64,000 nt of DNA from Anaeromyxobacter sp. Fw109-5 (lineage in GTDB: Bacteria > Myxococcota > Myxococcia > Myxococcales > Anaeromyxobacteraceae). The DNA is taken from positions 4,096,501-4,160,500 of the forward strand of contig NC_009675.1 of assembly GCF_000017505.1 (NCBI RefSeq), read 5' to 3'. Each line of letters opens with the position of its first letter. Positions within the stretch are counted from its first letter, which is position 1. The notes beneath the pieces are model-generated. The model saw nothing but the letters and a program-made list of their open reading frames with translations. It was not told the origin of the DNA and did no database searches. Below are positions 1-64,000 of the stretch, in pieces. The translations under genes were made by a program, and so were the position numbers.

Positions 1-51
1 GAGCCGGAAGCGGGTCACGATGCGGTGCTCCATCTCCATTCGGGGGCGCAT
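1..51 (-). CDS. 5' end of an unidentified gene cut by the left edge
   Basis: Only 17 codons lie in the window. The minus strand opens with ATG at 51 and stays open to the edge (MRPRMEMEHRIVTRFRL), with further in-frame ATGs at 39 and 33. There is no clear Shine-Dalgarno sequence. If real, it is divergent from the VOC gene at 213 and the 160 bases between would hold both promoters. Too little is visible to assign a family, and it may not be a gene. Confidence 0.25.
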   Translation of the reverse strand, partial: MRPRMEMEHRIVTRFRL

Positions 52-212
52 GCTACGTCCCGCGCGCGACGAACGCCACCGGTCCCGTGCTGCCGGAACG
101 GCGCCCGACCGCCCGCCGCCGCCCCCCGCGGGCGGGATCCCGGCAGGAAGGCGCGGCGGGTTGCCGCGCCGCTTACGTGGCACGCGGAGCACCGCAGACA
201 AGGAGGAGCGAC

Positions 213-584
213 ATGCTGGGGAATCGTCACTTCACGGCCATGTTGCCGGTCACCGACGTCGCCCGCGCCCGGAAGTTCTACGAGGAGAAGCTGGGGCTGC
301 ACGCGACCCGGACGCTGGACAACGGGGACGTGCTGTTCCAGGGAGACGGCGGTGAGTTCGCGCTCTATCCGCGGGAGGCGCCGCCGAAGTCGGATCACAC
401 CGCGATGTCGTGGGAGGTGCCCGACGTTCGCGCCGAGGTGAAGGACCTGCGGGCGCGCGGCGTGCAGTTCGAGGAGTACCCGCAGCTGAAGACGAAGGAG
501 GGCGTCGCCGAGGTCGGCAACGAGACCTGCGCCTGGTTCAAGGACCCGGACGGCAACATCCTCTGCATCCACCACCACGCGTGA
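213..584 (+). CDS. VOC (glyoxalase/bleomycin resistance) family protein
   Basis: A 123-residue single-module VOC protein. It opens with the usual beta strand and helix pattern (FTAMLPVTDVARARKFYEEK) and ends with the family signature FKDPDGNILCIHHH. VOC proteins bind a metal or small ligand in a paired beta-alpha-beta-beta-beta fold; at this length it should dimerise. The substrate cannot be read from the sequence. The ATG at 213 is chosen because AGGAGG lies at 201-206 with ideal spacing, and longer frames from 87 add only low-complexity residues. The next gene is on the same strand 110 bases downstream and need not be co-transcribed. Confidence 0.85.
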   Translation: MLGNRHFTAMLPVTDVARARKFYEEKLGLHATRTLDNGDVLFQGDGGEFALYPREAPPKSDHTAMSWEVPDVRAEVKDLRARGVQFEEYPQLKTKEGVAEVGNETCAWFKDPDGNILCIHHHA

Positions 585-694
585 GCGCCCTTTGGACGGC
601 TCGCGCCGAGGCCCGGGAAGGCCGCGCGCCGGGCCGTCCGCCGCGCTAGGCACGCCGGCGGGCTCCGGCTCCGGCTCCGGACCCGCGCTCGCGC

Positions 695-2305
695 GTGCTG
701 ACCTGGGACGTCATCGTCGTCGGCGGAGGCCACAACGGCCTCGTCCTCGCGGCGTACCTCGCCCGCGCGGGCGAGCGCGTCCTGGTGCTCGAGGCGCGCG
801 ACCGCGTGGGCGGCGCCTGCACCACCGAGGAGACCTGGGCGGGCTTCAAGGTGTCCACCGCGGCGTACGTGGTGAGCCTCTTCCGTCCGGAGATCGTGCG
901 CGACCTGGAGCTGGCCCGGCACGGCTACGCGGTGCTGCGCCGCGACCCGTCCTCGTTCACGCCGCTCCCGGACGGCCGCTCGCTGACGCTCGGGCCGGAC
1001 CTGGCGCGCAACCAGCGCGAGGTGGCGCGGTTCTCGGAGCGCGACGCGGCCCGGCTGCCCGGCTACGAGGCCCAGCTCGAGCGGATCGCGCGCGCCATCG
1101 AGCCTTCGCTCCTGGAGACGCCGCCCGATCCGTTCTCGGGGCGGCCGCGCGAGCTCCTGCGCCTCGCGCGGATGGGCGCGCGCCTCCTGCGGCTCGGCGC
1201 GGACGGCCCCGCGGCGGTGGAGATCCTCACCGGCGCCGCTCGCGACGTGCTCGACCGCTGGTTCGAGTCGGACGCCCTCAAGGCGACGCTCGCCACCGAC
1301 GCCATCATCGGCGCCTGGGCCTCGCCGTCGACGCCGGGCACCGCCTACGTGCTCTTCCACCACGTGATGGGCGAGGTGGACGGCGCGCGCGGCGTCTGGG
1401 GCTACGTCCGCGGCGGCATGGGCGCCCTCCCGGAGGCGATCGCCGCCGCGGCCCGAGCGGCGGGCGCGGAGATCCGGACCGGCGCGCGCGTCGCGCGCAT
1501 CCAGGTGCGCGGCGACGCCGCCGAGGGCGTGGTGCTCGAGGACGGGACCGAGCTCTACGCCAAGCGGATCGCCTCCAGCGCGGACGCCACCCGGACGCTC
1601 CTCGGGCTGGTGGGGGAGGAACACCTGCCGCCGGAGGTGGCCGAGCGGGCGCGCCGCATCGACTACGCGAGCGGGTCGGTGAAGATCAACGTCGCCCTGT
1701 CCGCGCTGCCTCGCTTCCGCGCGGTGCCCGGAGGCGGCGCGGGGCCAGGGCCGGAGCACCGCGGCACCATCCACGTCGCGCCGTCGCTCGACTACCTCGA
1801 GCGCGCCTTCGACGACGCGCGCGCGGGGCTGCCGTCGCGCGCGCCGGTGCTCGAGTGCACCCTGCCCTCCGTGGTGGACGAGAGCGTCGCGCCGGCCGGC
1901 AAGCACCTCATGTCGATGTTCGTGCAGTACGCGCCCTTCCGGCTCGCGCAGGGGAGCTGGGACGAGGAGCGCGACCGCTTCGCGGACCGCTGCTTCGCGG
2001 CCCTGGAGGAGTACGCGCCCGGGTTCACGGCGGCGGTCCTCGCGCGCGAGGTCCTGGCCCCTCCGGATCTCGAGCGGCGGTTCGGCCTCACCGGCGGAAA
2101 CATCTTCCAGGGCGCGATGACGCTGCCGCAGCTCTTCTCGATGCGCCCGCTGCCGGGGTTCGCGGATTACCGCACCCCGATCGAGAACCTGTACCTCTGC
2201 GGCGCCGCCACCCACCCAGGCGGCGGCGTCATGGGGGCCTGCGGGTACAACGCGGCGCGGGAGATGCTGCGGGATCGCCGGCGCGGCTGGCCGCGGCGAC
2301 CTTGA
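695..2305 (+). CDS. FAD-dependent oxidoreductase, phytoene-desaturase/PYROXD2-like
   Basis: A 536-residue flavoprotein starting at GTG 695. An N-terminal Rossmann dinucleotide-binding motif (DVIVVGGGHNGL, residues about 5-16) is followed by the second FAD signature (LEARDRVGGACTTE) and ends with the C-terminal FAD-binding motif (NLYLCGAATHPGGGVMGACG) of the CrtI/PYROXD2 group. The length is normal for the family. Members include carotenoid desaturases, retinol saturases and proteins of unknown substrate. No carotenoid genes are nearby, so a pigment role is not supported here. The gene is followed by a convergent small gene at 2321. Confidence 0.85.
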   Translation: MLTWDVIVVGGGHNGLVLAAYLARAGERVLVLEARDRVGGACTTEETWAGFKVSTAAYVVSLFRPEIVRDLELARHGYAVLRRDPSSFTPLPDGRSLTLGPDLARNQREVARFSERDAARLPGYEAQLERIARAIEPSLLETPPDPFSGRPRELLRLARMGARLLRLGADGPAAVEILTGAARDVLDRWFESDALKATLATDAIIGAWASPSTPGTAYVLFHHVMGEVDGARGVWGYVRGGMGALPEAIAAAARAAGAEIRTGARVARIQVRGDAAEGVVLEDGTELYAKRIASSADATRTLLGLVGEEHLPPEVAERARRIDYASGSVKINVALSALPRFRAVPGGGAGPGPEHRGTIHVAPSLDYLERAFDDARAGLPSRAPVLECTLPSVVDESVAPAGKHLMSMFVQYAPFRLAQGSWDEERDRFADRCFAALEEYAPGFTAAVLAREVLAPPDLERRFGLTGGNIFQGAMTLPQLFSMRPLPGFADYRTPIENLYLCGAATHPGGGVMGACGYNAAREMLRDRRRGWPRRP

Positions 2306-2320
2306 CTGCGGCGCGGCCTC

Positions 2321-2548
2321 TCAAGCCGGCGGCGGCGGGAGCCCCCGCGCGCTGCGGACGTGGAGCTCGTCGATCTCGAGCGTCCCCACGCGCGCCTCCT
2401 TCACCGCGAGCTTGCGGATGGCGAGCGCGGCGATGGCGACGCCGCCCACCGCGAGCGCCCCGAGGCTCGCGGCGCCGAGGGCGAGCGCGAACGTCGCCCG
2501 GCCGAGGTCCTTCCTCCTCCCCCACTCCCGCCCCGCTCGACGCCCCAT
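2321..2548 (-). CDS. small single-span membrane protein of unknown function
   Basis: A 75-residue protein with a basic N-terminus, one hydrophobic segment rich in Ala, Gly and Leu (residues about 15-40), and a short C-terminal stretch (RKLAVKEARVGTLEIDELHV) resembling repeating strands of pentapeptide-like membrane-anchored proteins. The ATG at 2548 is chosen because GGGAGG lies just upstream on the minus strand (about 2551-2557); the longer frame to 2650 adds only Arg/Ala-rich sequence. It is convergent with the flavoprotein at 695-2305. I do not recognise a function. Confidence 0.55.
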   Translation of the reverse strand: MGRRAGREWGRRKDLGRATFALALGAASLGALAVGGVAIAALAIRKLAVKEARVGTLEIDELHVRSARGLPPPPA

Positions 2549-2730
2549 CCCGTCCTCCCGCGCCGCCGTCGCCGCGATCGCAGGATGGGGCCGGCGGCCG
2601 GAGGTGGCTCGGCTGGCCGGTCGCGTGGGGAGCCGCGCCACGCCGCGCACCGCGGCGAGGCACCCCGCGAGACCGGGGACCCGCCCGAAAGCCAGGTGAG
2701 ATAGCGTGAGGGGTAGGAACGGAGGGTGTC

Positions 2731-3210
2731 ATGCGTGGGATCGCGCTGGATGCCGCCCGCGAGTTCCTGGCCCGCAAGCGCATCGCGGTGGTCGGGGTCT
2801 CGCGGAACGAGAAGGACTTCAGCAGGGAGGTGCTCCGCGCCCTCGTGAAGGCCGGCTACGACGCCGTGCCGGTGAACCCCGCGCTCGAGATGGCGGAGGG
2901 CCGGACCTGCTATCCGCACGTGCAGGACGCGAAGCCCCCGGTGGAGGCGGCGCTGCTCCTCACGCCGCCGGCGCAGACCGAGGAGGTGGTCCGCGACTGC
3001 GCGCGGGCCGGCGTGCGTCACGTGTGGATGCACCGCGGGATGGGAGCGGGTTCTGCGAGCGCGGAGGCGCTCCGGTACTGCGACGCCCAGGGGATCTCGG
3101 TGGTGACGGATCTCTGTCCGTTCATGGCGCTCCAGGGGAGCGGCTTCCCGCACGGCCTCCACGCGCGGCTGCGCACGCGCTTCGGGCGGCCGCGCCTCGC
3201 GACGGCGTGA
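2731..3210 (+). CDS. CoA-binding domain protein (YccU-like)
   Basis: A 159-residue Rossmann-fold protein of the CoA_binding_2 family. The sequence has the nucleotide-binding start (RIAVVGVSRNEKDFSREVLR), the conserved VNP after the second strand, and the late family signature around DLCPFM. The family binds CoA or related nucleotides, but its cellular role is not established. The length matches single-domain members such as E. coli YccU. The ATG at 2731 follows GGAGGG at about 2720-2726. A convergent SRPBCC-like gene begins 10 bases after its stop. Confidence 0.85.
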   Translation: MRGIALDAAREFLARKRIAVVGVSRNEKDFSREVLRALVKAGYDAVPVNPALEMAEGRTCYPHVQDAKPPVEAALLLTPPAQTEEVVRDCARAGVRHVWMHRGMGAGSASAEALRYCDAQGISVVTDLCPFMALQGSGFPHGLHARLRTRFGRPRLATA

Positions 3211-3219
3211 CGTGACGGC

Positions 3220-3888
3220 TCAGGGCGCGGCGGCGCGCGGCGGGCCACGGCGCGCCGCGGCGAGCGCCTCCGCTCGCCGGCGGATGCCCATCAGCTGGGC
3301 GCGCACCATGACCAGCTCCTGCGGCTCGATCACCGCCACCAGGGCCGCGCTGCGCAGGCCCGGGGCGGCCGTGGCACGGACGCGAAGCACGAGCCGGGTG
3401 GCCTCCTCGTCGACCGGGTACAGCCCCCAGGACTGCGTGACCAGCACCTCGCCGTGCACGATGCGCAGGACGAGGGAGCGCTCCCGCTCGACCGCGTGCA
3501 CCGGCCACCCCGCCGTCCCGCCGATGGGGATGACGTCGCCCGGCCGGAGCTCCTGCCACTCCGGGAGGATACGCTCCGCGCTGGGCGCCTCGATGACGCC
3601 GAGCAGCCGGTCGAGGAGATCGAGGCTGTAGAGCCCGCCGCGGCCGTTCCCCATCTGCACGATCCACGGCCAGATCTCCTCCGGCCTCGCGCGGATGGTG
3701 ATCCCACGGGTGGTGACGTGGCGGGGAGCCGGCACGAGCTCGTCGCCGGGCATCGGCCGGCGCACCTCCTCGCCGGTCGCCCCCCATGTGCGCATCCACG
3801 GCCGGACGAACGCCGCCCAGCCCGCGATCGCGGCGGTAGGCACGGCCACGAGGAGGCCGGCGCGTCTCAGCGTCGAGCGTGCGCTCAT
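3220..3888 (-). CDS. SRPBCC-like protein with N-terminal membrane anchor
   Basis: A 222-residue protein with one N-terminal hydrophobic segment (residues about 9-28) followed by a domain resembling the SRPBCC/START-like hydrophobic-ligand fold. Characteristic stretches are RARPEEIWPWIVQMGNGRGG and LPEWQELRPGDVIPIGG. Such proteins are usually annotated only by fold, and ligand and role are unknown. The start ATG at 3888 is the first Met before the anchor. The C-terminal about 20 residues are Arg/Ala-rich and probably disordered. It is divergent from the RNA helicase at 4173. Confidence 0.65.
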   Translation of the reverse strand: MSARSTLRRAGLLVAVPTAAIAGWAAFVRPWMRTWGATGEEVRRPMPGDELVPAPRHVTTRGITIRARPEEIWPWIVQMGNGRGGLYSLDLLDRLLGVIEAPSAERILPEWQELRPGDVIPIGGTAGWPVHAVERERSLVLRIVHGEVLVTQSWGLYPVDEEATRLVLRVRATAAPGLRSAALVAVIEPQELVMVRAQLMGIRRRAEALAAARRGPPRAAAP

Positions 3889-4172
3889 GAGCAGACGCTA
3901 CAGCCCCGGGGGCGCCGGCGTCGCGGAATGCTCGGCGTCCCCCGTCCCCGCCCCGATCCGGGGAGGCAGGGCCCGCCTGCCCGGCTCCCGGGCGAGCGAT
4001 CGCTTGCGTTGCCGGATCGCGCGCGGACGGGTATACCTCGCGCGGCCGTTTCGTTCGTACCGCGCCCCATCGGTCTCGCCGGAGCTTCCGGCCCGCGCGG
4101 TCCCCCCGTTCTACCCGGCCTCACTTCACGGCGCGCCGCGAGTCGCCGCGCGCCGCACGCGAGGAGCACCTG

Positions 4173-5540
4173 TTGTCGACGACGTCTTTCGCCGAGCTGC
4201 ACCTTTCCCCCGAGGCGCTCGCCGCGCTGCGGCGCGCCGGCTTCGAGCACCCCACGCCCATCCAGGCCCAGGCCATCCCGCCGGCGCTCGCCGGCAAGGA
4301 CGTCATCGGCACCGCCGCCACGGGCACGGGCAAGACGGCGGCGTTCCTCCTTCCTCTGATCGACCGCCTCGCCGGCAAGCCCGGCACGCGCGCCCTCGTG
4401 CTCGCGCCGACGCGCGAGCTGGCCCTGCAGATCGGCGAGGAGCTGGAGCGCTTCGGCCACGCCCGGCGCGTGCGGGGGGCGGTGATCATCGGCGGCGTCG
4501 GCATGGCGCAGCAGGCGGAGGCCCTCCGGCAGAAGCGCGAGATCGTCATCGCCACCCCCGGCCGGCTCGTCGACCACCTCGAGCAGGGCAACGCGCGCCT
4601 CGACGGCATCGAGGCGCTCGTGCTCGACGAGGCGGACCGGATGCTCGACATGGGGTTCAAGCCGCAGCTCGACCGCATCCTGCGCCGGCTCCCCAAGCAG
4701 CGCCAGACGCTCCTGTTCTCCGCGACGATGGCCGGCGAGGTGGCGGACTTCGCCCGCGCGCACCTGCGCGACCCGGTCCGCGTGGAGGTCGCGCGCAGCG
4801 GCACCACCGCCGCGCGCGCCGAGCAGCAGGTGTTCCTGGCGGATCAGCACGAGAAGCTCCCGCTCCTGCTCACGCTGCTCGAGCGCGACGGCGACTCGAC
4901 CCTGATCTTCACCCGCACGAAGCGGCGCGCGGACAAGATCTGGAAGCACATCGGCCGCGCCGGCCACAAGGTCGCCCGCATCCACGCCGACCGCTCCCAG
5001 GCGCAGCGGCGCATGGCGCTCGACGGCTTCAAGGACGGCACCTACCGCGTGCTCGTCGCGACCGACATCGCCGCGCGCGGCATCGACGTGGCCGAGATCG
5101 GCCACGTCGTGAACTTCGACCTGCCCCACGTGCCGGAGGACTACGTCCACCGCGTCGGGCGGACGGCGCGGGCCGCCGCGAGCGGCCGCGCCTCGAGCTT
5201 CTCCGCGCCGGACGAGCGCGACCTCCTGCACGCCATCGAGCGGCTCACGCGCGCGGTGCTCCCGCGCGCCCCGGTGCCCCGGGACGCGGAGACGTTCCAG
5301 TCGGAGCTGAAGCGCGCCGCGGCGGCGCAGGCGGACCCGGGGCCGGCCCAGCCGCGCCACCGGACCTCGCAGCCCGCGGCCCCGCGCGCTCGCCGGCGCG
5401 CCGAGGCTCGCCCGCAGCACGCCGTGCGCTCGAAGTCCGGCGGCGCCTCCGCCGCCGGCGGAGCGGGCGGAGAGGGCGGTGGGGGCTCGAAGCCGCGGCT
5501 CGTCGGGTCGTGGAGCGGCGGCTCCAAGCGGCGCCGTTGA
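4173..5540 (+). CDS. rhlE: DEAD-box ATP-dependent RNA helicase RhlE
   Basis: A 455-residue DEAD-box helicase that unwinds short RNA duplexes, in the cytoplasm, probably in ribosome assembly or RNA turnover. All core motifs are visible: Q motif GFEHPTPIQ, Walker A ATGTGKT with Lys54, APTRELA, TPGR, DEAD at residues 152-155, SAT, and HRVGRTAR near the end of the second RecA domain. From about residue 370 there is a low-complexity Ala/Arg/Gly-rich basic tail, typical of RhlE proteins and likely to bind RNA. TTG at 4173 is the start because GAGGAG at 4161-4166 is correctly placed and the protein then begins MSTTSFAELHL, as in relatives. The assignment to RhlE over other DEAD-box subgroups rests on architecture. 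Confidence 0.9.
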   Translation: MSTTSFAELHLSPEALAALRRAGFEHPTPIQAQAIPPALAGKDVIGTAATGTGKTAAFLLPLIDRLAGKPGTRALVLAPTRELALQIGEELERFGHARRVRGAVIIGGVGMAQQAEALRQKREIVIATPGRLVDHLEQGNARLDGIEALVLDEADRMLDMGFKPQLDRILRRLPKQRQTLLFSATMAGEVADFARAHLRDPVRVEVARSGTTAARAEQQVFLADQHEKLPLLLTLLERDGDSTLIFTRTKRRADKIWKHIGRAGHKVARIHADRSQAQRRMALDGFKDGTYRVLVATDIAARGIDVAEIGHVVNFDLPHVPEDYVHRVGRTARAAASGRASSFSAPDERDLLHAIERLTRAVLPRAPVPRDAETFQSELKRAAAAQADPGPAQPRHRTSQPAAPRARRRAEARPQHAVRSKSGGASAAGGAGGEGGGGSKPRLVGSWSGGSKRRR

Positions 5541-5616
5541 GAGGCGGCGAGGGCGGCGACGCCGCTCCGGCCTTCCGCGCTTGAACGACCGGCCGCGCCC
5601 GTGCTCGAATCCCGCC

Positions 5617-5898
5617 ATGCTCAAGCACAACACGTACTTCGAGGGCGGGGTCCAGAGCGTCGGGTTCGAGCGGAACGGCCGCCGGCACACCGTCGGGGTC
5701 GTCGACGCCGGGGAGTTCCACTTCGCGACCGACGCCGCCGAGCGGATGACGGTCGTGTCCGGCGAGCTCTGGGCCAAGCTCCCCGGCGAGGCCGCCTTCC
5801 GGCCGTTCGCGTCGGGAACGGTCTTCGAGGTGCCGGCGAAGAGCGGCTTCGAGGTGAAGGCCCTCGCGCCGGCGGCGTATCTCTGCGAGTTCCTCTAG
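5617..5898 (+). CDS. ppnP: pyrimidine/purine nucleoside phosphorylase PpnP (DUF1255)
   Basis: A 93-residue cupin-like protein of the PpnP/YaiE family, which phosphorolyses many nucleosides to free base and ribose-1-phosphate. Visible family features are the opening MLKHNTYFEGGVQSVGF, VSGELWAKLPGE in the barrel and the ending FEVKALAPAAYLCEF. The length is exactly that of the family. The ATG at 5617 is chosen because it gives the canonical N-terminus; the longer frame adds 46 low-complexity residues. It stands alone between the helicase and an SMP-30-like gene. Confidence 0.9.
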   Translation: MLKHNTYFEGGVQSVGFERNGRRHTVGVVDAGEFHFATDAAERMTVVSGELWAKLPGEAAFRPFASGTVFEVPAKSGFEVKALAPAAYLCEFL

Positions 5899-5977
5899 GA
5901 CCGCGCGGGCGCTTCGCGCCGAGTCACATCTCGCCCGAACGCGACTCATTCCAGGGCCGACCTCCCGCGAGGTGCCC

Positions 5978-7213
5978 GTGATCGCGACCGCCCGCGCCGT
6001 CCTGCTCCTGCCCCTCTTCGTCACCCTCGCCTGCCGCCACGGTACGACCGCCCCGGCGGCCGATCCTGCGGGGACTCGACTCGACGCGAGCGACGCGGAT
6101 CCCGGCAGGCTGTACGTGCGGGCATGGAGCCAGAACGGGGGCGGCGATGCGGACGGCGCGCTCGCCACGCTCCGCCAGCTCGACGCCCGCGGATGGGACG
6201 TCCCGCTCGACCCGCGCGACTTCCCCGGCCTCGCCGATCGCGCGGAGTGGCGCGCGATCGCGGAGCGGGCGGCGGCCCGGGCGCCGCGCACGGCCCAGGC
6301 GCCGGTCGCGGTCACCCTGCAGGAGCCCGGCCTCGTCGCCGAGGGGATCGCCGCCGATCCCCGGGACGGGGCCCTGTACGTCGGGAGCATCCGCCTGCGC
6401 AAGATCGTCCGCGTCGCTCCCGACGGGACGGTGCGCGACGCGGTCCCGAGCGCGACGGGCGGGCTCGGGCGCGTCCTCGGGCTGAAGATCGACGCCGAAC
6501 GCGGGCTCCTCTGGGCCGCGGCGAACCGCGGCGACGCGGGGACGGCAACCGGCCGGGGCACCGTATCGGGCGTTTACGCGTTCGACCTCGAGACCTGGGC
6601 GCCCGTCCGGGCGGTGACCATCGACGGTGCGGGGCACCTGCTCAACGACGTGGCTCTCGGCGCCGACGGAACCGTGTTCGTGACGGACAGCGAGGCCGGC
6701 GCGGTGTACCGGCTCGTCCCGGGCGCGAGCTCGCTCGCGGAGGTGGTCGCCGAGGGGACCTTCGTCTACGCGAACGGGATCGCGTTCGCCGAGGGGCGGC
6801 TCCTCGTCGCCGACGCCCTCGGCCTCTGGGAGGTGAACCCGCAGGGTGGTGGTGGCGCCCCGCGTCGCCTCGCCGGGCCGCCCGGCTTCCCGCTCGGCGG
6901 GATCGACGGGCTCTCGGCGCAGGGGCGGACGCTCGTCGCGGTGCAGAACGGGCTCGGCACCCCTCGCATCGTCCGGCTGGAGCTCGCCGCCGGCGCGGGG
7001 CGCGTGGAGCGCGCCTGGGTCCTCGAGGCCGCGAACCCGCTCTGGCACCTGCCGACGACCGGCGCCCTCGCGCGAGGGGCCTTCCTCTACATCGGCAACA
7101 GCCACGTGGACGGCTGGAAGGACTCGACGATCGATCCGGCCGGCATGGTGGAGACGAGGCTCCACAGGCTGGAGATCGCGGTGGACGAGCCCGCTCGCGC
7201 CCCCGCCCCCTGA
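5978..7213 (+). CDS. SMP-30/gluconolactonase-like beta-propeller lipoprotein
   Basis: About 411 residues. The N-terminus is a lipoprotein signal peptide with a lipobox (LFVTLAC), so the mature protein should be anchored in the envelope. Residues about 110-400 form a beta-propeller of the SMP-30/NHL type, seen in repeats such as EGIAADPRDGALYVGSIRLR and LLNDVALGADGTVFVTD. Relatives include lactonases and proteins of unknown substrate, so the chemistry is uncertain. GTG at 5978 has GCGAGG five bases upstream; GTG at 5972 would overlap that site and is less likely. A domain before the propeller (residues 30-105) is not recognised. Confidence 0.75.
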   Translation: MIATARAVLLLPLFVTLACRHGTTAPAADPAGTRLDASDADPGRLYVRAWSQNGGGDADGALATLRQLDARGWDVPLDPRDFPGLADRAEWRAIAERAAARAPRTAQAPVAVTLQEPGLVAEGIAADPRDGALYVGSIRLRKIVRVAPDGTVRDAVPSATGGLGRVLGLKIDAERGLLWAAANRGDAGTATGRGTVSGVYAFDLETWAPVRAVTIDGAGHLLNDVALGADGTVFVTDSEAGAVYRLVPGASSLAEVVAEGTFVYANGIAFAEGRLLVADALGLWEVNPQGGGGAPRRLAGPPGFPLGGIDGLSAQGRTLVAVQNGLGTPRIVRLELAAGAGRVERAWVLEAANPLWHLPTTGALARGAFLYIGNSHVDGWKDSTIDPAGMVETRLHRLEIAVDEPARAPAP

Positions 7214-7335
7214 CACCCTGGGCGTGTCCCCAGGACGCGGCGCGCCGTCGAGCTGTGCGCCGTCACCGCCCACGCTGGGTGAGGATCCATCCCGTCACTG
7301 TCGACCGGGCGGGCGCATGACCAACTCGTCGGTGC

Positions 7336-8538
7336 ATGAACACGCCGGGAACCGGTCCCTCGGGGTCCGCTCGTTCGTACGCCTTGCTCGCAGTGGTCGG
7401 CGCGGTGCTCGGCTGCAGCGACGCGTCCTCTCCCATGGGCGCTCCGACGCTCGACCCTCCCTTCGTGCAGCCGCCGGGAGAGCCGCCCCCGCCCCCACCC
7501 TCCACGGTCAGCTATCCGCTCGCGTGCGCCGACCTGTACGCGGACGGCGCGTTGCCGACGTTCGAGATCGAGATCTCGGAGGCCGACTGGGCCGCCCTCG
7601 AGCAGGATCGCCTCGAGGGCGAGGAGATCTACTACCCGGTGGTCTTCCGCCACGAGGGCGAGGTCGTGACGAACGCGATGATGCGGCTGCGCGGCGGGAA
7701 CTCGCGCTGCGGCGACAAGGCCCAGTTCGCGATCGCGTTCAACCAGGTCGACCCGCGCGGACGGTTTCACGGGCTTCGCCGCCTGAACCTGGATCACGGC
7801 GGCTGCCGGCTGCTGCACGAGCGGCTCGCGATGTCGTTCATGCGCGACCTGGGAGTGCCGGCGCCCTGCGTGAACAACGCGCGGCTCGTCGTGAACGGCC
7901 GCTACTACGGCCTGTTCGTCAACCTCGAGCACGTGAACCAGGACTTCCTCGAGCGGAGCTTCGGCGAGGAGGGAGACGACGGCAACCTGTACAAGGGCGG
8001 CCTGTATCTCCGCACGAACGAGCAGGCGGCGGACTACTCCGGGCTCGAGGCCTATCGCTCGGCCCCCGACGTCGCGTCGCTCGCGGCGCTCGCCGACCTC
8101 GAGGCGTCGATCCGGGAGTGGGCGGGCGAGGCGGTGCTGCCGGTCCACGACAACTACTGGAGCGACGGCTGGAACTACTACCTGTACGACCACCCCACGC
8201 GTGGCTTCCTGTTCATCCCGAACGACATCGACATGCCGTTCACGACGGCGGCGTCGCAGCCGATCCTGCCGGCCGCGCTGCAGTACCCGGCCGGCATGGT
8301 GCTCGCGGATCCGGTCTGGCGGGCACGCTTCGACGAGGCCGTCCGGCGCGCGATCGCGGCGTACGACACCGACGCGTTCGACGAGCGAATCGATCGCTGG
8401 TGGGCGCAGATCGCCGGCGCCGCCGCGGAGGACCCGCACGCGATCTACACCGCCGGCGACGCGGAGGAGCTGAGGTGGAGGGTCCACGTCCGCCGAGAGT
8501 GGCTCCTGGAGGTCGCCGACGATCCCGCGGCGTGGTAG
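7336..8538 (+). CDS. CotH-like kinase-fold lipoprotein
   Basis: A 400-residue protein with a lipoprotein signal (VGAVLGC) followed by a proline-rich linker and a CotH domain. Family features are the opening strand FEIEISEADWAALEQD, the MMRLRGGNS segment, LNLDHGG, the VVNGRYYGLFVNLEHVNQDFL core and the acidic metal-binding motif IPNDIDMPF. CotH of Bacillus is an atypical protein kinase that phosphorylates spore-coat proteins; most bacterial homologues are secreted and of unknown substrate. Whether this one is active is not known. The ATG at 7336 is the only sensible start before the signal peptide. It stands alone between unrelated genes. Confidence 0.85.
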   Translation: MNTPGTGPSGSARSYALLAVVGAVLGCSDASSPMGAPTLDPPFVQPPGEPPPPPPSTVSYPLACADLYADGALPTFEIEISEADWAALEQDRLEGEEIYYPVVFRHEGEVVTNAMMRLRGGNSRCGDKAQFAIAFNQVDPRGRFHGLRRLNLDHGGCRLLHERLAMSFMRDLGVPAPCVNNARLVVNGRYYGLFVNLEHVNQDFLERSFGEEGDDGNLYKGGLYLRTNEQAADYSGLEAYRSAPDVASLAALADLEASIREWAGEAVLPVHDNYWSDGWNYYLYDHPTRGFLFIPNDIDMPFTTAASQPILPAALQYPAGMVLADPVWRARFDEAVRRAIAAYDTDAFDERIDRWWAQIAGAAAEDPHAIYTAGDAEELRWRVHVRREWLLEVADDPAAW

Positions 8539-8693
8539 CGGCTGGTTCTCGTCACCATCCCGAGTCAGCGACGGTTTCGCCGGGAACGTGCCCCTCGTCC
8601 CGAGCGTACCTGGGGCGACGCGCACGAGGCGGAGACGGACCGCCGCCGCGGACCCCGGCCGCCGGAGTTGCGACGAACGATCAGAGCGTTCGG

Positions 8694-9542
8694 CTAGGCC
8701 ATCGCCGGCCGCGCGTCGCCCGCGCGCGCCTTCCGGAACCGGTTGAGATCGCGGACCGTCTCGAACGTCTCCCCGAACAGCGCCGAGAGGCTGCGCAGGA
8801 TCGCGCGCACCACGCGCTGCTCGCACTCGGCGTCGAAGCGCAGCTGCTCGTCGAGCCAGCGCTCCAGCCACTCCGGGTCGGGGAGGCGGCTCTGGACGGT
8901 GTCGTTCGGGAACAGCGCGCGGCTCACGTGCAGGTTGGTGGGGTGGAGCGGCTTCCCGCCCCGCCCGCCGCTCGCCATGAGGACGCCGATCTTCGCGAAC
9001 GCCGCGCGCGCCGTGTCTCCGTCGCGCTCGAGCGCGCGGCGCATGTACTTCAGGTACGCGCCGGCGTGACGCGCCTCGTCCTCGGAGACGAGGCCGTACA
9101 CGTGGCGGATCACCGGCTCGGCGTGCCACGCCGCCGCGCGCCGGTACCACTGGGTGAGCCGCACCTCCCCGCAGAAGTGGAGCATCAGCGTCTCCAGCGG
9201 CGGCGCCGGATCGAACTCGAAGCGGACGGCGTGGAGCTCGTCCTCGGTGGGCAGGAGCTCCGGGCGAAAGCGGCGCAGGTACTCCATGAGCACCAGGGCG
9301 TGCTTCTGCTCCTCGTAGAACCAGATGGACATGAAGGCGGAGAAGTCGCTGTCGTCGCGGTTGTCGCGCAGGAACATCTCCGTCGCCGGCAGGGCCGACC
9401 ACTCCGTGATGGCGTTCATCTTGATGGTGAGCGCCTGCTCGTCGCTCAGCGCCGCGGGCTCGAAGCGATCCCAGGGCACGTCGTCGGCGAGGCTCCAGCG
9501 GGCGCGCTCCAGCGAGCGGAAGAGTTCGGCGTACAGGGGCAT
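8694..9542 (-). CDS. ferritin-like diiron protein, acyl-ACP-desaturase-like
   Basis: A 282-residue helical protein with two carboxylate/His pairs typical of diiron ferritin-like proteins: Glu47 in the first helix, E78QKH81 in the second, an isolated Glu in HFCGEVRLTQWY, and DEARH in the fourth. That pattern and the length fit the fatty-acyl-ACP desaturase/AurF-like branch, which uses O2 for desaturation or oxidation. The substrate is not evident. GAGGAG precedes the ATG at 9542. No fatty-acid genes are adjacent, and it is flanked by convergent CotH-like and co-oriented nuclease-like genes. Confidence 0.8.
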   Translation of the reverse strand: MPLYAELFRSLERARWSLADDVPWDRFEPAALSDEQALTIKMNAITEWSALPATEMFLRDNRDDSDFSAFMSIWFYEEQKHALVLMEYLRRFRPELLPTEDELHAVRFEFDPAPPLETLMLHFCGEVRLTQWYRRAAAWHAEPVIRHVYGLVSEDEARHAGAYLKYMRRALERDGDTARAAFAKIGVLMASGGRGGKPLHPTNLHVSRALFPNDTVQSRLPDPEWLERWLDEQLRFDAECEQRVVRAILRSLSALFGETFETVRDLNRFRKARAGDARPAMA

Positions 9543-9632
9543 CTCGGCTCCTCGTCGAGGGGAGCCAGGGAGGTAAGGAGCCCGTGTCTCGGTCGTGTCA
9601 CGGCGCCCGCCGGGTCGGGCCCGGCGGCGCGA

Positions 9633-10655
9633 TCACGGCCCGAGCTCGAGCGTCGCCGCGACGCCGGCGTGATCGGAGGGCCAATGGCCGGCCTGGAAGC
9701 TCGCCGCCTCGGCGCCGAGGAGGGCGATCGTGCGGGCGGTGAAGCCGCGGTGCAGGATCAGATCGACGCGCTGGGTCAGCGCGGCGGCGGGATCGTCGAC
9801 CTGCTCGCGGCAGCAGGTGAGACCCGGGCCGGCGCCGGCCTCCCAGGCGTCCCGGAGCCCGACGGGCCCGCTCACCAGGAGCTCGTACGCAGGATCGCCC
9901 GGCGCGGAGTTGAAGTCTCCGACGAGGACCACCGGCAGGTCCGACCCGGCCACGTCGACGAGCTCCGCCGCCTGCGCCGTGGAGACCGCCTCGACGGTCT
10001 CGAGGTGCGTGCTCACGAACCGGAAGCGCCCACCGTCGAGCTCGACGTCCACGCTGGTCCACGCCCGCGGGATCCGCGAGGACCCGCCGCCCGGGATGGG
10101 GAGCGGCAGCTGCAGCCCGGCGTCGAACCTGCCCGAGCGCGGGTTCGAGACCGCGAGCCCCTCGCGCGCGAGGATCACGTCGCGGTCGGTGAACCGGTAC
10201 GCCGCGCGCGCGCCGGGGAGCGTGGCGTCCGAGGCGGCGGCGACGACCGCGAGCGCATAGGGCGCGCCGAGGATCCGCAGCTCGTCGAGGACGAGCTGCG
10301 CGAGGTCGTACGCGACGGCCGCGCTCCCGTCGCGCGGCTCCGAGCGCCAGAGCGCCGCCTCCTGGAGCCCCACCAGGTCGGGCCGCGCCGCGGCGATCCC
10401 GGCGGCGACCGCCCGCATCCGCCCGGCGGGGTCGCTCGCCTCCATCTCGGCCCACACCTCGTCGATGGCCCTGGGAATGTCCGCGGGCGCCGCCGAGGTG
10501 ACGCGATCGAACCGGCCGCCGTGCAGGACGTTCCACGTCACGAGCTCGACGGTGACCGGCCCCGCCGGTCCGCCGGGTGCCTCCCCGCCGCCGTCGCCGC
10601 AGGCCGTCGCGACCAGCGCGACGGCGAGCGCGAGCGCCTTGAAGCCGTCGCGCAT
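9633..10655 (-). CDS. secreted endonuclease/exonuclease/phosphatase family lipoprotein
   Basis: A 340-residue protein with a lipoprotein signal peptide (VALVATAC) and an EEP-fold catalytic domain. Visible motifs are VTWNVLHGGRFD near the start, LVGLQEAALW with the catalytic Glu, a surface strand RFRFVSTHLET, VVLVGDFNSAPGD and the final PSDHAGVAATLEL with the catalytic Asp-His pair. EEP enzymes cleave phosphodiesters in nucleic acids, lipids or inositol phosphates; the lipobox places this one in the envelope. The exact substrate is not visible. It precedes the DUF4253 gene on the same strand by about 55 bases. Confidence 0.85.
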   Translation of the reverse strand: MRDGFKALALAVALVATACGDGGGEAPGGPAGPVTVELVTWNVLHGGRFDRVTSAAPADIPRAIDEVWAEMEASDPAGRMRAVAAGIAAARPDLVGLQEAALWRSEPRDGSAAVAYDLAQLVLDELRILGAPYALAVVAAASDATLPGARAAYRFTDRDVILAREGLAVSNPRSGRFDAGLQLPLPIPGGGSSRIPRAWTSVDVELDGGRFRFVSTHLETVEAVSTAQAAELVDVAGSDLPVVLVGDFNSAPGDPAYELLVSGPVGLRDAWEAGAGPGLTCCREQVDDPAAALTQRVDLILHRGFTARTIALLGAEAASFQAGHWPSDHAGVAATLELGP

Positions 10656-10712
10656 GGCCCCCTCGCTCGCTACCTGCGGGGGCCGGATCGCCGGCGCATG
10701 GCCAGCGCGGGG

Positions 10713-11432
10713 TCAGTCCCAGATCAGGTACAGCGTCCGGTGCTTGCCGATGAGATCCGTGAGCCCCGCGATGGGGTTCGTGTGCCCCGCGACGAGGTCG
10801 GGCGCGATCTTCGCCGCGCGCCGCGCGATCGCCTCGGGGTGCTTCGGCGCGCGCAGGAACTTGCCGGCCACGTAGTCGGGCCCGATCTCGAACAGCTCGA
10901 ACGCCTCCTCGCGCTCGAGCGCTGAGAGCCACGACACGACCTGCGCGTTCGTGACGCCGCGCTTCGGCCCCGCCGTCCCCATGCGACGGATCACGGCGCG
11001 CTGGTCGCCGGTGGCGAGCAGGCCCACCATGTCCTTCTCCCCCTCGAGGCCAAAGCTCCGCTCGTACCGGAACAGGAACACCCCCGCCTTGCGGAAGGTG
11101 GAGTGGCTGCCGGTGAGGAGCCGCTCGGCGACGCGGGGATCGACCGCGAAGGCGCGCCCCTCGGCAAAGGCAATGGGGGCGGCGTCGCTGTCGATCGTGC
11201 CGCCCTTCACCCCCACCGCGTCCTCCACGAGCTTCACCGCCGCCTCGAAGCTCTTCGGGGCCGGCAGGACGATCGGACCGTCGACGGCGACCGCGTCGGG
11301 AGCGCCCGCGGGCACGGCCGGCTCGGCGAGGGCCCCCAGGGGGGAGAGCGCGAGCAGCAGGGCGGCACCGACCGGAGGAATGGGCGAGCTCGAGCGCGCA
11401 CGCGGCGCGCGGAACCACTTCGATGGCGTCAT
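10713..11432 (-). CDS. secreted DUF4253 domain protein
   Basis: A 239-residue protein. The first 35-40 residues form a signal peptide with a hydrophobic core (AALLLALSPLGALAEP), and the C-terminal half matches DUF4253: AVIRRMGTAGPKRGVTNAQV, FELFEIGPDYVAGKF, the IAPDLV segment and the ending LYLIWD. The function of DUF4253 is unknown. The ATG at 11432 is preferred because a GGGGAG site lies just upstream on the minus strand and the upstream 25 residues look non-coding. It may be co-transcribed with the EEP-family gene 57 bases downstream. Confidence 0.7.
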   Translation of the reverse strand: MTPSKWFRAPRARSSSPIPPVGAALLLALSPLGALAEPAVPAGAPDAVAVDGPIVLPAPKSFEAAVKLVEDAVGVKGGTIDSDAAPIAFAEGRAFAVDPRVAERLLTGSHSTFRKAGVFLFRYERSFGLEGEKDMVGLLATGDQRAVIRRMGTAGPKRGVTNAQVVSWLSALEREEAFELFEIGPDYVAGKFLRAPKHPEAIARRAAKIAPDLVAGHTNPIAGLTDLIGKHRTLYLIWD

Positions 11433-11642
11433 CACGGCTCCCCCTCCCCCGAGGTTCAGCCGATGGTATGCGGCCGAGTGTCGCGCGGCAAATTCGCGCC
11501 CGTGCACCGCGAGCGTCGTACAGCGCCTGACATCGGGCGTTGTCGCGCGGAGGCGCTCGGAACACGGGAGGAAGAGCCCGGGCGCCGTCGCGGAAGCGGG
11601 CGCTCTCGGGCCCTCGCCTGGGAGTGCAGGGGCGCGGTGGAG

Positions 11643-12512
11643 CTACCGCGGGCGCCAGCCCGGGGGCGGCTCGGCGAAGCCGCGGCTCTCGCGGAACGGC
11701 TCGGCGGTCTCGCGCAGCCAGGCGTCGTCGCGCGCCGCCCAGCGCCCGTCCACGTCGATTCCGAGCGCGAGGAGCCCCCGGCGATCGTCGTAGAGGAGGG
11801 TGAGCACGGCGGCGGGCCGCGCGCTCGCGCGCTCGAAGTGCACGGTTCGGACGTGGGACGCGTGCTCCTCCCCGAACTCGGTGCCGAGCCCGGACCGATC
11901 CTGCGGCCGCGGAGCGGCCTCGGCGCGCGCCTCGCCGGGTGCCGACGGCGAGGAGCGGTGCTTCTCGTCCGGCGCACCGGCGCGGCCTTCCTCCGGGGAA
12001 GGCGCGACGCGGCGGGGTGGCGCGAGGCGCGCCGGCTCGCGCTCGGGGAAGACGGCGACGCCGATGACGCCCACGTCGCGGGCGTCACCCTTCAGCGCCG
12101 CGTACGAGCGCGGCACGCTGGAGAACCGGAACGCCGCGACCGCGGCGTCGCTGAGGCGGAACCCGTCGATCGCCGCCTCCCCGCCGGCCTCGAGGAGGTA
12201 TCCGCGCTTGGCCCAGGAGGCGGGGCGCCCGTCGATGACGTCGCGGCCGTCCACCGACACGACGACCTCGGCGCGCCGGCCGGTCTGGTTCCGGACGCGC
12301 ACGAGGTACCTCTCGCCGAGCGCGCCGAGGACGTACGTGCGACCGCGGTGCGTCCAGGTCGGCAGCACGTTGCCGAGCTCGTCGGTGAGCTCGACGAAGT
12401 ACGGGCCGTGCCGGGCCGGCCTCTCGACCGGACGGGCGGGATGACCCGCGGCGGCGGTGGACGTGAGGCTGGCGAGCAGCAGGGCGGCGAGGGCGTGGAT
12501 GCGGACGTGCAT
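11643..12512 (-). CDS. secreted protein of unknown function
   Basis: A 289-residue protein with a clear signal peptide (HVRIHALAALLLASLTSTAAA). A first domain (residues about 35-150) looks like a beta-rich module with an YFVELTDELGNVLPTWTHRG opening. It is followed by a Pro/Glu/Arg-rich disordered linker (about 155-210) and a short C-terminal domain. I do not recognise a family. Two ATGs are in frame at 12518 and 12512; GGAGGA ends only one base before the first and seven before the second, so 12512 is chosen. It is divergent from the hemerythrin gene. Confidence 0.6.
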   Translation of the reverse strand: MHVRIHALAALLLASLTSTAAAGHPARPVERPARHGPYFVELTDELGNVLPTWTHRGRTYVLGALGERYLVRVRNQTGRRAEVVVSVDGRDVIDGRPASWAKRGYLLEAGGEAAIDGFRLSDAAVAAFRFSSVPRSYAALKGDARDVGVIGVAVFPEREPARLAPPRRVAPSPEEGRAGAPDEKHRSSPSAPGEARAEAAPRPQDRSGLGTEFGEEHASHVRTVHFERASARPAAVLTLLYDDRRGLLALGIDVDGRWAARDDAWLRETAEPFRESRGFAEPPPGWRPR

Positions 12513-12661
12513 GGGCATTCCTCCTGCGAGGGGGGAACGGGCGAGCGGCTGAAAGGATCTGAGGGCCCGCAGCTGCGCCTTTCGTCCCGCTGGCAGTCGC
12601 CGGCGCTCCCCCGACCGCATGACGCGTTGCGTCCCGCCGGGCAGGTGTGGAGATTCGCGGG

Positions 12662-13477
12662 ATGGCCACGTCCATCGATGCAGTCGGCGTCCTGGAGCGC
12701 GATCACCGTGACCTCGAGGAGCTCTTCCAGGCCTTCGAGCGCTCGGGGAGCGCCGCGCGGAGGAAGGAGCTCGCGGCCCGCATCGTCCGCGAGCTCTCCA
12801 TCCACGCCTCCCTCGAGGAGCAGCTCGTGTACCCGCGCATCCGGCGCGTCGACGATCGCCCCGCCGGAGCGGCGGGCCGGCGAGGCGCGTCGAAGGAGCC
12901 GCAGGTCCTGGTGGCCCTCGAGGAGCACCACCTCGCGAAGGTGGCGCTCGCGGAGATCGCGAGGCTCCCGCCCGGCGACGCCCGCTTCGACCCGAAGGTG
13001 CGCGTCCTCATCGCGAGCGTGCGGCGCCACGTCGAGGAGGAGGAGCGAGATCTGCTGCCCGCGATGGCGCGGGCCTATACGCCCGAGGAGCTGCAAGAGC
13101 TCGGGACGGCGCTCGACCGCGCGCGGCGGATCGCGCCCACGCGGCCGCACCCGACCGCGCCGGACGAGCCGCCCGGCGCGTTGTTCGCCGGGCTCGCCGC
13201 GGGAGCGTACGACCGGAGCCGCGACGGCATCGCGCAGCTCGTCGAGCTGACCGCCGACGTCGCGCGGCAGCTCGCCGACGCGGCCCTGCGCCGGGGCGAG
13301 GGCGCCGTGCGGCACGCCCGCGAGCGCTTCACGCGCCAGCTCGGGGAGGCGCGCGCGGAGCTCCAGCCGGCCGCCATCGAGCGGCGCGTCCGTCGCGGCG
13401 CCCGGCGGGGGCAGCAGCGGGCCGGCGAGGCGGTCGAGGAGGCGGGCCGCGCGCTGCAGTCGGCCTCGCTCCACTGA
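12662..13477 (+). CDS. hemerythrin HHE domain protein
   Basis: A 271-residue protein whose N-terminal about 150 residues form a four-helix hemerythrin domain. The diiron ligands are visible in order: LERDHRDLEELF, HASLEEQLVYP, LEEHHLAKVAL and RRHVEEEERDLLPAM. Such proteins bind O2, NO or sense iron/redox state in the cytoplasm. The C-terminal about 110 residues are helical and charged, unlike the usual short members, and may be an interaction segment. ATG at 12662 gives the standard N-terminus; a GTG at 12647 is also in frame. An App1-like phosphatase follows 14 bases downstream, so they are probably co-transcribed. Confidence 0.85.
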   Translation: MATSIDAVGVLERDHRDLEELFQAFERSGSAARRKELAARIVRELSIHASLEEQLVYPRIRRVDDRPAGAAGRRGASKEPQVLVALEEHHLAKVALAEIARLPPGDARFDPKVRVLIASVRRHVEEEERDLLPAMARAYTPEELQELGTALDRARRIAPTRPHPTAPDEPPGALFAGLAAGAYDRSRDGIAQLVELTADVARQLADAALRRGEGAVRHARERFTRQLGEARAELQPAAIERRVRRGARRGQQRAGEAVEEAGRALQSASLH

Positions 13478-13491
13478 GCGTCGCGCCCTCG

Positions 13492-14790
13492 ATGGCTCGC
13501 GTCCGGTCCCTCGCCCGCCGGATCACGCTCCGCGCCGCCGCCGCGGCGCGGGCCGTGCGCAACCGCGCCTACCTCTCCCTGGGCGGCCCGGGGTCGATGG
13601 AGATCGTCGCCTACCGGGGCTACGGGGGCGAGGATCGACTGCACGTGAAAGGACGGGTCCTGGCCGACAAGGGGATCCGCCCTGGCCGCGCCGACGATCG
13701 CCTGTGGCACGACCTGCGCAACATGCGGAAGCGCGTCCTCTCGCGGCCCATCCCGCACGCCCGGCTCGTGGCGACGTTCCAGGGCCGGAGGCTCGAGGCG
13801 AGCACCGACGACCTGGGCTACTTCGACCTCTGGATCCGCCCCGACGGACCGCTCGCTCCGGGACGGAGCTGGGTGGAGGTGCCGCTCGAGCTCGTGGCGC
13901 CCCTGAACCGACGCCAGGGGCCGGTGCGGGCGACGGCGCAGGTGCGCGTCCCCGGACCGCGCACGCGCTTCGTCGTGGTGAGCGACATGGACGACACGGT
14001 CGTGCGCACCGGCGCGACGAGCGTGCTCTCCCTGCTGCGCGAGTCGTTCACGGGCAACGCGTACACGCGCGTGCCCTTCCCCGGCGTCGCCGCGCTGTAC
14101 CGCGCCCTGCGGGCGGGCGCAGGGGGAGACGAGGAGAACCCGCTGCTCTTCGTCTCCCGCAGCCCCTGGAACCTCTACGACCTGTTCCAGCAGTTCCTGC
14201 AGCTCCACGAGATCGACGAGCGGCCCGTCGTCTTCCTGCGCCGGTGGGGCCTCACGGAGGAGGGCCTGACGCTCGCCGACGTGAAGGGGCTCAAGTACAC
14301 GCTCATCTCGCAGATGCTGGAGCTCCACGCCGGGCTGCCGTTCATCCTCGTGGGGGACAGCGGTCAGAAGGATCCGGAGATCTACCGCGAGGTGATCCGC
14401 GCGTATCCGGGGCGCGTCCTCGCCGTCTACGTGCGCAACGTGAGCCGCGATCCGGCGCGCGCCGAGGGGGTGCGGGCGCTCGCGCGCGAGGTCGCGGCCC
14501 AGGGATCCACGCTGATCCTGGCCGCGGACTCCGTCGAGATGGCGCGGCACGCGGCGAGGAACGGCTGGATCGACCCGTCGGCGGTGTCCGCCGTCGCGGG
14601 AGAGCGCGCGGTGGAGCGCGAGTCCGGGGGGCGCGTGGACGAACGTCCGGCGAGGCACGTGGGCGGGCCCGACGCAGCGGGGACCGAGGCGGCGGTGCGC
14701 GCCGGCGCCCTCGACCGCGAGCTGGAGGAAGCCGAGCGGGAGCACGCGCCGGTGGTGGTCGAGGCGGAGCACCGCGACTCCCCGCGCTGA
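13492..14790 (+). CDS. App1-like phosphatase (DUF2183)
   Basis: A 432-residue protein of the App1/DUF2183 family of HAD-like phosphatidate phosphatases. The catalytic motif D165-M-D167-D-T169 (VSDMDDTVV) is intact, followed by the conserved LLFVSRSPWNLYDLFQQFL and ILVGDSGQKDPEIY segments. Residues 30-155 form a beta-rich module common to the family. The C-terminal about 70 residues are charged and low in complexity. In yeast App1 dephosphorylates phosphatidate; the bacterial substrate is inferred. It starts 14 bases after the hemerythrin gene. Confidence 0.85.
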   Translation: MARVRSLARRITLRAAAAARAVRNRAYLSLGGPGSMEIVAYRGYGGEDRLHVKGRVLADKGIRPGRADDRLWHDLRNMRKRVLSRPIPHARLVATFQGRRLEASTDDLGYFDLWIRPDGPLAPGRSWVEVPLELVAPLNRRQGPVRATAQVRVPGPRTRFVVVSDMDDTVVRTGATSVLSLLRESFTGNAYTRVPFPGVAALYRALRAGAGGDEENPLLFVSRSPWNLYDLFQQFLQLHEIDERPVVFLRRWGLTEEGLTLADVKGLKYTLISQMLELHAGLPFILVGDSGQKDPEIYREVIRAYPGRVLAVYVRNVSRDPARAEGVRALAREVAAQGSTLILAADSVEMARHAARNGWIDPSAVSAVAGERAVERESGGRVDERPARHVGGPDAAGTEAAVRAGALDRELEEAEREHAPVVVEAEHRDSPR

Positions 14791-14980
14791 CGCGCGCCGC
14801 GGGCTGCCGACGCGGACCCACCCGCGGGTGCGCCGTCGCACCTCCGCGCCCTTGTGACCCGCCGGCCAGCGTGCGAGGTTCGCGCTCGCCCCCTCGTCTG
14901 CCTCCGCGAGCCTCGAGGAGACGAGGGCGGGACTCGCCACGCCGGTGCGCGTCCGCGCCGGGTCGAGAAGGGAGCCGCCA

Positions 14981-15175
14981 TTGAAGAGCCTCGTCGCCGC
15001 GCTGTCCGCCGTCGTGCTCCTCGGGGCCGGGTGCGCCGTTCACGTTCCGTACGCGCGATCCCGCTCCGCCTCGACGGCCTCGGGCACGAAGCGGTGCCCG
15101 CCGGGCCACACCTGGAGTGACGGCCGCTGCCACGACAGGGGCAGGGGCCACGACTCGGCACGGAAGGCGCGGTAG
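14981..15175 (+). CDS. small lipoprotein of unknown function
   Basis: A 64-residue protein starting at TTG 14981 with GGGAG at about 14970-14974. It has a short basic start, a hydrophobic core and lipobox LLGAGC, then a Ser/Arg-rich region and a Cys pair in KRCPPGHTWSDGRCHDRG, a motif common in small myxobacterial lipoproteins. The longer frame from 14945 would precede the ribosome site. The convergent gene at 15189 ends 13 bases away. Function unknown. Confidence 0.55.
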   Translation: MKSLVAALSAVVLLGAGCAVHVPYARSRSASTASGTKRCPPGHTWSDGRCHDRGRGHDSARKAR

Positions 15176-15188
15176 GGCGCAGGACCCG

Positions 15189-15632
15189 TCAGGCGGGAGC
15201 GCCGCGCCAGCGCACGGGCCGCCTGCGGCCGGTCCACCAGCGCGCCAGGACCGACAGCACGAAGCCGGCCGACAGGACCGCCAGCATCGCGCGGTGGAAC
15301 CCCTCGCCCATCGCGGTGCGCGGCGCGTACCCCAGCTCGAGCGACCCGACGCCCACGAGGACGCCCACCAGCGCGAACGCGTGCGCGCGCAGCGCGGTCC
15401 GCCAGCGCGTGTAACTCCCGCCCAGCAGCGCGTGCGCGGCCGCGAGCAGGGCGATCCCGCAGAGGCCCTCGACGAGCGTGGCCGTCGCGATGGGCGGCTC
15501 CTCGAGCCGGACCGGCCCGAGCACGAGGGGTGAGCCGAGGTGCGCCGCGGCGAACAGCAAGAAGACGATCGCCTCCGCCAGCACGAGCAGGCCGAAGGCG
15601 ACCGCGCCGAGCGGCGTCCGGTGCATTCCCAT
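15189..15632 (-). CDS. four-helix integral membrane protein, unknown function
   Basis: A 147-residue protein with four hydrophobic segments: residues about 9-30, 49-69, 84-103 and 113-133. The charge pattern is that of a small inner-membrane protein. I do not recognise the family. The ATG at 15632 is supported by GGAGGAG eight bases upstream on the minus strand; a second ATG lies two codons later. It ends near the small lipoprotein gene (convergent) and is divergent from the next membrane gene. Confidence 0.65.
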   Translation of the reverse strand: MGMHRTPLGAVAFGLLVLAEAIVFLLFAAAHLGSPLVLGPVRLEEPPIATATLVEGLCGIALLAAAHALLGGSYTRWRTALRAHAFALVGVLVGVGSLELGYAPRTAMGEGFHRAMLAVLSAGFVLSVLARWWTGRRRPVRWRGAPA

Positions 15633-15795
15633 GTCGAAAGCTCCTCCTCGACTGCCTCCCGGCGGGGGGCGGTCCGCTGGAACGTCCGCATGCACGGTGC
15701 GAACGCGCCGGCAGAGTGGCTCGGTCCCCTGCCTGCCTGACGCACTGCGGCGGCCCAGCGGAACGACCGACCATCCGGCGTGCTACCGTCCGGGC

Positions 15796-16242
15796 GTGGA
15801 CCACGACCTACCGCCCCCCAGCGTGGTCGTCTCGATGCTCGCCGCGGGCGTGGTGGCCATGGAGCTCGTCGTCCTCGCGGCGGTCTGCATCCCCTACATC
15901 GCGGGCGGCGAGGCTCGTCTCCCCGCGCTCGTGACGAGCCTCATGAGCCTCGGGGTGGCGATCGGGATCTTCACGTTCATCTCCGGGGCGCTCCGGCAGC
16001 GGCCCGACGCCCGCGCCTCCGCCGTCGGCTGGTCCGTGCCGGTCGCCGCAGCCCTCGGGGTGCTCGCGATCATCGTGGGGCTCTTCGCGCTCCTGCTCGG
16101 CGCGCGACCCGCGGCCGCCCCGCTGCTCACGTTCGTGCTCGCCGTGGTGCTCCCGATCGGCACCATCGGCGTGGCGCTGCTGCGCCCCTCGGCGCGAGCC
16201 TGGTTCGAGCGGGACGGACCGCGGCGGTCGCGGCGGCCCTGA
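15796..16242 (+). CDS. four-helix integral membrane protein, unknown function
   Basis: A 148-residue protein starting at GTG 15796 (VDHDLPPPSVVVSML). Four hydrophobic segments cover residues about 8-32, 42-62, 74-95 and 100-121, and the end is basic (RDGPRRSRRP). No family recognised. It is divergent from the other small membrane protein at 15189-15632, and the 163 bases between the two starts must hold both promoters. Confidence 0.6.
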   Translation: MDHDLPPPSVVVSMLAAGVVAMELVVLAAVCIPYIAGGEARLPALVTSLMSLGVAIGIFTFISGALRQRPDARASAVGWSVPVAAALGVLAIIVGLFALLLGARPAAAPLLTFVLAVVLPIGTIGVALLRPSARAWFERDGPRRSRRP

Positions 16243-16338
16243 ACCGGCGCGCCGGGGTGAGCCGTCCACGCGTCACGAGGGGAGCGCCCGCGGCCGCGCA
16301 CATGCGCTCTCGAGCGTTCCGCCCTATCCTGCGCCGCC

Positions 16339-16833
16339 ATGGCGACCGAGCCCATCCGACTCTTCGTGACCGGCGGCACCTTCGACAAGGAGTACGACGA
16401 GCTGTCGGGCCGCCTCTACTTCAAGGACTCGCACGTCCACGAGATGCTCCGGCTCGCGCGCTGCCGCGTCGAGACCCGCGTGCAGACGCTCATGATGATC
16501 GACAGCCTCGACATGACGGAGGCGGACCGCGCGACCGTCGTCGAGAGCTGCCGGAGCGCGGCGGAGCGGCGCATCGTGGTCACGCACGGAACGGACACCA
16601 TGCCCGAGACCGCCCGCGCCCTGCTCGCCGCCGAGACCGGCAAGACGGTGGTCCTCACCGGCGCGATGGTTCCCTACGCGTTCGGCTCGTCGGACGGGCT
16701 CTTCAACCTCGGGAGCGCGCTGTCGTTCGCGCAGGTGCTCCCGCCCGGCGTCTACGTCGCGATGAACGGACGCGTGTTCCCGGCGGACCGGGTACGGAAG
16801 AACCGCGAGAGCGGCATCTTCGAGGAGACCTGA
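16339..16833 (+). CDS. asparaginase-like protein, N-terminal domain only
   Basis: A 164-residue protein matching only the N-terminal domain of type I/II L-asparaginases, which are about 330 residues. Both catalytic triplets are present: TGGTFDK with the nucleophile-position Thr14, and HGTDTM with Thr85-Asp86, followed by TGAMVPY. The C-terminal domain, which completes the active site across the tetramer in classical enzymes, is absent, and there is no downstream frame continuing it. Short asparaginase-domain proteins of this kind are widespread and uncharacterised, so this is probably a natural form and not a truncation. ATG at 16339. Confidence 0.8.
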   Translation: MATEPIRLFVTGGTFDKEYDELSGRLYFKDSHVHEMLRLARCRVETRVQTLMMIDSLDMTEADRATVVESCRSAAERRIVVTHGTDTMPETARALLAAETGKTVVLTGAMVPYAFGSSDGLFNLGSALSFAQVLPPGVYVAMNGRVFPADRVRKNRESGIFEET

Positions 16834-16896
16834 CGCCGGCGGACGGACCCGCCCGGGCGCTCGCGCGGCGAGGGGCGTTGCGCCAACGTCCGGCGC

Positions 16897-17787
16897 ATGC
16901 CCCCGCCAGACCGATCCCCCACGTACGAGCTCCTCTACTGGCCCGGCCTCCAGGGACGCGGCGAGTTCATCCGCCTCGCGTTCGAGGACGCCGGGGTCCC
17001 CTACGTCGACGTCGGCCGCGCGCCGGAGTCGGAGGGCGGAGGCGTCGCCGCCATCGAGCGGCTGCTCCAGGAGCCCGGCCCCTGGCTCACGCCGCTCGGG
17101 CCGCCGGCGCTGAGGCACGGGGACGTGCTCGTCGCGCAGACGGCGGCCATCCTGCAGTACGTCGCACCCCGCATCGGCCTGGTCCCGGAGGACGAGGCGA
17201 GCCGGCTGCGCGCCCACCAGATCCAGCTCACCCTCGCGGATCTCGTCGCGGAGGCGCACGCCACGCATCACCCCGTCGCCGTCTCGCTCCATTACGAGGC
17301 TCAGAAGCGCGAGGCCGCGCGCAACGCGGAGGCGTTCGTCCGCGAGCGCATCCCGCTCTTCCTCCGCTACCTCGACCGCGCGCTCGACTCGAACCCCGCG
17401 GGCGGCGGGCGCTGGCTCGTCGGTACGGGCTGCAGCTACGTGGATCTCTCGACGTTCCAGGTGATCGCCGGGCTGCGCTACGCGTTCCCTCGCGCGATGC
17501 GGCGCCACGAGCGGCGCTGCCCGCGCCTCGGCGCCCTGCACGACGCCGTCGCCGCGCGGCCGCGGATCGCGGCGTATCTGGCGTCCGAGCGGCGCCTCTC
17601 GTTCAACGAGTGGGGCATCTTCCGGCATTACCCGGAGCTCGATCTGCCCGGTCCCGCCCGCCCCTCCCGGGCGAAGGCGAAGGCCGGCGACGGCTCCGGG
17701 AAGCGGCGCCGGTCGAGCGGGGCCGGGAGCCGCGCCGCCGCGGGTACCCGGTCCGCCACGCCCCGGCCCCGCCGCCGCAAGGCGTGA
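16897..17787 (+). CDS. glutathione S-transferase family protein
   Basis: A 296-residue protein. Residues 8-90 form a thioredoxin-fold GST N-terminal domain (YELLYWPGLQGRGEFIRLAF, then QTAAILQYVA with the SNAIL/TRATA-like element), and residues 105-240 form the all-helical C-terminal domain with a GTGCSYVDLSTFQVI segment. The opening resembles sigma-class GSTs, where the Tyr near residue 10 is catalytic. The C-terminal about 55 residues are Arg/Lys/Ser/Ala-rich and disordered. It is probably a detoxifying or conjugating enzyme in the cytoplasm; the substrate is unknown. Confidence 0.8.
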   Translation: MPPPDRSPTYELLYWPGLQGRGEFIRLAFEDAGVPYVDVGRAPESEGGGVAAIERLLQEPGPWLTPLGPPALRHGDVLVAQTAAILQYVAPRIGLVPEDEASRLRAHQIQLTLADLVAEAHATHHPVAVSLHYEAQKREAARNAEAFVRERIPLFLRYLDRALDSNPAGGGRWLVGTGCSYVDLSTFQVIAGLRYAFPRAMRRHERRCPRLGALHDAVAARPRIAAYLASERRLSFNEWGIFRHYPELDLPGPARPSRAKAKAGDGSGKRRRSSGAGSRAAAGTRSATPRPRRRKA

Positions 17788-17862
17788 GGGCCTTCGCCGC
17801 CGCGGAGGCGGCCGTCCCCCGCGGGTGAAGCGCGCGTCCGCGCGCTCGCCTATCTCCGGCGC

Positions 17863-19077
17863 GTGGCCGACCGCCCCCTCACGCTGCGCGCGCTGAACCG
17901 CGCGACGCTCGCGCGCCAGCTGCTCCTCGCTCGGGAGCGTATCCCCGCGCTGCGCGCGGTGGAGCGGGTCGCCGGCTTCCAGGCGCAGCTCGCGCGGTTG
18001 CCGTTCATCGGGCTCTGGTCCCGCGTGGAGGGCTTCCGCCGCGAGGAGCTGATCCGGCTCGCCGCTGCCCGCGCCGTCGTGCGCGGGCCGCTGATGCGCG
18101 CGACGCTCCACCTCGTCAGCGCGGCGGATTACCTGCGCTTCCGCGGCCCGCTCCAGCCCGTCCTCGACGGAGCGGCGAGGGTCGTCGCGGAGAGGCTCGC
18201 GGAGGTGGACGTAGCCCGCATCGTCGCCGCCGCCCGCGCGTTCCTCGAGGAGGAGCCGCGGACGTTCGACGAGCTACGGCCCCTGCTCGCCGCGCGGTTC
18301 CCCGGCCTGGACCCGCGCGCGATGGCCTACGCGGCGCGAATGAAGCTCCCGCTCGTTCAGGTCCCGAGTGACGTCGCCTGGGGGTTCCACGGCTCGGCGC
18401 GCTTCACGATGGCCGAGGCCTGGCTCGGCGAGCCGATCCCCGACGGTCGCTCCCCCGAGGCGCTCGTGGTGCGCTACCTCGCCGCGTTCGGGCCCGCGAC
18501 GGCTGCGGACGCGCAGGCATGGTCGGGGCTGGCGAGGCTCGAGGGGGTCCTCGCGGCCCTCCGGCCGAAGCTGCGGAGCGTCCGCGACGAGGACGGTCGG
18601 GAGCTCCTCGATCTGCCGCACGCTCCCCGCCCGCCGGAGGATACCCCCGCGCCCGTGCGCTTCCTGCCGGAGTGGGACAACCTCCTGCTCGGGCACGCCG
18701 ACCGCCGGCGCGTCGTCTCCATCGCGCACCGGAAGGCGATCGTCACGAAGAACCTGCTCGTGCCGCCGACGTTCCTCGTGGACGGCTTCGTGTCAGGGAC
18801 GTGGCAGATCGCTGGCAAGGGGGCGCGTGCAAGGCTCGAGCTGAAGCCATTCGCGCCGCTGGCGAGGCGCTCGCGCGACGCGCTCATGGAGGAGGGCGAG
18901 CGGCTCGTGAGGTTCGTGGAAGGTGACGCCGACGAGGCCCGGGCGTCCACGGCGGCGGCGGAGCCGCTCCGTCGCCGTGCCCGAGCGTCCAGCGAAGCCC
19001 GTCCGGCGCGAGGCCCCCGGCCCGGAGGTACCCGCGGAGCACGCCGTACAGCTGGTCGGCCGCGCAGCGGGAGGTGA
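17863..19077 (+). CDS. winged-helix DNA-binding protein (HTH_42, AlkX/AlkZ-like)
   Basis: A 404-residue protein starting at GTG 17863. It matches the HTH_42 family, whose studied members (AlkZ/YcaQ) are DNA glycosylases acting on crosslinked or alkylated DNA. Visible landmarks are the LARQLLLARERI start, GFQAQLARLPFIGLWSR, RGPLMRATLHLVSAADY, and the late FLPEWDNLLLGHADR. The conserved part ends near residue 360 (LVRFVEGD); the final about 40 residues are Arg/Ala/Gly-rich and look like read-through of non-coding sequence, so the stop may have been lost. The catalytic QxD/QxQ motif of proven glycosylases is not clear, so activity is uncertain. Confidence 0.75.
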   Translation: MADRPLTLRALNRATLARQLLLARERIPALRAVERVAGFQAQLARLPFIGLWSRVEGFRREELIRLAAARAVVRGPLMRATLHLVSAADYLRFRGPLQPVLDGAARVVAERLAEVDVARIVAAARAFLEEEPRTFDELRPLLAARFPGLDPRAMAYAARMKLPLVQVPSDVAWGFHGSARFTMAEAWLGEPIPDGRSPEALVVRYLAAFGPATAADAQAWSGLARLEGVLAALRPKLRSVRDEDGRELLDLPHAPRPPEDTPAPVRFLPEWDNLLLGHADRRRVVSIAHRKAIVTKNLLVPPTFLVDGFVSGTWQIAGKGARARLELKPFAPLARRSRDALMEEGERLVRFVEGDADEARASTAAAEPLRRRARASSEARPARGPRPGGTRGARRTAGRPRSGR

Positions 19078-19274
19078 GCTTCGAGGGACCGTCGCCGCGG
19101 CCACGCGAGCGGGCACCACCCGATCGCGGACCGCTCGCCGAGGACGGGCGTCTCGCGGGAGGCGGGCGGCCTGCGCCGACGGCCCTTCCGGGCTGTCCGT
19201 TCGCGCTGCCGGGCGCGGCGCCGCGAAATACGAACGGCCGGGCCGCGTAGGGAACCGCGTCCCCGGAGGTCGTC

Positions 19275-19778
19275 ATGCGCACGCTCGTCGCTTTCCTCGG
19301 TTCCGTCGCGCTCGCCGTACCCCACCTCGTCGCCGCCGCTGAAGACGAGGAGCGCGGGTGCGACATCGAGATCACCGGGCGCGACGAGGTCGTCCGGAGC
19401 GGAGACATCGTGGTCGGCCCGGGCGAGCGCCTCCGCGAGGTCGTGGCGCTGAGCGGCTCGGTGCGCGTGAAGGCCGGCGCCACCGTCGAGGACGTCGTCG
19501 CCCTCGGGGGGCAGATCGTCGTGGAGGACGGCGCGGTCGTGACGGGCGACGCCACCGCCGTGGGCGGCGACGTGCGCCTGCAGAAGGGCGCGCGCGTCGA
19601 GGGGAGCGCGACCACCGTCGGCGGGAAGCTAAAGGTGGCGGAGGGCGCGCTGCTCGAGGGCGACCGGAACTCGGTCCAGGCCGAGCTCGGCGGAAAGAGC
19701 CTGGAGCAGCACCTCCTGCGCGCGGTATCCTCGGCGCTGAAGGACGCGGACTGCCGGATCCGGATCCACCAGGACTAG
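19275..19778 (+). CDS. exported bactofilin-like beta-helix protein
   Basis: A 167-residue protein with a signal peptide (RTLVAFLGSVALAVPHLVAA) and then a short right-handed beta-helix of repeated strands about 10-12 residues apart, such as GSVRVKAGATVEDVVALGG and DGAVVTGDATAVGGDVRL. The repeat chemistry is that of bactofilins, which are normally cytoplasmic polymers. Two Cys flank the helix and could be disulfide-bonded in the periplasm. The short C-terminal part (LLRAVSSALKDADC) is helical. The role is unknown. GGAGG at 19264-19268 precedes the ATG. Confidence 0.7.
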   Translation: MRTLVAFLGSVALAVPHLVAAAEDEERGCDIEITGRDEVVRSGDIVVGPGERLREVVALSGSVRVKAGATVEDVVALGGQIVVEDGAVVTGDATAVGGDVRLQKGARVEGSATTVGGKLKVAEGALLEGDRNSVQAELGGKSLEQHLLRAVSSALKDADCRIRIHQD

Positions 19779-19809
19779 GCGCGCGTCCGCCTCTGCCCGG
19801 GATCCCCGC

Positions 19810-20247
19810 GTGCTCTTCTCCCGCCGCCTTCCGCACGTGCTCACGCAGAAGGACCTCGTCCTGCTGCTCGCCCCGACGTACGCGGCTGCGCGAGGCGTCG
19901 ACGAGGAGGAGGCGCGGGATCGGCTGGCGCGCGCCCTCGCCGTCCCGGCCGCCCTCGACGACGTGTACCGCGGCATCTCCGAGGCCCTCCGCGCCGCCCA
20001 GGGGCCCCGGACCAGCGAGGATCAGCTCGTGGACAAGCTGTCCGCCGGCGTGGTCGCGCGTCGCGCCCGCGCGAAGCCCGCGCCTGCGACGGCGGCGGTC
20101 TCGGCGGCGCTCGTGCGGCTCGACCTGGAGATCGGCCTCGCCGCCGACGCCATACGCGCGACGCTCGCCTCGCCGCGCGGGGAGGCGCTGCTCGACGAGG
20201 GGCTGAAGGCGCTCGGCGCGCACCTCCTGAAGGACCTGCTGAAGTAG
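19810..20247 (+). CDS. helical protein of unknown function
   Basis: A 145-residue Ala/Leu-rich protein without signal peptide or membrane segment, starting at GTG 19810, 31 bases after the exported bactofilin-like gene and probably in its operon. It appears helical in two halves (about 10-65 and 85-145) joined by a Lys/Pro/Ala linker. No family recognised. Coding is supported by a consistent residue composition and the ordered position between two genes. Confidence 0.5.
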   Translation: MLFSRRLPHVLTQKDLVLLLAPTYAAARGVDEEEARDRLARALAVPAALDDVYRGISEALRAAQGPRTSEDQLVDKLSAGVVARRARAKPAPATAAVSAALVRLDLEIGLAADAIRATLASPRGEALLDEGLKALGAHLLKDLLK

Positions 20248-20250
20248 CGA

Positions 20251-20275
20251 GCCCCGCGCGCGCTGCGGCCGGGGC
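20251..20275. terminator. possible bidirectional terminator hairpin
   Basis: GCCCCG at 20251-20256 pairs with CGGGGC at 20270-20275 with a GC-rich loop. It sits between convergent genes ending at 20247 and 20342. There is no T run, so intrinsic termination is uncertain. Confidence 0.3.
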
Positions 20276-20341
20276 GCGCGCGTCACCCTCCGTGATACCC
20301 GCTCGGAGCGGACGCCGAGGCGCCGCGCTCGCGCCGCCTCT

Positions 20342-20947
20342 TCACGCCGCCTCCTCGCGCAGCTCCTCGAGCGTGCGGGTGAGCCGGTTCCAGCAGGTGA
20401 GGAGCGCCAGCGCCGCGAGCGCGTCGAAGAGCCAGGGGGCCGCGGCCGCGGCCGGCGCGTGCAGCGACAGCACGAGCGCGTACGCCCCGACGACGAGGGC
20501 GCGGTCGCTCTTGCCCATCGGCCCGTCGTGGCGGCGCCGTCCGCCGAGCGCCTGGCCCAGCACGCCGCAGAACTCCGTGAGCACCCCCGTCGCCGCGAAC
20601 AGGAAGACGGGCAGCGCGGCCTCGGGAGCGCGCAGGGCGAACGGCAGGTACAGGGCCAGGTCGGAGACCACGTCGCCGACCTCGTTCAGCACCGCGCCGA
20701 GCTGCGTCGCCCGGCCGAGCTCGCGGGACATCATCCCGTCGAGCGCGTTCAGCGCCATCCGCGCGAGCAGCCAGGCGGGGAGCAGCGCCAGGCTCCACGG
20801 CGCCGCTCCGGCGGCGATCACGCCACCGACCGCGACCGAGCCGACGAGCGCGGCGGTCGTGACGGCGTTCGGCGTCACGCCGGCGCGCGAGAGCGCGCGT
20901 ATCGCGGGCCGGAGCAGCGCCTGGAGGCGGTCGTGGATCGAGGTCAC
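20342..20947 (-). CDS. CDP-alcohol phosphatidyltransferase family protein (YnbA-like)
   Basis: A 201-residue membrane enzyme with about five to six hydrophobic segments. The CDP-alcohol signature is recognisable but altered: N67-x-x-D70-G71-x-x-S74-R75 and then G84-x3-N88-x3-D92-x3-D96, where the consensus has Asp at positions 67 and 88. The stretch ARMALNALDGMMSRELG and LGAVLNEVGDVVSD resembles the E. coli YnbA branch. The family transfers a phosphatidyl group from CDP-diacylglycerol to an alcohol; the acceptor here is not known. It lies alone, convergent with 19810-20247. Confidence 0.75.
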   Translation of the reverse strand: MTSIHDRLQALLRPAIRALSRAGVTPNAVTTAALVGSVAVGGVIAAGAAPWSLALLPAWLLARMALNALDGMMSRELGRATQLGAVLNEVGDVVSDLALYLPFALRAPEAALPVFLFAATGVLTEFCGVLGQALGGRRRHDGPMGKSDRALVVGAYALVLSLHAPAAAAAPWLFDALAALALLTCWNRLTRTLEELREEAA

Positions 20948-21093
20948 GCGCGAAGGACAGCACGCCTCGGTCGGCGGTGTCGATTCGACGCTGTGTGCAC
21001 CGCTCCCCCTGCCCCTCGCCCGGCCCTACACGCCCGGACACGGTCCGTGACAGCCGCCGCGACCGTCATCACCTTTCGAGCAGGGAGGGGATC

Positions 21094-21474
21094 ATGCTGA
21101 GGAAGCTTCTCTTGCCGGGGATGGTGATCGCGCTGGCCGCCTGCTCGACCACGTCACAGCCGGCCGACCGGCCAGCGAGCACGCCGACGGCCCGCGACTC
21201 GCCGGTCGCGACGGAGCATCCGTTCGAGGTGAAGGGGACGGTGAAGTCGGTCGGCGAGGGGCTGCTCGGGATGGGCGAGAGCCTGACCGTGGCGCGCGAC
21301 GGCGCCCCGTCGGCGCAGCTCAAGATCGCGGAGCGGACCCGCATCACGCTCGACGACCGTCCGGTGAAGCTCTCGGACCTGCGCGAGGGCGACGAGGTGC
21401 GCGCGCTGTTCGACTTCGACGGCGCGACGCCGGTCGCGATCGAGATCGAGGCGAAGCCGGCGAAGCGGCGGTAG
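21094..21474 (+). CDS. small lipoprotein, OB-like domain
   Basis: A 126-residue protein with a lipoprotein signal peptide (VIALAAC), a Ser/Thr/Pro-rich spacer, and a domain of alternating strands (FEVKGTVKSVGEG, LTVARDGAPSAQLKI, VRALFDFDGATPVAIEIE) that suggests a small beta-barrel similar to DUF5666/OB-like modules. The function is unknown. GGGAGGGG precedes the ATG at 21094. It stands just upstream of the helicase gene on the same strand, 66 bases away. Confidence 0.65.
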   Translation: MLRKLLLPGMVIALAACSTTSQPADRPASTPTARDSPVATEHPFEVKGTVKSVGEGLLGMGESLTVARDGAPSAQLKIAERTRITLDDRPVKLSDLREGDEVRALFDFDGATPVAIEIEAKPAKRR

Positions 21475-22485
21475 CGGGGAGGAGGCGACGCCGGCCGCGG
21501 CGGCTCGCGGCGTGGGGCGCACGTGGAGTAACATGCCCGCGTGCCGAAGCTCCTCGCCGACGGCGTCTACGACCACCTGCTCGACGAGGCGCTCCGCGCG
21601 CTCGTCCGCGACGCGGAGGGCGGGCGCGCCGTCCACGTCGGCGACCTCGACCCCGAGCGCACCCCGAGCTTCCTCGCCGCGCACTTCCGGCCGCTCCTGG
21701 AGCGGGTCCTGGAGGAGGTGCCGGGCGAGGACGACGAGCGTCAGCGGCGGCGGGTGGAGATCCTGAACCGGCTCCTCGCGACGCTCGCCGAGGCCGCGCG
21801 CGAGCACTGCGGAGAGTTGCCGCTGAATCCCGACGCGACCGTCGTCACCGCCGCGCGCCACCTTCGCTCGGTCTGGCCGTGTGGCCCGCTCGGCGCGGCG
21901 CCCGAGGTCCGCCTGCCGGAGACGCCGCTCTCCGAGAGCGCGCTCCTCGTGAACGCCTCGGGCGAGCCGTCGCTCGGCCACGAGCTCGCGCGCGAGCTCG
22001 CGAGCGCCGACCGCGTGGACCTCCTCTGCGCGTTCGTGAAGTGGAGCGGGCTGCGCTTCGTGCTGGACGAGCTCCGGGAGCTCGTCGCGCGCGGTCGCCA
22101 CCGCGGCGAGGTGCGCCCGCTGCGCGTGCTGACGACGACCTACATCGGCGCGAGCGACGCGCGCGCCATCGAGGAGCTCGCCCGGCTCGGCGCCGAGGTG
22201 CGCATCTCCTACGACGCCCAGCGCACGCGTCTGCACGCGAAGGCGTGGCTCTTCCACCGCCACTCGGGCACGCACACGGCATACATCGGCTCGTCGAACC
22301 TGTCGCGAGCGGCGCTGCACGAGGGGCTCGAGTGGAACGTGCGCCTCTCCCAGCGCGACGCCGCGCCCCTGCTCGAGAAGTTCCGCCACGCGTTCGACTC
22401 CTACTGGGAGTCGGACGAGTTCGTGCCGGTCGATCCGGATCGGGACATGGCGCGGATCCGGGCGGCGCTCGCAGCGCAGCGGACC

Positions 22486-22523
22486 TCCGCTCGCGCAGAG
22501 CCTGTCGAAGCGCGAGCGGGTTC
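22486..22523. repeat. REP-like palindromic element inside the helicase gene
   Basis: A 9-bp perfect inverted repeat (22488-22496 and 22510-22518) encloses the core AGAGCCTGTCGAA. The core resembles the dispersed AGCCTGTCGAAGG element known from many bacterial genomes. It is read in frame as SARAEPVEARAGSE, in the linker between the PLD and helicase domains. Confidence 0.65.
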
Positions 22524-24065
22524 GGAGTGGAACCCCATTCACTTCGACCTCCGCCCGCATCCCTACCAGGAGCCCATGCTGGAGGCGCTCCGCGTCGAAC
22601 GCGAGCGCGGCCATCACCGCAACCTCGTCGTCGCCCCCACCGGCACCGGGAAGACGCTCGTCGCGGCGTTCGATTACGCGAGCCTGCGCAAGGAGCTCCC
22701 GCGCGATCGGCTCCTCTTCGTGGCGCACCGCGAGCGGCTCCTGACGCAGAGCCGGGCCGCCTTCGCGGCGGTGGTGCGCGACGCGTCCTTCGGCGAGCTC
22801 CTCACCGCAGAGGCGAAGCCCACGGCGGGCACCCATGTCTTCGCCACGATCCAGTCGCTCGCGCGCGCGGACCTCCCGCGAGACTTGCCTCCCGACCACT
22901 TCGACGTCGTCATCGTCGACGAGTTCCACCACGCCGAGGCGCCGACGTACGACCGCCTGCTCTCGCACGTCCGCCCGAAGGTGCTCCTCGGCCTCACCGC
23001 GACGCCCGAGCGGCACGATGGCAAGGACGTGCGCCGCTGGTTCGACGGCCGGACCGCGTTCGAGCTGCGCCTGTGGGACGCGCTGGAGCAGGGGCTCCTC
23101 TCGCCGTTCCAGTACTTCGGCGTGAAGGACACGGTGGACCTCTCGGACGTCGCCTGGAGCCGCGGCTGGGGCTACGACCGTGACGAGCTCTCCCGGCGCT
23201 ACGTGGCCGGCGGCGCCGAGGCGCGCGTGCGGCTCGTGCTCCAGGAGGTGCACCGCCGCGTCGCCGAACCGCGCCGCATGCGCGCGCTGGGGTTCTGCGT
23301 CTCCGTGGCGCACGCCGAGTACATGGCGCGCACGTTCACGGAGAAGGGGCTCCCGAGCGTCGCGGTGACGGGCGACACGCCCGGCGAGGCGCGCGAGGGC
23401 GCCATCCGCCGGCTCGAGCGCGGCGAGCTCACGACGCTCTTCACGGTGGACCTCTTCAACGAGGGCGTGGACATCCCGGCGGTGGACACGGTGCTCTTCC
23501 TTCGCCCGACCGAGAGCGCGACGGTGTTCCTCCAGCAGCTCGGCCGCGGACTGCGCCGCCACGCCGAGAAGCCCTGCCTCACGGCGCTCGACTTCATCGG
23601 CAACGCCCGGCGGGAGTTCCGCTTCGACCGCCGCTTCAAGGCGATCCTCGGCGGCACGACGCGCCAGGTGAAGGCGGCGATCGAGCAGGGCTTCCCGTAC
23701 CTGCCGCCCGGCTGCGCGATGCACCTCGACCACCTCGCCACGCGCGCCGTGCTGGACAACATCCAGCACAGCATCGGCGCCGGCGTGCAGTGGCTCTCGT
23801 CCGAGCTCGCCGCGCTCGGCATCGGCACGCCGCTCCGCCAGTTCCTGCGCGACGCCGACCGAGCTGTACGCCAACGACCGGAGCTTCACGTCGCTCTGCC
23901 AGCACGCGTTCGGGACACCGATCCTCGACGAGCCGCTCCGAGACCTGCACGCGCGGCTGCGGGCGGTGACGCACGTCGCGGACGACGAGCGGCTCCGGTT
24001 CCTGCGGCGGGTCGCCGGCGACCAGCCGTTCGGGGAAGCCGATGCGCAGCTCTCCGCTGGCCCCG

Positions 24066-24100
24066 ACCCCTCGGCAGGCTCGGGGGAAGGGCGAGCGGGT
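24066..24100. repeat. second REP-like element, opposite orientation
   Basis: The reverse complement has the core CCGAGCCTGCCGAGGGG, matching the element at 22486 with matching changes on both sides of the stem (CCCC/GGGG arms). A GCTCGC flank is also shared. It reads in frame as GPDPSAGSGEGRAG in the DUF3427 part of the broken helicase. Confidence 0.55.
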
Positions 24101-24817
24101 AGGAGCGCCCGCGAGGCTCGCCTCGCGGCGATGGCGGCCGCCGCGCTCGTGGACAGCCGCAAGCCCGCCGACGCGTTCACCGCGCTCGAGGAGGCCCGCC
24201 GCCATCCGACGTTCCGCCGCGAGCTAGGTGAGCTGCTCGACGTGCTCGAGGACGACCGCCGCGACGCGACGTTTCCGTGGCAGCCTCCGGACCGTCACCC
24301 ACCGCCGAGCGTGGCGTCGCCGGAACAGGCACCGAAGCGAAGCACGCACGGCGCCATCCCGCTCCACGTCCACGCCCGCTACCGCCAGGAGGAGGTCCTC
24401 GCCGCGCTCGGCGCCGGCACCGGCACCCTCCCCCGCCTCCAGGCCGGCGTGTACTTCGCGGAGCGCGAGAACGTGGACGTGCTCTTCGTGACGCTGAAGA
24501 AGAGCGAGTCGGGCTTTTCTCCGTCCACGATGTACCGAGACTTCGCGATGAGCCCGACCCGTTTCCACTGGGAGACGCAGAACGCCGCGCATCCCGGCTC
24601 CGGCGCCGGCCGCCGCTACCTCGAGAAGACGAGCACGGTCCTGCTCTTCGTCCGCGAGTACCGCAAGCAGCCGAACGGCGTCGCAGAGCCCTACTGCTTC
24701 CTCGGCCCCGCGACGCTCGAGTCCGCCTCCGGCGAGCGGCCGATGCAGATCGTCTGGCGCCTCGAGCACGCGATGCCGGGGCACCTCTACCAGCGGGCGA
24801 CGCTGGCGGCGGGGTGA

Positions 24818-25182
24818 GGACGGGCGTCCGGTCACGCTCGCCAGGCCTGAGGGGACCCTGCCGCGCTGCGCCTCGTCGCAGGTCGCGCCCCGTCGGTGCT
24901 CACCTCCACCCGCGCCACGACCCGGCGACCGGCCCCCGTCCGACGTCGCCGTGTGCTCATCGGAAGACCCACGAACCGGCCGGCCCGCTCCAGGAACGCC
25001 GAGCAGGGGACCGGGTGATGTCGCGGCTCGTGCGTGCGCGAGCCCAGCTGGCGAGTTCACTCTCCTCCTCGTCCCGTTCGCCCGGCGCGCCTCGAGCGCT
25101 GCGCCTACGCTTCGCTCACCGCTGTCGTGGGCGGAGCTCCCTCCGCTCGGCCCGGGCGCGGACCTTCGCGAGGAGGCTCGAC
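24818..25182. other. non-coding stretch
   Basis: No convincing reading frame, repeat or promoter. Open frames here have no ribosome site and no protein-like composition. It separates the broken helicase from the small gene at 25183, whose GAGGAGG-type ribosome site lies at the right end. Confidence 0.5.
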
Positions 25183-25461
25183 ATGGACGACGACCTGACC
25201 GTGCTCACCCGGGACCAGCTGGTCGACGAGGTCAAGCGGCTTCGCGCCGGCATCCGCGCTCACCGCGACAGCAGCGGACACGGACTGTGCTGGCATCATC
25301 CAGAGCTCTGGGCGCTCCTCCCGGAGCCGCTGGAGCAGAGGGTCTCCGTTCCCGCGTGGCCTCAGTTCATGCGGGGCTGCATCCGGTACCGCGAGTCGCT
25401 GGACGAGCAGCTCCCGGGGGCACCTCGGTCCACCGAGGAGTTCGAGGGTCAGCGAGGATGA
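25183..25461 (+). CDS. conserved small protein of unknown function
   Basis: A 92-residue cytoplasmic protein starting at ATG 25183 with CGAGGAGG eight to twelve bases upstream. It has an N-terminal helix (LTRDQLVDEVKRLRAGIRAH) and a striking His/Trp-rich centre (SSGHGLCWHHPELWALLPE), then PAWPQFMRGCIRYRESLDEQ. I recall similar small proteins in other bacteria without known function. The His/Cys-rich centre could bind a metal, but this is inference. Confidence 0.65.
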   Translation: MDDDLTVLTRDQLVDEVKRLRAGIRAHRDSSGHGLCWHHPELWALLPEPLEQRVSVPAWPQFMRGCIRYRESLDEQLPGAPRSTEEFEGQRG

Positions 25462-25590
25462 CGCGGTGCCGTGCGGGTGGGGCTCGCCGTTCGGGACCTG
25501 ACGTCGGTCAGCGAGGCGCCGAGCCTGGCGGAGCTCATCTTCATCGGCCGAAGATGTCTCTCGCCTGACGTTGCGCTGCCATTCGTGCGG

Positions 25591-26193
25591 TCATCCGGTC
25601 AGGTGCGAACGGATGATCGAGGCGACCTCGTCCGGGCGCTCGCTCGCGAACGCGTGGGTCCCGCCCGCCACCGTGACGATGCGCGCGCGCGGGATGCGCT
25701 CGGCGAGGAACCGGGCCACCCCGGGCGGGCTGACCGGATCCTGGTCGCTCCACAAGAGGAGCGTCGGCGCGCGGATCTCGGAGAGCCGGCCGGTGAGGTC
25801 GGTGCGGTCGTCGATGAACCAGCCCGGAACGTCCGGCAGGGACGCGCGGTACTCGTCGCGCCACTCCGCCGCCCCCAGCCGTCGAACGTCCACGCCGCCC
25901 GAGGTCGCCACCAGGACCAGGCGTGCCACGCGCTCCGGCCGCTCCGCCGCCAGACGCGCGGCGAGGATTCCTCCCATGGACTGTGCGATGACGTGGCTCG
26001 ATCCTGGCGGGAGGCGCTCCACGACCCAGCGGTACAGATCGTCGAGCGACCTCACGCCGTGATCGGCAGGGACGTCGCCAAACCCGGGATAGCCGAGGAC
26101 CTGCGCCGAACCGAGGTCCTCCAGCCGGTCGGCCACGGGCCGCCAGCAGGACGCCCTTCCACCAGCGCCGGGCAGGAAGACGAGGGGTGGCAT
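25591..26193 (-). CDS. alpha/beta hydrolase
   Basis: A 200-residue alpha/beta-hydrolase-fold protein. The oxyanion-hole segment (LVFLPGAGGRASCWRPV), the nucleophile elbow (VIAQSMGGILAARLA with the catalytic Ser), the late Asp (LLLWSDQDPVSPP) and His (VTVAGGTHAFASERPDEV) are all visible. It is slightly shorter than average because the cap domain is small. The substrate is unknown. The ATG at 26193 gives MPPLVFLPG, the natural N-terminus. It is divergent from the SnoaL-like gene. Confidence 0.85.
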   Translation of the reverse strand: MPPLVFLPGAGGRASCWRPVADRLEDLGSAQVLGYPGFGDVPADHGVRSLDDLYRWVVERLPPGSSHVIAQSMGGILAARLAAERPERVARLVLVATSGGVDVRRLGAAEWRDEYRASLPDVPGWFIDDRTDLTGRLSEIRAPTLLLWSDQDPVSPPGVARFLAERIPRARIVTVAGGTHAFASERPDEVASIIRSHLTG

Positions 26194-26544
26194 GGCGGTG
26201 AGCCTCTCTGGTAACGAATGAACGAGCCGCGCCGCAACGCCGCGTCGCTCGGCGCTGCGACTGCCAGCGGCTACTGGGACCTGGTGACGTTCCTGGGACG
26301 CGCACCGCGTCGCGCGAGAGTGGCCGTTCGCGCGCGCGCCGTGCCTCCGGGCTTGTCGCCGCCAGGGCGCTCCGCCGGGACACGGTGCGCGAGCTTCGAG
26401 CAGCCGGCTGCCCGTCGCGCGCCGGGCGTGTCGGAGGGGTTGGCCCGACGAGACGTCGCCCGAAGCGCTCACGACGCGGCGCGCGGCGCGTGCGACGATC
26501 ACGACGGCTTGACGTGGAGCAGAGGCCGGGCCAGGAGGGCGGCC
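26194..26544. other. intergenic region between divergent genes
   Basis: No supported gene. It must contain the promoters of the alpha/beta hydrolase (left) and the SnoaL-like gene (right), but I cannot assign boxes. Frames that extend the right-hand gene upstream lack protein-like composition. Confidence 0.4.
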
Positions 26545-27042
26545 ATGATCGGAGCACTGATCGCGAGGTCGCGCGCGCGTCGCGGGTTCGACGCGTTGAA
26601 CCGCAAGGACCTCGCCGCGGTGGTCGGTGCGTTCGCCGACGACGCCGTGTTCGAGTTCCCGGGGCGGACCCGGATGTCGGGGCGGTTCGAGGGAAAGCGC
26701 GCCCTCGAGGAGTACTTCCGGCGCTGGTTCGCCGAGCGGGCGATGATCCGCTTTCGGGTCATGCACGTGTGCGTCGAGGACGTCCTCGCGCTCGGCGGCA
26801 CCAACACCGTGCAGGTCGAGTGGGCGCTCGAGGAGGCGGATCGGCACGACGTGAGCTTCCACCTCTCCGGCGTGACGGTGCTCGACGTCCGCCACGGCAA
26901 GATCGTGCGCGCACGCGACTACGTCTTCGAGCCGGACGTGCTCGAGCGCGAGTGGGCGACGCCCGAGGCCGCCGCGCTGCCCCACCCTCGGCGAGGAGCG
27001 CGCGCCTCGACCGCATCCTCCACGAGCACCGCCGGTGGGTGA
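26545..27042 (+). CDS. SnoaL/NTF2-like domain protein
   Basis: A 165-residue protein whose residues 10-130 match the NTF2/SnoaL alpha+beta cone fold (LNRKDLAAVVGAFADDAVFE, then FEGKRALEEYFRRWF and the strand GVTVLDVRHGKIVRARDY). Members bind or isomerise small hydrophobic ligands, or are only structural. The C-terminal about 25 residues are Ala/Ser/Arg-rich. GGAGGG at about 26534-26539 supports ATG 26545. It is convergent with hybC. Confidence 0.75.
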   Translation: MIGALIARSRARRGFDALNRKDLAAVVGAFADDAVFEFPGRTRMSGRFEGKRALEEYFRRWFAERAMIRFRVMHVCVEDVLALGGTNTVQVEWALEEADRHDVSFHLSGVTVLDVRHGKIVRARDYVFEPDVLEREWATPEAAALPHPRRGARASTASSTSTAGG

Positions 27043-27114
27043 TACCCCGCTCCCCGGTGCGCGCGCTGGACCGACGTGGGCGAGGCGAGCCGCCCGGGCG
27101 GCGGCCGCTCCCGC

Positions 27115-28818
27115 TCACCCCACCCTGACCGTCGACAGCTCCGTCCCGTCGGCGTCCACCGCGTGGACCGCGCACGCGAGGCACGGATCGAAGGAGTGGA
27201 TGGTGCGCAGCGCCTCGAGGGGCAGCTTCGCGTCGGCGATCGGATTCCCCACCAGCGCCGCCTCGTACGGGCCCGCCTGCCCCTTCCCGTCCCGCGGCCC
27301 GGCGTTCCAGGTCGACGGCACCACGGCCTGGTAGTTCTCGATCGCACCGTCCTCGATCACGACCCAGTGCGACAGCGCCCCGCGCGGCGCCTCGTGAAAG
27401 CCGAACCCGCGCACCTCGCCCTTCGGGAAGGTCGGGGGGTTGAACACCGCCGTGTCGCCCCGGCCGATGTTCTCGACGAGGAGCTGCCAGTGCTTCAGGG
27501 CGAGCTCGGCGAGGACGGCCGTCCGGATGGCGCGGGCCGCGTGGCGCCCGAGCGTGGAGTGGAGCACGGCCGGGGTGAGCTTCGCGCCCGCCACCGTCCC
27601 CGCCACGTCGAGGCAGCGATCGGCCCAGAAGCGGATGCGCGGGTGGCCGAGCGCGTAGCCGACGAGGACCTGCGCGAGGGGGCCGACCTGCATCGGCCTG
27701 TCCTGGAAGCGCGGCGACTTCACCCACGAGTACTTCCCCTCCGGCTGCCAGTCCTGCACCTTGGGGACGGTCTCCTCGGCGAACGGGCTCTTCTGCCAGT
27801 CTCCCTCGTAGAACGAGCGCGCGATGGACTCCGTGACGTTGTCGCGGAAGTACGGATCGGTGAACGAGGTGAATGCGCGCGCCGAGGAGAGGTCCCCGGC
27901 CATGATCGTCCCGCCGGGCAGGTCGAACTTCGTCGCGGCGGCGTCCACCGGCAGGTCGGGGACGGAGAGGTAGCTCGTCACGCCCGCGCCGTGGCGGAGC
28001 CACTCGGGGTACATGCCGGCCACCGCGCAGACGTCGGCGAAGTACGCCTGGTGCACGAACGCCTGCACCTCCTCGAGCAGCGTCTTCACCTGGTACAGCT
28101 TCTCCATGTTCAGCGCGGCGGGGCTGTCCAGGTTGATGGCGTTCGCGACCCCGCCCACGGCGAGGTTCTGGATGTTGGGCGTCTTGCCGCCGAGGATCGC
28201 GACCGCCTGGTTCGCCTTGCGCTGCACGTCGAGCGCCTGCAGGTAGTGCGCGACCGCGAGGAGGTTCACCTCGGGTGAGAGGCGCATCGCCGGGTGGCCC
28301 CAGTAGCCGTTCCTGAAGATCCCGAGCTGGCCCGCCTTCACGAAGCCGTCGAGCTTCCCCTTCACGGCGGCGAGCGCGGCCCGCGAGTTCCCCGGCCAGG
28401 CCGACAGGCTCCCGCCGAGCGTCGCGGCCTTCGCGGGATCGGCCTGGAGCGCGCTCGTCACGTCCACCCAGTCGAGCGCGGAGAGCTGGTAGAAGTGCAC
28501 CACGTGGTCGTGCAGCGCGTGAGCGGCGACGAGCAGGTTGCGGATGAGCTGCGCGTTCAGCGGGATCGGGAGGGCGATCGCGTTCTCGACCGCGCGCACC
28601 GACGCGATCGCGTGGACCGTCGTGCACACCCCGCAGATGCGCTGCGTGAACACCCACGCGTCACGCGGATCGCGGCCCTTCAGGATGAGCTCCATCCCGC
28701 GCCACATCGTGCCGCTCGACCACGCCTTCCGGACCGCGCCACCGTCCACCTCGATGTCGATGCGCAGGTGCCCCTCGATCCGGGTGACCGGATCGATCGT
28801 GATGCGCTGGCCCGTCAT
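27115..28818 (-). CDS. hybC: [NiFe] uptake hydrogenase large subunit
   Basis: A 567-residue large subunit holding the NiFe(CN)2CO site. The first ligand pair is C62-G-V-C65 (RICGVC) and the second C546-L-A-C549-A-V-H552. The 15 residues after His552 are the tail removed by the maturation endopeptidase. The gene order small subunit-HybA-HybB-large subunit is that of E. coli hydrogenase 2, a periplasm-facing H2-oxidising enzyme. The start codon overlaps the stop of hybB by four bases. This subunit has no export signal and must leave the cytoplasm folded with the Tat-signal small subunit. No hypA-F or protease gene is in the window. Confidence 0.95.
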   Translation of the reverse strand: MTGQRITIDPVTRIEGHLRIDIEVDGGAVRKAWSSGTMWRGMELILKGRDPRDAWVFTQRICGVCTTVHAIASVRAVENAIALPIPLNAQLIRNLLVAAHALHDHVVHFYQLSALDWVDVTSALQADPAKAATLGGSLSAWPGNSRAALAAVKGKLDGFVKAGQLGIFRNGYWGHPAMRLSPEVNLLAVAHYLQALDVQRKANQAVAILGGKTPNIQNLAVGGVANAINLDSPAALNMEKLYQVKTLLEEVQAFVHQAYFADVCAVAGMYPEWLRHGAGVTSYLSVPDLPVDAAATKFDLPGGTIMAGDLSSARAFTSFTDPYFRDNVTESIARSFYEGDWQKSPFAEETVPKVQDWQPEGKYSWVKSPRFQDRPMQVGPLAQVLVGYALGHPRIRFWADRCLDVAGTVAGAKLTPAVLHSTLGRHAARAIRTAVLAELALKHWQLLVENIGRGDTAVFNPPTFPKGEVRGFGFHEAPRGALSHWVVIEDGAIENYQAVVPSTWNAGPRDGKGQAGPYEAALVGNPIADAKLPLEALRTIHSFDPCLACAVHAVDADGTELSTVRVG

Positions 28819-30032
28819 GATGCCGCTCCTTCCTTGAGCCCGGCCGGCAGGCGCCTCGGCTCGGGGAGGCTCACGCCCGCGAGGATCGGGAACCGCCGCA
28901 CCGCCAGGATGTAGACCATCGTCTCGGTGGCGATGAAGCCGAGGGTGATGAGGAGCTCTCCCACCGACGGGAAGTACCGCCAGCCGTGGCCGGGCTGGAA
29001 CGCGACCAGGAACGCGTCGACCCGGTACAGCGCGCCGCCCGCGAGGGCGAGGAGCGCCGCCTGGAGCTGCGTCGCCGGGCTCGCGTGGATCCACTGCTGC
29101 AGGAAGAGCCCCGCGGCGGACAGCAGGAGCAGCGTCTCGGCCCAGAAGAAGAACGACAGCGTGCCCGAGGTGACGGTGAGGCGGAGACGCCCTGCGCCCA
29201 TGAGGCCGGCGAAGCGCACCGCGACGAACACGAGGATCACGCCGGCGATGAACACGCCGAGCGAGCCGAGCAGCTTCGTCTCGAGCGGCCGCCGGAACGC
29301 GACGTTCGAGAAGATCGTCTCGAAGTACAGCACGGCGTACCCCATCCCGAACGCGGTGAGGAGGAACAGCAGCGGGAGCGCGCCCGTGTGCCACAGCGGG
29401 TGGACCTTCGTCCCGGCGACGACGAGCAGCGACCCGAGGCTCGACTGGTGCATCGTGGGGAGCACGAGCCCGAGCGCGATCACGAACGGCAGCGCGCGCG
29501 CGAGCCGCGGCAGCCAGCGAACCGCGAACGCCTGGCGTCGCAGGTGCCGCTCCGCGGCCCAGCGCTCGAGCAGGGCCGGCGAGAGCTCCACGAGCAGCAC
29601 AAACAGGTACGCCATGATGCAGAGCGCGACCTCGAGGAGGATCGAGCTCGTGTTCCAGCGCCACGGCATGGCAGGCACCTTCCACAGCGCCCAGTAGCGG
29701 CCGACGTCGAACATGACCGCGATGCCCGCGACGGAGTACCCGAGCGCGCTCGTCAGGATCGCGGGCCGGACGAGCGGGTGGTAGCGGCCGCGGTTCAGGA
29801 CGTAGACGAGCAGCGCGATGGCGTACCCGCCGCTCGCGAGCCCCGTCCCCACCACCACGTCGAACGCGATCCACAGCCCCCACGGGTAGCCGTCGTTCAG
29901 CGCCGTGACGGCGCCGAGCCCCTGCGTGAACCGCACGACGCCGACCGCCGTCGCAGCGGCCCAGAGGACCAGCATGAGCTTGAAGGTCGGCGTGAGGAGC
30001 CGGCCTCCCACCGCGCGCGCCCCGGTCGTCAT
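28815..30032 (-). CDS. hybB: hydrogenase membrane subunit HybB (NrfD family)
   Basis: A 405-residue integral membrane protein of the NrfD/PsrC family with about ten hydrophobic segments. Family landmarks include TALNDGYPWGLWIAFDVVV and the MHQSSLGSLL loop. It should take electrons from HybA and reduce quinone. The start is ATG at 30032, overlapping the hybA stop by four bases; its end overlaps the hybC start by four bases, which indicates translational coupling. A related gene, 32286-33491, lies upstream of the operon. Confidence 0.93.
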   Translation of the reverse strand: MTTGARAVGGRLLTPTFKLMLVLWAAATAVGVVRFTQGLGAVTALNDGYPWGLWIAFDVVVGTGLASGGYAIALLVYVLNRGRYHPLVRPAILTSALGYSVAGIAVMFDVGRYWALWKVPAMPWRWNTSSILLEVALCIMAYLFVLLVELSPALLERWAAERHLRRQAFAVRWLPRLARALPFVIALGLVLPTMHQSSLGSLLVVAGTKVHPLWHTGALPLLFLLTAFGMGYAVLYFETIFSNVAFRRPLETKLLGSLGVFIAGVILVFVAVRFAGLMGAGRLRLTVTSGTLSFFFWAETLLLLSAAGLFLQQWIHASPATQLQAALLALAGGALYRVDAFLVAFQPGHGWRYFPSVGELLITLGFIATETMVYILAVRRFPILAGVSLPEPRRLPAGLKEGAAS

Positions 30033-30910
30033 CGCTCGTCCTCCCCGCCATCGCTCGCCCGCCGGTTCCGCCACGTGACCCAGGCCAGCGCACCGAACAG
30101 GGCCACCGGCGCGACGAAGCCCTGGTAGATGCCGTGCTGGATCGTCTCGCCGAGCGCGGGCACCGCCTCCGGCCCGAGCGCCGGGAGGCCCATCGCCGTG
30201 AACGGCACCGCCGACAGCACGAGCACGCCCGTGCCCCCGCCCTCGCGCTCGCCGTACACGCCGGCCCGGTAGCGGTCCGGCTCGGCCTCGAGCCTGCGGT
30301 GCGCCTCGGCCCGCAGCTCGGCGCGCGCGCCGAACACCACCGCCTCGCGCGGACAGGCCTCCGCGCAGGCAGCGCCCTTGCCCTCGCGCCAGCGGTGCCG
30401 GCACAGCTCGCACTTCACGATGCGCGGCGTGGCCGACGACCACTGGAAGCGCGGCACGTTGAAGGGGCAGGCCACCTGGCAGTAGCGGCACCCGACGCAG
30501 CGGCTGACGTCGTACGCGACGACGCCGCGCTCGCCCTTGTGGAGCGCGCCGAGCATGCACACCGAGACGCAGGCGGGATCCGCGCAGTGCATGCACTGCG
30601 CCTTCACGAACGCGCCGTCCGCCCCGTCGCTCGTGCGCTTGATGACCGTGAGCGTCCGGTCGTTGAGGTCGATCGGCGCGTCGTAGGGCACGCCGTCCAC
30701 GAGCTTCACGTCCTCGGTGAGCGAGTTCGCCTCGCGGCAGCGCACGGTGCAGGCGCGGCACCCCACGCAGCGCGTCGAGTCGAAGAGGAGCCCGAGGTCG
30801 TCGTCGCGCGGCGGCTTCGGAGCGCGGGCCTCCGCGGGCGCGGGGGCCGCGGCGAGCGCGGCGGCGCCGCCGAGCGTTCCGAGGACGGTGCGGCGGGAGA
30901 CGTTCGGCAT
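30029..30910 (-). CDS. hybA: hydrogenase iron-sulfur subunit HybA
   Basis: A 293-residue periplasmic ferredoxin-like protein. A Tat signal (SRRTVLGTLGG) is followed by four [4Fe-4S] Cys clusters (CVGCRACTVRC, CMHCADPACVSVC, CVGCRYCQVAC, and the CELC/CAEAC pair). A C-terminal hydrophobic segment (residues about 255-280, FVAPVALFGALAWV) anchors it, as in E. coli HybA. It relays electrons from the small subunit to HybB. The gene starts three bases after the hybO stop. Confidence 0.93.
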   Translation of the reverse strand: MPNVSRRTVLGTLGGAAALAAAPAPAEARAPKPPRDDDLGLLFDSTRCVGCRACTVRCREANSLTEDVKLVDGVPYDAPIDLNDRTLTVIKRTSDGADGAFVKAQCMHCADPACVSVCMLGALHKGERGVVAYDVSRCVGCRYCQVACPFNVPRFQWSSATPRIVKCELCRHRWREGKGAACAEACPREAVVFGARAELRAEAHRRLEAEPDRYRAGVYGEREGGGTGVLVLSAVPFTAMGLPALGPEAVPALGETIQHGIYQGFVAPVALFGALAWVTWRNRRASDGGEDER

Positions 30911-30913
30911 GGC

Positions 30914-32023
30914 CTACCCCTCCCCAGGCGGTTCCTTGGGCTCGTCGTGCGCGAGCTTGCGCGAGGAGACGTAGCCCGCGGCGGCGAGACCGCCGACGAG
31001 GAGCCCCGCCACGCCCGCGGAGACGGCGCTCACCTCGCCGCGCTCCGGCGCGATCCCGGGGTACGCCATCGGCCCGGTCGGCTTCTGGACCTCGACCGTC
31101 GTGTGGAGCGGGACGCGGAACGCGATCTCCTGCTCGGTGCAGCCGACGCAGGGGTGGCCGATCCCGATGGGCCAGGCGCCGGGCACCTCGCAGAACGGGA
31201 GCAGCGAGCAGTTGGCGTGCGTCTGGGGTCCCTTGCAGCCGAGCTTGTAGAGGCACCAGCCGTCCCGGTGCCCCTCGTCGCCGAACGTCTTGGCGAACCG
31301 GCCGGCGTCGAAGTGCGGCCTGCGCGGGCAGTCCTCGTGGATGACGCGGCCGTAGGCGAACTTCGGGCGCCCCTTGTCGTCGAGCGCGGGGAGCGTGCCG
31401 AACGTCGCGAACTGGAGCACGGTGCCGAGGAGGTTGTACGGGTTCGCCGGGCACCCCGGCAGCGTCACGACGGTCTTGCCCGCGAGCACCTCCGGCGCGC
31501 CGGTCGCGCCCGTCGGGTTCGGCGCGGCCGACGGCACGCCGCCCCACGACGCGCACGAGCCGATCGCCGCGACGGCCCCGGCGCGACCCGCGACGGTGCG
31601 CGCGATCTCGAGCGCCGTGCGGCCCCCGATCATGCAGTAGCGCCCGCCCTCGCGCGTCGGGATCGCGCCCTCGATGACGCACACGTACTTGCCGTCGTTC
31701 TCGTCCATCGTCTTCGCGAGCGCGTCCTCCGCCTGGAAGCCGGCGGCGGCGAGGAGCGTCTCGTGGTAGTCGAGCGAGACGAGGTCGAGGATGAGCGCCG
31801 CGACGTCGGGGTGGCTCGTGCGGAGGAGCGACTCGGTGCACCCGGTGCACTCCTGGAAGTGGAGCCAGATGACGGAGGGCTTCTTTCCCTTCGCGACCTC
31901 CTCCGCCATCCGTTCGCCCGCCCACGCCGGGAGGCCCACCGCGGCGGCGGCGGTGGTGCAGACCTTCATGAAGTCGCGCCGTGACGGCGAAGAGGGTCCC
32001 GCGACCGAGGTCGGGTGCGGCAT
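30914..32023 (-). CDS. hybO: [NiFe] uptake hydrogenase small subunit
   Basis: A 369-residue small subunit, the first gene of the operon. The Tat signal is SRRDFMK. Fe-S cluster ligands are visible in ECTGCTE, IGSCASWGG, PGCPANP, HEDCPR and the medial/distal ligands toward the end (NCSLLPFCEVPG, HPCVGCTEQE). A C-terminal membrane anchor (about 325-350) follows. AAGGAGG at about 32028-32035 on the minus strand supports ATG 32023. An 8-bp inverted repeat lies 41-63 bases upstream of the start. Confidence 0.93.
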   Translation of the reverse strand: MPHPTSVAGPSSPSRRDFMKVCTTAAAAVGLPAWAGERMAEEVAKGKKPSVIWLHFQECTGCTESLLRTSHPDVAALILDLVSLDYHETLLAAAGFQAEDALAKTMDENDGKYVCVIEGAIPTREGGRYCMIGGRTALEIARTVAGRAGAVAAIGSCASWGGVPSAAPNPTGATGAPEVLAGKTVVTLPGCPANPYNLLGTVLQFATFGTLPALDDKGRPKFAYGRVIHEDCPRRPHFDAGRFAKTFGDEGHRDGWCLYKLGCKGPQTHANCSLLPFCEVPGAWPIGIGHPCVGCTEQEIAFRVPLHTTVEVQKPTGPMAYPGIAPERGEVSAVSAGVAGLLVGGLAAAGYVSSRKLAHDEPKEPPGEG

Positions 32024-32063
32024 CGCGCCTCCTTCCCGCGGGCATCCGCGGACGGTGCGATGA

Positions 32064-32086
32064 TGGGCGCCGTTTTCGGGCGCCCA
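32064..32086. promoter_or_regulatory. inverted repeat in the hyb leader region
   Basis: Perfect 8-bp arms TGGGCGCC (32064-32071) and GGCGCCCA (32079-32086) with a 7-base loop, 41 bases upstream of hybO. No T run follows. It could be an operator or a leader RNA hairpin; the factor is unknown. Confidence 0.4.
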
Positions 32087-32285
32087 CCTTGACCTCTGTC
32101 ATTCGGCGCAAAGATCGCGCGCAACTCTTGCGTTCGCTCGTGAATCCGGGATGTTGGCCGTCGCGCAAATTCGGGCCGAGCGGCGAGGACCGGCCGCCTC
32201 GGCGCCAGAATTGACTCCTTCGCACCAGGAGTTCACCGACGAGCTGTGATCGAGCCAGCCCGATCACCGCCCCGCGTTCGCGCCT

Positions 32286-33491
32286 TCACGCGTGCGCGCG
32301 CAGGCGCGCGGCCTCCTGTCGCCGCCCGGTGGGCTCGGCGACGCCGCTCAGGATCGGCAGCCGCTTGACCGCGACGACGTACAGCGCGACGCCTGCCGCG
32401 GCGAGGCCCAGCGAGAAGACGATCTCGGCGAGCGACGGGAAGTAGCTCCAGCCCATTCCAGGCGAGAACGCACCGAGGTAGACGTCGAAGCGGTACAGCG
32501 CCCCCCCGGCGACGGCGAGCTGCGCGGCCCAGAAGAGGCGGCCGGCGTTCTCGCGGTACGAGCGCCGGAGGACCCGCACCGCCGGATAGGTGAAGAGGCC
32601 CAGCTCCACGAGGAAGAGCACGCCGCGCCAGCCGGTGACGTTGCGCAGCGCGCCGGACGTGGCGAGATCGCCGACGCGGAGCGCGACGAAGGCGAGCGAC
32701 AGCCCGGCCATCACGAGCGCGAGCGAGGAGCACAGCCGGACGTCCCGCCTGCGCCCCCACGCGAGGTGCGTGAGCGTGTCGACGACGATCACCGCGCCGA
32801 ACCCCATGCTCAGACAGGAGAGCAGGAAGAGCGCGGGTAGCCAGCCCGTGTACCAGAGCGGGTGGAGCTTCGTCGGCGCGAAGAGGAACAGCGCGCCGAG
32901 GGACGACTGGTGCATGAAGGGCAGGACGATCGCGAGCGCCAGGAGGAAGGGGAGCATCTCCTGCGTCCGCGGCAGCACGCGCGCGGCGAGCCGGCCGCGC
33001 GCGCCCGGCGCGTCGCGCCAGCGCTCGAGCAGGGCGGGGAGCACCTCGAGCCACAGGACGGCGCAGTACGCGATGACGCAGAGCGCGACCTCGAGCAGCA
33101 CCGAGCCGACGTTCCAGCGGGTCGGGACGACGAGCGCCCAGACGGTCCACCATCGCCCGAGATCCACGAGCACGGAGATGCCGGCGAGCGTGTAGGTGAT
33201 GGCGCCGGTCAGGACCGCTGAGCGGACGAGCGGGTGATGGCGGCCGCGGTTCGCGACGTGGGCGACGAGCGCGAGCCCCAGCGCTCCCGCTCCGATGCCG
33301 GTGAACGTCACGACGTTGAGCGGCTTCCAGATCCCCCACGCGAAGCCGTCGTTCAGCGCGGTGATCGGCCCGAGGCCGGTGAGCAGCCGAACCGACACGA
33401 GCACCGATGCGGCCGCCGCGATGAAGAGCGCGAGCCTCGTGCCGCGGGTGAGGAGCGGACCTCCGACGGGAGCCACGGACGCGTGGGCCAT
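32286..33491 (-). CDS. second HybB/NrfD-family membrane protein
   Basis: A 401-residue protein clearly homologous to hybB downstream: both contain a GLGxxTALNDG segment, an NRGRxHPLVRxA motif, MHQSSLGxL and a late GGALYR. About ten membrane segments are visible. It lies on the same strand 262 bases upstream of hybO and has no adjacent iron-sulfur or catalytic subunit. It could serve the hydrogenase in another electron route or a complex encoded elsewhere. It starts at ATG 33491. Confidence 0.85.
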   Translation of the reverse strand: MAHASVAPVGGPLLTRGTRLALFIAAAASVLVSVRLLTGLGPITALNDGFAWGIWKPLNVVTFTGIGAGALGLALVAHVANRGRHHPLVRSAVLTGAITYTLAGISVLVDLGRWWTVWALVVPTRWNVGSVLLEVALCVIAYCAVLWLEVLPALLERWRDAPGARGRLAARVLPRTQEMLPFLLALAIVLPFMHQSSLGALFLFAPTKLHPLWYTGWLPALFLLSCLSMGFGAVIVVDTLTHLAWGRRRDVRLCSSLALVMAGLSLAFVALRVGDLATSGALRNVTGWRGVLFLVELGLFTYPAVRVLRRSYRENAGRLFWAAQLAVAGGALYRFDVYLGAFSPGMGWSYFPSLAEIVFSLGLAAAGVALYVVAVKRLPILSGVAEPTGRRQEAARLRAHA

Positions 33492-33865
33492 GTTCCACCT
33501 CCCCGCTCCGGAGGGAGCGGTGAGGGACCCGCAGCGGCGGAAGACCCCGAGCGACCGCGGGCCCCCGAGCCCTCACCTCGCAAGCCCGGCGCCAGGGCCC
33601 GCGCCCGGCCTCGCGCCGCGTCGAACCCGCGGCTGGCGCGCCGTTCCGGCAGCCGCACCGGCGCCGCGACGAGGGGAGCCGCGACGGGGCTGTTGCCTTG
33701 CTCAACGGCCCCGACCGTGGGCCACGCGTGGAAAGGCCAGGCGTATCGCGGACGTCCTCCCCCTCGGCGAGCGCCGTGGCGATCCTCGACGGCCGTCGAA
33801 TTCGTCCACACCCGCGCGGATGGCGTGCTCACCTGTTCGAGCGGCCCCGCCGCGCCGGCCGGAGC
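33492..33865. other. non-coding stretch
   Basis: No supported gene. It separates the HybB-like gene (its left edge should carry that gene's promoter on the minus strand) from the end of the BNR-repeat gene. I see no terminator with a T run and no repeat. Confidence 0.4.
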
Positions 33866-34951
33866 TCAGCCGCCGAAGGCCACCTGGTAGATGGGCGGCA
33901 GGCGCGCGGCGAGGAGCTGCCAGCGATCCCCGCCGTCCTCCGAGATCCACAGGCCGCCGGTGGTCGAGCCCATCACCAGCCGCCCGCCGTCGTCGCTGAC
34001 GTCGAGCCCGTGTCGGTACACGAGATCGTAGGCGTGCTCCTGGGGGAGCCCGTCGCGGAGGACCTCGAAGCTCTCCCCGCCGTCGCGCGTCCGCGCCACG
34101 ACGAGCCTCCCGTCCACCGGCACGCGCCGCTCGTCCTTCACCGCGGGCACGAACCAGGCGGTGCGAGGATCGGCGGGGTGCGCGGCGACGGCGAAGCCGA
34201 ACTTGGAGGGCCGGATGGCGGTGATCTCCGTGAACGTCCGCGCGCCGTCCGTGGAGCGGAAGGTGCCGTTGTGGTGCTGCACGTAGAGGACGTCGGGAGA
34301 GGACGCGCACTGCGCCAGCCGGTGCACGTCCTGCACGTTCAGGTCGTCGCGCCGCTCGGGAGGCATGTACTCGGCGTACATGCCGTGCCCGCACGGCGTC
34401 CAGGTCTCGCCGCCGTCATCGCTCGCCCAGACGCCTCCCGTGGAGATGGCGCAGCGCAGCCGCCGCGGATCGCGCGGGTCGACGCAGATCGAGTGCAGCC
34501 CCGGCTCGTCGTAGCCGCCGCCGGCCCACTCCTTTCGCTCCGGTCGATCCCACAGCGAGCGGACGAGCGTCCACGACGCGCCGCGGTCGGCCGAGCGGAA
34601 GAGCGCGGCGGGGATCGTGCCCGCCCAGAGGGCCCCGGCTTCGCGAGGACCGCCCGCGGCGAGGGCCCAGAGCTGATGGACCGTGGGGGCGTCCCCGGCG
34701 CCCTCCGGCGCGGCGGGGAACGCCGGCGCGCACACCTCGCTCCAGCTCCGGCCGAGGTCGTCCGACCGGTGGAGCTTCACCCCGAAGTGCCCCAGCGCGA
34801 GCGCCGCGTAGAGCGTGCCGTCGCGCCGGTCGTCGAGCACCATCGAGACCGGGTCCCCGAGGAAGGAGACGCGCGCGACCGCCCAGCCGCGCGCGCCGCG
34901 CTCCAGCAGGAACAGCCCCTTCCGCGTGGCCACGTGGATCGCGTCGCTCAT
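33866..34951 (-). CDS. BNR-repeat beta-propeller protein (VPS10/sialidase-like fold)
   Basis: A 361-residue protein without signal peptide, built of repeated Asp-box motifs of the BNR type: SDDLGRSWSEV, SADRGASWTLV, SDDGGETWTPC, STDGARTFTEI, TRDGGESFEVL and SEDGGDRWQLL. These form a six- or seven-bladed propeller. Such proteins near MoaD-like genes are usually annotated glycosyl hydrolase or exo-alpha-sialidase, but no sialidase catalytic residues are obvious. It lies six bases after the MoaD-like gene in a probable operon. Function unknown. Confidence 0.8.
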   Translation of the reverse strand: MSDAIHVATRKGLFLLERGARGWAVARVSFLGDPVSMVLDDRRDGTLYAALALGHFGVKLHRSDDLGRSWSEVCAPAFPAAPEGAGDAPTVHQLWALAAGGPREAGALWAGTIPAALFRSADRGASWTLVRSLWDRPERKEWAGGGYDEPGLHSICVDPRDPRRLRCAISTGGVWASDDGGETWTPCGHGMYAEYMPPERRDDLNVQDVHRLAQCASSPDVLYVQHHNGTFRSTDGARTFTEITAIRPSKFGFAVAAHPADPRTAWFVPAVKDERRVPVDGRLVVARTRDGGESFEVLRDGLPQEHAYDLVYRHGLDVSDDGGRLVMGSTTGGLWISEDGGDRWQLLAARLPPIYQVAFGG

Positions 34952-34957
34952 CGCGCC

Positions 34958-35227
34958 TCATCCTCCCGAGAGGGCCTGCATGACGAACACCGCGCTCGAG
35001 GGGCGCACCGCATCCGTGAGGCGATCGCGATCGGCGACGAGCTCTCCGTCCACGAACACGACCACGTGCTTGCGCAGCCGTCCCTGATCGTCGAGCACGT
35101 AGCTGCGCAGGCGCGGGTTCGCGCGGAACACTTCGTCCAGCGCCTCGCGCACCGTCGCGCCCGCCACGCGGGTGGCGGGAGCGGCGAGGTGACGCTCGAG
35201 CGTGCGCGTGAAGGTCACCACCGGCAT
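34958..35227 (-). CDS. MoaD/ThiS-like ubiquitin-fold protein
   Basis: An 89-residue beta-grasp protein with the hallmark GG C-terminus (FVMQALSGG). MoaD/ThiS proteins carry sulfur as a C-terminal thiocarboxylate. The expected features are a strand VVTFTRTLERH, helix ATVREALDEVF and the strand VVVFVDGELV. An ATG at 35254 is also in frame; 35227 gives the canonical N-terminus MPVVTF. Neither start has a good ribosome site. The neighbour is a BNR-propeller gene and no molybdopterin or thiamine genes are near. Confidence 0.75.
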   Translation of the reverse strand: MPVVTFTRTLERHLAAPATRVAGATVREALDEVFRANPRLRSYVLDDQGRLRKHVVVFVDGELVADRDRLTDAVRPSSAVFVMQALSGG

Positions 35228-35356
35228 GCGGTCCACGGTCCGTCGCGGAGTCATCGCATGCCGCCGGGGCGACGCGGACGCAATCCTCGGGCGGGGTGCC
35301 CGGCCGGTAAACGGGCTCTTATTCTCCGCCGCCGCGCGCCCCGCCGGCGGCGGAGG

Positions 35357-36280
35357 TCAGCGCTTCGCCCGGCCCCCGCTCGCGCGCTTGCGCGGCTGTG
35401 CCGGTGCGGCCGGAGCCGCCGCGGCCGGCTGCGCAGCCGGGGCCGCGACCGCCGCCTTCCCGCGGTCGGGATCGATCTCCGGCGTGAGCAGGATCTCGAT
35501 GCGGCGGTTGCGCGCGCGCTCCTTCGCGGTCTTCCCGGTGGAGATCGGATCGTACTGTGAGTGCGCGGCCCCGACGAGGCGACGGCCGGGCACCCCGGCG
35601 CGCTCCTCGAGGAACCGCACCACCGTGATGGCGCGCGCCGCGGAGAGCTCCCAGTTCGTGGGGAAGCGCTCCACGAGCCGCTTCGAGATGGGCAGGTCGT
35701 CGGTGTGACCCGAGACCTGGATGTGCTTGTCGCTCATGCGGGCGAGCACCGCGCCCACGCGGGAGAGCACCTCCGCGCCCTGGGCCGAGATCGAGGAGTC
35801 GCCCACGTCGAACAGGATCTCGTCCACCATGTCGACCTTGATGCGTCCCTTCTCCTGCGAGAGGCGCACGTTCCCCTTCTCGATCTCCGCCTTCATCTTC
35901 TCCTGCAGCTCGTCGAACTCCCCGCGCAGCGCCGCGATCTCCTGCTCCTTCTGCTGCACGTCCTGGGAGAGCTCGTCCTTCACGGCGAGGAGATCGCGCC
36001 TCTCGACCTCCGCCTGGCCGAGGCGCGTCGCGAGGTCGGCCCGCTGCGTACGGGCGTCGTCGAGCGCGGCGCGCGCCTCGTGGAGCCCCCGCGTCGCGCT
36101 CGCCGCCTCCCCGCGCGCCTCCCGGAGCTGCCAGTAGAGCCAGCCCGCTGCGCCCGCGCCTGCGGCGAGCACGAGGAGGAGCAGCATCCACGGCGCGCGG
36201 CTCGGCCGCTTCGCGGCCACCGGCTCCGCGGACAGCTCCTCGAAGTCGTCGAACAGCTCCTGCTCGTCGAGCTTCGGCAT
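35357..36280 (-). CDS. coiled-coil OmpA/MotB-domain protein
   Basis: A 307-residue inner-membrane protein: short cytoplasmic acidic N-terminus, one membrane helix (residues about 31-52), a coiled coil (about 53-140), and an OmpA-like peptidoglycan-binding domain (VDEILFDVGDSSIS, VSGHTDDLPIS, RNRRIEILLTP). The membrane helix lacks the Asp of MotB, so a motor role is not supported. The C-terminal 40 residues are Ala/Pro/Arg-rich. GGGAGG before the ATG at 36280 decides the start over a Met 12 codons upstream. Confidence 0.8.
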   Translation of the reverse strand: MPKLDEQELFDDFEELSAEPVAAKRPSRAPWMLLLLVLAAGAGAAGWLYWQLREARGEAASATRGLHEARAALDDARTQRADLATRLGQAEVERRDLLAVKDELSQDVQQKEQEIAALRGEFDELQEKMKAEIEKGNVRLSQEKGRIKVDMVDEILFDVGDSSISAQGAEVLSRVGAVLARMSDKHIQVSGHTDDLPISKRLVERFPTNWELSAARAITVVRFLEERAGVPGRRLVGAAHSQYDPISTGKTAKERARNRRIEILLTPEIDPDRGKAAVAAPAAQPAAAAPAAPAQPRKRASGGRAKR

Positions 36281-36512
36281 GCACCGTCCTCCCGTCGAGG
36301 CGCGGGATTCTTCCACCCTGCGTCAGGAAGCGAGCAAGCACCAGGGTGGGCGGAGAGACCACCTCGGCGCCCGGTCAGGGGCGCGGGACCCCCGGATGCG
36401 GACGCGGGCGCCCCGCTGGAGCCGCCTCTCGGGTTTCGCGAAGCGTGCGGGAATGCTCACCCTCGCCCGGCTGTAAGTGGTGCGTCGCAGCACCCACGCC
36501 GAGGAGCCCTGA

Positions 36513-36956
36513 ATGTCCATGATCAAGCGCGACGAGCTTTCCCCTCCGCCCATGCCCTCCACGAACGGCCCGATGTCGAGCGGCCACAGCGATCTCCTCC
36601 TCGGCGCGGGCGCCGAGTTCGAGGGCAAGCTGACGTTCCGGGGCACGGTCCGGATCGACGCGCTCTTCAAGGGATCGATCGTGACGAACGACGTGCTCGT
36701 GGTCGGCGAGCACGCCCGCATCGACGCGGAGATCACCTGCGGGACCGTGGTCGTCGACGGCGAGGTGAACGGCGACATCCACGCCAAGACCGCGGTCGAG
36801 ATCCACCGCTCCGGGCGCGTGCGCGGCAACGTCGAGTCGCCCTCCCTCGCGCTCGACAAGGGCGGGCTCCTGTACGGCTCGGTGAAGATGACGCCCGGCG
36901 AGAAGCCGGCCGACAAGCCGGCGCCCGTGAAGCCGACGCCGGCGCCGTCGAAGTAG
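36513..36956 (+). CDS. bactofilin
   Basis: A 147-residue bactofilin, a cytoplasmic beta-helix polymer. The DUF583 core runs from about 28 to 128 with strands such as FRGTVRIDALFKGSIVTND and GTVVVDGEVNGDIHAKTAVE. The Pro/Ser-rich N-terminus and Pro/Lys-rich C-terminus are typical disordered tails. Bactofilins scaffold cell-shape or polar functions; Myxococcus has several. GAGGAG at 36501-36506 supports the ATG. It is divergent from the OmpA-domain gene. Confidence 0.9.
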   Translation: MSMIKRDELSPPPMPSTNGPMSSGHSDLLLGAGAEFEGKLTFRGTVRIDALFKGSIVTNDVLVVGEHARIDAEITCGTVVVDGEVNGDIHAKTAVEIHRSGRVRGNVESPSLALDKGGLLYGSVKMTPGEKPADKPAPVKPTPAPSK

Positions 36957-37102
36957 CGCCGCCGCGCTCGCGCCGCGCGCCCAGGCGCGCCCGGCCCCGT
37001 GCAGCGCTGCCGCCCCGCTCCCACGCCTCCCCACATTGATCGTTCGCATCCGGTCACGTACGGGATGGGCGCGTTCACTTCGTGAGAACGGGAGGGCAGC
37101 GC

Positions 37103-38845
37103 ATGCGCGAGCTCCAGCACCGGGCCCAGGGCCCAGGCCTCGAGTCCCCGCCGGTGGACGCCGCCTCGCTCTACCCGGAGCCGGACGGCTTCCTCGGGCG
37201 GCGCGCCAAGGCGGCGCGGGCGAAGCTGCTCGCCGGCCTCGAGGACGTCCTCGCGAAGGCGCTCGCACCGGGCGAGACGGTCCGCTACGTCGCGCGCGCA
37301 TGCCGCTTCTTCCTCGCCGAGTACTGGTTCGGCGGCGCGGCGGCGTACTACCACAACACGACCGCGCTGGTGCTCACCGACCGGCGGCTCCTCCTCGTCC
37401 AGATCGATCGCCGCGGGCGGCCCGGCGACCTCAAGAACCAGGTCTCGCTCACCGCCGTCCGCGGCGCCGGGCGCACGCTCCTGTCCGGCTGGAGCATCCG
37501 CCTCGCGGACGGCTCCAAGCTGTCGTTCACCGCGCTCCGCGGCGCCGACCGAAAGCGGCTCGAGGCGCTGCTCCCCCGCGGCGACGGACCGAGGTCCGCG
37601 CAGCGCTCGCTCGAGCACCTCTGCCCGGCGTGCCTTCGCGTCGTGCCCGGTCCGGTGGGCGCGGCGGCGGCCTGCCCCGAGCCTACCTGCCGCATCCCGT
37701 TCCGCGACCCGGAGAAGGCGGCGCGCCTCTCGACGTGGGTGCCCGGGCTCGGCGACCTGTACCTGCGTCACCACCTGTTCGGCACGCTCGAGTTCCTCGG
37801 GTCGATGGTCATGCTCGGCGCCGGCCTGGCGCTCGCGCTCGACGCCGTCGCGGACCCGGAGCCCTCGAGCGGGATCGCCGCGGCGGCGATGCTCGCCCTG
37901 CTCGTCGTGGTCCCGCGCGTCATCGACCGGTCCATCACGCGCCACATGGCGCGCAAGGGGCTCGTCCCGCTCGCCCTCGCGCCGGCGCCCGGGGCCCAGG
38001 CGCGGAACCTCCCTTCCTTCCCGCGCTGGAGCCCGCTGCTGTTCGCGGCGGGCCTCGCGCTCACCGGCGGCATGCTCGCCCTGGTCGCGCAGGACGTCGG
38101 CCACGACTCCGCGGTCCGGGAGGCGAGCCGGCTCGCCGGGCAGGGCCGCTTCGACGACGCGCTCGCGCGCTGGGACGCGTTGAAGGCCGCGGGCGGCGCC
38201 GACGAGACGCGCCGGATGCGCTTCGCGCTCGCGCTCCTCGAGGCGGGCGACCTCACCGGCGCGGACGAGGTGCGCGGAGAGCTGGAGGGCACGCCGGTGG
38301 ATCGGCAGCTCGTCCAGCGCTTCGAGGCCGCCTTCGAGCGGGAGGAGGCGGCGCTCACGGACTACGCCGAGGGTCTCCAGGCGCTCGTGCAGGGCGACGA
38401 CGCCGCCGCATGGCCGCGCCTCGATCGCGCCCTCGAGTACCTGCGCGACGTGAAGCGGCCGCACCTCCCGGCGACCCGCGCCGAGGTGCACGCGCACCTC
38501 GCGACCGAGCTCCTCGCCGAGCCGCTCGCGGGTGGCGATCTCGCGGCGGCGCCCCGCTGGCTGGACGGCGCCGCCGGCGCCCCCGCGGCCGAGCTCGCGG
38601 TGGTGAAGGCCGCCTACCACTCAGCCCGCGACGAGGCAGACGCCGCGCGCGCCGCGCTCGCCGGCGCCGACGTGAGGGCGCTTCCGCTCGACTTCCAGCT
38701 CCTCGCCCTCGAGGCGCGGGCGCGGCTCGCGACGACCGACTCCGCGCGCGCCGAGGTCCGCGCGGCGGCGCAGGCCCTCCCGCGCGACGGGCTCTCCGGC
38801 CACGCGGCCGCGCGGGTGGAGGCCCTCACCGGACCGGGTGAGTGA
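37103..38845 (+). CDS. membrane protein with PH-like domain, zinc ribbon and helical-repeat tail
   Basis: A 580-residue protein. Residues about 60-155 look like a bacterial PH-like domain (ALVLTDRRLLLVQIDRRG), then a zinc ribbon (CPAC ... CPEPTC, about 170-195), a membrane region with three hydrophobic segments (about 220-310), and a TPR-like C-terminal helical part (ASRLAGQGRFDDALARWDALKA, about 345-575). GGAGGG at 37091-37096 precedes ATG 37103; a GTG at 37082 is also in frame but lacks a site. Function not known. Confidence 0.7.
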   Translation: MRELQHRAQGPGLESPPVDAASLYPEPDGFLGRRAKAARAKLLAGLEDVLAKALAPGETVRYVARACRFFLAEYWFGGAAAYYHNTTALVLTDRRLLLVQIDRRGRPGDLKNQVSLTAVRGAGRTLLSGWSIRLADGSKLSFTALRGADRKRLEALLPRGDGPRSAQRSLEHLCPACLRVVPGPVGAAAACPEPTCRIPFRDPEKAARLSTWVPGLGDLYLRHHLFGTLEFLGSMVMLGAGLALALDAVADPEPSSGIAAAAMLALLVVVPRVIDRSITRHMARKGLVPLALAPAPGAQARNLPSFPRWSPLLFAAGLALTGGMLALVAQDVGHDSAVREASRLAGQGRFDDALARWDALKAAGGADETRRMRFALALLEAGDLTGADEVRGELEGTPVDRQLVQRFEAAFEREEAALTDYAEGLQALVQGDDAAAWPRLDRALEYLRDVKRPHLPATRAEVHAHLATELLAEPLAGGDLAAAPRWLDGAAGAPAAELAVVKAAYHSARDEADAARAALAGADVRALPLDFQLLALEARARLATTDSARAEVRAAAQALPRDGLSGHAAARVEALTGPGE

Positions 38846-38924
38846 CGGATGACGAGGCGCAGGTGCGCGTCGCCCACTTGCCGGCGCCGTTCCCTGGCGG
38901 AGGCGAGGCGGAGCGTCACCCACC

Positions 38925-39074
38925 GTGACACGCTCCCGCCGTCCCCGGTTCACGGCCATCCCGCCGGCGAACGCCACCAACGCGCAGCTGCTCGGCGTGC
39001 ACGGCACGCTCGTGGGAACGCTCCCCGCGCTGGAGACCGGCGGAGGGCCGGTCACCTTCCGCGCCACGTTCTGA
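38925..39074 (+). pseudogene. possible 3' remnant of a secreted-protein gene
   Basis: A 49-codon frame (GTG 38925 to TGA 39072-39074). The last 40 residues look like the beta-rich end of a larger protein (QLLGVHGTLVGTLPALETGG, ending VTFRATF). It has no ribosome site and no upstream homologous sequence. It may be a remnant or a chance frame. Confidence 0.3.
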
Positions 39075-39132
39075 GCCGGTCGAGGCGCCTCCCGTCCACG
39101 AAGGACGCTCGGCGGACGCTTCGACGAAGCCG

Positions 39133-40782
39133 CTACGGCGAGGTCGCCTCGTCGAGCCCGTCCGCGGCCGCCTGCGCGCCCGGATCGGCGGGTTGCTCGT
39201 CCCAGCCCTGGAGCGAGTAGCCGGCGGGGATCGTCTCGCCGAGGCAGCGGATCTCCCGCGGCGGCGTACCGATTCCGTCGCCATCGGCGTCCGGATACAG
39301 CACGGTCCAGCGCCAGAGCGCGGTGTCGGCGTCGTCGCAATCGTTCCCCGCGGCGCTCGCGCGGTACGGTTCGGGGAGCTCGGCGCCGACGCACAAGGTC
39401 CCGCCCACGCGCGTGGTGAACCCGTCGCCGTCCTCGTCGAGGCCGGCGTAGGAGAGCTTCTGCCAGGCAGCGGGGTCGGTCGGGGCGCAGTCCGTCCCGG
39501 TGACGACGCGATCCGCCGGGAGCGCGCCCGCCGTGCAGTACCGCACCGCCGGCCCCGCGCCCACCGTGTCGTCGTCCTCGTCGGCGTAGCCCCACAGCTC
39601 GGTGTGGATCGAGGCGTCCCCGTCGTCGCAGTCGTAGGACGAGGTCGACGTCGCATAGCCCGGCGGGAGCTGCGCGCCGTAGCACACCTTCCCGCTCTGG
39701 TAGACGAAGCGCCCGTCGCCGTCCGCGTCGCGGTAGGAGTACGCGTACTCGCGCCACCTCGTCGCGTCGTCGGGAGCGCAGTCTCCCCCGGTCTCGAGGT
39801 ACCCCAGCGGCAGGGATCCCGCCGTGCAGAGCGTGAGGAGGGCACCTCCCCCGACTCTGTCCCAGTCCGAGTCCGCGTATCCGTACACGACCGCGTGCGT
39901 CCTCACGTCCGTGTCGTCGCAGTCGCCGTTCCCGCGCCAGCCCGGGCCGGTCGAGTACGGCGACGGAAGGCCGCCGCCGCCACAGAGGGAGCCGGGCTCG
40001 TAGACGCTGTAACCGTCGTAGTCGCGATCCACGTAGGAGTAGGAGAGCCACTGCCAGCGCTGACCGTCGCCCTCGGCGCAGTCGCCGCCCTGCGCGGCCC
40101 AGCCCGCCGGGAGGTGGTCCCCCGCGCAGACCTGCCCGGGCTCGCCGCCGCGACCGTCCCCATCCCCGTCGTGGAACGCCGAGGTGAAGGCGAACGCCCG
40201 CGGGTCGCCGTCGTCGCAGTCCTGTCCGCTCGGGTCCGCCGCGTAGCCCGGCGGGAGCGACTCTCCGCTGCAGACCACGCCCACGCCCTCGGTCGTGAAG
40301 CCGTCGCCGTCGGCGTCCACGTAGAGGTAGGGCAGCTCCCCCCACCGCGAGGAATCCTCCGGGGCGCAGTCCGTCGCCACGTCCGCCCAGCCGGACGGGA
40401 GCGCGTCGCCGCGGCACACCGGCGCGAGCGCGCCGCCGGCCCGCCCGTCGCCGTCCGCGTCCGGGTACCCCTCCCCCATCGTCCAGCGCCGCGCATCGTA
40501 GTCGTCGCAGTCGGTCCCATCGGCCGACCAGCCCTCCGGCAGCCGGTCTCCGGCGCAGGTCACGCCCTCGCCGGCGACGCCCCTGCCGTCGCGATCGACG
40601 TCGCGGTGAGCGCTCACTCGCCGCCACACGTTCGCGTCGAAGTCGTCGCAGTCCTCCGCGCTGACGACGCCGTCGCGATCCACGTCGACGATGGCAGGAT
40701 CCGCGACCGAGCGGCCCTCCCCGCCTCCGCAATGGAGGGCGGACGTCGCGAGCGCGGCGATGAGCCAGTGCGCGGCGCGCAT
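39133..40782 (-). CDS. MopE-like lipoprotein with ten putative metal-binding repeats
   Basis: A 549-residue protein with a lipoprotein signal (ALATSALHC). The rest consists of about ten repeats of 46-52 residues, each with a DCDD or DCAP opening, an aromatic position, a YxDxDxDGxG acidic loop and a central Cys followed by LPxGY. This is the Cu-binding MopE/putative metal-binding motif family. The acidic loops resemble Ca-binding turns and the two Cys per repeat could form a disulfide. From the third repeat DCDD and DCAx types alternate, giving a two-repeat superunit. Cell-surface metal binding or adhesion is inferred. ATG at 40782. Confidence 0.85.
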   Translation of the reverse strand: MRAAHWLIAALATSALHCGGGEGRSVADPAIVDVDRDGVVSAEDCDDFDANVWRRVSAHRDVDRDGRGVAGEGVTCAGDRLPEGWSADGTDCDDYDARRWTMGEGYPDADGDGRAGGALAPVCRGDALPSGWADVATDCAPEDSSRWGELPYLYVDADGDGFTTEGVGVVCSGESLPPGYAADPSGQDCDDGDPRAFAFTSAFHDGDGDGRGGEPGQVCAGDHLPAGWAAQGGDCAEGDGQRWQWLSYSYVDRDYDGYSVYEPGSLCGGGGLPSPYSTGPGWRGNGDCDDTDVRTHAVVYGYADSDWDRVGGGALLTLCTAGSLPLGYLETGGDCAPDDATRWREYAYSYRDADGDGRFVYQSGKVCYGAQLPPGYATSTSSYDCDDGDASIHTELWGYADEDDDTVGAGPAVRYCTAGALPADRVVTGTDCAPTDPAAWQKLSYAGLDEDGDGFTTRVGGTLCVGAELPEPYRASAAGNDCDDADTALWRWTVLYPDADGDGIGTPPREIRCLGETIPAGYSLQGWDEQPADPGAQAAADGLDEATSP

Positions 40783-40799
40783 GGTCGCGGGCCGGCGCG

Positions 40800-41141
40800 C
40801 TACGGCGTGACGCGCGCGAGCTTGCACGCCGGGTACTGGTAGTAGGTGGTGCCGCCGGCGACCTCGAACCGGAACTGACCGGGCCTCGTCATCGCGAGGA
40901 GCGCCAGCCGCTGACAGGCCGCGACGTCGTCCCTCTCGCTCGAGGTCGAGCTGCTCGAGAACGTGAAGGTGACTGCCCGAGCTTCGCTCTCGCCGTCCAG
41001 AACGCCGGTGACGGTGAACAGGTTCGCTCGGATCTCCAGCGCGTCCACGGCCACGAACACGTGCCGTGGGAGGGCGGTCTGGGCCTGCGCAGTCGCGGCG
41101 ACGAGCGCGGCGGCCGCACAGGCGAGGAGAAGCCGCTTCAT
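40800..41141 (-). CDS. small secreted protein of unknown function
   Basis: A 113-residue protein with a signal peptide (RLLLACAAAALVAATAQAQ) and a mature beta-rich domain with two Cys (VAACQRL and YPACKLA), probably disulfide-linked. No family recognised. The ATG at 41141 is preceded by GAGGG. It lies 17 bases before the MopE-like gene on the same strand, so both are probably transcribed together. Confidence 0.6.
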   Translation of the reverse strand: MKRLLLACAAAALVAATAQAQTALPRHVFVAVDALEIRANLFTVTGVLDGESEARAVTFTFSSSSTSSERDDVAACQRLALLAMTRPGQFRFEVAGGTTYYQYPACKLARVTP

Positions 41142-41263
41142 GTGAGCCCTCGGAGCCGGCCGCGCGGCCGGCGCACCTCGAGTGTGACCGCGGTCGTTCC
41201 GCGACTTCACGGGTCGTGTCAACACCAGCGGCGCGGCCGCGACATCCGCTCCCTCGCCGGCGT

Positions 41264-42376
41264 TCACGCGCGGTCGGTGGCGCGGGCCTCGCGCCCGGCG
41301 AGCCGCAGGATTTCCCCTGGGATCTCGTCGAGCTCGAGCTCGTGCGCCGCGGCGCCGCGCTCCAGGGCCGCCCTGGGCATGCCGTAGACCACGGAGGAGG
41401 CAGCGCTCTGGGCGGCGGTGTAGCCGCCCGCGCGGCGCAGCGCCGCGAGCCCCTCGGCGCCGTCGCTCCCCATGCCCGACAGCACCATCCCCGCGCCCCG
41501 CGCCCCGAGCTCTCGGGCCACCGACGAGAACAGGTGCGTTCCGGAGGGCCGGAACCCGTGCACGGCGGGCTCGTCGGAGAGCCGGATGGTCCGGCCGCGG
41601 ACGCCGAGGTGCCGCCCGCCGGCGGCGAGGTGGACGGTCCCCGCCGCGAGCGGTGCGCCGTCGACGGCGAGCCGCACCGTGAGAGGAGTGAGGGTGTCGA
41701 GCCAGCGCGCGAGCTCCGGCTCGAACCCGGGCGCGATGTGCTGCACCACGAGCAGCGGCAGCGGCAGGTCTCGCGGCAGCGGCGCGAGGATGCTCGCGAG
41801 CGCCGCGGGCCCCCCTGTGGACGCCGCGATGGCGAGCACCTCCGGCCGCGCACCACCCGGCGGCTCCAGCCGTGCGGGGACGAGGGGCGCCGGCCGGCGC
41901 GGCTCCTCGCGACGCGGCGGCTCGCCGGCGAGCGGGGCGGGCCGGGCGGGCCGGGCGGGGCGCCTGCGCCCGACCAGCAGCAGCCCGGCGACGGCGCGCA
42001 CGGCCTGGCGGATCGCCTCCGCCTGCCGCTCGAAGCGCGGCGTGCCCGGATCGCGCGGCTTCGCCAGCACCTCGATCGCGCCGAGCTGCAGCGCTCGGAA
42101 GGAGAGCTGCTGCGCCTCCCCGCCCGCCTCGGCGCTCACCACCACCACGGGGGTCGGCGCCACGCGCATGATCTCCTCGAGCGCGGCGAGGCCGTCGAGG
42201 CGGGGCATGCGCACGTCCATGGTGACGACGTCGGGCCGGAGCGCCCGCACGAGCGACACCGCCTCGCGCCCGTCCCCCGCCTCACCCACCACCTCCACGC
42301 CGGGGGCGGAGGAGAGGATCTCGCGGAGCACCGCGCGGAAGGCGCGCGCGTCATCGACGACGAGGCAGCGGATCAT
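41264..42376 (-). CDS. cheB: chemotaxis protein-glutamate methylesterase CheB
   Basis: A 370-residue CheB. The N-terminal receiver has the phospho-acceptor Asp54 (MDVRMP). After a Pro/Arg-rich linker, the methylesterase domain shows the catalytic triad in AIAASTGGPAAL (Ser), VVQHIAPGF (His) and GMGSDGAEG (Asp). It removes methyl groups from receptors to adapt signalling. The start ATG overlaps the CheA stop by four bases. No CheR methyltransferase is in the window. Confidence 0.92.
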   Translation of the reverse strand: MIRCLVVDDARAFRAVLREILSSAPGVEVVGEAGDGREAVSLVRALRPDVVTMDVRMPRLDGLAALEEIMRVAPTPVVVVSAEAGGEAQQLSFRALQLGAIEVLAKPRDPGTPRFERQAEAIRQAVRAVAGLLLVGRRRPARPARPAPLAGEPPRREEPRRPAPLVPARLEPPGGARPEVLAIAASTGGPAALASILAPLPRDLPLPLLVVQHIAPGFEPELARWLDTLTPLTVRLAVDGAPLAAGTVHLAAGGRHLGVRGRTIRLSDEPAVHGFRPSGTHLFSSVARELGARGAGMVLSGMGSDGAEGLAALRRAGGYTAAQSAASSVVYGMPRAALERGAAAHELELDEIPGEILRLAGREARATDRA

Positions 42377-44799
42377 GCGGGGAGCAGCTGCCGGACGAGG
42401 TCCAGCAGCTTCCCGCGCTGCACGTCGCGCTTCACGAGGTAGCCGTCGGCGCCGGCGGCGAGCCCCGCGGCGCGATCCTCGGGCGCGTCCAGCGAGGTCA
42501 CGAGGACCACGGGCACGTGCGAGAGCTTCGGGTCCGCCCTCAGCCGCCGGGTCAGGCTCACTCCGTCGAGGCGCGGCATCTGGACGTCGGTCACGACGAG
42601 ATCGCAGCCGGGATCTCGGGCGAGCGCGAGCGCCTCCTCGCCGTCGGCGGCCGGGAGCACCACGAAGCCGGCGATCTCGAGGATCGCCTTCACCGCCGAG
42701 CGCGTGCCCAGCGAGTCGTCGGCGACGACGATGCGCCTCGGCGACGGCCCCTTCGCCTCCTCCGGGATCGGCGCCGTCCCCACGAGGTGCGCCGGCTGGA
42801 GCACCGCCACCACGCGGCCGTCGTCCAGCACCGCCGCGCCCGCGATGTGGGGCGCCGTGGACATCCGCCGTCCCAGCGAGCTCACCACGATGGCCTGCTC
42901 GCCGAGCACCTCGTCGACGGCCAGGGCCGCCCTTCGCCCGCCGGAGGCCACGAGCAGCGCGACGGCCGTCTCCGAGGGCCTCGCCGAGCCGCTCGCCCCG
43001 ACGACCTGCGCCAGCGGCGCGAACGGGATCTGGTCGCCGTCGACGCAGACCATCACGTGTCCGGCGACCGTCCCGAGGTCGCCCGGGCCCACGAGCAGGA
43101 CCCGCTCGATGGCGTCGGCGGAGAGGAGCGCCAGCCCGCCGCCCGCGCGGAACAGCAGGCCGGTGGTGCCTGCGATGGTGAGCGGCACGTCGATCACGAA
43201 GGACGCGCCGCGGCCGCGCTCGCTCGCGACGTCCACCCCTCCGCCCAGGCGGCGCACCGCCTCGGCGACCACGTCGAGGCCGACGCCCCGCCCCGACAGC
43301 TCCGTGATCTCGGCGGCGGTGGAGATGCCCGACCGGAAGGCGAGGCGGAGGGCGTCCGCGTCGCTCAGGCGCGCCGCCTCCGCTGCGGTCACGTCGCCGC
43401 GCTGCACGGCGGCGGCCCGCAGCCGCTCGGGCGAGAGCCCCGCGCCGTCGTCACGGACCGTGACGAGCACACGATCGCCGCGCGGCTCGACCCGCACCGC
43501 GAGGAGCGCCTCGGCCGGCTTGCCCGCCGCGCGCCGCGCCTCGGGGGGCTCGATCCCGTGATCGAGGGCGTTGCGCACGAGGTGCAGGAGCGGTCCCTTG
43601 AGCTCGTCGAGCACGCGCCGGTCGAGGCGGACCTCGCCCCCCTCGAGCCGCAGCGAGACGTGCTTGCCGAGCCGCGCGGCCACCTCCCGCACGGTGGGCC
43701 GCAGCGCCAGCAGCGCCGACTCCGCGGGGACCATGCGCAGCTCCTGCAGCGTGTCCCGCAGCGCGTGGGCCGAGAGCCGCTCGCGCTCCGCCTCGCGCCG
43801 GAGCTCGCGAGCGGCGCGGCCGACGTCCGCCGCGTGGGTGCGGATCCGGTCGACGCCCTCGTCGAGCGCGCGCGGCCGGGTCTCGTGCGGGATCCCCGCC
43901 TCGTCGAGCCCGCGCTGCACGAGCAGGAGCGCCTCGCGCAGCGCCTGCGCCATCCGCTCCAGGTCGCGCCCACGCCGCTCGCGGCGAGAGACGCCGACGA
44001 CGAGCTGGTCCACCTCGGCGGACACCGTGTCCAGGCGGCTCGCGTCCACGCGGACCACGCGGTCCTCGCCCTTCCTCGGGCGCGAGGCTCCGCCGTCCGG
44101 CGCGTCACCGCGCGGCCCGGCGACGGAGGTGGCCACCAGGGCGGCGCGGAGCTCCACCAGCTCGGCGGCCGCGCGGGCGACCGCGCGGGCGACGTCGGCG
44201 CCGTCCGCCTCCAGCTCGCCGACGCTGCGCGCCACTCGCCCCGCCAGCTCCCCCGCCCGCCCGCGCAGCGCGCCCTCCAGCCGCTCCGCGACGGCGCGCG
44301 CGCGTGCGGCGTGCGCGGCGCGCTCGGCGCCGTCGACGACGCAGATCGAGGAGAGCTCCGCGGCGAGCACGTCCAGCTCGGCGGAGCGGCCCTCGCCGGG
44401 CTCCGGCGCCAGCGGCGCGGGCGCGCGCCCGTCGCTCACGGCTGCCAGGCGGGCGAGGACCTCGGCCATGTCGGCGATCCGGCCGGGCGTGGGCGAGGTC
44501 AGCGCCTCCTCGACCGCGCGGGCCGCGCGCAGCACGGCCTCCACCGCTCCGGCGGGCAGGCCGCGGTCGCCGTCGGCGAGCACGAGCACGTCCTCGACCG
44601 CGTGGGCGGCCTGCTCGATGTCATGGAGCCCCAGGCTCGCCGCCGTCCCCTTCAAGGTGTGGGCGATGCGGCGGAGCGGCATCACCGCGTCGGGCGACGG
44701 CGCCGCCTCGAGCTCCAGCACGCCGGCGGCGAGCGCCTGAACCTGCTCGCGGGTCTCGGCCTCGAAGACGGGCCAAACGCGCTCGAGGAGATCCGACAC
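42373..44799 (-). CDS. cheA: chemotaxis histidine kinase CheA with C-terminal receiver
   Basis: An 808-residue hybrid CheA. In order: HPt with His47 (AHTLKGTAA), a long linker, dimerisation helices, an ATPase domain (VRNALDHGIE N box, RDDGAGLSPE G1, GRGVGLDVV G2), a CheW-like regulatory domain, and a receiver at about 690-806 with Asp in VTDVQMP. The added receiver is typical of FrzE/WspE-type systems. Two bases separate its start from the CheW stop, in the same operon. Confidence 0.92.
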   Translation of the reverse strand: MSDLLERVWPVFEAETREQVQALAAGVLELEAAPSPDAVMPLRRIAHTLKGTAASLGLHDIEQAAHAVEDVLVLADGDRGLPAGAVEAVLRAARAVEEALTSPTPGRIADMAEVLARLAAVSDGRAPAPLAPEPGEGRSAELDVLAAELSSICVVDGAERAAHAARARAVAERLEGALRGRAGELAGRVARSVGELEADGADVARAVARAAAELVELRAALVATSVAGPRGDAPDGGASRPRKGEDRVVRVDASRLDTVSAEVDQLVVGVSRRERRGRDLERMAQALREALLLVQRGLDEAGIPHETRPRALDEGVDRIRTHAADVGRAARELRREAERERLSAHALRDTLQELRMVPAESALLALRPTVREVAARLGKHVSLRLEGGEVRLDRRVLDELKGPLLHLVRNALDHGIEPPEARRAAGKPAEALLAVRVEPRGDRVLVTVRDDGAGLSPERLRAAAVQRGDVTAAEAARLSDADALRLAFRSGISTAAEITELSGRGVGLDVVAEAVRRLGGGVDVASERGRGASFVIDVPLTIAGTTGLLFRAGGGLALLSADAIERVLLVGPGDLGTVAGHVMVCVDGDQIPFAPLAQVVGASGSARPSETAVALLVASGGRRAALAVDEVLGEQAIVVSSLGRRMSTAPHIAGAAVLDDGRVVAVLQPAHLVGTAPIPEEAKGPSPRRIVVADDSLGTRSAVKAILEIAGFVVLPAADGEEALALARDPGCDLVVTDVQMPRLDGVSLTRRLRADPKLSHVPVVLVTSLDAPEDRAAGLAAGADGYLVKRDVQRGKLLDLVRQLLPA

Positions 44800-44801
44800 G
44801 C

Positions 44802-45317
44802 TCAGCTCCTCTCGCGCGCCGCGCCGAGGCGCGAAGGATCGAGGACGGCGCAGCGATCGGGCGTCACCCAGGCGAACGGTCCCGCCTCCGGCGCGCGCAG
44901 GTCGGAGAGCGGCACCTCGACCCGTCGGCCCACCCGCTCCACGGCGAGGCCGAACAGGTCGCCCTCGTCGTCGACCACGACCACCCGCTGCAGATCCGAG
45001 AGGCCGCCGCCCTCGAGGCCGAGCAGCGAGCGGAGATCGAGCACCGGCACCGGGCGAGTACGCCCCACGATCGCGCCGATCACCCCGCGCGGCGCGCCGA
45101 GCAGCGGGTGGACGCGGCTGGCGTCGAGGACCTGATGGACCCGGACCACCTCCACCGCGTAGCGATCTCCCGCCACCTCGAACGGCAGGATCACGCGGAC
45201 GTCCGCGCGCTCCTCCTCGCGGGCCAGCGCCAGCTCCCGGGCGCGCTCACGGAGGATCGCCTCGGAGCCCTCGTCCGTCGCGGCGGGGTCCGCCGCGCGC
45301 GTCTCCTTCGCGCTCAC
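44802..45317 (-). CDS. cheW: CheW-like coupling protein
   Basis: A 171-residue CheW. After a charged N-terminal helix (to about residue 40) the SH3-like CheW domain shows VILPFEVAGDRYAVEVVRV and RPVPVLDLRSLLGL. It couples CheA to receptors. Start GTG at 45317 overlaps the receiver gene stop by four bases; the ATG-less frame upstream is out of register with the CheW family. Confidence 0.88.
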   Translation of the reverse strand: MSAKETRAADPAATDEGSEAILRERARELALAREEERADVRVILPFEVAGDRYAVEVVRVHQVLDASRVHPLLGAPRGVIGAIVGRTRPVPVLDLRSLLGLEGGGLSDLQRVVVVDDEGDLFGLAVERVGRRVEVPLSDLRAPEAGPFAWVTPDRCAVLDPSRLGAARERS

Positions 45318-45718
45318 TGGCCCCCCTTCGCCGCCGCCACCTTCGCCGCCGTCGTCCTGGCCGCCGTCACCTTGCGGACGGCGTCCCGCAGCTGGAGCGG
45401 CGACACGGGCTTGGTCAGGAACGCGCTGGCGCCGACGAGCTCGCCACGCTGGCGCGACGCGTCGTCCCCGCGCATCGTCAGGAGCACCACCGGGATCCGG
45501 CGGAGGGCCGGATCGCTGCGCATGGCGGCGCACAGCTCGAAGCCGTCCATCACCGGCATGTTCACGTCCGAGATCACCACGTCCGGGCGGAGCTCGCGCG
45601 CCCTGGCGAGCCCCTCCGCGCCGTCGCACGCCTCCGCGAACTCCCAGCCCTGGGCGATCAGGTAGATCTGCACGAGCGAGCGGAGGGTGTGGGTGTCGTC
45701 GACGATGAGCACCTTCAT
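45314..45718 (-). CDS. single-domain response regulator (CheY-like)
   Basis: A 134-residue receiver. The acidic pocket (IVDDTHTL), phospho-acceptor Asp51 ([11 protein letters not shown]), Thr and Lys ([14 protein letters not shown]) are conserved. A C-terminal Ala/Lys extension follows the domain. It has no output domain, so it may control the motor or act as a phosphate sink. Overlaps the chemoreceptor (45715-45718) and CheW genes by four bases. Confidence 0.88.
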
Positions 45719-46908
45719 GCGCGCTCCCCGTCCCGGTAGCGCGCCGTCGCCTCGTCCAGCCGGCCGGCGAGCGCGGAGAGGCTCGCGGTGGCGCGCTCCA
45801 CGACCCGCGTCCCGGCCGTCGCCTCCTCGGAGGCGGCGGACAGGTCCGCGATCGCCGCCACGATCTGCTCGACGCCGATGCCCTGCTGCCGCGTGTTGTT
45901 GGCGATCTGGCGCGCGGACAGCGAGGAGTCGCGGATCGCGCGGGTGAGCCCGGAGATCGCCTTCGACGCCTCCGCGGCGAGCTCCATGGCGCCCTGCGCG
46001 CGGCGCGTCCCCTCCTCGGCCACGCCCATCGCCGCGTGCGTGCCCTTCTCGATCTCGGCGAGGATGCTGCGGACGTCGCCTGCCGCGGAGGTGGACTGCT
46101 CCGCCAGGTTGCCCATCTCGACCGCGACCACGGAGAAGCCGCGCCCGCGATCGCCCGCCTTGACCGCCTCGATGGAGGCGTTCAGCGCGAGGAGGTTCGT
46201 CTGCTCGGCGAGGTCCTTCAGGCCGGCCACGATCTCGCCGATGTGCCGCGACCTCCGCGCCTGGTCGGCGATGGCGCGCGAGAGCGCCTGGACCTGGCCG
46301 GCGAGGCTGCGGATGGTCTCCACGGTGCGTTCGAGCACCTGCTGCCCGTCCGCGGAGAGCTCCTCCGACCGCTGCGCGACCTCGACCACCTCCTCGGCGT
46401 GGAGCGCCGCCGCCCGCGCGGTCTGCGCGATCTCCGCCGCGGTGGTGCTCGTCTCGGCCACGGCCGCCGACTGACGGGCGGCCAGCTCGGCCTGCCGGGA
46501 CACGCCCTCGAGGAGCGCGCCCGAGTCGGCGCCGAGCTGCGCCGACGCCTTCGCCAGCTCGCCGAGCACGCCGTGCAGCGACTGGCGCAGGTCCTCGAGG
46601 TGAAGGCCCGTGCGCAGCACCTCGGCAGGGCCCTCTGCCTCGACGGGGCGGCCGAGGTCTCCTCGTGCAGCGGCCCGGGCCGCCTCCGCGAGGCGCTCCG
46701 CCGGCCGCGCGAGGAGCGTGGCGGCGCCGAACACCGCCGCGCCCGCGAGCGCGAGGGCGAGGACGAGGGCTCCGCCCCCGCCCGCGAGCCGGGACGCCGC
46801 CACGCCCGCGGCGAGGCCCGACGAGCCGACGAGCAGGATGCCCCAGCGCAGCGAAAGCCCAGGCCGCGGGCGGCGTGGATGTCCAGTCGGACTCTCCGTC
46901 CGGTTCAC
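45715..46908 (-). CDS. chemoreceptor (MCP) without large periplasmic domain
   Basis: A 397-residue chemoreceptor. Two adjacent hydrophobic segments (about residues 20-65) with only a short loop replace a ligand domain. A HAMP-like region and a long coiled coil follow; the kinase-binding hairpin tip is [15 protein letters not shown], in which the usual Arg of the tip is Lys. The start is GTG 46908, with GGAGGT before it; it overlaps the receiver gene by four bases. It may sense cytoplasmic or membrane signals. Confidence 0.85.
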
Positions 46909-46955
46909 TCCGAGACCTCCATGCCTGGGACGGGACGCGTCCGCGGGTGACGGGA

Positions 46956-47522
46956 TCAAGACGTCTCCAGCACTTCGCGCTCCAGCAGCTCCGGAGCGAG
47001 GACCGGCACGGCCTCGTCCTCCACCGTGCAGGCCCCGAGGAGGAGGCGCGACGCGGCGCCCTCCTCGGCGCCACCGTCGGCGAGGACGGGGTCCTCGGCG
47101 AGGCCGAGGACGTCGTCGATGACCAGCGCCACGGTGGGCGCCCCGTCGAGGATCGCCATCATCGCATCGCGAGAGCGCACCGGCGCCCGGCCGAGCCGCT
47201 CGCCGAGGTCGACCGCGAGCGCGGGGCGGCCTCGCCATACGAAGCTCCCCAGCGTCCAGGACGCCGCACCAGGGACGCGGTCGACGGCGACCCGCCGGGC
47301 GAGCTCGGCGATGCGCGCGGCCGGGAGGAGCAACCTCCCGCCCGCGACGGCGGCGATGACGTACACCCCGGGCAGCCGCTCTCCCGGGCCGAGCGCCACG
47401 AGCCCCGCGCGAAGGCGCTGATACTCACGCTCGATCGCGCGGAGCTCCCGCAGGAGCGAGCGGCGCTGCGCGCCGGCCTCGCTCGTGTCGCCCGCTCCAG
47501 GCCTCGTACTCATGGTGCTCAT
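46956..47522 (-). CDS. CheW-like coupling protein, first of two
   Basis: A 188-residue CheW-domain protein with a coiled-coil N-terminal part (about 20-45: [15 protein letters not shown]), then the CheW fold ([49 protein letters not shown]). It is more divergent than the second CheW gene. ATG 47522 and 47513 are both in frame. It lies 47 bases before the chemoreceptor gene and 29 after the PhnD-like gene. Confidence 0.8.
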
Positions 47523-47551
47523 GGGTCTCGCGGCCCGGTTCGGGGCGCCGC

Positions 47552-48421
47552 TCACTTCGCGGTGATCGCCTTCGTCACGCGGAGGAGCTCGTCGCGCGCG
47601 TGGCGGACGTCGTCCCAGTCCGACGGCTTCGCGGCCTCGAACCCGGTCTTCATGTTGAGCGCCTCGAGCATGCGCTGGTTGGCCGGGTCCTTCGCGAACG
47701 AGGCGAGCGCCTTCTGGACCTTGGCGACCGCGTCCGCCGGCACGTCCTTGCGCGCGGCGAACGGCAGCGGCGAGTACGCCTTGGTGGTGTAGAGCACGCG
47801 GAGCTTGGAGCGCGTCTCCTTGGGGAGGAGCTCGAAGGTCCGCGTCAGGCCGCCGGAGGCCACGGCCTTGCCCTGCAGGACCGCCTGGTAGCCCGCCTCG
47901 TGCGAGCCCGCCACGACGACCTTGAAGTCCTTCTGGAGCTCCAGCCCGCCCTCCTTCTGGATGGCGAAGAGCGGGAGCACGGCGGCGCCGAACGAGCCGG
48001 CGCTCGGGATCGCGACGGTCGCGCCCTTCAGGTCCGCGAGCTTGGAGAGCTTGCTGTCCTTGGCGACCACGAGCACGCCCACCGTCTTGGCGCCGACCTC
48101 GCGCGCGAACGCGCTGTACTGATCGTCCTGCTGAACGTAGGCGAGGGTGTTGTGGTAGTAGAACGCGTACGCTCCCGCCTTCGCCCGGGTCCCGAACTCC
48201 GAGATGCTGGGGGCGGTCACGAAGCGCAGCTTCACGCCCGACATCTCGCTCACCTTGTCGAGGAACGGCACCCACTGCTCCGCGACCTTCGCCGTCGCGA
48301 CCTGGGGGAGGACCCCGAAGTCGTAGACGGTCTCCTCCGCGCGGGCGGTGCGGGCCGTCGCCACGACGCCCGCGAGCAGCGCCGCGGTCGCGGCGACGAG
48401 AGCCCTCTTCTTCCGAACCAT
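47552..48421 (-). CDS. PhnD-like periplasmic binding protein
   Basis: A 289-residue exported binding protein of the PhnD/phosphate-phosphite-phosphonate family. A signal peptide (ALVAATAALLAGVVATARTARA) precedes a two-lobe domain starting YDFGVLPQVATAKVAEQWVP, with ATVAIPSAGSFGAAVLPLFA in the second part. No ABC permease or ATPase gene is near; instead it lies inside a chemosensory operon, 16 bases after a chemoreceptor gene. AAGGAAG before ATG 48421. Ligand not known. Confidence 0.8.
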   Translation of the reverse strand: MVRKKRALVAATAALLAGVVATARTARAEETVYDFGVLPQVATAKVAEQWVPFLDKVSEMSGVKLRFVTAPSISEFGTRAKAGAYAFYYHNTLAYVQQDDQYSAFAREVGAKTVGVLVVAKDSKLSKLADLKGATVAIPSAGSFGAAVLPLFAIQKEGGLELQKDFKVVVAGSHEAGYQAVLQGKAVASGGLTRTFELLPKETRSKLRVLYTTKAYSPLPFAARKDVPADAVAKVQKALASFAKDPANQRMLEALNMKTGFEAAKPSDWDDVRHARDELLRVTKAITAK

Positions 48422-48437
48422 GTCGTCTTCCTTTCGT

Positions 48438-50144
48438 TCAGTTGCGGTAGCGCTGCACGAGGTCGGTGAGCCGGCCGGAGACGGCCTTGAGCCGCTCCGC
48501 CGCCCGCCTCGTCTCCTCACTCCCAGCCACGTTCCCCTCGGCGGCCTGCGCGAGCTGCGCGAGCGCGCCGACGATCTCGTTCACGCCCCCGGCCTGCTGT
48601 CGTGAGCTCTCCGCGATCTGCCGCGCCGCGCCGGCGGACTCGCGGCAGACGTTCGCGAGGTTCCCGATGGTCTCCCCCGCGCGCCGCGCCAGCGCCGCGG
48701 TGGAGCGGGCCTTGTCGCTGCCCTGCTGCGTGGCGGCGGAGGCGGACTCGCTGGCCTCCGCGATCTCGCCCAGGAGCTTCGGCACCTCGCCGGCGGTGGC
48801 GCTGGACTGCTCGGCCAGCGTCCGCATCTCGCGGGCGATGACCGAGAAGCTCGCGCCGGTCTCTCCGGTTCGCGCCGCCTGGATGGCGGCGTTCAGCGCC
48901 AGCACGTTCGAGCGGAGGGCGAGGTCCTTGACCTTGCCGATGATGTCGCCGATCTCCCCGACCCGCGTCGAGAGCGCGCCGAGCCGGTCGGCGATGCCGG
49001 AGACGTGCTGCTCGACCTGGTTCGTGCTCCCCACCGCCTCCTCGACGATCCCCTCGCCGGCGCGCGACGACTCCTCGGCCGTCTGCGTGACGGCGATCAC
49101 CCGGTCGGCCTGCTCGATGGCGGCGGTCGAGGTCTGCGCGATCTCCTGCGTCGAGGCGTTCATCTCGGCGACGGCGGCCGACTGCTGCGCGGCCATGGCC
49201 GCCTGCCGCGTGGCGGCGCCCAGCATGGCGTCGGACTCCTGCGCCAGCACCGCGGAGGCCTCCTTGAGCTCGCGGAGCATGGCCTGGAGGCCCTCGACCA
49301 TCCGTCCGAAGCTGCGGGCGAGGTCGGCGACCTCGTCTCTCCCGTTGCGCGCCACGTCCTGCCGCAGGTCTCCCTGCGCGATCCCGAGCGCCGCGCGGGA
49401 GAGGTCCGAGAGCGGCCTCGTGGTGAAGCGCGCGATGGGGAAGATCGCGACGAGGCAGCCGATCAGGACCACGAGCGCGAGCCCCCCCGATCTGCGGGTC
49501 GCGGTGGCGATCTGGCTCCGCAGGTCCGCGTAGGCGAACCCGAGCTCCACCGAGCCGAGCACCTTCACCCCGGAGTCCCCGGCCGCGCCGGCGCCCAGGC
49601 CCTCCTCGAGCCCGAGGGGATCGAGGTACTGCGCGTCGGACTTGCTCTTGAACGTCACGAGCGCGACGACGTGCAGCATCTCCTTGCCGCCCACGTCCAG
49701 CGTGCGTTCGAGGAGGCGGCTCCCGAGATCGAGCTCCTCCACCCTGGTCGGGGTGGGACGCGCCGGGCCGAGTCCCTCCTTCACCGCCTCGGCGAGCGCC
49801 CGGCCGCGCTCGTCGCGGACGATGACGTACGCGGCGCCGGGCACGTCCGCGAGCGTCGCCGCCGTGAGGGCCTCGAGCCCCGTCACGTCCTGCGCGAAGA
49901 TGAAGTTCGCGGAGGTGTTCGCGACGGTCAGGGTCGCGAGGCGCCCGCGGCTGGTGAGCTCCTGCTCGAGCAGCTTCTCCACCTCGTGCCCGAAGGAGAG
50001 CGCGAGGATGATCGCCACGAGCGCGGTGGAGACCCCGGCGATCGCCACGATCTTGAGGCTGAGCCCGAACCGCGCCTTCCCGGCGCCCGCCTCGAGCCTC
50101 CGGCGAGGAGCATCGCGCCCCGACGTGCTCGCCTCTGTCTGCAT
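48438..50144 (-). CDS. chemoreceptor (MCP) with periplasmic ligand domain
   Basis: A 568-residue chemoreceptor with two membrane helices (about 28-52 and 220-243) bounding a periplasmic domain of about 165 residues, then HAMP (about 243-295) and a coiled coil with a kinase-binding hairpin tip LALNAAIQAARTGE. The usual Glu in the tip is Gln. The next gene in the operon encodes a PhnD-like binding protein. ATG 50144 has AGAGGTGG six bases upstream; GTG 50153 is also in frame. Confidence 0.88.
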   Translation of the reverse strand: MQTEASTSGRDAPRRRLEAGAGKARFGLSLKIVAIAGVSTALVAIILALSFGHEVEKLLEQELTSRGRLATLTVANTSANFIFAQDVTGLEALTAATLADVPGAAYVIVRDERGRALAEAVKEGLGPARPTPTRVEELDLGSRLLERTLDVGGKEMLHVVALVTFKSKSDAQYLDPLGLEEGLGAGAAGDSGVKVLGSVELGFAYADLRSQIATATRRSGGLALVVLIGCLVAIFPIARFTTRPLSDLSRAALGIAQGDLRQDVARNGRDEVADLARSFGRMVEGLQAMLRELKEASAVLAQESDAMLGAATRQAAMAAQQSAAVAEMNASTQEIAQTSTAAIEQADRVIAVTQTAEESSRAGEGIVEEAVGSTNQVEQHVSGIADRLGALSTRVGEIGDIIGKVKDLALRSNVLALNAAIQAARTGETGASFSVIAREMRTLAEQSSATAGEVPKLLGEIAEASESASAATQQGSDKARSTAALARRAGETIGNLANVCRESAGAARQIAESSRQQAGGVNEIVGALAQLAQAAEGNVAGSEETRRAAERLKAVSGRLTDLVQRYRN

Positions 50145-50465
50145 GTGCGCCACCTCTCGGATGAACGAGCTTCCCTCTTCGAACGCCTCGCGCCGCGCCG
50201 ATACGCAACGTCGATTGTCTCGAAAAGTGAACGCAGCCTATGCGCGGTGCCCACGCTGCGTCAACGGCGCGCACCTGCCCCTCGCGCTCACACGGGCCGG
50301 TGGGCCGCCGTCGCACACCGGCGGTCGATCGCTCACGGGTCGCCCGCGCACTCGGCTGGGTCCGCGATAGCCAATCGACGGGCGTGGAGGCGCGCTGTAC
50401 GCTGCCGCCCGTCACCGTGCAGTGAATCTTCACGGCACGTCTCACAGGCAACCGAAGGGGACATC
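50145..50465. other. divergent promoter region of the chemosensory operon and the DctP-like gene
   Basis: No gene. It separates the divergent starts at 50144 and 50466. A possible minus-strand promoter is listed separately. The right-hand half should hold the promoter of the DctP-like gene, which I cannot assign. Confidence 0.5.
50237..50264 (-). promoter_or_regulatory. weak candidate promoter for the chemosensory operon
   Basis: On the minus strand TTGACG (50264-50259) is followed after 16 bases by CATAGG (50242-50237), a near match to -35 and a poor match to -10. It would leave about 85 bases of leader before the chemoreceptor start. Confidence 0.25.
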
Positions 50466-51782
50466 ATGAAAGCTCGCATCACGCGCCTGCGCACCGCGGC
50501 CACCGCGCTCGTCGCCTGCGCCCTCGCCCTCCCGGCGCAGAGCGCGCTCGCGAAGGACATCTACTTCCGCAGCTTCTCGTCCGCCGAGGCGATGGGGCCG
50601 CCCGCGGAGGAGTTCGGCGCCAAGCTCCAGAGCATCACGAACCTGACGCTGGGGCCCTCCGGCGAGGTGCGGTTCGTGAAGCTGCCGGGGATCCCCGCCA
50701 TCCCCTCGGTGTTCAAGGGCGACATCGTCGCGGCCGTCGGGGCCGGCGCCGCGGGCGGCGGCTTCGACGCCGCGTACAACTCGGGCAGCGAGCTCAACAA
50801 GGCCTGGGGCTTCCTCTTCAACTCGGGCGTTCCCTTCGGCCCCGGCTTCGACGAGTACCTGGGCTTCCTCTTCGGAAGGTCCGTCGACGACGGGCAGCGG
50901 ACGGGGCTCGAGCTCGCGCAGTCCATCCTCGACCTGAACAACAGGAACGTCGTGGTCGTCCCCATCGTCGGCAACGCCGAGCAGCTGTCGGGCTACTTCT
51001 TCGAGCCGATCGGCGACGCCGGCAGCACGAAGGGCATCGGCCTCGCGGGCCTGTGCCAGCGCAACTGGACGTTCCGCTACCTCCCCCCCGGCGAGTACAC
51101 GCTCAACCGCGCCTGCGACGACCTCGTCTCCAGCGGCGTCATCCCCGCGAAGAACCTCAAGTTCATCGCCCCGATCCCGGGCGGCGGCTCGCTCGTGGAC
51201 GCGGTGAAGAACGGCTACCTGCAGGGCTTCGAGTTCGCCACGCCGCTCGACGACGTCTCGTCCCTCTTCAACACCGCCGACAACCCGGGCACGGTGGGCG
51301 TCCGCTACGTCCACTTCCCGGGCTGGCAGCAGCAGTTCCTCATCACCTGGATGATCATCAACAAGCAGGTGTGGGACTCGATGAGCCTGGCGCAGCAGAC
51401 GCTCACCTACAGCGTGGCGCGCGATCACGTGCTCTCGTCGTACGGCGAGAACATGCGGCGGCAGGGGGCGGCCCTGAAGTACATCCTCGAGGTGAACCGC
51501 TTCGACGCCGACCCGAACAACGACCTCGTGCTCGTCGAGTGGCCCAAGAAGGACCAGGAGCTGATGATCGCGTCGTCGATCCGCATGCTCAACGACCGGG
51601 TCTACGACGCGACGCTCCCCGCCACGGATCGCCGCGACTACAAGACGATCCTCGAGGCGCTCCGCAAGTACGTCGAGTCGAACGACATCTACTGGGACGA
51701 TCGCAAGGTCGGCTCGAAGGTGCGCTTCAAGAACTGGACGGACGAGCTCGGGCAGTCGTGGGAGACGGCGCTCGTGAAGTGA
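50466..51782 (+). CDS. TRAP-type (DctP-like) periplasmic binding protein
   Basis: A 438-residue exported protein. A signal peptide (about 26 residues, ending QSALA) precedes a DctP-type domain (KDIYFRSFSSAEAMGPPAEE, LQGFEFATPLDDVSSLFNTA, VHFPGWQQQFLITWMIINK). It is longer than most DctP proteins (about 330). No DctQ/DctM permease genes follow, and it is divergent from the chemosensory operon. It may act in sensing or with a distant permease. ATG 50466. Confidence 0.8.
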   Translation: MKARITRLRTAATALVACALALPAQSALAKDIYFRSFSSAEAMGPPAEEFGAKLQSITNLTLGPSGEVRFVKLPGIPAIPSVFKGDIVAAVGAGAAGGGFDAAYNSGSELNKAWGFLFNSGVPFGPGFDEYLGFLFGRSVDDGQRTGLELAQSILDLNNRNVVVVPIVGNAEQLSGYFFEPIGDAGSTKGIGLAGLCQRNWTFRYLPPGEYTLNRACDDLVSSGVIPAKNLKFIAPIPGGGSLVDAVKNGYLQGFEFATPLDDVSSLFNTADNPGTVGVRYVHFPGWQQQFLITWMIINKQVWDSMSLAQQTLTYSVARDHVLSSYGENMRRQGAALKYILEVNRFDADPNNDLVLVEWPKKDQELMIASSIRMLNDRVYDATLPATDRRDYKTILEALRKYVESNDIYWDDRKVGSKVRFKNWTDELGQSWETALVK

Positions 51783-51819
51783 TCGCCTCCGGCTCGAACC
51801 CGGGCACGGAGTGAAGCAT

Positions 51820-51851
51820 CGGCGGCCGCTCCCTCGCGGGGGCGGCCGTCG
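51820..51851 (+). terminator. terminator-like hairpin after the DctP-like gene
   Basis: CGGCGGCCGC (51820-51829) pairs with GCGGCCGTCG (51842-51851) with one mismatch and a 12-base loop, then CCATTT. It lies 38 bases after the stop of the DctP-like gene. Confidence 0.45.
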
Positions 51852-52065
51852 CCATTTCGGAGGCGATCGAGGAACCTCGGCCCGTGGCGAGCGGGCCGCG
51901 GGCACGCCTGCCCACCCTGCGGGCGCCTCCCAGGCGGTCCGAGCACCGTCCGTCAACCGTCCGGTCGCCATGGATGGGGGAAGCCGCCCCTGGGAGGTGA
52001 CGCGCGGGTGCCTCGCCGCTAACCCGACGTGAACCACCCCGTGTCACCACGGAAGGAGCGAAGGC

Positions 52066-52755
52066 ATGAAGAAGCTGGTGCGGACCCTCGTTTTGCTCAG
52101 CGTGCTCGTCCCAGTGGCCGTCCTCGGCCAGGCGTCCTCTGCGCAGCCGGCCGCGCCGGAAGGCGCGGGCGATCCCATGGCGGGCTGGAGGCCTCCGAAG
52201 AAGATCACGCCCGCGGAGGAGAAGAAGGCGAAGGCGGACATCAACGCGCTGTTCAAGAAGATGGAGCAGGCGGGCCAGAAGGGCGAGCTCGACACCGCCG
52301 CCGCGCTCGTCGACTTCCCGGTGCTGATGCTGACCGACACCAAGGACGGCGACGCGGTCGGCGACCCCTGGGACGAGCAGCAGTGGCGCGAGATGATGAC
52401 GCCGTTCTACGCGCAGCCGATGAAGGACATGCGCACGACGCACAGCCCGAAGGTCTTCCTCGTCACCGGGGCGCTCGCCAGCGTCGACGACGACTGGACC
52501 ATGACGATGGGCAAGAAGAAGACGTCGGGTCGCAGCAGCATGCTCCTCGTCCGCAAGGCGGGGGAGTGGAAGATCAAGGCGATGGTCGAGGGCGGCTGGG
52601 GCGACATGCCCATGCCCGAGCAGCCCGCCGGGGCAGAGAAGGAAACGCCGGGCGGGACGACGGCTCCGGGCGAGCCGCCGCCGGCCCCCGGGGGTGCGAC
52701 GCCTCCCGCCGGGACCCCGCCCGCGGAGAGGGGAACGCCGCCCATCACGAAGTGA
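52066..52755 (+). CDS. secreted NTF2-like protein of unknown function
   Basis: A 229-residue protein with a signal peptide (LVRTLVLLSVLVPVAVLGQ), an NTF2/SnoaL-like domain (residues about 50-180; INALFKKMEQAGQKGELDTA, VDDDWTMTMGKKKTSG, VRKAGEWKIKAMVEGGWGD) and a Gly/Pro-rich tail. NTF2-like domains bind hydrophobic ligands; the role is unknown. GGAAGGAG precedes ATG 52066. Confidence 0.7.
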   Translation: MKKLVRTLVLLSVLVPVAVLGQASSAQPAAPEGAGDPMAGWRPPKKITPAEEKKAKADINALFKKMEQAGQKGELDTAAALVDFPVLMLTDTKDGDAVGDPWDEQQWREMMTPFYAQPMKDMRTTHSPKVFLVTGALASVDDDWTMTMGKKKTSGRSSMLLVRKAGEWKIKAMVEGGWGDMPMPEQPAGAEKETPGGTTAPGEPPPAPGGATPPAGTPPAERGTPPITK

Positions 52756-52829
52756 GCTCGGAAGTCGAGCGCGGCGGCACCGGCCGCGCTGCGCACGCGC
52801 GATCGCGCGGCGCAGCGCGGAGCCGAGCC

Positions 52830-53543
52830 TCAGGGCGAGCTGCCCACGAGGTCCACGAGCTCCGCCGGGCCGTCGACGATCATGCCGACGCCGGCCGCGA
52901 AGACCTTGAAGCCCTTGTCGCCGTCGAGCGGGTTGTACTCGCGTAGCCGGATCGTCTCGCCGAACGTGCCGAAGGGCACGGTGACCGGCCCGATCCCGAC
53001 GACCTTCGCCTGGTCCTCCGCGATCCCGGGCGCGAGCTCCATCGGGAAGCGCACTCCGGGCCACGGCTCGGCGGGCATGAAGATCCCGGGCCGCGCGCCG
53101 GCCACCCCCGCCCGCCACGCGCCCTCGTGCGAGACGACGTTCACGCCCGTCTCGTCGTAGAGGTCGACGTCCTCGCCGAAGTAGCAGATCGTCCCCTCCC
53201 TCGCGGCGTAGAAGTTCCTCGAGACCTCGACCAGCACGCCGTCGCTCCACTCGCGCTCCTCGACCACTCGGGTCGTGACGCCTGCGACGCTCTCGGTCTC
53301 GTCGAGGACGGTGATCACCAGGCGCACCTCCTCGCCGCCCTCCTCGCCCTCGTAGGTCCACGCGAGGCCCACGTCGATCGGGAAGTACGCGTTCTCGGAA
53401 TCGAGCGTGAAGCCGCCGAGCGTCGGATCGCACGACGACAGATCGAGGATCTTCACGTCCGGCTTCCCCTCCGGTGCCGCAAACGCGCTCAGCGCGAGCG
53501 CTGTGAGTGAAACGGCCGCGACGACCTTCCACGAGACGCGCAT
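52830..53543 (-). CDS. secreted protein of unknown function
   Basis: A 237-residue protein with a signal peptide (SWKVVAAVSLTALALSAFAA) and a beta-rich domain that begins NAYFPIDVGLAWTYEGEEG, a start common to a family of secreted proteins without known role. The ATG at 53543 gives the signal peptide; the frame continues 20 codons upstream without ribosome site. It is divergent from the TetR gene. Confidence 0.65.
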   Translation of the reverse strand: MRVSWKVVAAVSLTALALSAFAAPEGKPDVKILDLSSCDPTLGGFTLDSENAYFPIDVGLAWTYEGEEGGEEVRLVITVLDETESVAGVTTRVVEEREWSDGVLVEVSRNFYAAREGTICYFGEDVDLYDETGVNVVSHEGAWRAGVAGARPGIFMPAEPWPGVRFPMELAPGIAEDQAKVVGIGPVTVPFGTFGETIRLREYNPLDGDKGFKVFAAGVGMIVDGPAELVDLVGSSP

Positions 53544-53695
53544 GGTGGGGCCTCCAGGCCGCCTTACCTCCTGCGAGCGCGGACGCAGCGCAAGGTCACG
53601 CACGTGCTCCCCCGGGTGCGGCCCCGCGGTGGGAGGGCGGCGGCCGCGGGGCGCGTCCCGGGAGGGGCTGCGCTGCGATCGGGTGGCAAGTTAGT

Positions 53696-53711
53696 TTGTA
53701 CTCACTTACAA
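53696..53711. promoter_or_regulatory. palindrome upstream of the TetR gene (putative operator)
   Basis: TTGTA (53696-53700) and TACAA (53707-53711) with a six-base centre CTCACT, within an AT-rich patch in a very GC-rich region. It ends seven bases before the TetR start. It may be the regulator's own binding site; by position the TetR gene is probably autoregulated. Confidence 0.45.
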
Positions 53712-53718
53712 CGCGGGC

Positions 53719-54390
53719 ATGACGATCAGCCCCGCACGCTCGCGCAAGCCCGCCGAGGATCGGCGCCGCGACATCGCCGACGCGGCGCTCCGCGTGATCG
53801 CCGACGACGGGCTCGGTCGCTTCACGGCGCTCGCCATCGCGCGCCAGGTCGGGGTCTCGGACGCCGCGCTGTTCCGGCACTTCCCGAACAAGGAGGCCAT
53901 CGTCCTCGCCGCCATCGAGCGGGTGGAGGAGCTGCTCCTCGACACCTTCCCGCCGCCGGGCGGCGACCCGCTGCTTCGGCTCGGCACCTTCTTCCGCCGG
54001 CGCGTGAGCGTGATCCGCTCCCGGCCCGGGATCGCGCGCCTCTTCGCCTCGGAGGAGCTGTCCCGCGCCGCGCCGCCCGAGGGCGTCGCGCGCCTCGCGA
54101 CGCTGCGCCAGCGCTCCATGAGCTTCGTCGGGGCGTGCGTGGCGGAGGCGGCCGCGAGCGGGATCCTCGCCCGCGGCGTCGCCGCCGAAGAGGCGGCGCT
54201 GGTGGTGCTCGGCGCGCTCCTCGCGCTCGCGCACTCCGGCGCGGTCCCGCCCGGCGACTCGGGCGATCTGCCCGAGCGCGTCTGGCGGACCCTGGAGCGC
54301 TTCCTCCGCGGGCCTGCCCGCCCGCGGCACGTGGCCCGCCGTCCGCCGCGCTCCGAAGGACGGCGAACCCGTTCCCCCAAGCAGAGGTGA
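53719..54390 (+). CDS. TetR-family transcriptional regulator
   Basis: A 223-residue TetR regulator. The helix-turn-helix domain is clear (IADAALRVIADDGLGRFTAL, IARQVGVSDAALFRHFPNKE). The C-terminal ligand/dimerisation part is standard length, followed by a basic disordered tail. The gene ends six bases before the DUF6448 gene, so it probably controls that operon. The ligand is unknown. Confidence 0.88.
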   Translation: MTISPARSRKPAEDRRRDIADAALRVIADDGLGRFTALAIARQVGVSDAALFRHFPNKEAIVLAAIERVEELLLDTFPPPGGDPLLRLGTFFRRRVSVIRSRPGIARLFASEELSRAAPPEGVARLATLRQRSMSFVGACVAEAAASGILARGVAAEEAALVVLGALLALAHSGAVPPGDSGDLPERVWRTLERFLRGPARPRHVARRPPRSEGRRTRSPKQR

Positions 54391-54396
54391 GTCATC

Positions 54397-55056
54397 ATGA
54401 CGAACACGAAGCTGCTCCTGACGCTCGCAGTGTCCGCCCTCCTCTCCCCCGCCCTGGCCCGCGCTCACTGCGACACGCTGGACGGGCCAGTGGTGGTCGC
54501 CGCCCGCTCCGCGCTGGAGTCGGGCCAGCTGAACCCGGTGCTGGCCTGGGTCCAGCCGGGCGGTGAGGCCGAGATCCGCGAGGCGTTCGCAAAGGCCCGC
54601 GCCGCCCGGAAGGCCGGCAAGGAGGCCCGCGAGGTGGCGGACCGCTGGTTCTTCGAGACGGTCGTGCGCGTGCACCGCGCCGGCGAAGGCGCGCCCTACA
54701 CCGGCCTGAAGGCCGCGGGCCAGGTGGAGCCCGCCGTGGCGGTGGTGGACGAGGCGATCGGCAAGGGCGATCCCGCGCGCATCGACGCGCTCCTCCGCGG
54801 TGCGGTGCACCAGGGGCTCGAGGCGCGGTGGAGCCGGCTCGCCGCCGAGAAGCCGCCCGCGGGCGACCTCGCCGCTGGGCGCCGCTGGGTGGCCGCCTAC
54901 GTCCCGTTCGTCCACTGGGTCGAGGCGGTGCACGCCGCGGCGTCCGGGCCGGACACGCACGGCGAGATCGGCGCCGCGAAGGGCGCCGTCGACGTCGGGC
55001 ACGCCCACCGCCCGGCCGAGCCGGCCCACGGCGCCGCGCCGCAGCACGCGCACTAG
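54397..55056 (+). CDS. secreted DUF6448 protein
   Basis: A 219-residue protein with a signal peptide followed by the family signature HCDTLDGPVV at the mature N-terminus. The rest is helical, with FFETVVRVHRAGEGAPYTGLK and HWVEAVH segments, and a His-rich end (PAHGAAPQHAH) that could bind metal. The function of DUF6448 is unknown. The ATG is at 54397; it lies six bases after the TetR stop. Confidence 0.75.
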   Translation: MTNTKLLLTLAVSALLSPALARAHCDTLDGPVVVAARSALESGQLNPVLAWVQPGGEAEIREAFAKARAARKAGKEAREVADRWFFETVVRVHRAGEGAPYTGLKAAGQVEPAVAVVDEAIGKGDPARIDALLRGAVHQGLEARWSRLAAEKPPAGDLAAGRRWVAAYVPFVHWVEAVHAAASGPDTHGEIGAAKGAVDVGHAHRPAEPAHGAAPQHAH

Positions 55057-55141
55057 CCTCGGCCCCTCCAGGGAACGGTGGGCGCGCGCGTGAAGCGCGG
55101 GCGTGCCATCGTTCCCACGTTTTCTGCCGGGAGGTGGGTGC

Positions 55142-55990
55142 ATGCGGCTCGGGAAAGGCGATCGCTCGAACGTGGAGGACCGCCGCGGGCTCGGCGGGAC
55201 GGGGCTGAAGCTGGGGATCGGCGGCACGCTCGTCCTCGCGGCGCTGAGCCTCATCTTCGGCCAGGACTTCCTCTCGATGGCCGGCGGCGGCTCGGAGCCG
55301 GCCTCGCCCGAGCAGGTCGAGCAGCGCAAGGCAGGGGAGGCGGAGCTCGAGGGCGTGGCGGTCGCGTCCTTCAACGACGCGCAGGACGTCTGGGGGCGCG
55401 CGCTGGGGGACCGCTACCGCGCCTCGAAGCTGGTCCTGTTCTGGGACGGGACGCGCTCCGGCTGCGGCGACGCGTCGGCGGCGATGGGTCCGTTCTACTG
55501 CCCGCTCGACGAGAAGGTGTACATCGACCTCGGCTTCTACCGCGAGCTCTCGCGGCGCTTCGGCGCTCCCGGCGAGTTCGCGCAGGCCTACGTGATCGCC
55601 CACGAGGTCGGCCACCACGTGCAGCACGTCCTGGGGATCGCGCCGAAGGTGCGCGCCGCGCAGGAGCGGGATCCCTCGAGTCGAAACGCGCTCTCGATCC
55701 GGATGGAGCTCCAGGCGGACTGTCTGGCCGGCGCCTGGGCCAGCTCGGTCGGCGCCCGGGGTCAGCTCGATCCCGGCGACATCGAAGCCGGCCTCGGCGC
55801 CGCCGCGGCGGTGGGAGACGATCGCATCCAGCGGAAGACCACGGGGAGCGTGAACCCCGAGGCCTTCACCCACGGCACGGCTGAGCAGCGCGCGCGCTGG
55901 TTCCAGCGCGGCTACGAGACCGCCACCCTGGAGGCGTGCGACACGTTCAGCGGCGGCGCGGTCGCGCAGGACGGCGAGCCGCGGCGGTGA
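55142..55990 (+). CDS. neutral zinc metallopeptidase (YpfJ family)
   Basis: A 282-residue membrane-anchored protein with one N-terminal hydrophobic segment (about 24-40) and a zinc-peptidase domain with H154-E-V-G-H158 (AHEVGHHVQH). The conserved GSCGDASAAMGPFYCP-like region and the SGCGDASAAM stretch, plus the ELQADCLAGAW motif, identify the YpfJ family. Substrates are unknown. GGGAGGTGG precedes the ATG at 55142. Confidence 0.88.
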   Translation: MRLGKGDRSNVEDRRGLGGTGLKLGIGGTLVLAALSLIFGQDFLSMAGGGSEPASPEQVEQRKAGEAELEGVAVASFNDAQDVWGRALGDRYRASKLVLFWDGTRSGCGDASAAMGPFYCPLDEKVYIDLGFYRELSRRFGAPGEFAQAYVIAHEVGHHVQHVLGIAPKVRAAQERDPSSRNALSIRMELQADCLAGAWASSVGARGQLDPGDIEAGLGAAAAVGDDRIQRKTTGSVNPEAFTHGTAEQRARWFQRGYETATLEACDTFSGGAVAQDGEPRR

Positions 55991-56049
55991 AGGCCAGCGC
56001 GCGAGCGCGGTTGTTCCCCAACGCTCCGCCGAACGGGTAGCATCGCCCG

Positions 56050-57381
56050 GTGACCAGCGACCCCGTCGTGCTCGCGCTGCGCGCCGCCATCGCGGCGAAC
56101 GACTCTTCGGAGCTGCGCGCCGCGCTCGGTGAGCACCTCCTCCGCTCCGGCGCGCCGCGGGAGGCGCTCGCGGAGCTCGAGGCGGGCCTCCGGCTCGCGC
56201 CCGCCTCCGCGCCCTTGCTCGACGCCGCCGCCCGCGCCGCGGAGGCGGCGGGCGACCCGGGCCGCGCCGTGGCCTACCGGCTCGCCGCCGGGGCGATCGC
56301 GGGCGCAGCGGGCGCGACGCCCGCTGCGGCTCCGGTCCCTTCCCCGCCGCCGCCCCTCGCCACCGCCCGCGGGCCGTCCGGCGAGCTCGAGGGCGACGAG
56401 CGAGAGGACGACGCCGGGGCCGAGGACGACGCGCCAGCCCGCGGCGATCGCCTCGCGGGCGGCCCGAACCTCCGCCTCGTGCCCGGCGACGGCGATCCGC
56501 CCGAGGACGACGCGCCCCCGCCCCTGACGTTCGCCGACGTCGGCGGCATGGACGAGCTGAAGGCGAGGCTCGAGCGGAGCTTCCTCGGACCGCTCCGCGA
56601 TCCCGACACCTACCGGCGGTTCGGGAAGAAGATCGGCGGAGGCATCGTGCTCTACGGTCCGCCGGGCTGCGGGAAGACGTTCCTCGCCCGCGCGCTCGCC
56701 GGCGAGATCGGCGCCCGCTTCACCGAGGTGGGGCTGTCGCAGGTGCTCGACATGTGGTTCGGCGAGAGCGAGCGTCGGCTGCACGAGCTCTTCGAGAACG
56801 CGCGCCGGCGCGCGCCGACGGTGCTGTTCTTCGACGAGGTGGACGCCCTCGGCCAGCGCCGCTCGCAGCTGCGCGGCGCGGCCGGGCGCAACCTCGTGAA
56901 CCAGCTCCTCTCCGAGATGGACGGCTTCGCCTCGCGCAACGAGGGCGTGTTCTTCCTCGCCGCGACGAACCACCCCTGGGACCTCGACCCCGCCCTCCGC
57001 AGGCCCGGCCGCTTCGACCGGCTCGCCTTCGTGCCGCCGCCCGATGCGGAGGCGCGGCGGCGCGTGCTCGAGCTGAAGCTCGCCGACCGGCCGGTGGCGG
57101 CCGGCGCCGACCTCTCGCGCGTCGCGAGAGCGACCGACGGGTTCAGCGGCGCGGACCTCGCGGCCCTGGTGGACGCCGCGACCGAGCTCGCCATCGAGGC
57201 CACCCGCAAGAAGAAGACCGAGCAGCCCATCGACGACGCCTTCCTGGCCCGCGCCGCGAAGGACGTGAAGCCCTCCACCCGCGCCTGGTTCGAGGTGGCG
57301 CGGAACCACGCGATCTACGCGAACGAGGGGGGCGCCTACGACGACCTCCTCGATCACCTCAAGGCGATGAAGCTCGCGTGA
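56050..57381 (+). CDS. AAA ATPase with N-terminal helical-repeat region
   Basis: A 443-residue protein starting at GTG 56050. The N-terminal about 80 residues resemble TPR repeats (ELRAALGEHLLRSGAPREAL), followed by a Pro/Asp-rich linker and an AAA module: Walker A GPPGCGKT with Lys209, Walker B FFDEVDA with Asp262-Glu263, and an arginine-finger region (RRPGRFDR). It resembles the FtsH/Cdc48 type but lacks a peptidase domain. It overlaps the next TPR gene by four bases. Confidence 0.85.
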   Translation: MTSDPVVLALRAAIAANDSSELRAALGEHLLRSGAPREALAELEAGLRLAPASAPLLDAAARAAEAAGDPGRAVAYRLAAGAIAGAAGATPAAAPVPSPPPPLATARGPSGELEGDEREDDAGAEDDAPARGDRLAGGPNLRLVPGDGDPPEDDAPPPLTFADVGGMDELKARLERSFLGPLRDPDTYRRFGKKIGGGIVLYGPPGCGKTFLARALAGEIGARFTEVGLSQVLDMWFGESERRLHELFENARRRAPTVLFFDEVDALGQRRSQLRGAAGRNLVNQLLSEMDGFASRNEGVFFLAATNHPWDLDPALRRPGRFDRLAFVPPPDAEARRRVLELKLADRPVAAGADLSRVARATDGFSGADLAALVDAATELAIEATRKKKTEQPIDDAFLARAAKDVKPSTRAWFEVARNHAIYANEGGAYDDLLDHLKAMKLA

Positions 57382-58298
57382 GCACCCCGGGGTTCGAGGA
57401 GCTGGTCGGGCGGGCGCGCGCCGCCCTCGAGGTGGGGCGCCTGGACGAGGCCGAGCGCGCCGCGCGGGGCGCCCTCGCCGCGGAGCCGTCCGCGGAGGAC
57501 GGCCACGCCCTCCTCGCCCGCGTGCACCTCGCGCGCGGCGACCACGGCGAGGCGCTCCGGGCCGCCGAAGGCGGGGTCGCCGCCACGCCCGAGTCGGAGT
57601 GGCTCCAGCGGCTCCGCGCGCTCGCGCTGAACGGCATGGGGCGCCGCAAGGAGGCGCTCGCGGCCGCCGACGAGGCCGTGCGGCTCCAGCCGGACGTCGC
57701 GCCCGGGCACTTCGTGCGGTCCGTCATCCTCGCGACCCTCAAGAAGCTGCCCGAGGCGCGCGAGGCCGCGGAGCGCGCCCTGGAGCTCGATCCCGAGGAC
57801 GCCGGCCACCACGCGCAGCTCGGCGATCTGTGGCTGAAGCAGGATCCCGCCCGCGCCGAACGGCACTACCGGGAGAGCCTCGCCCTCGACCCAGCGCGCG
57901 CGGACACGCTCAACAACCTCGGCGTGGCGCTGGACGCGCAGAAGCGCACCCGGGACGCGGCGCTCGCCTTCCGCTCGGCCGTGATGCTCGACCCGACCCT
58001 CACGGTCGCGAAGCAGAACACCCACTCGACCATCCGCCGCATGACGGGCGGCGGCGCGCTCTTCGTCGTGGCGGTGGTCGTGACGCAGGGCGCTCGCGTC
58101 GCGGAGCGGTTCGGGCGCGGCACGAGCGACACGGTGCGCTGGGTGGCGCTCTCCGTCGTGCTCGCCGGCGTCGCCGCGACCTGGGGCATCTGGTGGTGGC
58201 GGCGAACGGCGGGGATCCGCCGCCTGGCCGAGACCGACCCGCAGCTCCACGCCATCTACGTGAAGCTCGAGGCCGACCGGAACGCGAAGCGTCGCTGA
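57378..58298 (+). CDS. TPR-repeat membrane protein
   Basis: A 306-residue protein starting at GTG 57378. About six TPR repeats (residues 3-220; for example GRLDEAERAARGALAAEPSA and LNNLGVALDAQKRTRDAALA) are followed by two hydrophobic segments (about 230-280), so the repeats face the cytoplasm. The GTGA overlap with the AAA gene implies a translational link and a shared task, perhaps as an adaptor for the ATPase at the membrane. Confidence 0.75.
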   Translation: MSTPGFEELVGRARAALEVGRLDEAERAARGALAAEPSAEDGHALLARVHLARGDHGEALRAAEGGVAATPESEWLQRLRALALNGMGRRKEALAAADEAVRLQPDVAPGHFVRSVILATLKKLPEAREAAERALELDPEDAGHHAQLGDLWLKQDPARAERHYRESLALDPARADTLNNLGVALDAQKRTRDAALAFRSAVMLDPTLTVAKQNTHSTIRRMTGGGALFVVAVVVTQGARVAERFGRGTSDTVRWVALSVVLAGVAATWGIWWWRRTAGIRRLAETDPQLHAIYVKLEADRNAKRR

Positions 58299-58497
58299 AC
58301 GGCGGTCGCGACGCGCGCGCGTGCGCGCTGTTTCCATCAGTGAAGCTCACTGCTCGGCGAGCCGCGACCGCGTCAAGAGGTGGTTTGTCGCGGTTGCCGC
58401 CGCTCGGCGGGGAAGACATACGAACGGGCGATTGCTCGCCTGCATTCCCGCTTGCTCTCATCGCGCTCCCACCGACTTTCCTCGGAGTGGAGGGAAC

Positions 58498-61400
58498 ATG
58501 AGAGCTCGCCTCATCGGTCTGGTCCTGGTCTCGTCGATCGCAGCCTGCAGCGCGGAGCGGGAGCCGCCCGCGCCGCCGGAAGCGAAGACGGCAGGGGCCT
58601 TCCCCCAGGTGCAGATCAACGGGTTCTCCATCGACGTTCGCGGCCAGCAGCCCGCCGTCCCCGACGCGCTCCAGGCGCCGGAGGACGCGCCGGCGCAGGT
58701 CATCTCGAAGCGCGGGGCCTCCTCCGACCGCGAGGCGCGCGACCGGCCCGGGAAGTGGATCGTCCAGTTCACGGGCCCGATCCGGGAAGGGGAGAAGCGG
58801 CAGGTCATCGAGCTCGGCGTCCGGCTCGGCAGCTACCTGCCCGAGTTCTCGTTCATCGCCACGATGGACCCTGCCGCGCGCCGGCGGGTGGAGGCGCTGC
58901 CGTTCATTCGCGGCGTGGCGCGCTTCAAGCCGGCCTACAAGATCCAGCCCCGGCTGAAGAATCCGGACGGCTCGGTGCGGATCGACGGCACTCCGGCGCG
59001 GCTCGTGGTGCGCGTGGAGGGGGCCGACGGTCTCGGCGGGACGCTGGCGGCGGTGCATCGGCGGCGGGGCAAGGTCCTCCAGGTCGGGCGGGACGTCGCC
59101 CGGATCGAGCTCTCGAGGGCGGACATCGCGGCGCTCGCGCAGCTGGAGGACGTCGTCGCCATCGAAGAGGCCCGGGACCTGGTGCTCTTCAACGACGTCT
59201 CGCGGTGGACCATCCAGACGAACGTCCCGAACGACACGCGCATCTGGCAGGAGGGGCTGAGCGGTCAGGGGCAGATCGTGGGCATCGGCGACACGGGCCT
59301 CGACCTCGACATGTGCTACTTCCGCGACCCCTCGGGCGCGCCCATCGGCGCGACGCACCGCAAGGTCGCGGGCTACCAGGCCTTCACGGACGACTGGGAC
59401 AGCGACTCGGGGCACGGCAGCCACGTCGCGGGAACCGTCGCGGGCGATCAGACGCCCCTCACCGGCGGCGCCGCCGCGAACGGCATGGCGCCCGGCGCGC
59501 GGATCTTCATGAGCGACCTCACGCCCGGTGAAGACTCGTACGTGTACCCGCCGCTCGACCTGGGGGATCTCTTCGTCGTGGCCTACTGGGCGGGCGCCCG
59601 CATCCACACGAACAGCTGGGGCGCGAACTCCAGCTGGTACGGGAGCTTCGAGTTCACCACCGACCGCTTCCTCTGGGAGCACAAGGACATGCTCGTCCTG
59701 TTCTCCAACGGGAACGCGGGACCGGCCCCCGGCTCCGTGGGCTCGCCCGCCGTCGCGAAGAACGTGGTCAGCGTCGGCGCCACGTGGAACGGCCCGCTGG
59801 CGGAGGATCTCGCGTGGTTCAGCAGCTACGGGCCCGCGGCCGACGGACGCATCAAGCCGACCCTGACCGCCCCGGGCGTCAACGTGGTGTCGGCCGACTC
59901 GGACGGTCTCCGGGACAGCTTCAACTGCGGCACCCGGAGCTACAGCGGGACCTCGATGGCCACGCCGACGACCGCCGGCGCCGCGGCGCTCGTCCGGGAG
60001 TATTTCCTGGAAGGCTTCTGGCCCTCGGGGCTCCGCTCCCCGGCGGACGGCTTCGCGCCCTCCGCGGCGCTCTTGAAGGCGACGCTCATCAACAGCGCAC
60101 AGGAGATGACCGGCGCCGACGTGGGTGGGCCGATCCCGTCCAACGGCCAGGGCTGGGGGCGCCTCAACCTCTCGAACACGCTCCGCTTCGCGGGGGACGC
60201 TCGCTTCCTCGACGTCGCGGACGTCACGAGCGGCGGACTCGGCACGGGCGCCACGTGGTCGCGGAGCTTTTACTCGTCGGGCGATCAGCCGCTCAAGATC
60301 ACGCTCGTCTGGACGGACTACCCGGGCGTGGACGGCGCCCCGAAGGCCCTGGTGAACGACCTGGACCTCACGGTCGCGGGGCCGGGAGGCGTCACCTACA
60401 CCGGGAACGTCTTCGCGGACGGCACGTCGGTCACGGGCGGGAGCCCCGATCGCCTCAACGTCGAGGAGCAGGTCCTCGTCCCGCCCGGTCAGGCGGGCAT
60501 CTACGTCGTCACGGTGAGCGGCTACAACGTTCCCCAAGGACCGCAGCCGTTCGCGGTCGTCGTGAGCGGCGGCGGCGGCATCCGCTCCAACGGGTACATC
60601 GGCCTCGACCGCACCCGCTACAACGCGGCGAGCGTGGTCGAGCTGAAGGTGGTCGACAAGGACCTGAACGCGAACGACGCGCTCGCCGAGGAGGTCGTCG
60701 TGTCGATCCGGAGCGGCACGGAGCCGGGCGGCGAGCCGGTGACGCTGGTCGAGACGGGGCCGAACACCTCCATCTTCCTGGGGTCCATCCCGACCGCGCC
60801 CGGCCCGGTGGTGAGCTCGAACGGCGCGCTGGAGGTCGGCCCCGACGAGACCATCACGGCGACGTACCTGGACGCGAACGACGGGACGGGGGCGCCGGCG
60901 ACCGCGACGGCCACGGCGACGGTGGATCTCGCGCAGCCCACGATCTCGGGGTTGGGGGCGGTCGGCATCGACCAGTCGAGCGCGACCATCTCGTGGACCA
61001 CCGACGAGCCCGCGGCGGGCAGGGTCCTCCACGGGGACACCACCGCGCTGGGAGGGGTCGCGGAGGCGGCGTGGCTGAGCATGCGTCACGACGTGGTCCT
61101 CGGGAACCTGAGGGAGAACACGACGTACTACTTCGCCGTCGAGGCCACCGACGAGGCCGGGAACACGGTCCGTGACGACCAGGGCGGGGCGCTCCACTCC
61201 TTCACGACACGGCTCCTGCCACCCACCCTGAGCGCGCAGTCCTCGGTGGGCAGCGACACCTACGCGGCCGGGGCGACGATCTTCGGGAGCGCGGCCGACC
61301 CCTCCGGCATCGGATCGGTCACCATCAACGGGCAGCCGGTCCCGCACCGCGCGAGCGACGGGTACTTCGAGCTCGCCGTGCCGCTCGCGATCGGGGCGAA

Positions 61401-63339
61401 CGCGTTCACCGTGGTCGCCACCGACACGCTCGGTCAGGCGATCTCGAGGACGGTCTCCGTGACCCGGCTCGAGCTGCCGAACCTGGCCTTGACCGCGCTC
61501 TCGATGCCGACGCCCGCGGGCATCGGCATGCATTCCCGGGTGACCACCACGCTGTGCAACCTCGGCCCCGGCCCCGCGCCCTTCTCCGGAGCGATCGCCT
61601 GGTACCTCTCGCCGGACGCGGTGATCACGCCCGGGGTGGATCGCGAGTTCGGGCCGCGCGTCGTCTACGGCGATCCGCTCGCGCCCGGCGAGTGCTTCAC
61701 CTTCCCGTGGGACATGTTCGTCCCTCGCGACCTCACGCTCGTGGGTGGGACGTACCACGTCGGCGCCTTCATCGACCTCGGCGAAGAGGTGCAGGAGGCC
61801 GACGAGTCCGACAACGCGCTCGCGGGCAACCCGGTCACGTTCGCAGGCCCGGACCTCGCGATGACCTCCGTGTCGGCGCCCGGGACCGTCGGTCTCTACG
61901 ATGCTTTCACGGTGGACGCCTCCGTGACCAACACGGGGATCGGCGCGAGCCCCCTGTTCGCGGTCGGCTACTACCTCTCGGCGGACGACGTGATCACGCG
62001 GGCGGACGCCCGGATCACCGAGTACACGACCGCGCTCAGCGGCGGCGCATCGGCCTCCACGTCCCTGTCGCTGACCATCCCGTACGGCCTGCCGCCGGGG
62101 ACCTACCGACTCGGGGCGATCGCGGACGCGTGGGAGGGCATCGCCGAGCCGGACGAGCTCGACAACGTCCTCCTCGGGAACCTCGTGACGGTCGTCGCCG
62201 GCGCTGATCTCGCGGTGAGCGCGGTCTCGAGCCCGCCGAGCGCCGCGGTCGGCGGGACGCTCGCGGTGACGAACACGGTGGCGGCGGCGCCGAGCGGCTA
62301 CGCGTCGGGCGCGACCTCGGTCAGCCTCTACCTGTCCACGGATCCGATCATCACCCCGTCGGACGTCCCGCTCTCGAGCCGCACCGTCCCGAGCCTCGCC
62401 TCGGGCGCGTCCAGCACCGCACTGACCGTGGTGACGATCCCGGCCGTCGCCAGCGGGACGTATTACGTCGGGGCCATCGTGGACGTCAGCGGCCAGGTCG
62501 TCGAGACGGACGAGGCCAACAACGCCCTCGCCGGCAACGCCGTCACCATCGGCGGCCTGAACCTCGCCATGTCCTCGGTGAACGGGCCGACCGCCGGGAT
62601 CGTCGGAGGGGCGATCGTGATCGACGAGTCCGTCACCGCGACCGGCGCGGGGGCCGCGACGACGGGGTTCAACGTCGGGATCTTCCTCTCCACGGACGCC
62701 GTCATCACCCCGTCGGACACCCTGCTCGCCTACCGCTGGGTGCCCGGGCTCGCGCCCGGCCAGTCGAGCCCCTCCTCGACCACGACGACGATCCCCCTGG
62801 GCCTGCCACCCGGCACGTACTTCGTGGGCGCCATCGCGGACGACTTCCCCGTGGCCGCTTACGAGGAGGCGACCGACAGCTACTACACCGTCCAGGATCT
62901 CGTGCCGGAGGCGGACGCGAGCGACAACGCGCTCGCCGGGAACACGATCGTCGTGACCGGGCCCGATCTCAGCATCACGGCGCTGACCGTCCCCTCGACG
63001 GCCATCGCCGGCTCCTCCGTCACCGTCCAGAACACGGTGGCGGCCACCGGCGCTCACGCGGGAGGGTTCTCGGTGTCGTTCTACCTCTCGACGGACCCCG
63101 TCATCACCACCGCCGACACGTACGTGGGGGGCCGATGGGTGGCCAGCCTCGCGCCGGGCGCCGCCACCGCTGCGAGCACGGTCGCCTACCTCCCGCTGGA
63201 GCTCCCCGCGGGACCCTACTACTTCGGCGCGCTGGTCGATCCCGCCGGCCAGGTGCCGGAGAGCGACGAGACGAACAACGCGCGCGGAGCGGGCGTCGTG
63301 ACCGTGTCCGCGCCTCGCCGCCCACCGCCGGGTGAATAG
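58498..63339 (+). CDS. subtilisin-like lipoprotein with five CARDB repeats
   Basis: A 1613-residue secreted protein. A lipobox (VSSIAAC) suggests surface anchoring. The S8 peptidase domain has the catalytic triad D265 (GIGDTGLD), H306 (GHGSHVAG) and S486 (GTSMATP). Then come beta domains (a pre-CARDB P/fibronectin-type region around 520-980) and five CARDB-like repeats of about 120 residues from residue 995 on, each ending with a YxxxGAIxDxxxxVxExDExNN motif. GAGGG precedes ATG 58498. The substrate is unknown. Confidence 0.88.
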   Translation: MRARLIGLVLVSSIAACSAEREPPAPPEAKTAGAFPQVQINGFSIDVRGQQPAVPDALQAPEDAPAQVISKRGASSDREARDRPGKWIVQFTGPIREGEKRQVIELGVRLGSYLPEFSFIATMDPAARRRVEALPFIRGVARFKPAYKIQPRLKNPDGSVRIDGTPARLVVRVEGADGLGGTLAAVHRRRGKVLQVGRDVARIELSRADIAALAQLEDVVAIEEARDLVLFNDVSRWTIQTNVPNDTRIWQEGLSGQGQIVGIGDTGLDLDMCYFRDPSGAPIGATHRKVAGYQAFTDDWDSDSGHGSHVAGTVAGDQTPLTGGAAANGMAPGARIFMSDLTPGEDSYVYPPLDLGDLFVVAYWAGARIHTNSWGANSSWYGSFEFTTDRFLWEHKDMLVLFSNGNAGPAPGSVGSPAVAKNVVSVGATWNGPLAEDLAWFSSYGPAADGRIKPTLTAPGVNVVSADSDGLRDSFNCGTRSYSGTSMATPTTAGAAALVREYFLEGFWPSGLRSPADGFAPSAALLKATLINSAQEMTGADVGGPIPSNGQGWGRLNLSNTLRFAGDARFLDVADVTSGGLGTGATWSRSFYSSGDQPLKITLVWTDYPGVDGAPKALVNDLDLTVAGPGGVTYTGNVFADGTSVTGGSPDRLNVEEQVLVPPGQAGIYVVTVSGYNVPQGPQPFAVVVSGGGGIRSNGYIGLDRTRYNAASVVELKVVDKDLNANDALAEEVVVSIRSGTEPGGEPVTLVETGPNTSIFLGSIPTAPGPVVSSNGALEVGPDETITATYLDANDGTGAPATATATATVDLAQPTISGLGAVGIDQSSATISWTTDEPAAGRVLHGDTTALGGVAEAAWLSMRHDVVLGNLRENTTYYFAVEATDEAGNTVRDDQGGALHSFTTRLLPPTLSAQSSVGSDTYAAGATIFGSAADPSGIGSVTINGQPVPHRASDGYFELAVPLAIGANAFTVVATDTLGQAISRTVSVTRLELPNLALTALSMPTPAGIGMHSRVTTTLCNLGPGPAPFSGAIAWYLSPDAVITPGVDREFGPRVVYGDPLAPGECFTFPWDMFVPRDLTLVGGTYHVGAFIDLGEEVQEADESDNALAGNPVTFAGPDLAMTSVSAPGTVGLYDAFTVDASVTNTGIGASPLFAVGYYLSADDVITRADARITEYTTALSGGASASTSLSLTIPYGLPPGTYRLGAIADAWEGIAEPDELDNVLLGNLVTVVAGADLAVSAVSSPPSAAVGGTLAVTNTVAAAPSGYASGATSVSLYLSTDPIITPSDVPLSSRTVPSLASGASSTALTVVTIPAVASGTYYVGAIVDVSGQVVETDEANNALAGNAVTIGGLNLAMSSVNGPTAGIVGGAIVIDESVTATGAGAATTGFNVGIFLSTDAVITPSDTLLAYRWVPGLAPGQSSPSSTTTTIPLGLPPGTYFVGAIADDFPVAAYEEATDSYYTVQDLVPEADASDNALAGNTIVVTGPDLSITALTVPSTAIAGSSVTVQNTVAATGAHAGGFSVSFYLSTDPVITTADTYVGGRWVASLAPGAATAASTVAYLPLELPAGPYYFGALVDPAGQVPESDETNNARGAGVVTVSAPRRPPPGE

Positions 63340-63429
63340 CGCGTCGCCGGATCGACACCTGCCGCGTCGGGGATCGAGCAGCACCGGTCCCCGGCGCGGC
63401 GGTCCGCCCGAGCAGGAGCGGCCGGGCGA

Positions 63430-63930
63430 TCACCGCTCCGTGCCAGGTCCCCGCCGCACCGCCCGCTCGTGGGCCAGCAGCCACCGCTTGCGCTCCATGC
63501 CGCCGGCGTACCCGGTGAGCGTCCCGTCCGCGCCGATGACGCGGTGGCAAGGGACCACGATGCCGATGGGATTCCGCCCGTTCGCGGCGCCCACGGCCCG
63601 CGACGCGGAGGGGCGGCCCAGCCGTGCCGCGATCTCGCCGTACGTCCGCGTCTCGCCGAAAGGGATCTCGCAGAGCGCTCTCCACACCTCGAGCTGGAAG
63701 GGCGTTCCGCGCGGGCGCAGCGGCAGCGAGAACGTGGTGCGCTCGCCCGCGAACCACTCCGCGAGCTCGCACCGAACCCGCTCCAGCAGCGGGTCGCCGC
63801 GCCCGCCGGGGGGATCGAGCCGCGGCTCTCCGGCGCGGTCCTCCATGGTGACTCCGACCAGCGCCTCCCCGTCCGACAGCAGGCGCAGCGCGCCGACGGG
63901 GCTCTCCATCCACGCTTCACGCAACGTCAT
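63430..63930 (-). CDS. ogt: methylated-DNA-protein-cysteine methyltransferase
   Basis: A 166-residue O6-alkylguanine-DNA alkyltransferase. The active-site PCHR has acceptor Cys128 and the DNA-binding [16 protein letters not shown] precedes it. It transfers the alkyl group from O6-alkylguanine to itself. GGAGGAGG before ATG 63930 supports the start; the gene overlaps the alkA end by four bases. Confidence 0.93.
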
Positions 63931-64000
63931 GCTCCTCCTCCTCTCGCCGCCCGGGACCACAGGTGCATCACCGCGTACGAGCGCCACGGGCGCCACGCCT
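63927..64000 (-). CDS. 3' end of an AlkA-like DNA-3-methyladenine glycosylase gene
   Basis: Only the last 23 codons are in the window ([20 protein letters not shown] then to TGA at 63929-63927). The PWRSYA-MHLW motif is the C-terminus of AlkA/Ada-type glycosylases, which remove 3-methyladenine. The stop overlaps the ogt start as ATGA, so alkA and ogt form an alkylation-repair operon. It is too short to appear as an ordinary open frame and continues beyond the right edge. Confidence 0.7.

Follow-up and report, generated by a model that had tools for sequence, protein, structure and literature searches.

A small protein of the ThiS/MoaD fold that ends in Gly-Gly is encoded beside a seven-bladed Asp-box propeller in several bacterial phyla, and we propose, with about even confidence, that the two are a dedicated carrier and its cognate enzyme, the GG tail of the carrier reaching a pocket on the top face of the propeller. 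Computation recovers a two-gene unit, a GG tail on the small protein, conserved propeller residues located at the top face, and evidence for selenocysteine in some planctomycete propellers. The carrier-plus-enzyme reading is drawn by analogy with MoaD-MoaE and CysO-CysM, and sulfur transfer appears to fit the pair best.

The window, a stretch of 64,000 nucleotides from Anaeromyxobacter sp. Fw109-5, holds the pair with the carrier ORF first and the propeller ORF second (Table 1). A preliminary description of this DNA had named a MoaD/ThiS-like protein with a GG end lying six bases from a cytoplasmic BNR propeller, and its elements hold up. The carrier scores 24.1 bits against Pfam ThiS (PF02597; cut-off 22.5) and ends in Gly-Gly, both of which place it in the ThiS/MoaD superfamily; the six-base gap separates two genes on the minus strand; and the propeller matches the BNR and Sortilin models of Pfam, finds 3b7f at E 7.6e-59, scores 525.7 bits with the family profile, and has no signal-like hydrophobic N-terminus that could be seen by eye. 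By sequence, SAMP1 is the best NCBIfam and PDB match of the carrier. The NCBIfam score (NF041918, 46.2 bits) is nevertheless below the family cut-off of 60, the PDB matches (SAMP1, one MoaD-related protein, and one ThiS/MoaD protein) are all weak, and the carrier differs from SAMP1 in being encoded beside a propeller. It presumably resembles CysO as well. Against the MoaD model TIGR01687 it scores 17.6 (cut-off 49.5), and the NCBIfam search listed no match to the MoaD model TIGR01682 or the ThiS model TIGR01683. Beside the pair, positions 28815-33491 of the window (minus strand) contain ORFs that by eye resemble a NiFe-hydrogenase set, which from their motifs we take to include a hydrogenase small subunit (30914-32023), a ferredoxin-like protein (30029-30910), and an NrfD-like protein (32286-33491). 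Also recognized by eye are a protein with an OmpA-like C-terminal domain (35357-36316, minus strand) and a bactofilin-like ORF (36513-36956, plus strand).

Table 1. Features of the carrier-propeller pair in the window (residue numbers are those of the propeller) and of related genes at other loci.
Feature	Position or locus	Strand	Basis or conservation
ThiS/MoaD-fold (SAMP1/CysO-like) carrier, 98 aa, C-terminal QALSGG	34958..35254	-	ORF call, Pfam, NCBIfam, PDB comparison
Codons for C-terminal Gly-Gly	34961..34966	-	Sequence; stop codon at 34958-34960
Intergenic spacer, six bases, between carrier and propeller	34952..34957	-	ORF coordinates
Seven-bladed Asp-box (BNR) propeller, 361 aa, relative of PDB 3b7f	33866..34951	-	Sequence, profile match
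Lys11 codon	34919..34921	-	Lys 229, Arg 9, Asp 1 (239 domains); loop 2-3
His55 codon	34787..34789	-	His in 193/194 Asp208-type and 6/41 Cys/Sec-type domains
His153 codon	34493..34495	-	Kept in 237/244; begins the first strand of a blade
Asp208 codon	34328..34330	-	Asp 201, Cys 32, in-frame TGA 9, Thr 2, gaps 6 (250 domains)
His210 codon	34322..34324	-	Kept in 242/244 domains with a residue there
Gln225, His226, His227 codons	34271..34279	-	Gln225 kept in 236/244, His227 in 239/244
Arg276 codon	34124..34126	-	Arg 235, His 5, Tyr 1 (241 domains)
Arg313 codon	34013..34015	-	Kept in 238/242 domains
Carrier fused to ArsC-like low-molecular-weight phosphatase	L254:9047-9721		
Carrier fused to AHSA1 domain	L258:10013-10744		
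Carrier fused to DinB domain	L270:9860-10702		
E1 with front rhodanese domain and TGA at the conserved cysteine column	L273 (G505), L274 (G619), L275 (G650)		Sec-propeller genomes

A MoaD-like ORF adjoins the propeller in 221 of the 241 loci examined, or in 217 of 237 once four repeats (L003/L042, L081/L130, L083/L146, L098/L152) are set aside. The 241 loci were drawn as five samples, of which the first two, from the phylum of the window and from named genomes, are biased toward close relatives, and those from Pseudomonadota and Planctomycetota are not. All 30 loci of the window's own phylum are paired among the matches listed from a search of 193 genomes (lower matches were left out, including a second G151 copy and some seven family-like ones with E from 2e-51 to 3e-42). 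Named genomes, taken as the best 80 of at least 575 relatives, yield 78 pairs, the misses being L096, which lies at a contig edge, and L118. Every reported match was used for Pseudomonadota (13/16 paired; 299 genomes, E 1e-30) and for Planctomycetota (97/107 loci paired; 111 matches in 90 of the 199 genomes searched), and the pair is present in three of the eight plasmid records opened out of 43 with a propeller match. Loci L012, L113, L157, and L185, which are paired under the standard code and unpaired with TGA read through, were counted as paired, as were L209 and L222, which are paired only with TGA read through. The 20 unpaired loci comprise two at contig edges, four distant propellers, and 14 family members whose fetched stretch leaves space for a neighbor on either side (6 Asp, 6 Cys, and 2 Thr types, so that both Thr208 propellers are without an adjacent MoaD). 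ThiS-family genes number only about four in the 5.3 Mb of the window genome, yet such a gene adjoins most propellers, and the pairing therefore exceeds chance. The preliminary description had pointed to similar pairs in other bacteria, without a known role, and called for a count of adjacency across genomes, with a rare and scattered pair or neighbors that differ from genome to genome as the outcomes that would tell against it; neither occurred, the pair is found in several phyla, and the partner is one recognizable family.

Three loci carry further features of context. On a Pseudomonas aeruginosa plasmid (L122, NZ_CP133752.1), the pair, annotated as a MoaD/ThiS family protein and an exo-alpha-sialidase, is surrounded by YciI, VOC, and sigma-factor genes. 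Rhodobacter sp. CZR27 has a Cys-type propeller without an adjacent MoaD beside the ergothioneine genes egtD and egtB (L124:3577-7104), possibly by coincidence, and Undibacterium terreum encodes a second, divergent ThiS-like ORF with the C terminus IAGG about 6 kb from its pair (L078:3452-3943). Roles in phages and in defense were considered and rejected: a search of 50,697 phage records matched no propeller, and PADLOC returned no match for four proteins.

Either gene order occurs, with a median of 28 bases between domain edges (217 loci), and the pairing persists through at least five order switches on a FastTree tree of 233 rows, 229 of them different, from which the distant propellers L128, L129, L145, and L252 and four rows with more than 120 gaps were left out. 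Presence of the neighbor changes at least 10 times on this tree, mostly, by our reading, through losses near the tips. Clustering of ORFs of at least 90 codons around 80 loci, many of whose stretches were shortened by contig ends, showed that, the pair's own frames apart, no other gene recurs in over 24 of the 80 neighborhoods. Pfam searches of 67 neighbor ORFs at 20 Cys- or Sec-type loci (part of 97 that passed a crude G+C-based gene filter, with 30 left out) found no family more than twice, four occurring twice and the rest once. That the pairing outlasts changes of gene order speaks against a true glycosidase or sialidase that merely stands beside an unrelated carrier, with operon history as the sole link between them. 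The annotation of plasmid copies as exo-alpha-sialidase or sialidase family points toward such an enzyme; however, the window's propeller scores 66.9 bits against the F510_1955 glycosylhydrolase model of NCBIfam (NF045728), far from its cut-off of 175, and its relative 3b7f is listed with unknown function in the available text of PMC2716378, so that we find this explanation scarcely credible.

Other carriers encoded in the window genome help to place the small protein. Three further ThiS-family genes are present. One of them shares a 242-aa frame at 1311 kb with the sole MoaE match of the genome, making a MoaD-MoaE fusion, and another, the ThiS gene at 1524 kb, scores 75.7 with TIGR01683 (cut-off 37.45). 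The third, at 4223 kb, encodes a CysO-like carrier and directly precedes an E1 that scores best with the MoeZ model (536 bits; cut-off 647) and passes the cut-off of a MoeB model; a JAB peptidase match lies about 2.3 kb beyond these two genes (G000:C1:4223353-4227045). JAB and ThiF matches also occur within one 625-aa open frame near 1873978-1875450. The preliminary description had noted that genes of molybdopterin or thiamine synthesis are missing from the vicinity, and indeed every other match of the genome to the ThiS family, ThiF, or MoaE falls outside contig positions 4096501-4160500. A role in molybdopterin or thiamine synthesis was rejected, as the MoaD-MoaE fusion and ThiS are encoded elsewhere; because the genome has other carriers for both cofactors, the window's protein is an additional one.

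Two carrier-enzyme systems are among the closest comparisons. MoaD-MoaE resembles the window pair in that a GG-tailed carrier and the enzyme using this tail are encoded together, but its partner is MoaE rather than a propeller, and no MoaE is beside or fused to the window's carrier, the genome's one MoaE match being that of the fusion at 1311 kb. The CysO-CysM/Mec system with MoeZ, which serves cysteine synthesis in mycobacteria, has a counterpart in the CysO-like gene, MoeZ-like E1, and nearby JAB peptidase at 4223 kb. In contrast, no CysM, Mec, or E1 is conserved by the pair across the 80 neighborhoods clustered, and the partner is a propeller. In mycobacteria, one MoeZ sulfurates both MoaD proteins and CysO, according to the accessible part of PMC3227635. 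The window's carrier is presumably loaded by the CysO-adjacent E1 or by another E1.

The tail is the most constrained feature of the small protein. Gly-Gly is its sole invariant part in the alignment and forms the exact terminus of 194 of 203 partner proteins, within the pattern [AS]-[LVIMF]-[STA]-G-G. Tails beside Asp208 propellers read QALSGG in 150 of 177 cases, and those beside Cys-type propellers are mostly AVSGG or AISGG. An interrupted propeller (L017:993-2091) adjoins a MoaD-like ORF that ends in SGC, not SGG; yet the partner of a propeller with an internal TAG (L013) keeps an intact QALSGG, and the GC tail is therefore an anecdote. Three carriers (L254, L258, and L270) continue past the GG into another domain (Table 1), and that of L254, from a planctomycete, scores 61.6 bits with the SAMP1 model (NF041918), over the cut-off of 60. 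If such fused carriers do carry sulfur, they would have to be cut after the GG, by analogy with MoaX of mycobacteria, a fused form cleaved after GG (PMC4326299, from the text available).

As described in the available text of PMC2716378, the structure 3b7f (YP_299179.1) is a seven-bladed propeller of unknown function with a tunnel of 9 by 11 Å and an unusual closure, and the top face is the functional face in Asp-box propellers; the same text gives neither function nor gene context for it. The window's propeller belongs to this family by a match of sequence and fold over the whole domain, the fold being taken from the model of a relative (Z 48.2 and rmsd 2.0 over 351 residues against 3b7f). 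To this family we add the conserved residues, the pairing, and the Sec forms. Across 250 aligned domains, Lys11, His153, His210, Gln225, His227, Arg276, and Arg313 are near invariant. In the predicted structure, conserved polar residues map to loops 2-3 and 4-1, which form the top face, or to positions adjoining these loops, and from this location they probably share one pocket. Together with the exchange of Asp, Cys, and Sec at position 208, the conserved His, Lys, Arg, and Gln look like an active site. The apparent covariation of His55 with residue 208 (Table 1) goes back to one independent change on the tree. An AlphaFold2 model of a read-through chain of carrier and propeller from a relative (L099; mean pLDDT 89.4, pTM 0.84) folds both domains well; residues 84-104, which are the tail end and linker, have pLDDT below 50, which leaves the tail undefined, and the linker forces the chain to run on after the tail.

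A site of this kind could also belong to a propeller that is a metal or thiol/selenol enzyme, a hydrolase or oxidoreductase with perhaps a detoxifying role, for which the MoaD-like protein would be a structural or regulatory subunit with an unsulfurated GG. The His-rich site with Asp, Cys, or Sec would suit such an enzyme, propellers without a carrier occur, and some Cys/Sec types have ArsC-like phosphatase, AHSA1, DinB, DoxX, or glyoxalase families as neighbors or fusion partners, none of them recurrent. A mere structural subunit would have no need of a Gly-Gly that is invariant and almost always terminal, and we consider this explanation rather improbable.

In planctomycetes, nine genes of two sequence types, from seven genomes, have an in-frame TGA at the codon of residue 208. 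All nine fall in one column, aligned with the Cys of homologues (Cys or Asp elsewhere) and two residues before His210, and all nine genes have a MoaD-like neighbor. Downstream of the TGA, a SECIS-like hairpin is indicated by folding energy alone: the 30 bases that start 12 bases past the TGA have a median z of -2.41 in the nine Sec forms versus -0.26 in 32 Cys forms, where z is the stability relative to the rest of the same gene and the Mann-Whitney p of 5e-5 ignores relatedness. One Cys form close to the Sec forms (L232) keeps a similar hairpin. All seven Sec-propeller genomes have tRNA-Sec at 65 bits or more, the gathering score of 47 being reached by some other tRNAs and exceeded in 5 of 14 control genomes, and SelB is over its cut-off in six of the seven. 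The same search found tRNA-Sec in 14 of 17 other planctomycete genomes, and it is therefore a needed condition and not a discriminating one; two genomes with Asp forms (G194 and G552) are without both tRNA-Sec and SelB. These planctomycete propellers thus appear, from the aligned codons, to carry selenocysteine at residue 208 of the putative pocket. Sequencing errors, suppressed stops, or pseudogenes could in principle yield the same codons, as the TGA forms are all genome data, several in many pieces, and in one of the seven genomes no SelB match passes the cut-off. Against such artifacts stand the recurrence of one codon in nine genes from seven genomes at a Cys/Asp column beside His210, the downstream hairpin, and the tRNA-Sec of all seven genomes, and we judge them very improbable as an explanation of the TGA forms. 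The propeller is absent from the 119 prokaryotic selenoprotein families in Table 1 of a May 2026 review (PMC13188914), and among the open-licence papers listed in our searches none treats the pair or a propeller with Sec. In the window genome itself, both tRNA-Sec (75.4 bits, G000:C1:2230996-2231090) and SelB (325 bits, 4858634-4860556) are matched, so that it should decode selenocysteine, though its own propeller has Asp208.

A carrier of this fold would require an activating enzyme, and E1-like genes were found in 14/14, 12/12 (four repeated), and 24/24 of the genomes searched. As 12 of 14 control genomes also have one, the family is near universal and its presence lends weak support. Among seven E1s aligned from Sec-propeller genomes, a rhodanese domain precedes the adenylation domain in five, follows it in one, and was not detected in one. 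In three of the seven Sec-propeller genomes, the best E1 has one TGA, each time at the cysteine column of PSC-AEGGVLG, which we take to be the acyl-transfer cysteine of the E1 family. Among 24 other planctomycetes, G585 alone has a best E1 that contains a TGA. The excess is weak (Fisher p 0.028 with all 24 for comparison, and 0.088 with the 14 in which tRNA-Sec is shown) and gives no more than a hint that Sec-E1 and Sec-propeller are associated. MoeB is listed as a selenoprotein family in Table 1 of PMC13188914, with Sec in the same kind of E1 as in our three genomes; that family is the E1 itself, and the propeller does not appear in the table.

We infer loading, docking, chemistry, metal, and substrate for the carrier and its cognate enzyme along the following lines. 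A MoeZ/MoeB-type E1 encoded elsewhere in the genome would adenylate the carrier at its C-terminal Gly and convert this end to a thiocarboxylate. The tail could then enter the top-face pocket of the propeller, which would hand the sulfur on to an acceptor. The pocket may bind a metal, as suggested by a His-rich site in which Asp, Cys, or Sec could be an exchangeable ligand; in the Cys and Sec forms, residue 208 may instead act directly. A single chemistry for all types is not obvious, because Asp cannot replace a Cys or Sec nucleophile. The fourteen family propellers without an adjacent MoaD, and the three carriers that would need cleavage, count against the carrier-enzyme reading.

The preliminary description had suggested an uncharacterized conjugation or sulfur-transfer step. 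Sulfur transfer is the reading that seems to fit best, and the results speak neither for nor against conjugation to the propeller. The enzyme-like site and the selenocysteine forms had no place in that description. Ubiquitin-like modification would place the GG protein on target lysines, with the propeller as its reader, a ligase-like partner, or the main target. Ubiquitin-binding WD40 propellers exist, and the nearest named family of the carrier is SAMP1, a small archaeal modifier (below the family cut-off). Carriage of sulfur and protein modification can also go together, as Urm1 performs both jobs (PMC8561144, in the portion available). However, the pair is not accompanied by any conserved third gene, and the conserved His, Lys, Arg, and Gln with the Asp/Cys/Sec exchange look more like an active site. 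We consider modification unlikely, while granting it a real chance.

Carriers of the ThiS/MoaD fold supply the molybdenum cofactor, thiamine, cysteine, and tRNA thiolation, among others, and to our knowledge every known enzyme that receives from such a carrier has opened a pathway. The window pair suggests an unrecognized carrier-plus-enzyme system, and a carrier conserved across several bacterial phyla whose partner is unstudied indicates a step still missing from the map. Tentatively, and with well under even confidence, we speculate that the protein represents both a new class of enzymes that accept sulfur from a carrier, with a seven-bladed propeller fold and an exchangeable Asp/Cys/Sec active site, and a new selenoprotein family, and that in some planctomycetes Sec occurs in both the loading E1 and the receiving propeller, placing selenium at two consecutive steps. 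The Sec forms single out residue 208 as the first candidate for a functional residue and would bring a propeller into a selenoprotein list dominated by thioredoxin-like folds. With a solved relative (3b7f) and genetics of only two genes, the system is directly testable.

Follow-up and report, generated by a model that had tools for sequence, protein, structure and literature searches.

In the 64-kb window analyzed here, that is, the whole stretch of the Anaeromyxobacter sp. Fw109-5 genome (a single 5,277,990-base contig) that was investigated, eight chemosensory genes of this soil myxobacterium lie on the minus strand between positions 41264 and 50144. ORF positions and Pfam matches confirmed the gene order proposed in the first-pass annotation. 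The spacing it described, with most genes overlapping or 2-47 bases apart, was also recovered: the successive gaps from MCP1 to CheB are 16, 29, 47, -4, -4, 2, and -4 bases, all overlaps being of 4 bases. A possible ninth gene is found 122 bases after CheB. Read along the minus strand, the genes are:

48438..50144 (-): MCP1, a chemoreceptor with TM1, periplasmic single-Cache domain, TM2, HAMP, and MCP signalling domain (Pfam MCPsignal 1.5e-27, HAMP 2e-11)
47552..48421 (-): periplasmic PhnD-like binding protein of the sensory lineage, carrying a Sec-type signal peptide (PF12974, Phosphonate-bd, 9.4e-52; tree)
46956..47522 (-): CheW1, counterpart of CheW4b (PF01584 3.8e-12; position and similarity in homologous operons)
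45715..46908 (-): MCP2, with a transmembrane hairpin, no periplasmic domain, a normal tip, and a GTG start (PF00015 4.9e-30, MCPsignal and HAMP; transmembrane scan; tip alignment)
45314..45718 (-): CheY (PF00072, Response_reg, 4.3e-26; phospho-acceptor motif ISDVNMP)
44802..45317 (-): CheW2, counterpart of CheW4a, GTG start (PF01584 8e-19; homologous operons)
42373..44799 (-): CheA-REC hybrid kinase of the Che4 group, GTG start (Pfam Hpt, HATPase_c, CheW, REC; tree)
41264..42376 (-): CheB with receiver and esterase motifs intact (REC; PF01339, CheB_methylest, 3.7e-57)
40800..41141 (-): small secreted protein, kept in both relatives that carry the operon, with no family match in Pfam or NCBIfam

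Sequence inspection found catalytic motifs of CheA, CheB, and CheY. No terminator-like site was found between the eight genes, the only two matches being inside MCP1 and upstream of it, while scans for sigma-54 and sigma-70 promoters gave nothing convincing. Searches of the 64-kb window for Rfam families and tRNAs found none.

Two other species (G017 and G020) retain the complete operon together with its flanks, their CheA, MCP1, and PhnD proteins being ~78-88% identical to those encoded here. Judging by this conservation, the eight-gene arrangement is not the product of chance. The remaining Anaeromyxobacter genomes examined yielded no ortholog of MCP1 or of the PhnD-like protein. The conserved flanks comprise a divergent gene similar to a solute-binding protein (SBP), a TetR gene, a repeat lipoprotein, and the small secreted protein. 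The divergent gene (50466-51779, +) encodes a secreted protein resembling TRAP-type DctP binding proteins by eye, with no Pfam, NCBIfam, or PDB family match, and is possibly a second binding protein. The lipoprotein-like gene (~39130-40730, -), which follows the operon in G017 and G020 as well, consists of repeated DADGDG/DCDD motifs of calcium-binding type.

A Che4-type operon and a receptor-less sister cluster

The kinase was initially described as WspE/FrzE-like. This label has to be adjusted, since gene order and the CheA tree place both kinase and operon in the myxobacterial Che4 group. According to Pfam, the operon has neither a diguanylate cyclase gene of WspR type nor genes of FrzZ/FrzF type: GGDEF and CheR-TPR are both lacking, and its only receivers are the single-domain CheY, CheA-REC, and CheB. 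Homologous myxobacterial clusters have the order CheW-CheR-MCP-CheY-CheW-CheA-REC, some adding CheB, and match in order and size range the M. xanthus che4 operon (MXAN_2681-2686), which encodes CheW4b, CheR4, Mcp4, CheY4, CheW4a, and CheA4 (PMC3945109). The CheA tree groups the window kinase with the Che4 homologs in one clade (97/99), apart from the other CheAs of the genome, although on a long branch and with no settled place inside the clade.

Apart from the absent CheR, the gene order of the operon is that of Che4. It shares with M. xanthus Che4 the CheW-MCP-CheY-CheW-CheA-REC order, the two CheWs, the hybrid CheA, the sensor-domain type, and the CheA clade. It differs in that CheR is gone from between CheW and MCP, CheB was added, and a second receptor and the PhnD-like protein are present, the MCP1-PhnD pair being placed upstream. 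In addition, the usual Che4 operon has a single MCP that includes a periplasmic domain; MCP2 spans the membrane with a hairpin alone and lacks a sensor domain. Since CheR is absent, the operon is a rearranged Che4-type relative rather than a standard Che4 operon.

The claim that CheR is missing is right for the operon, in all three genomes, but only locally. A genome search for cheR outside the operon, as recommended in the first-pass annotation, found six CheR genes, one of them in a second Che4-type cluster. This cluster II, at ~526-533 kb, has the order CheW-CheR(TPR)-CheY-CheW-CheA-CheB (its CheR being L004/L062) and no MCP: none of the twelve MCP matches of the genome falls there. The same receptor-less cluster is complete in G017 (L117) and lies across contig ends in G020 (L118, plus CheR on C27). 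In the CheA tree, cluster II falls together with the one Che4-type cluster that a neighbouring genus has (97/99). The Che4-type clusters L119 and L120 of a neighbouring genus (G034 and G035) are also devoid of MCPs and contain two CheR-like genes.

Exactly three Anaeromyxobacter genomes contain both cluster I (the window operon) and cluster II; at comparable identity, neither cluster turned up in other members of the genus. An orphan MCP of the same receptor class, with only a transmembrane hairpin, is located at 2.780 Mb (L121). G017 and G020 have orthologs of this MCP, which is the likely partner of cluster II. It is also the closest relative of Mcp4 in its own genome. From their gene content, the two clusters look like complementary halves, one with receptors and no CheR, the other with CheR and no receptors. 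Because they co-occur in exactly these three genomes, we infer that CheR is probably supplied in trans by cluster II. Sharing across clusters is plausible given that in M. xanthus the receptors and CheWs of Che4, Che5, and Che6 are shared by two-hybrid, the three systems acting genetically as one module (PMC3945109).

Another explanation is that the operon has no methylation adaptation at all, with CheB being a relic or independent of CheR, and cluster II working on its own. The lack of CheR in the operons of all three species could be read in this way, and M. xanthus che4 offers a mirror case, with CheR4 present and no CheB4 listed. On the other hand, the receiver and esterase motifs of CheB are present, so that the first-pass annotation rightly called CheB intact, and a Che4-type CheR is found in the sister cluster of the same three genomes, a cluster otherwise without a receptor. 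We therefore consider the loss of methylation unlikely and supply in trans the better reading.

The PhnD-like protein and the sensor domain of MCP1

As first reported, no ABC transporter accompanies the binding protein: the 64-kb window has no ABC ATPase or permease, and the nearest PF00528 permease is at 4.516 Mb, ~370 kb from the PhnD gene at 4.144 Mb. The protein matches PF12974 strongly, but against the PhnD equivalog model it scores well under the cutoff. A tree built from 32 PhnD-like proteins recovered a sensory clade of ten rows (90/81), with a core of seven (95/94). None of the ten has a permease neighbour and all adjoin a gene for a transmembrane signal transducer, either a chemoreceptor, a histidine kinase, or a cyclase; permease-linked PhnDs form a separate clade. 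The comparison of permease and receptor neighbours in related genomes, suggested beforehand, thus favoured the receptor, since the closest relatives never adjoin permeases and always transmembrane transducers. In an Archangium MAG, the relative (43%) follows two MCP genes and precedes CheY, CheW, CheR, CheA-REC, and CheB genes. The gene of the Kiloniellaceae MAG relative (36%) overlaps a histidine kinase gene, that of G187 (34%) touches a class III cyclase gene, and that of G029 (30%) adjoins a hybrid kinase gene. Vibrio and Salinivibrio plasmids carry 35% relatives; in both of the plasmid records examined, a histidine kinase gene begins 3-9 bases downstream.

Two sites distinguish this lineage in alignments:

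47984..48007 (-): PSAGSFGA loop in place of the STSG phosphonate-binding loop (alignment with E. coli PhnD 3p7i, PtxB, and permease-linked PhnDs)
47834..47854 (-): GGLTRTF, with the lineage signature GGxxRTF (G190, G191, R194, T195, and F196 invariant)

The STSG loop is kept in E. coli PhnD and the aligned permease-linked proteins, with STSS in PtxB, while GGxxRTF is invariant in the five closest relatives. With the pocket changed in this way, a simple phosphonate is an unlikely ligand, and neither of the marks of a phosphonate-importer PhnD, an adjoining PhnE/PhnC or the STSG loop, is present. The sterol-binding BstB is a precedent for a PhnD-fold protein with a different ligand (PMC10942540). 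Structure prediction for the PhnD-like protein, based on an alignment of 4 rows, did not give a usable model (mean pLDDT 46).

The protein could still serve a distant ABC importer and couple uptake with sensing, as the maltose-binding protein does. Such coupling is known in other SBP-receptor systems, and a genuine phn transporter is encoded at 3.517 Mb in the genome. However, this transporter has its own PhnD (L037 in the tree), the window protein belongs to a different clade and no longer has the STSG loop, and ~370 kb separate it from the nearest permease, which leaves this explanation very improbable.

Other PhnD-like genes and domains are also associated with signalling proteins. One such gene, beside an MCP in G082 (L027), was dropped as support, since it belongs to the permease-linked clade, has STSG intact, and accompanies a four-helix-bundle receptor. 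In G016 and G015 (Anaeromyxobacter; L018 and L019), more distant PhnD-like genes directly precede MCP genes with the same sensor-domain type. In other myxobacteria, a PhnD-like domain is found at the C-terminus of Ser/Thr protein kinases (L021, L034, and L041; L029 partly). The PhnD-like genes L031 and L040 overlap genes of GGDEF proteins with a single-Cache domain and belong to a separate clade with STTG in the loop.

Transmembrane peaks of MCP1 were found at residues 32-50 and 220-238, and its periplasmic domain has a predicted Cache fold:

49479..49994 (-): periplasmic sensor domain of MCP1, predicted CitA/DcuS-like Cache fold (AlphaFold2 mean pLDDT 79; VIA-align Z 14.8 to CitA 2j80; weak sCache_3_2)

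A PDB sequence search with this domain found no relative, while the fold search did. A profile of the MCP1/Mcp4 sensor domain matches the sensor domains of most PhnD partners (single-comparison E-values from 1.3e-9 to 3.5e-4, with 2.6e-6 for Vibrio), eight control receptors giving 0.15 or worse. The sensor domain of the G187 cyclase has no profile match (E 0.64). In G139, an unrelated SBP (PF04392, ABC_sub_bind; L088:11263-12165, -) is located between CheR and MCP of a Che4 operon that is standard in other respects. This suggests a tendency of such receptors to gain SBP partners.

Alternatively, MCP1 could sense a small ligand directly in the Cache pocket, like CitA/DcuS, with the PhnD-like protein as a co-transcribed bystander or scavenger. 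The predicted domain is indeed closest to directly ligand-binding Cache domains, and the operons of most Mcp4 homologs that share this domain lack an SBP gene. The pairing of this PhnD lineage with transducers nevertheless recurs across several phyla or classes, with varied outputs and no permease, and we regard direct sensing as rather improbable. The original idea of a binding protein that acts as sensor for the adjoining receptor gains good comparative support from this pairing, while ligand binding and contact remain predicted.

Signalling tips and output

The tip of MCP1 is degenerate when aligned with MCP2, the orphan MCP, and Mcp4 homologs:

48846..48923 (-): signalling tip of MCP1, LALRSNVLALNAAIQAARTGETGASF, with Gln for Glu at Tsr 385 and GASF for GRGF

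All three MCP1 orthologs have Gln at the position of Tsr E385 and GASF, while all the other aligned receptors have Glu and GRGF or GKGF. In trimers of dimers, E385 and R388 form an ionic lock (PMC8144572). The Arg is retained in MCP1, and MCP2 combines Glu with Lys; hypothetically, a trimer of both receptors could therefore restore the lock. The transmembrane scan found a periplasmic domain in MCP1 but only a transmembrane hairpin in the orphan MCP and in MCP2; on the lack of a periplasmic domain in MCP2 the first-pass annotation was silent. That MCP1, alone in its receptor class, keeps the periplasmic domain and has a degenerate tip suggests that it works together with MCP2. A recent origin of MCP1 by duplication of MCP2 within the operon found no support, since the signalling domains are 39% identical and the branches are long and separate.

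None of the three operon-bearing genomes has flagellin, whereas the congeneric G013 and G014 do; PilT is present in all five. The output is not a flagellum. In M. xanthus, deletion of cheA4 affects S-motility (PMC3945109), and homology with this Che4 system makes control of type IV pili or other surface motility the most likely output.

Proposed mechanism and relation to known systems

We suggest that the PhnD-like protein works in the periplasm as a dedicated sensor subunit, which would bind a small ligand and dock on the Cache-like periplasmic domain of MCP1. Docking would alter CheA activity through the CheWs. In this scheme MCP1 may be the antenna and MCP2 the kinase coupler, probably in mixed trimers, because the tip is weakened in MCP1 and normal in MCP2, and MCP2 is without a sensor domain. 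CheA-REC would phosphorylate CheY, CheB, and its own receiver, methylation would be completed in trans by the CheR of the receptor-less sister cluster, and type IV pili or other surface motility would be the presumed end output in these bacteria without flagellin. This reading as a whole, a Che4-type operon with a dedicated sensor subunit for MCP1, MCP1/MCP2 cooperation, CheR in trans, and surface-motility output, seems to us reasonably probable. It draws on gene content, phylogeny, cluster co-occurrence, sensor-domain similarity, the changed pocket and tip, and the lack of flagellin. Counting against it are the directly binding Cache type of the MCP1 fold, the Mcp4 homologs mostly devoid of an SBP, the unmatched G187 domain, the long branch of the window CheA in the Che4 group, and the restriction of the cluster pair to three genomes.

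Receptors activated by SBPs include NspS-MbaA and the maltose-binding protein with Tar. As in these and in LuxP-LuxQ, a binding protein is encoded here with a transmembrane receptor having a Cache/PAS-like periplasmic domain, and LuxQ was among the matches in the fold search with the MCP1 domain. The SBP gene lies beside the receptor gene, without transporter genes, and this is conserved in relatives. The operon differs from LuxP, PotD, and maltose-binding protein systems in the PhnD family of the SBP, in the Che4-type array as output, and in that docking is predicted. The tetrathionate kinase TtrS also uses a PhnD-like fold in sensing, and a weak match to its model was found; in TtrS, however, the PhnD-like domain is fused to the kinase, while here a separate soluble protein is paired with a receptor. 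SBP-activated receptors as such are already known, and what is new is a PhnD lineage within a split Che4-type system.

A wider proposal, which we hold only tentatively, is that the PhnD lineage marked by the lost STSG loop and by GGxxRTF is a distinct one that serves as a sensor subunit free of any transporter. It would accompany a single type of Cache receptor domain and feed into chemoreceptors, histidine kinases, and cyclases of Myxococcota, Alphaproteobacteria, and Gammaproteobacteria. In Anaeromyxobacter it would drive a split chemosensory pair, with a receptor cluster and a receptor-less CheR cluster, and with MCP1 and MCP2 sharing out sensing and kinase coupling between them. Most SBP-triggered receptors have become known singly. 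If true, a binding-protein lineage that left transport and kept to one receptor-domain type with several outputs would provide a clean system for mapping docking and swapping sensors. The receptor-less CheR cluster beside the CheR-less receptor cluster makes the cross-cluster sharing suggested for Che4, Che5, and Che6 of M. xanthus directly testable.
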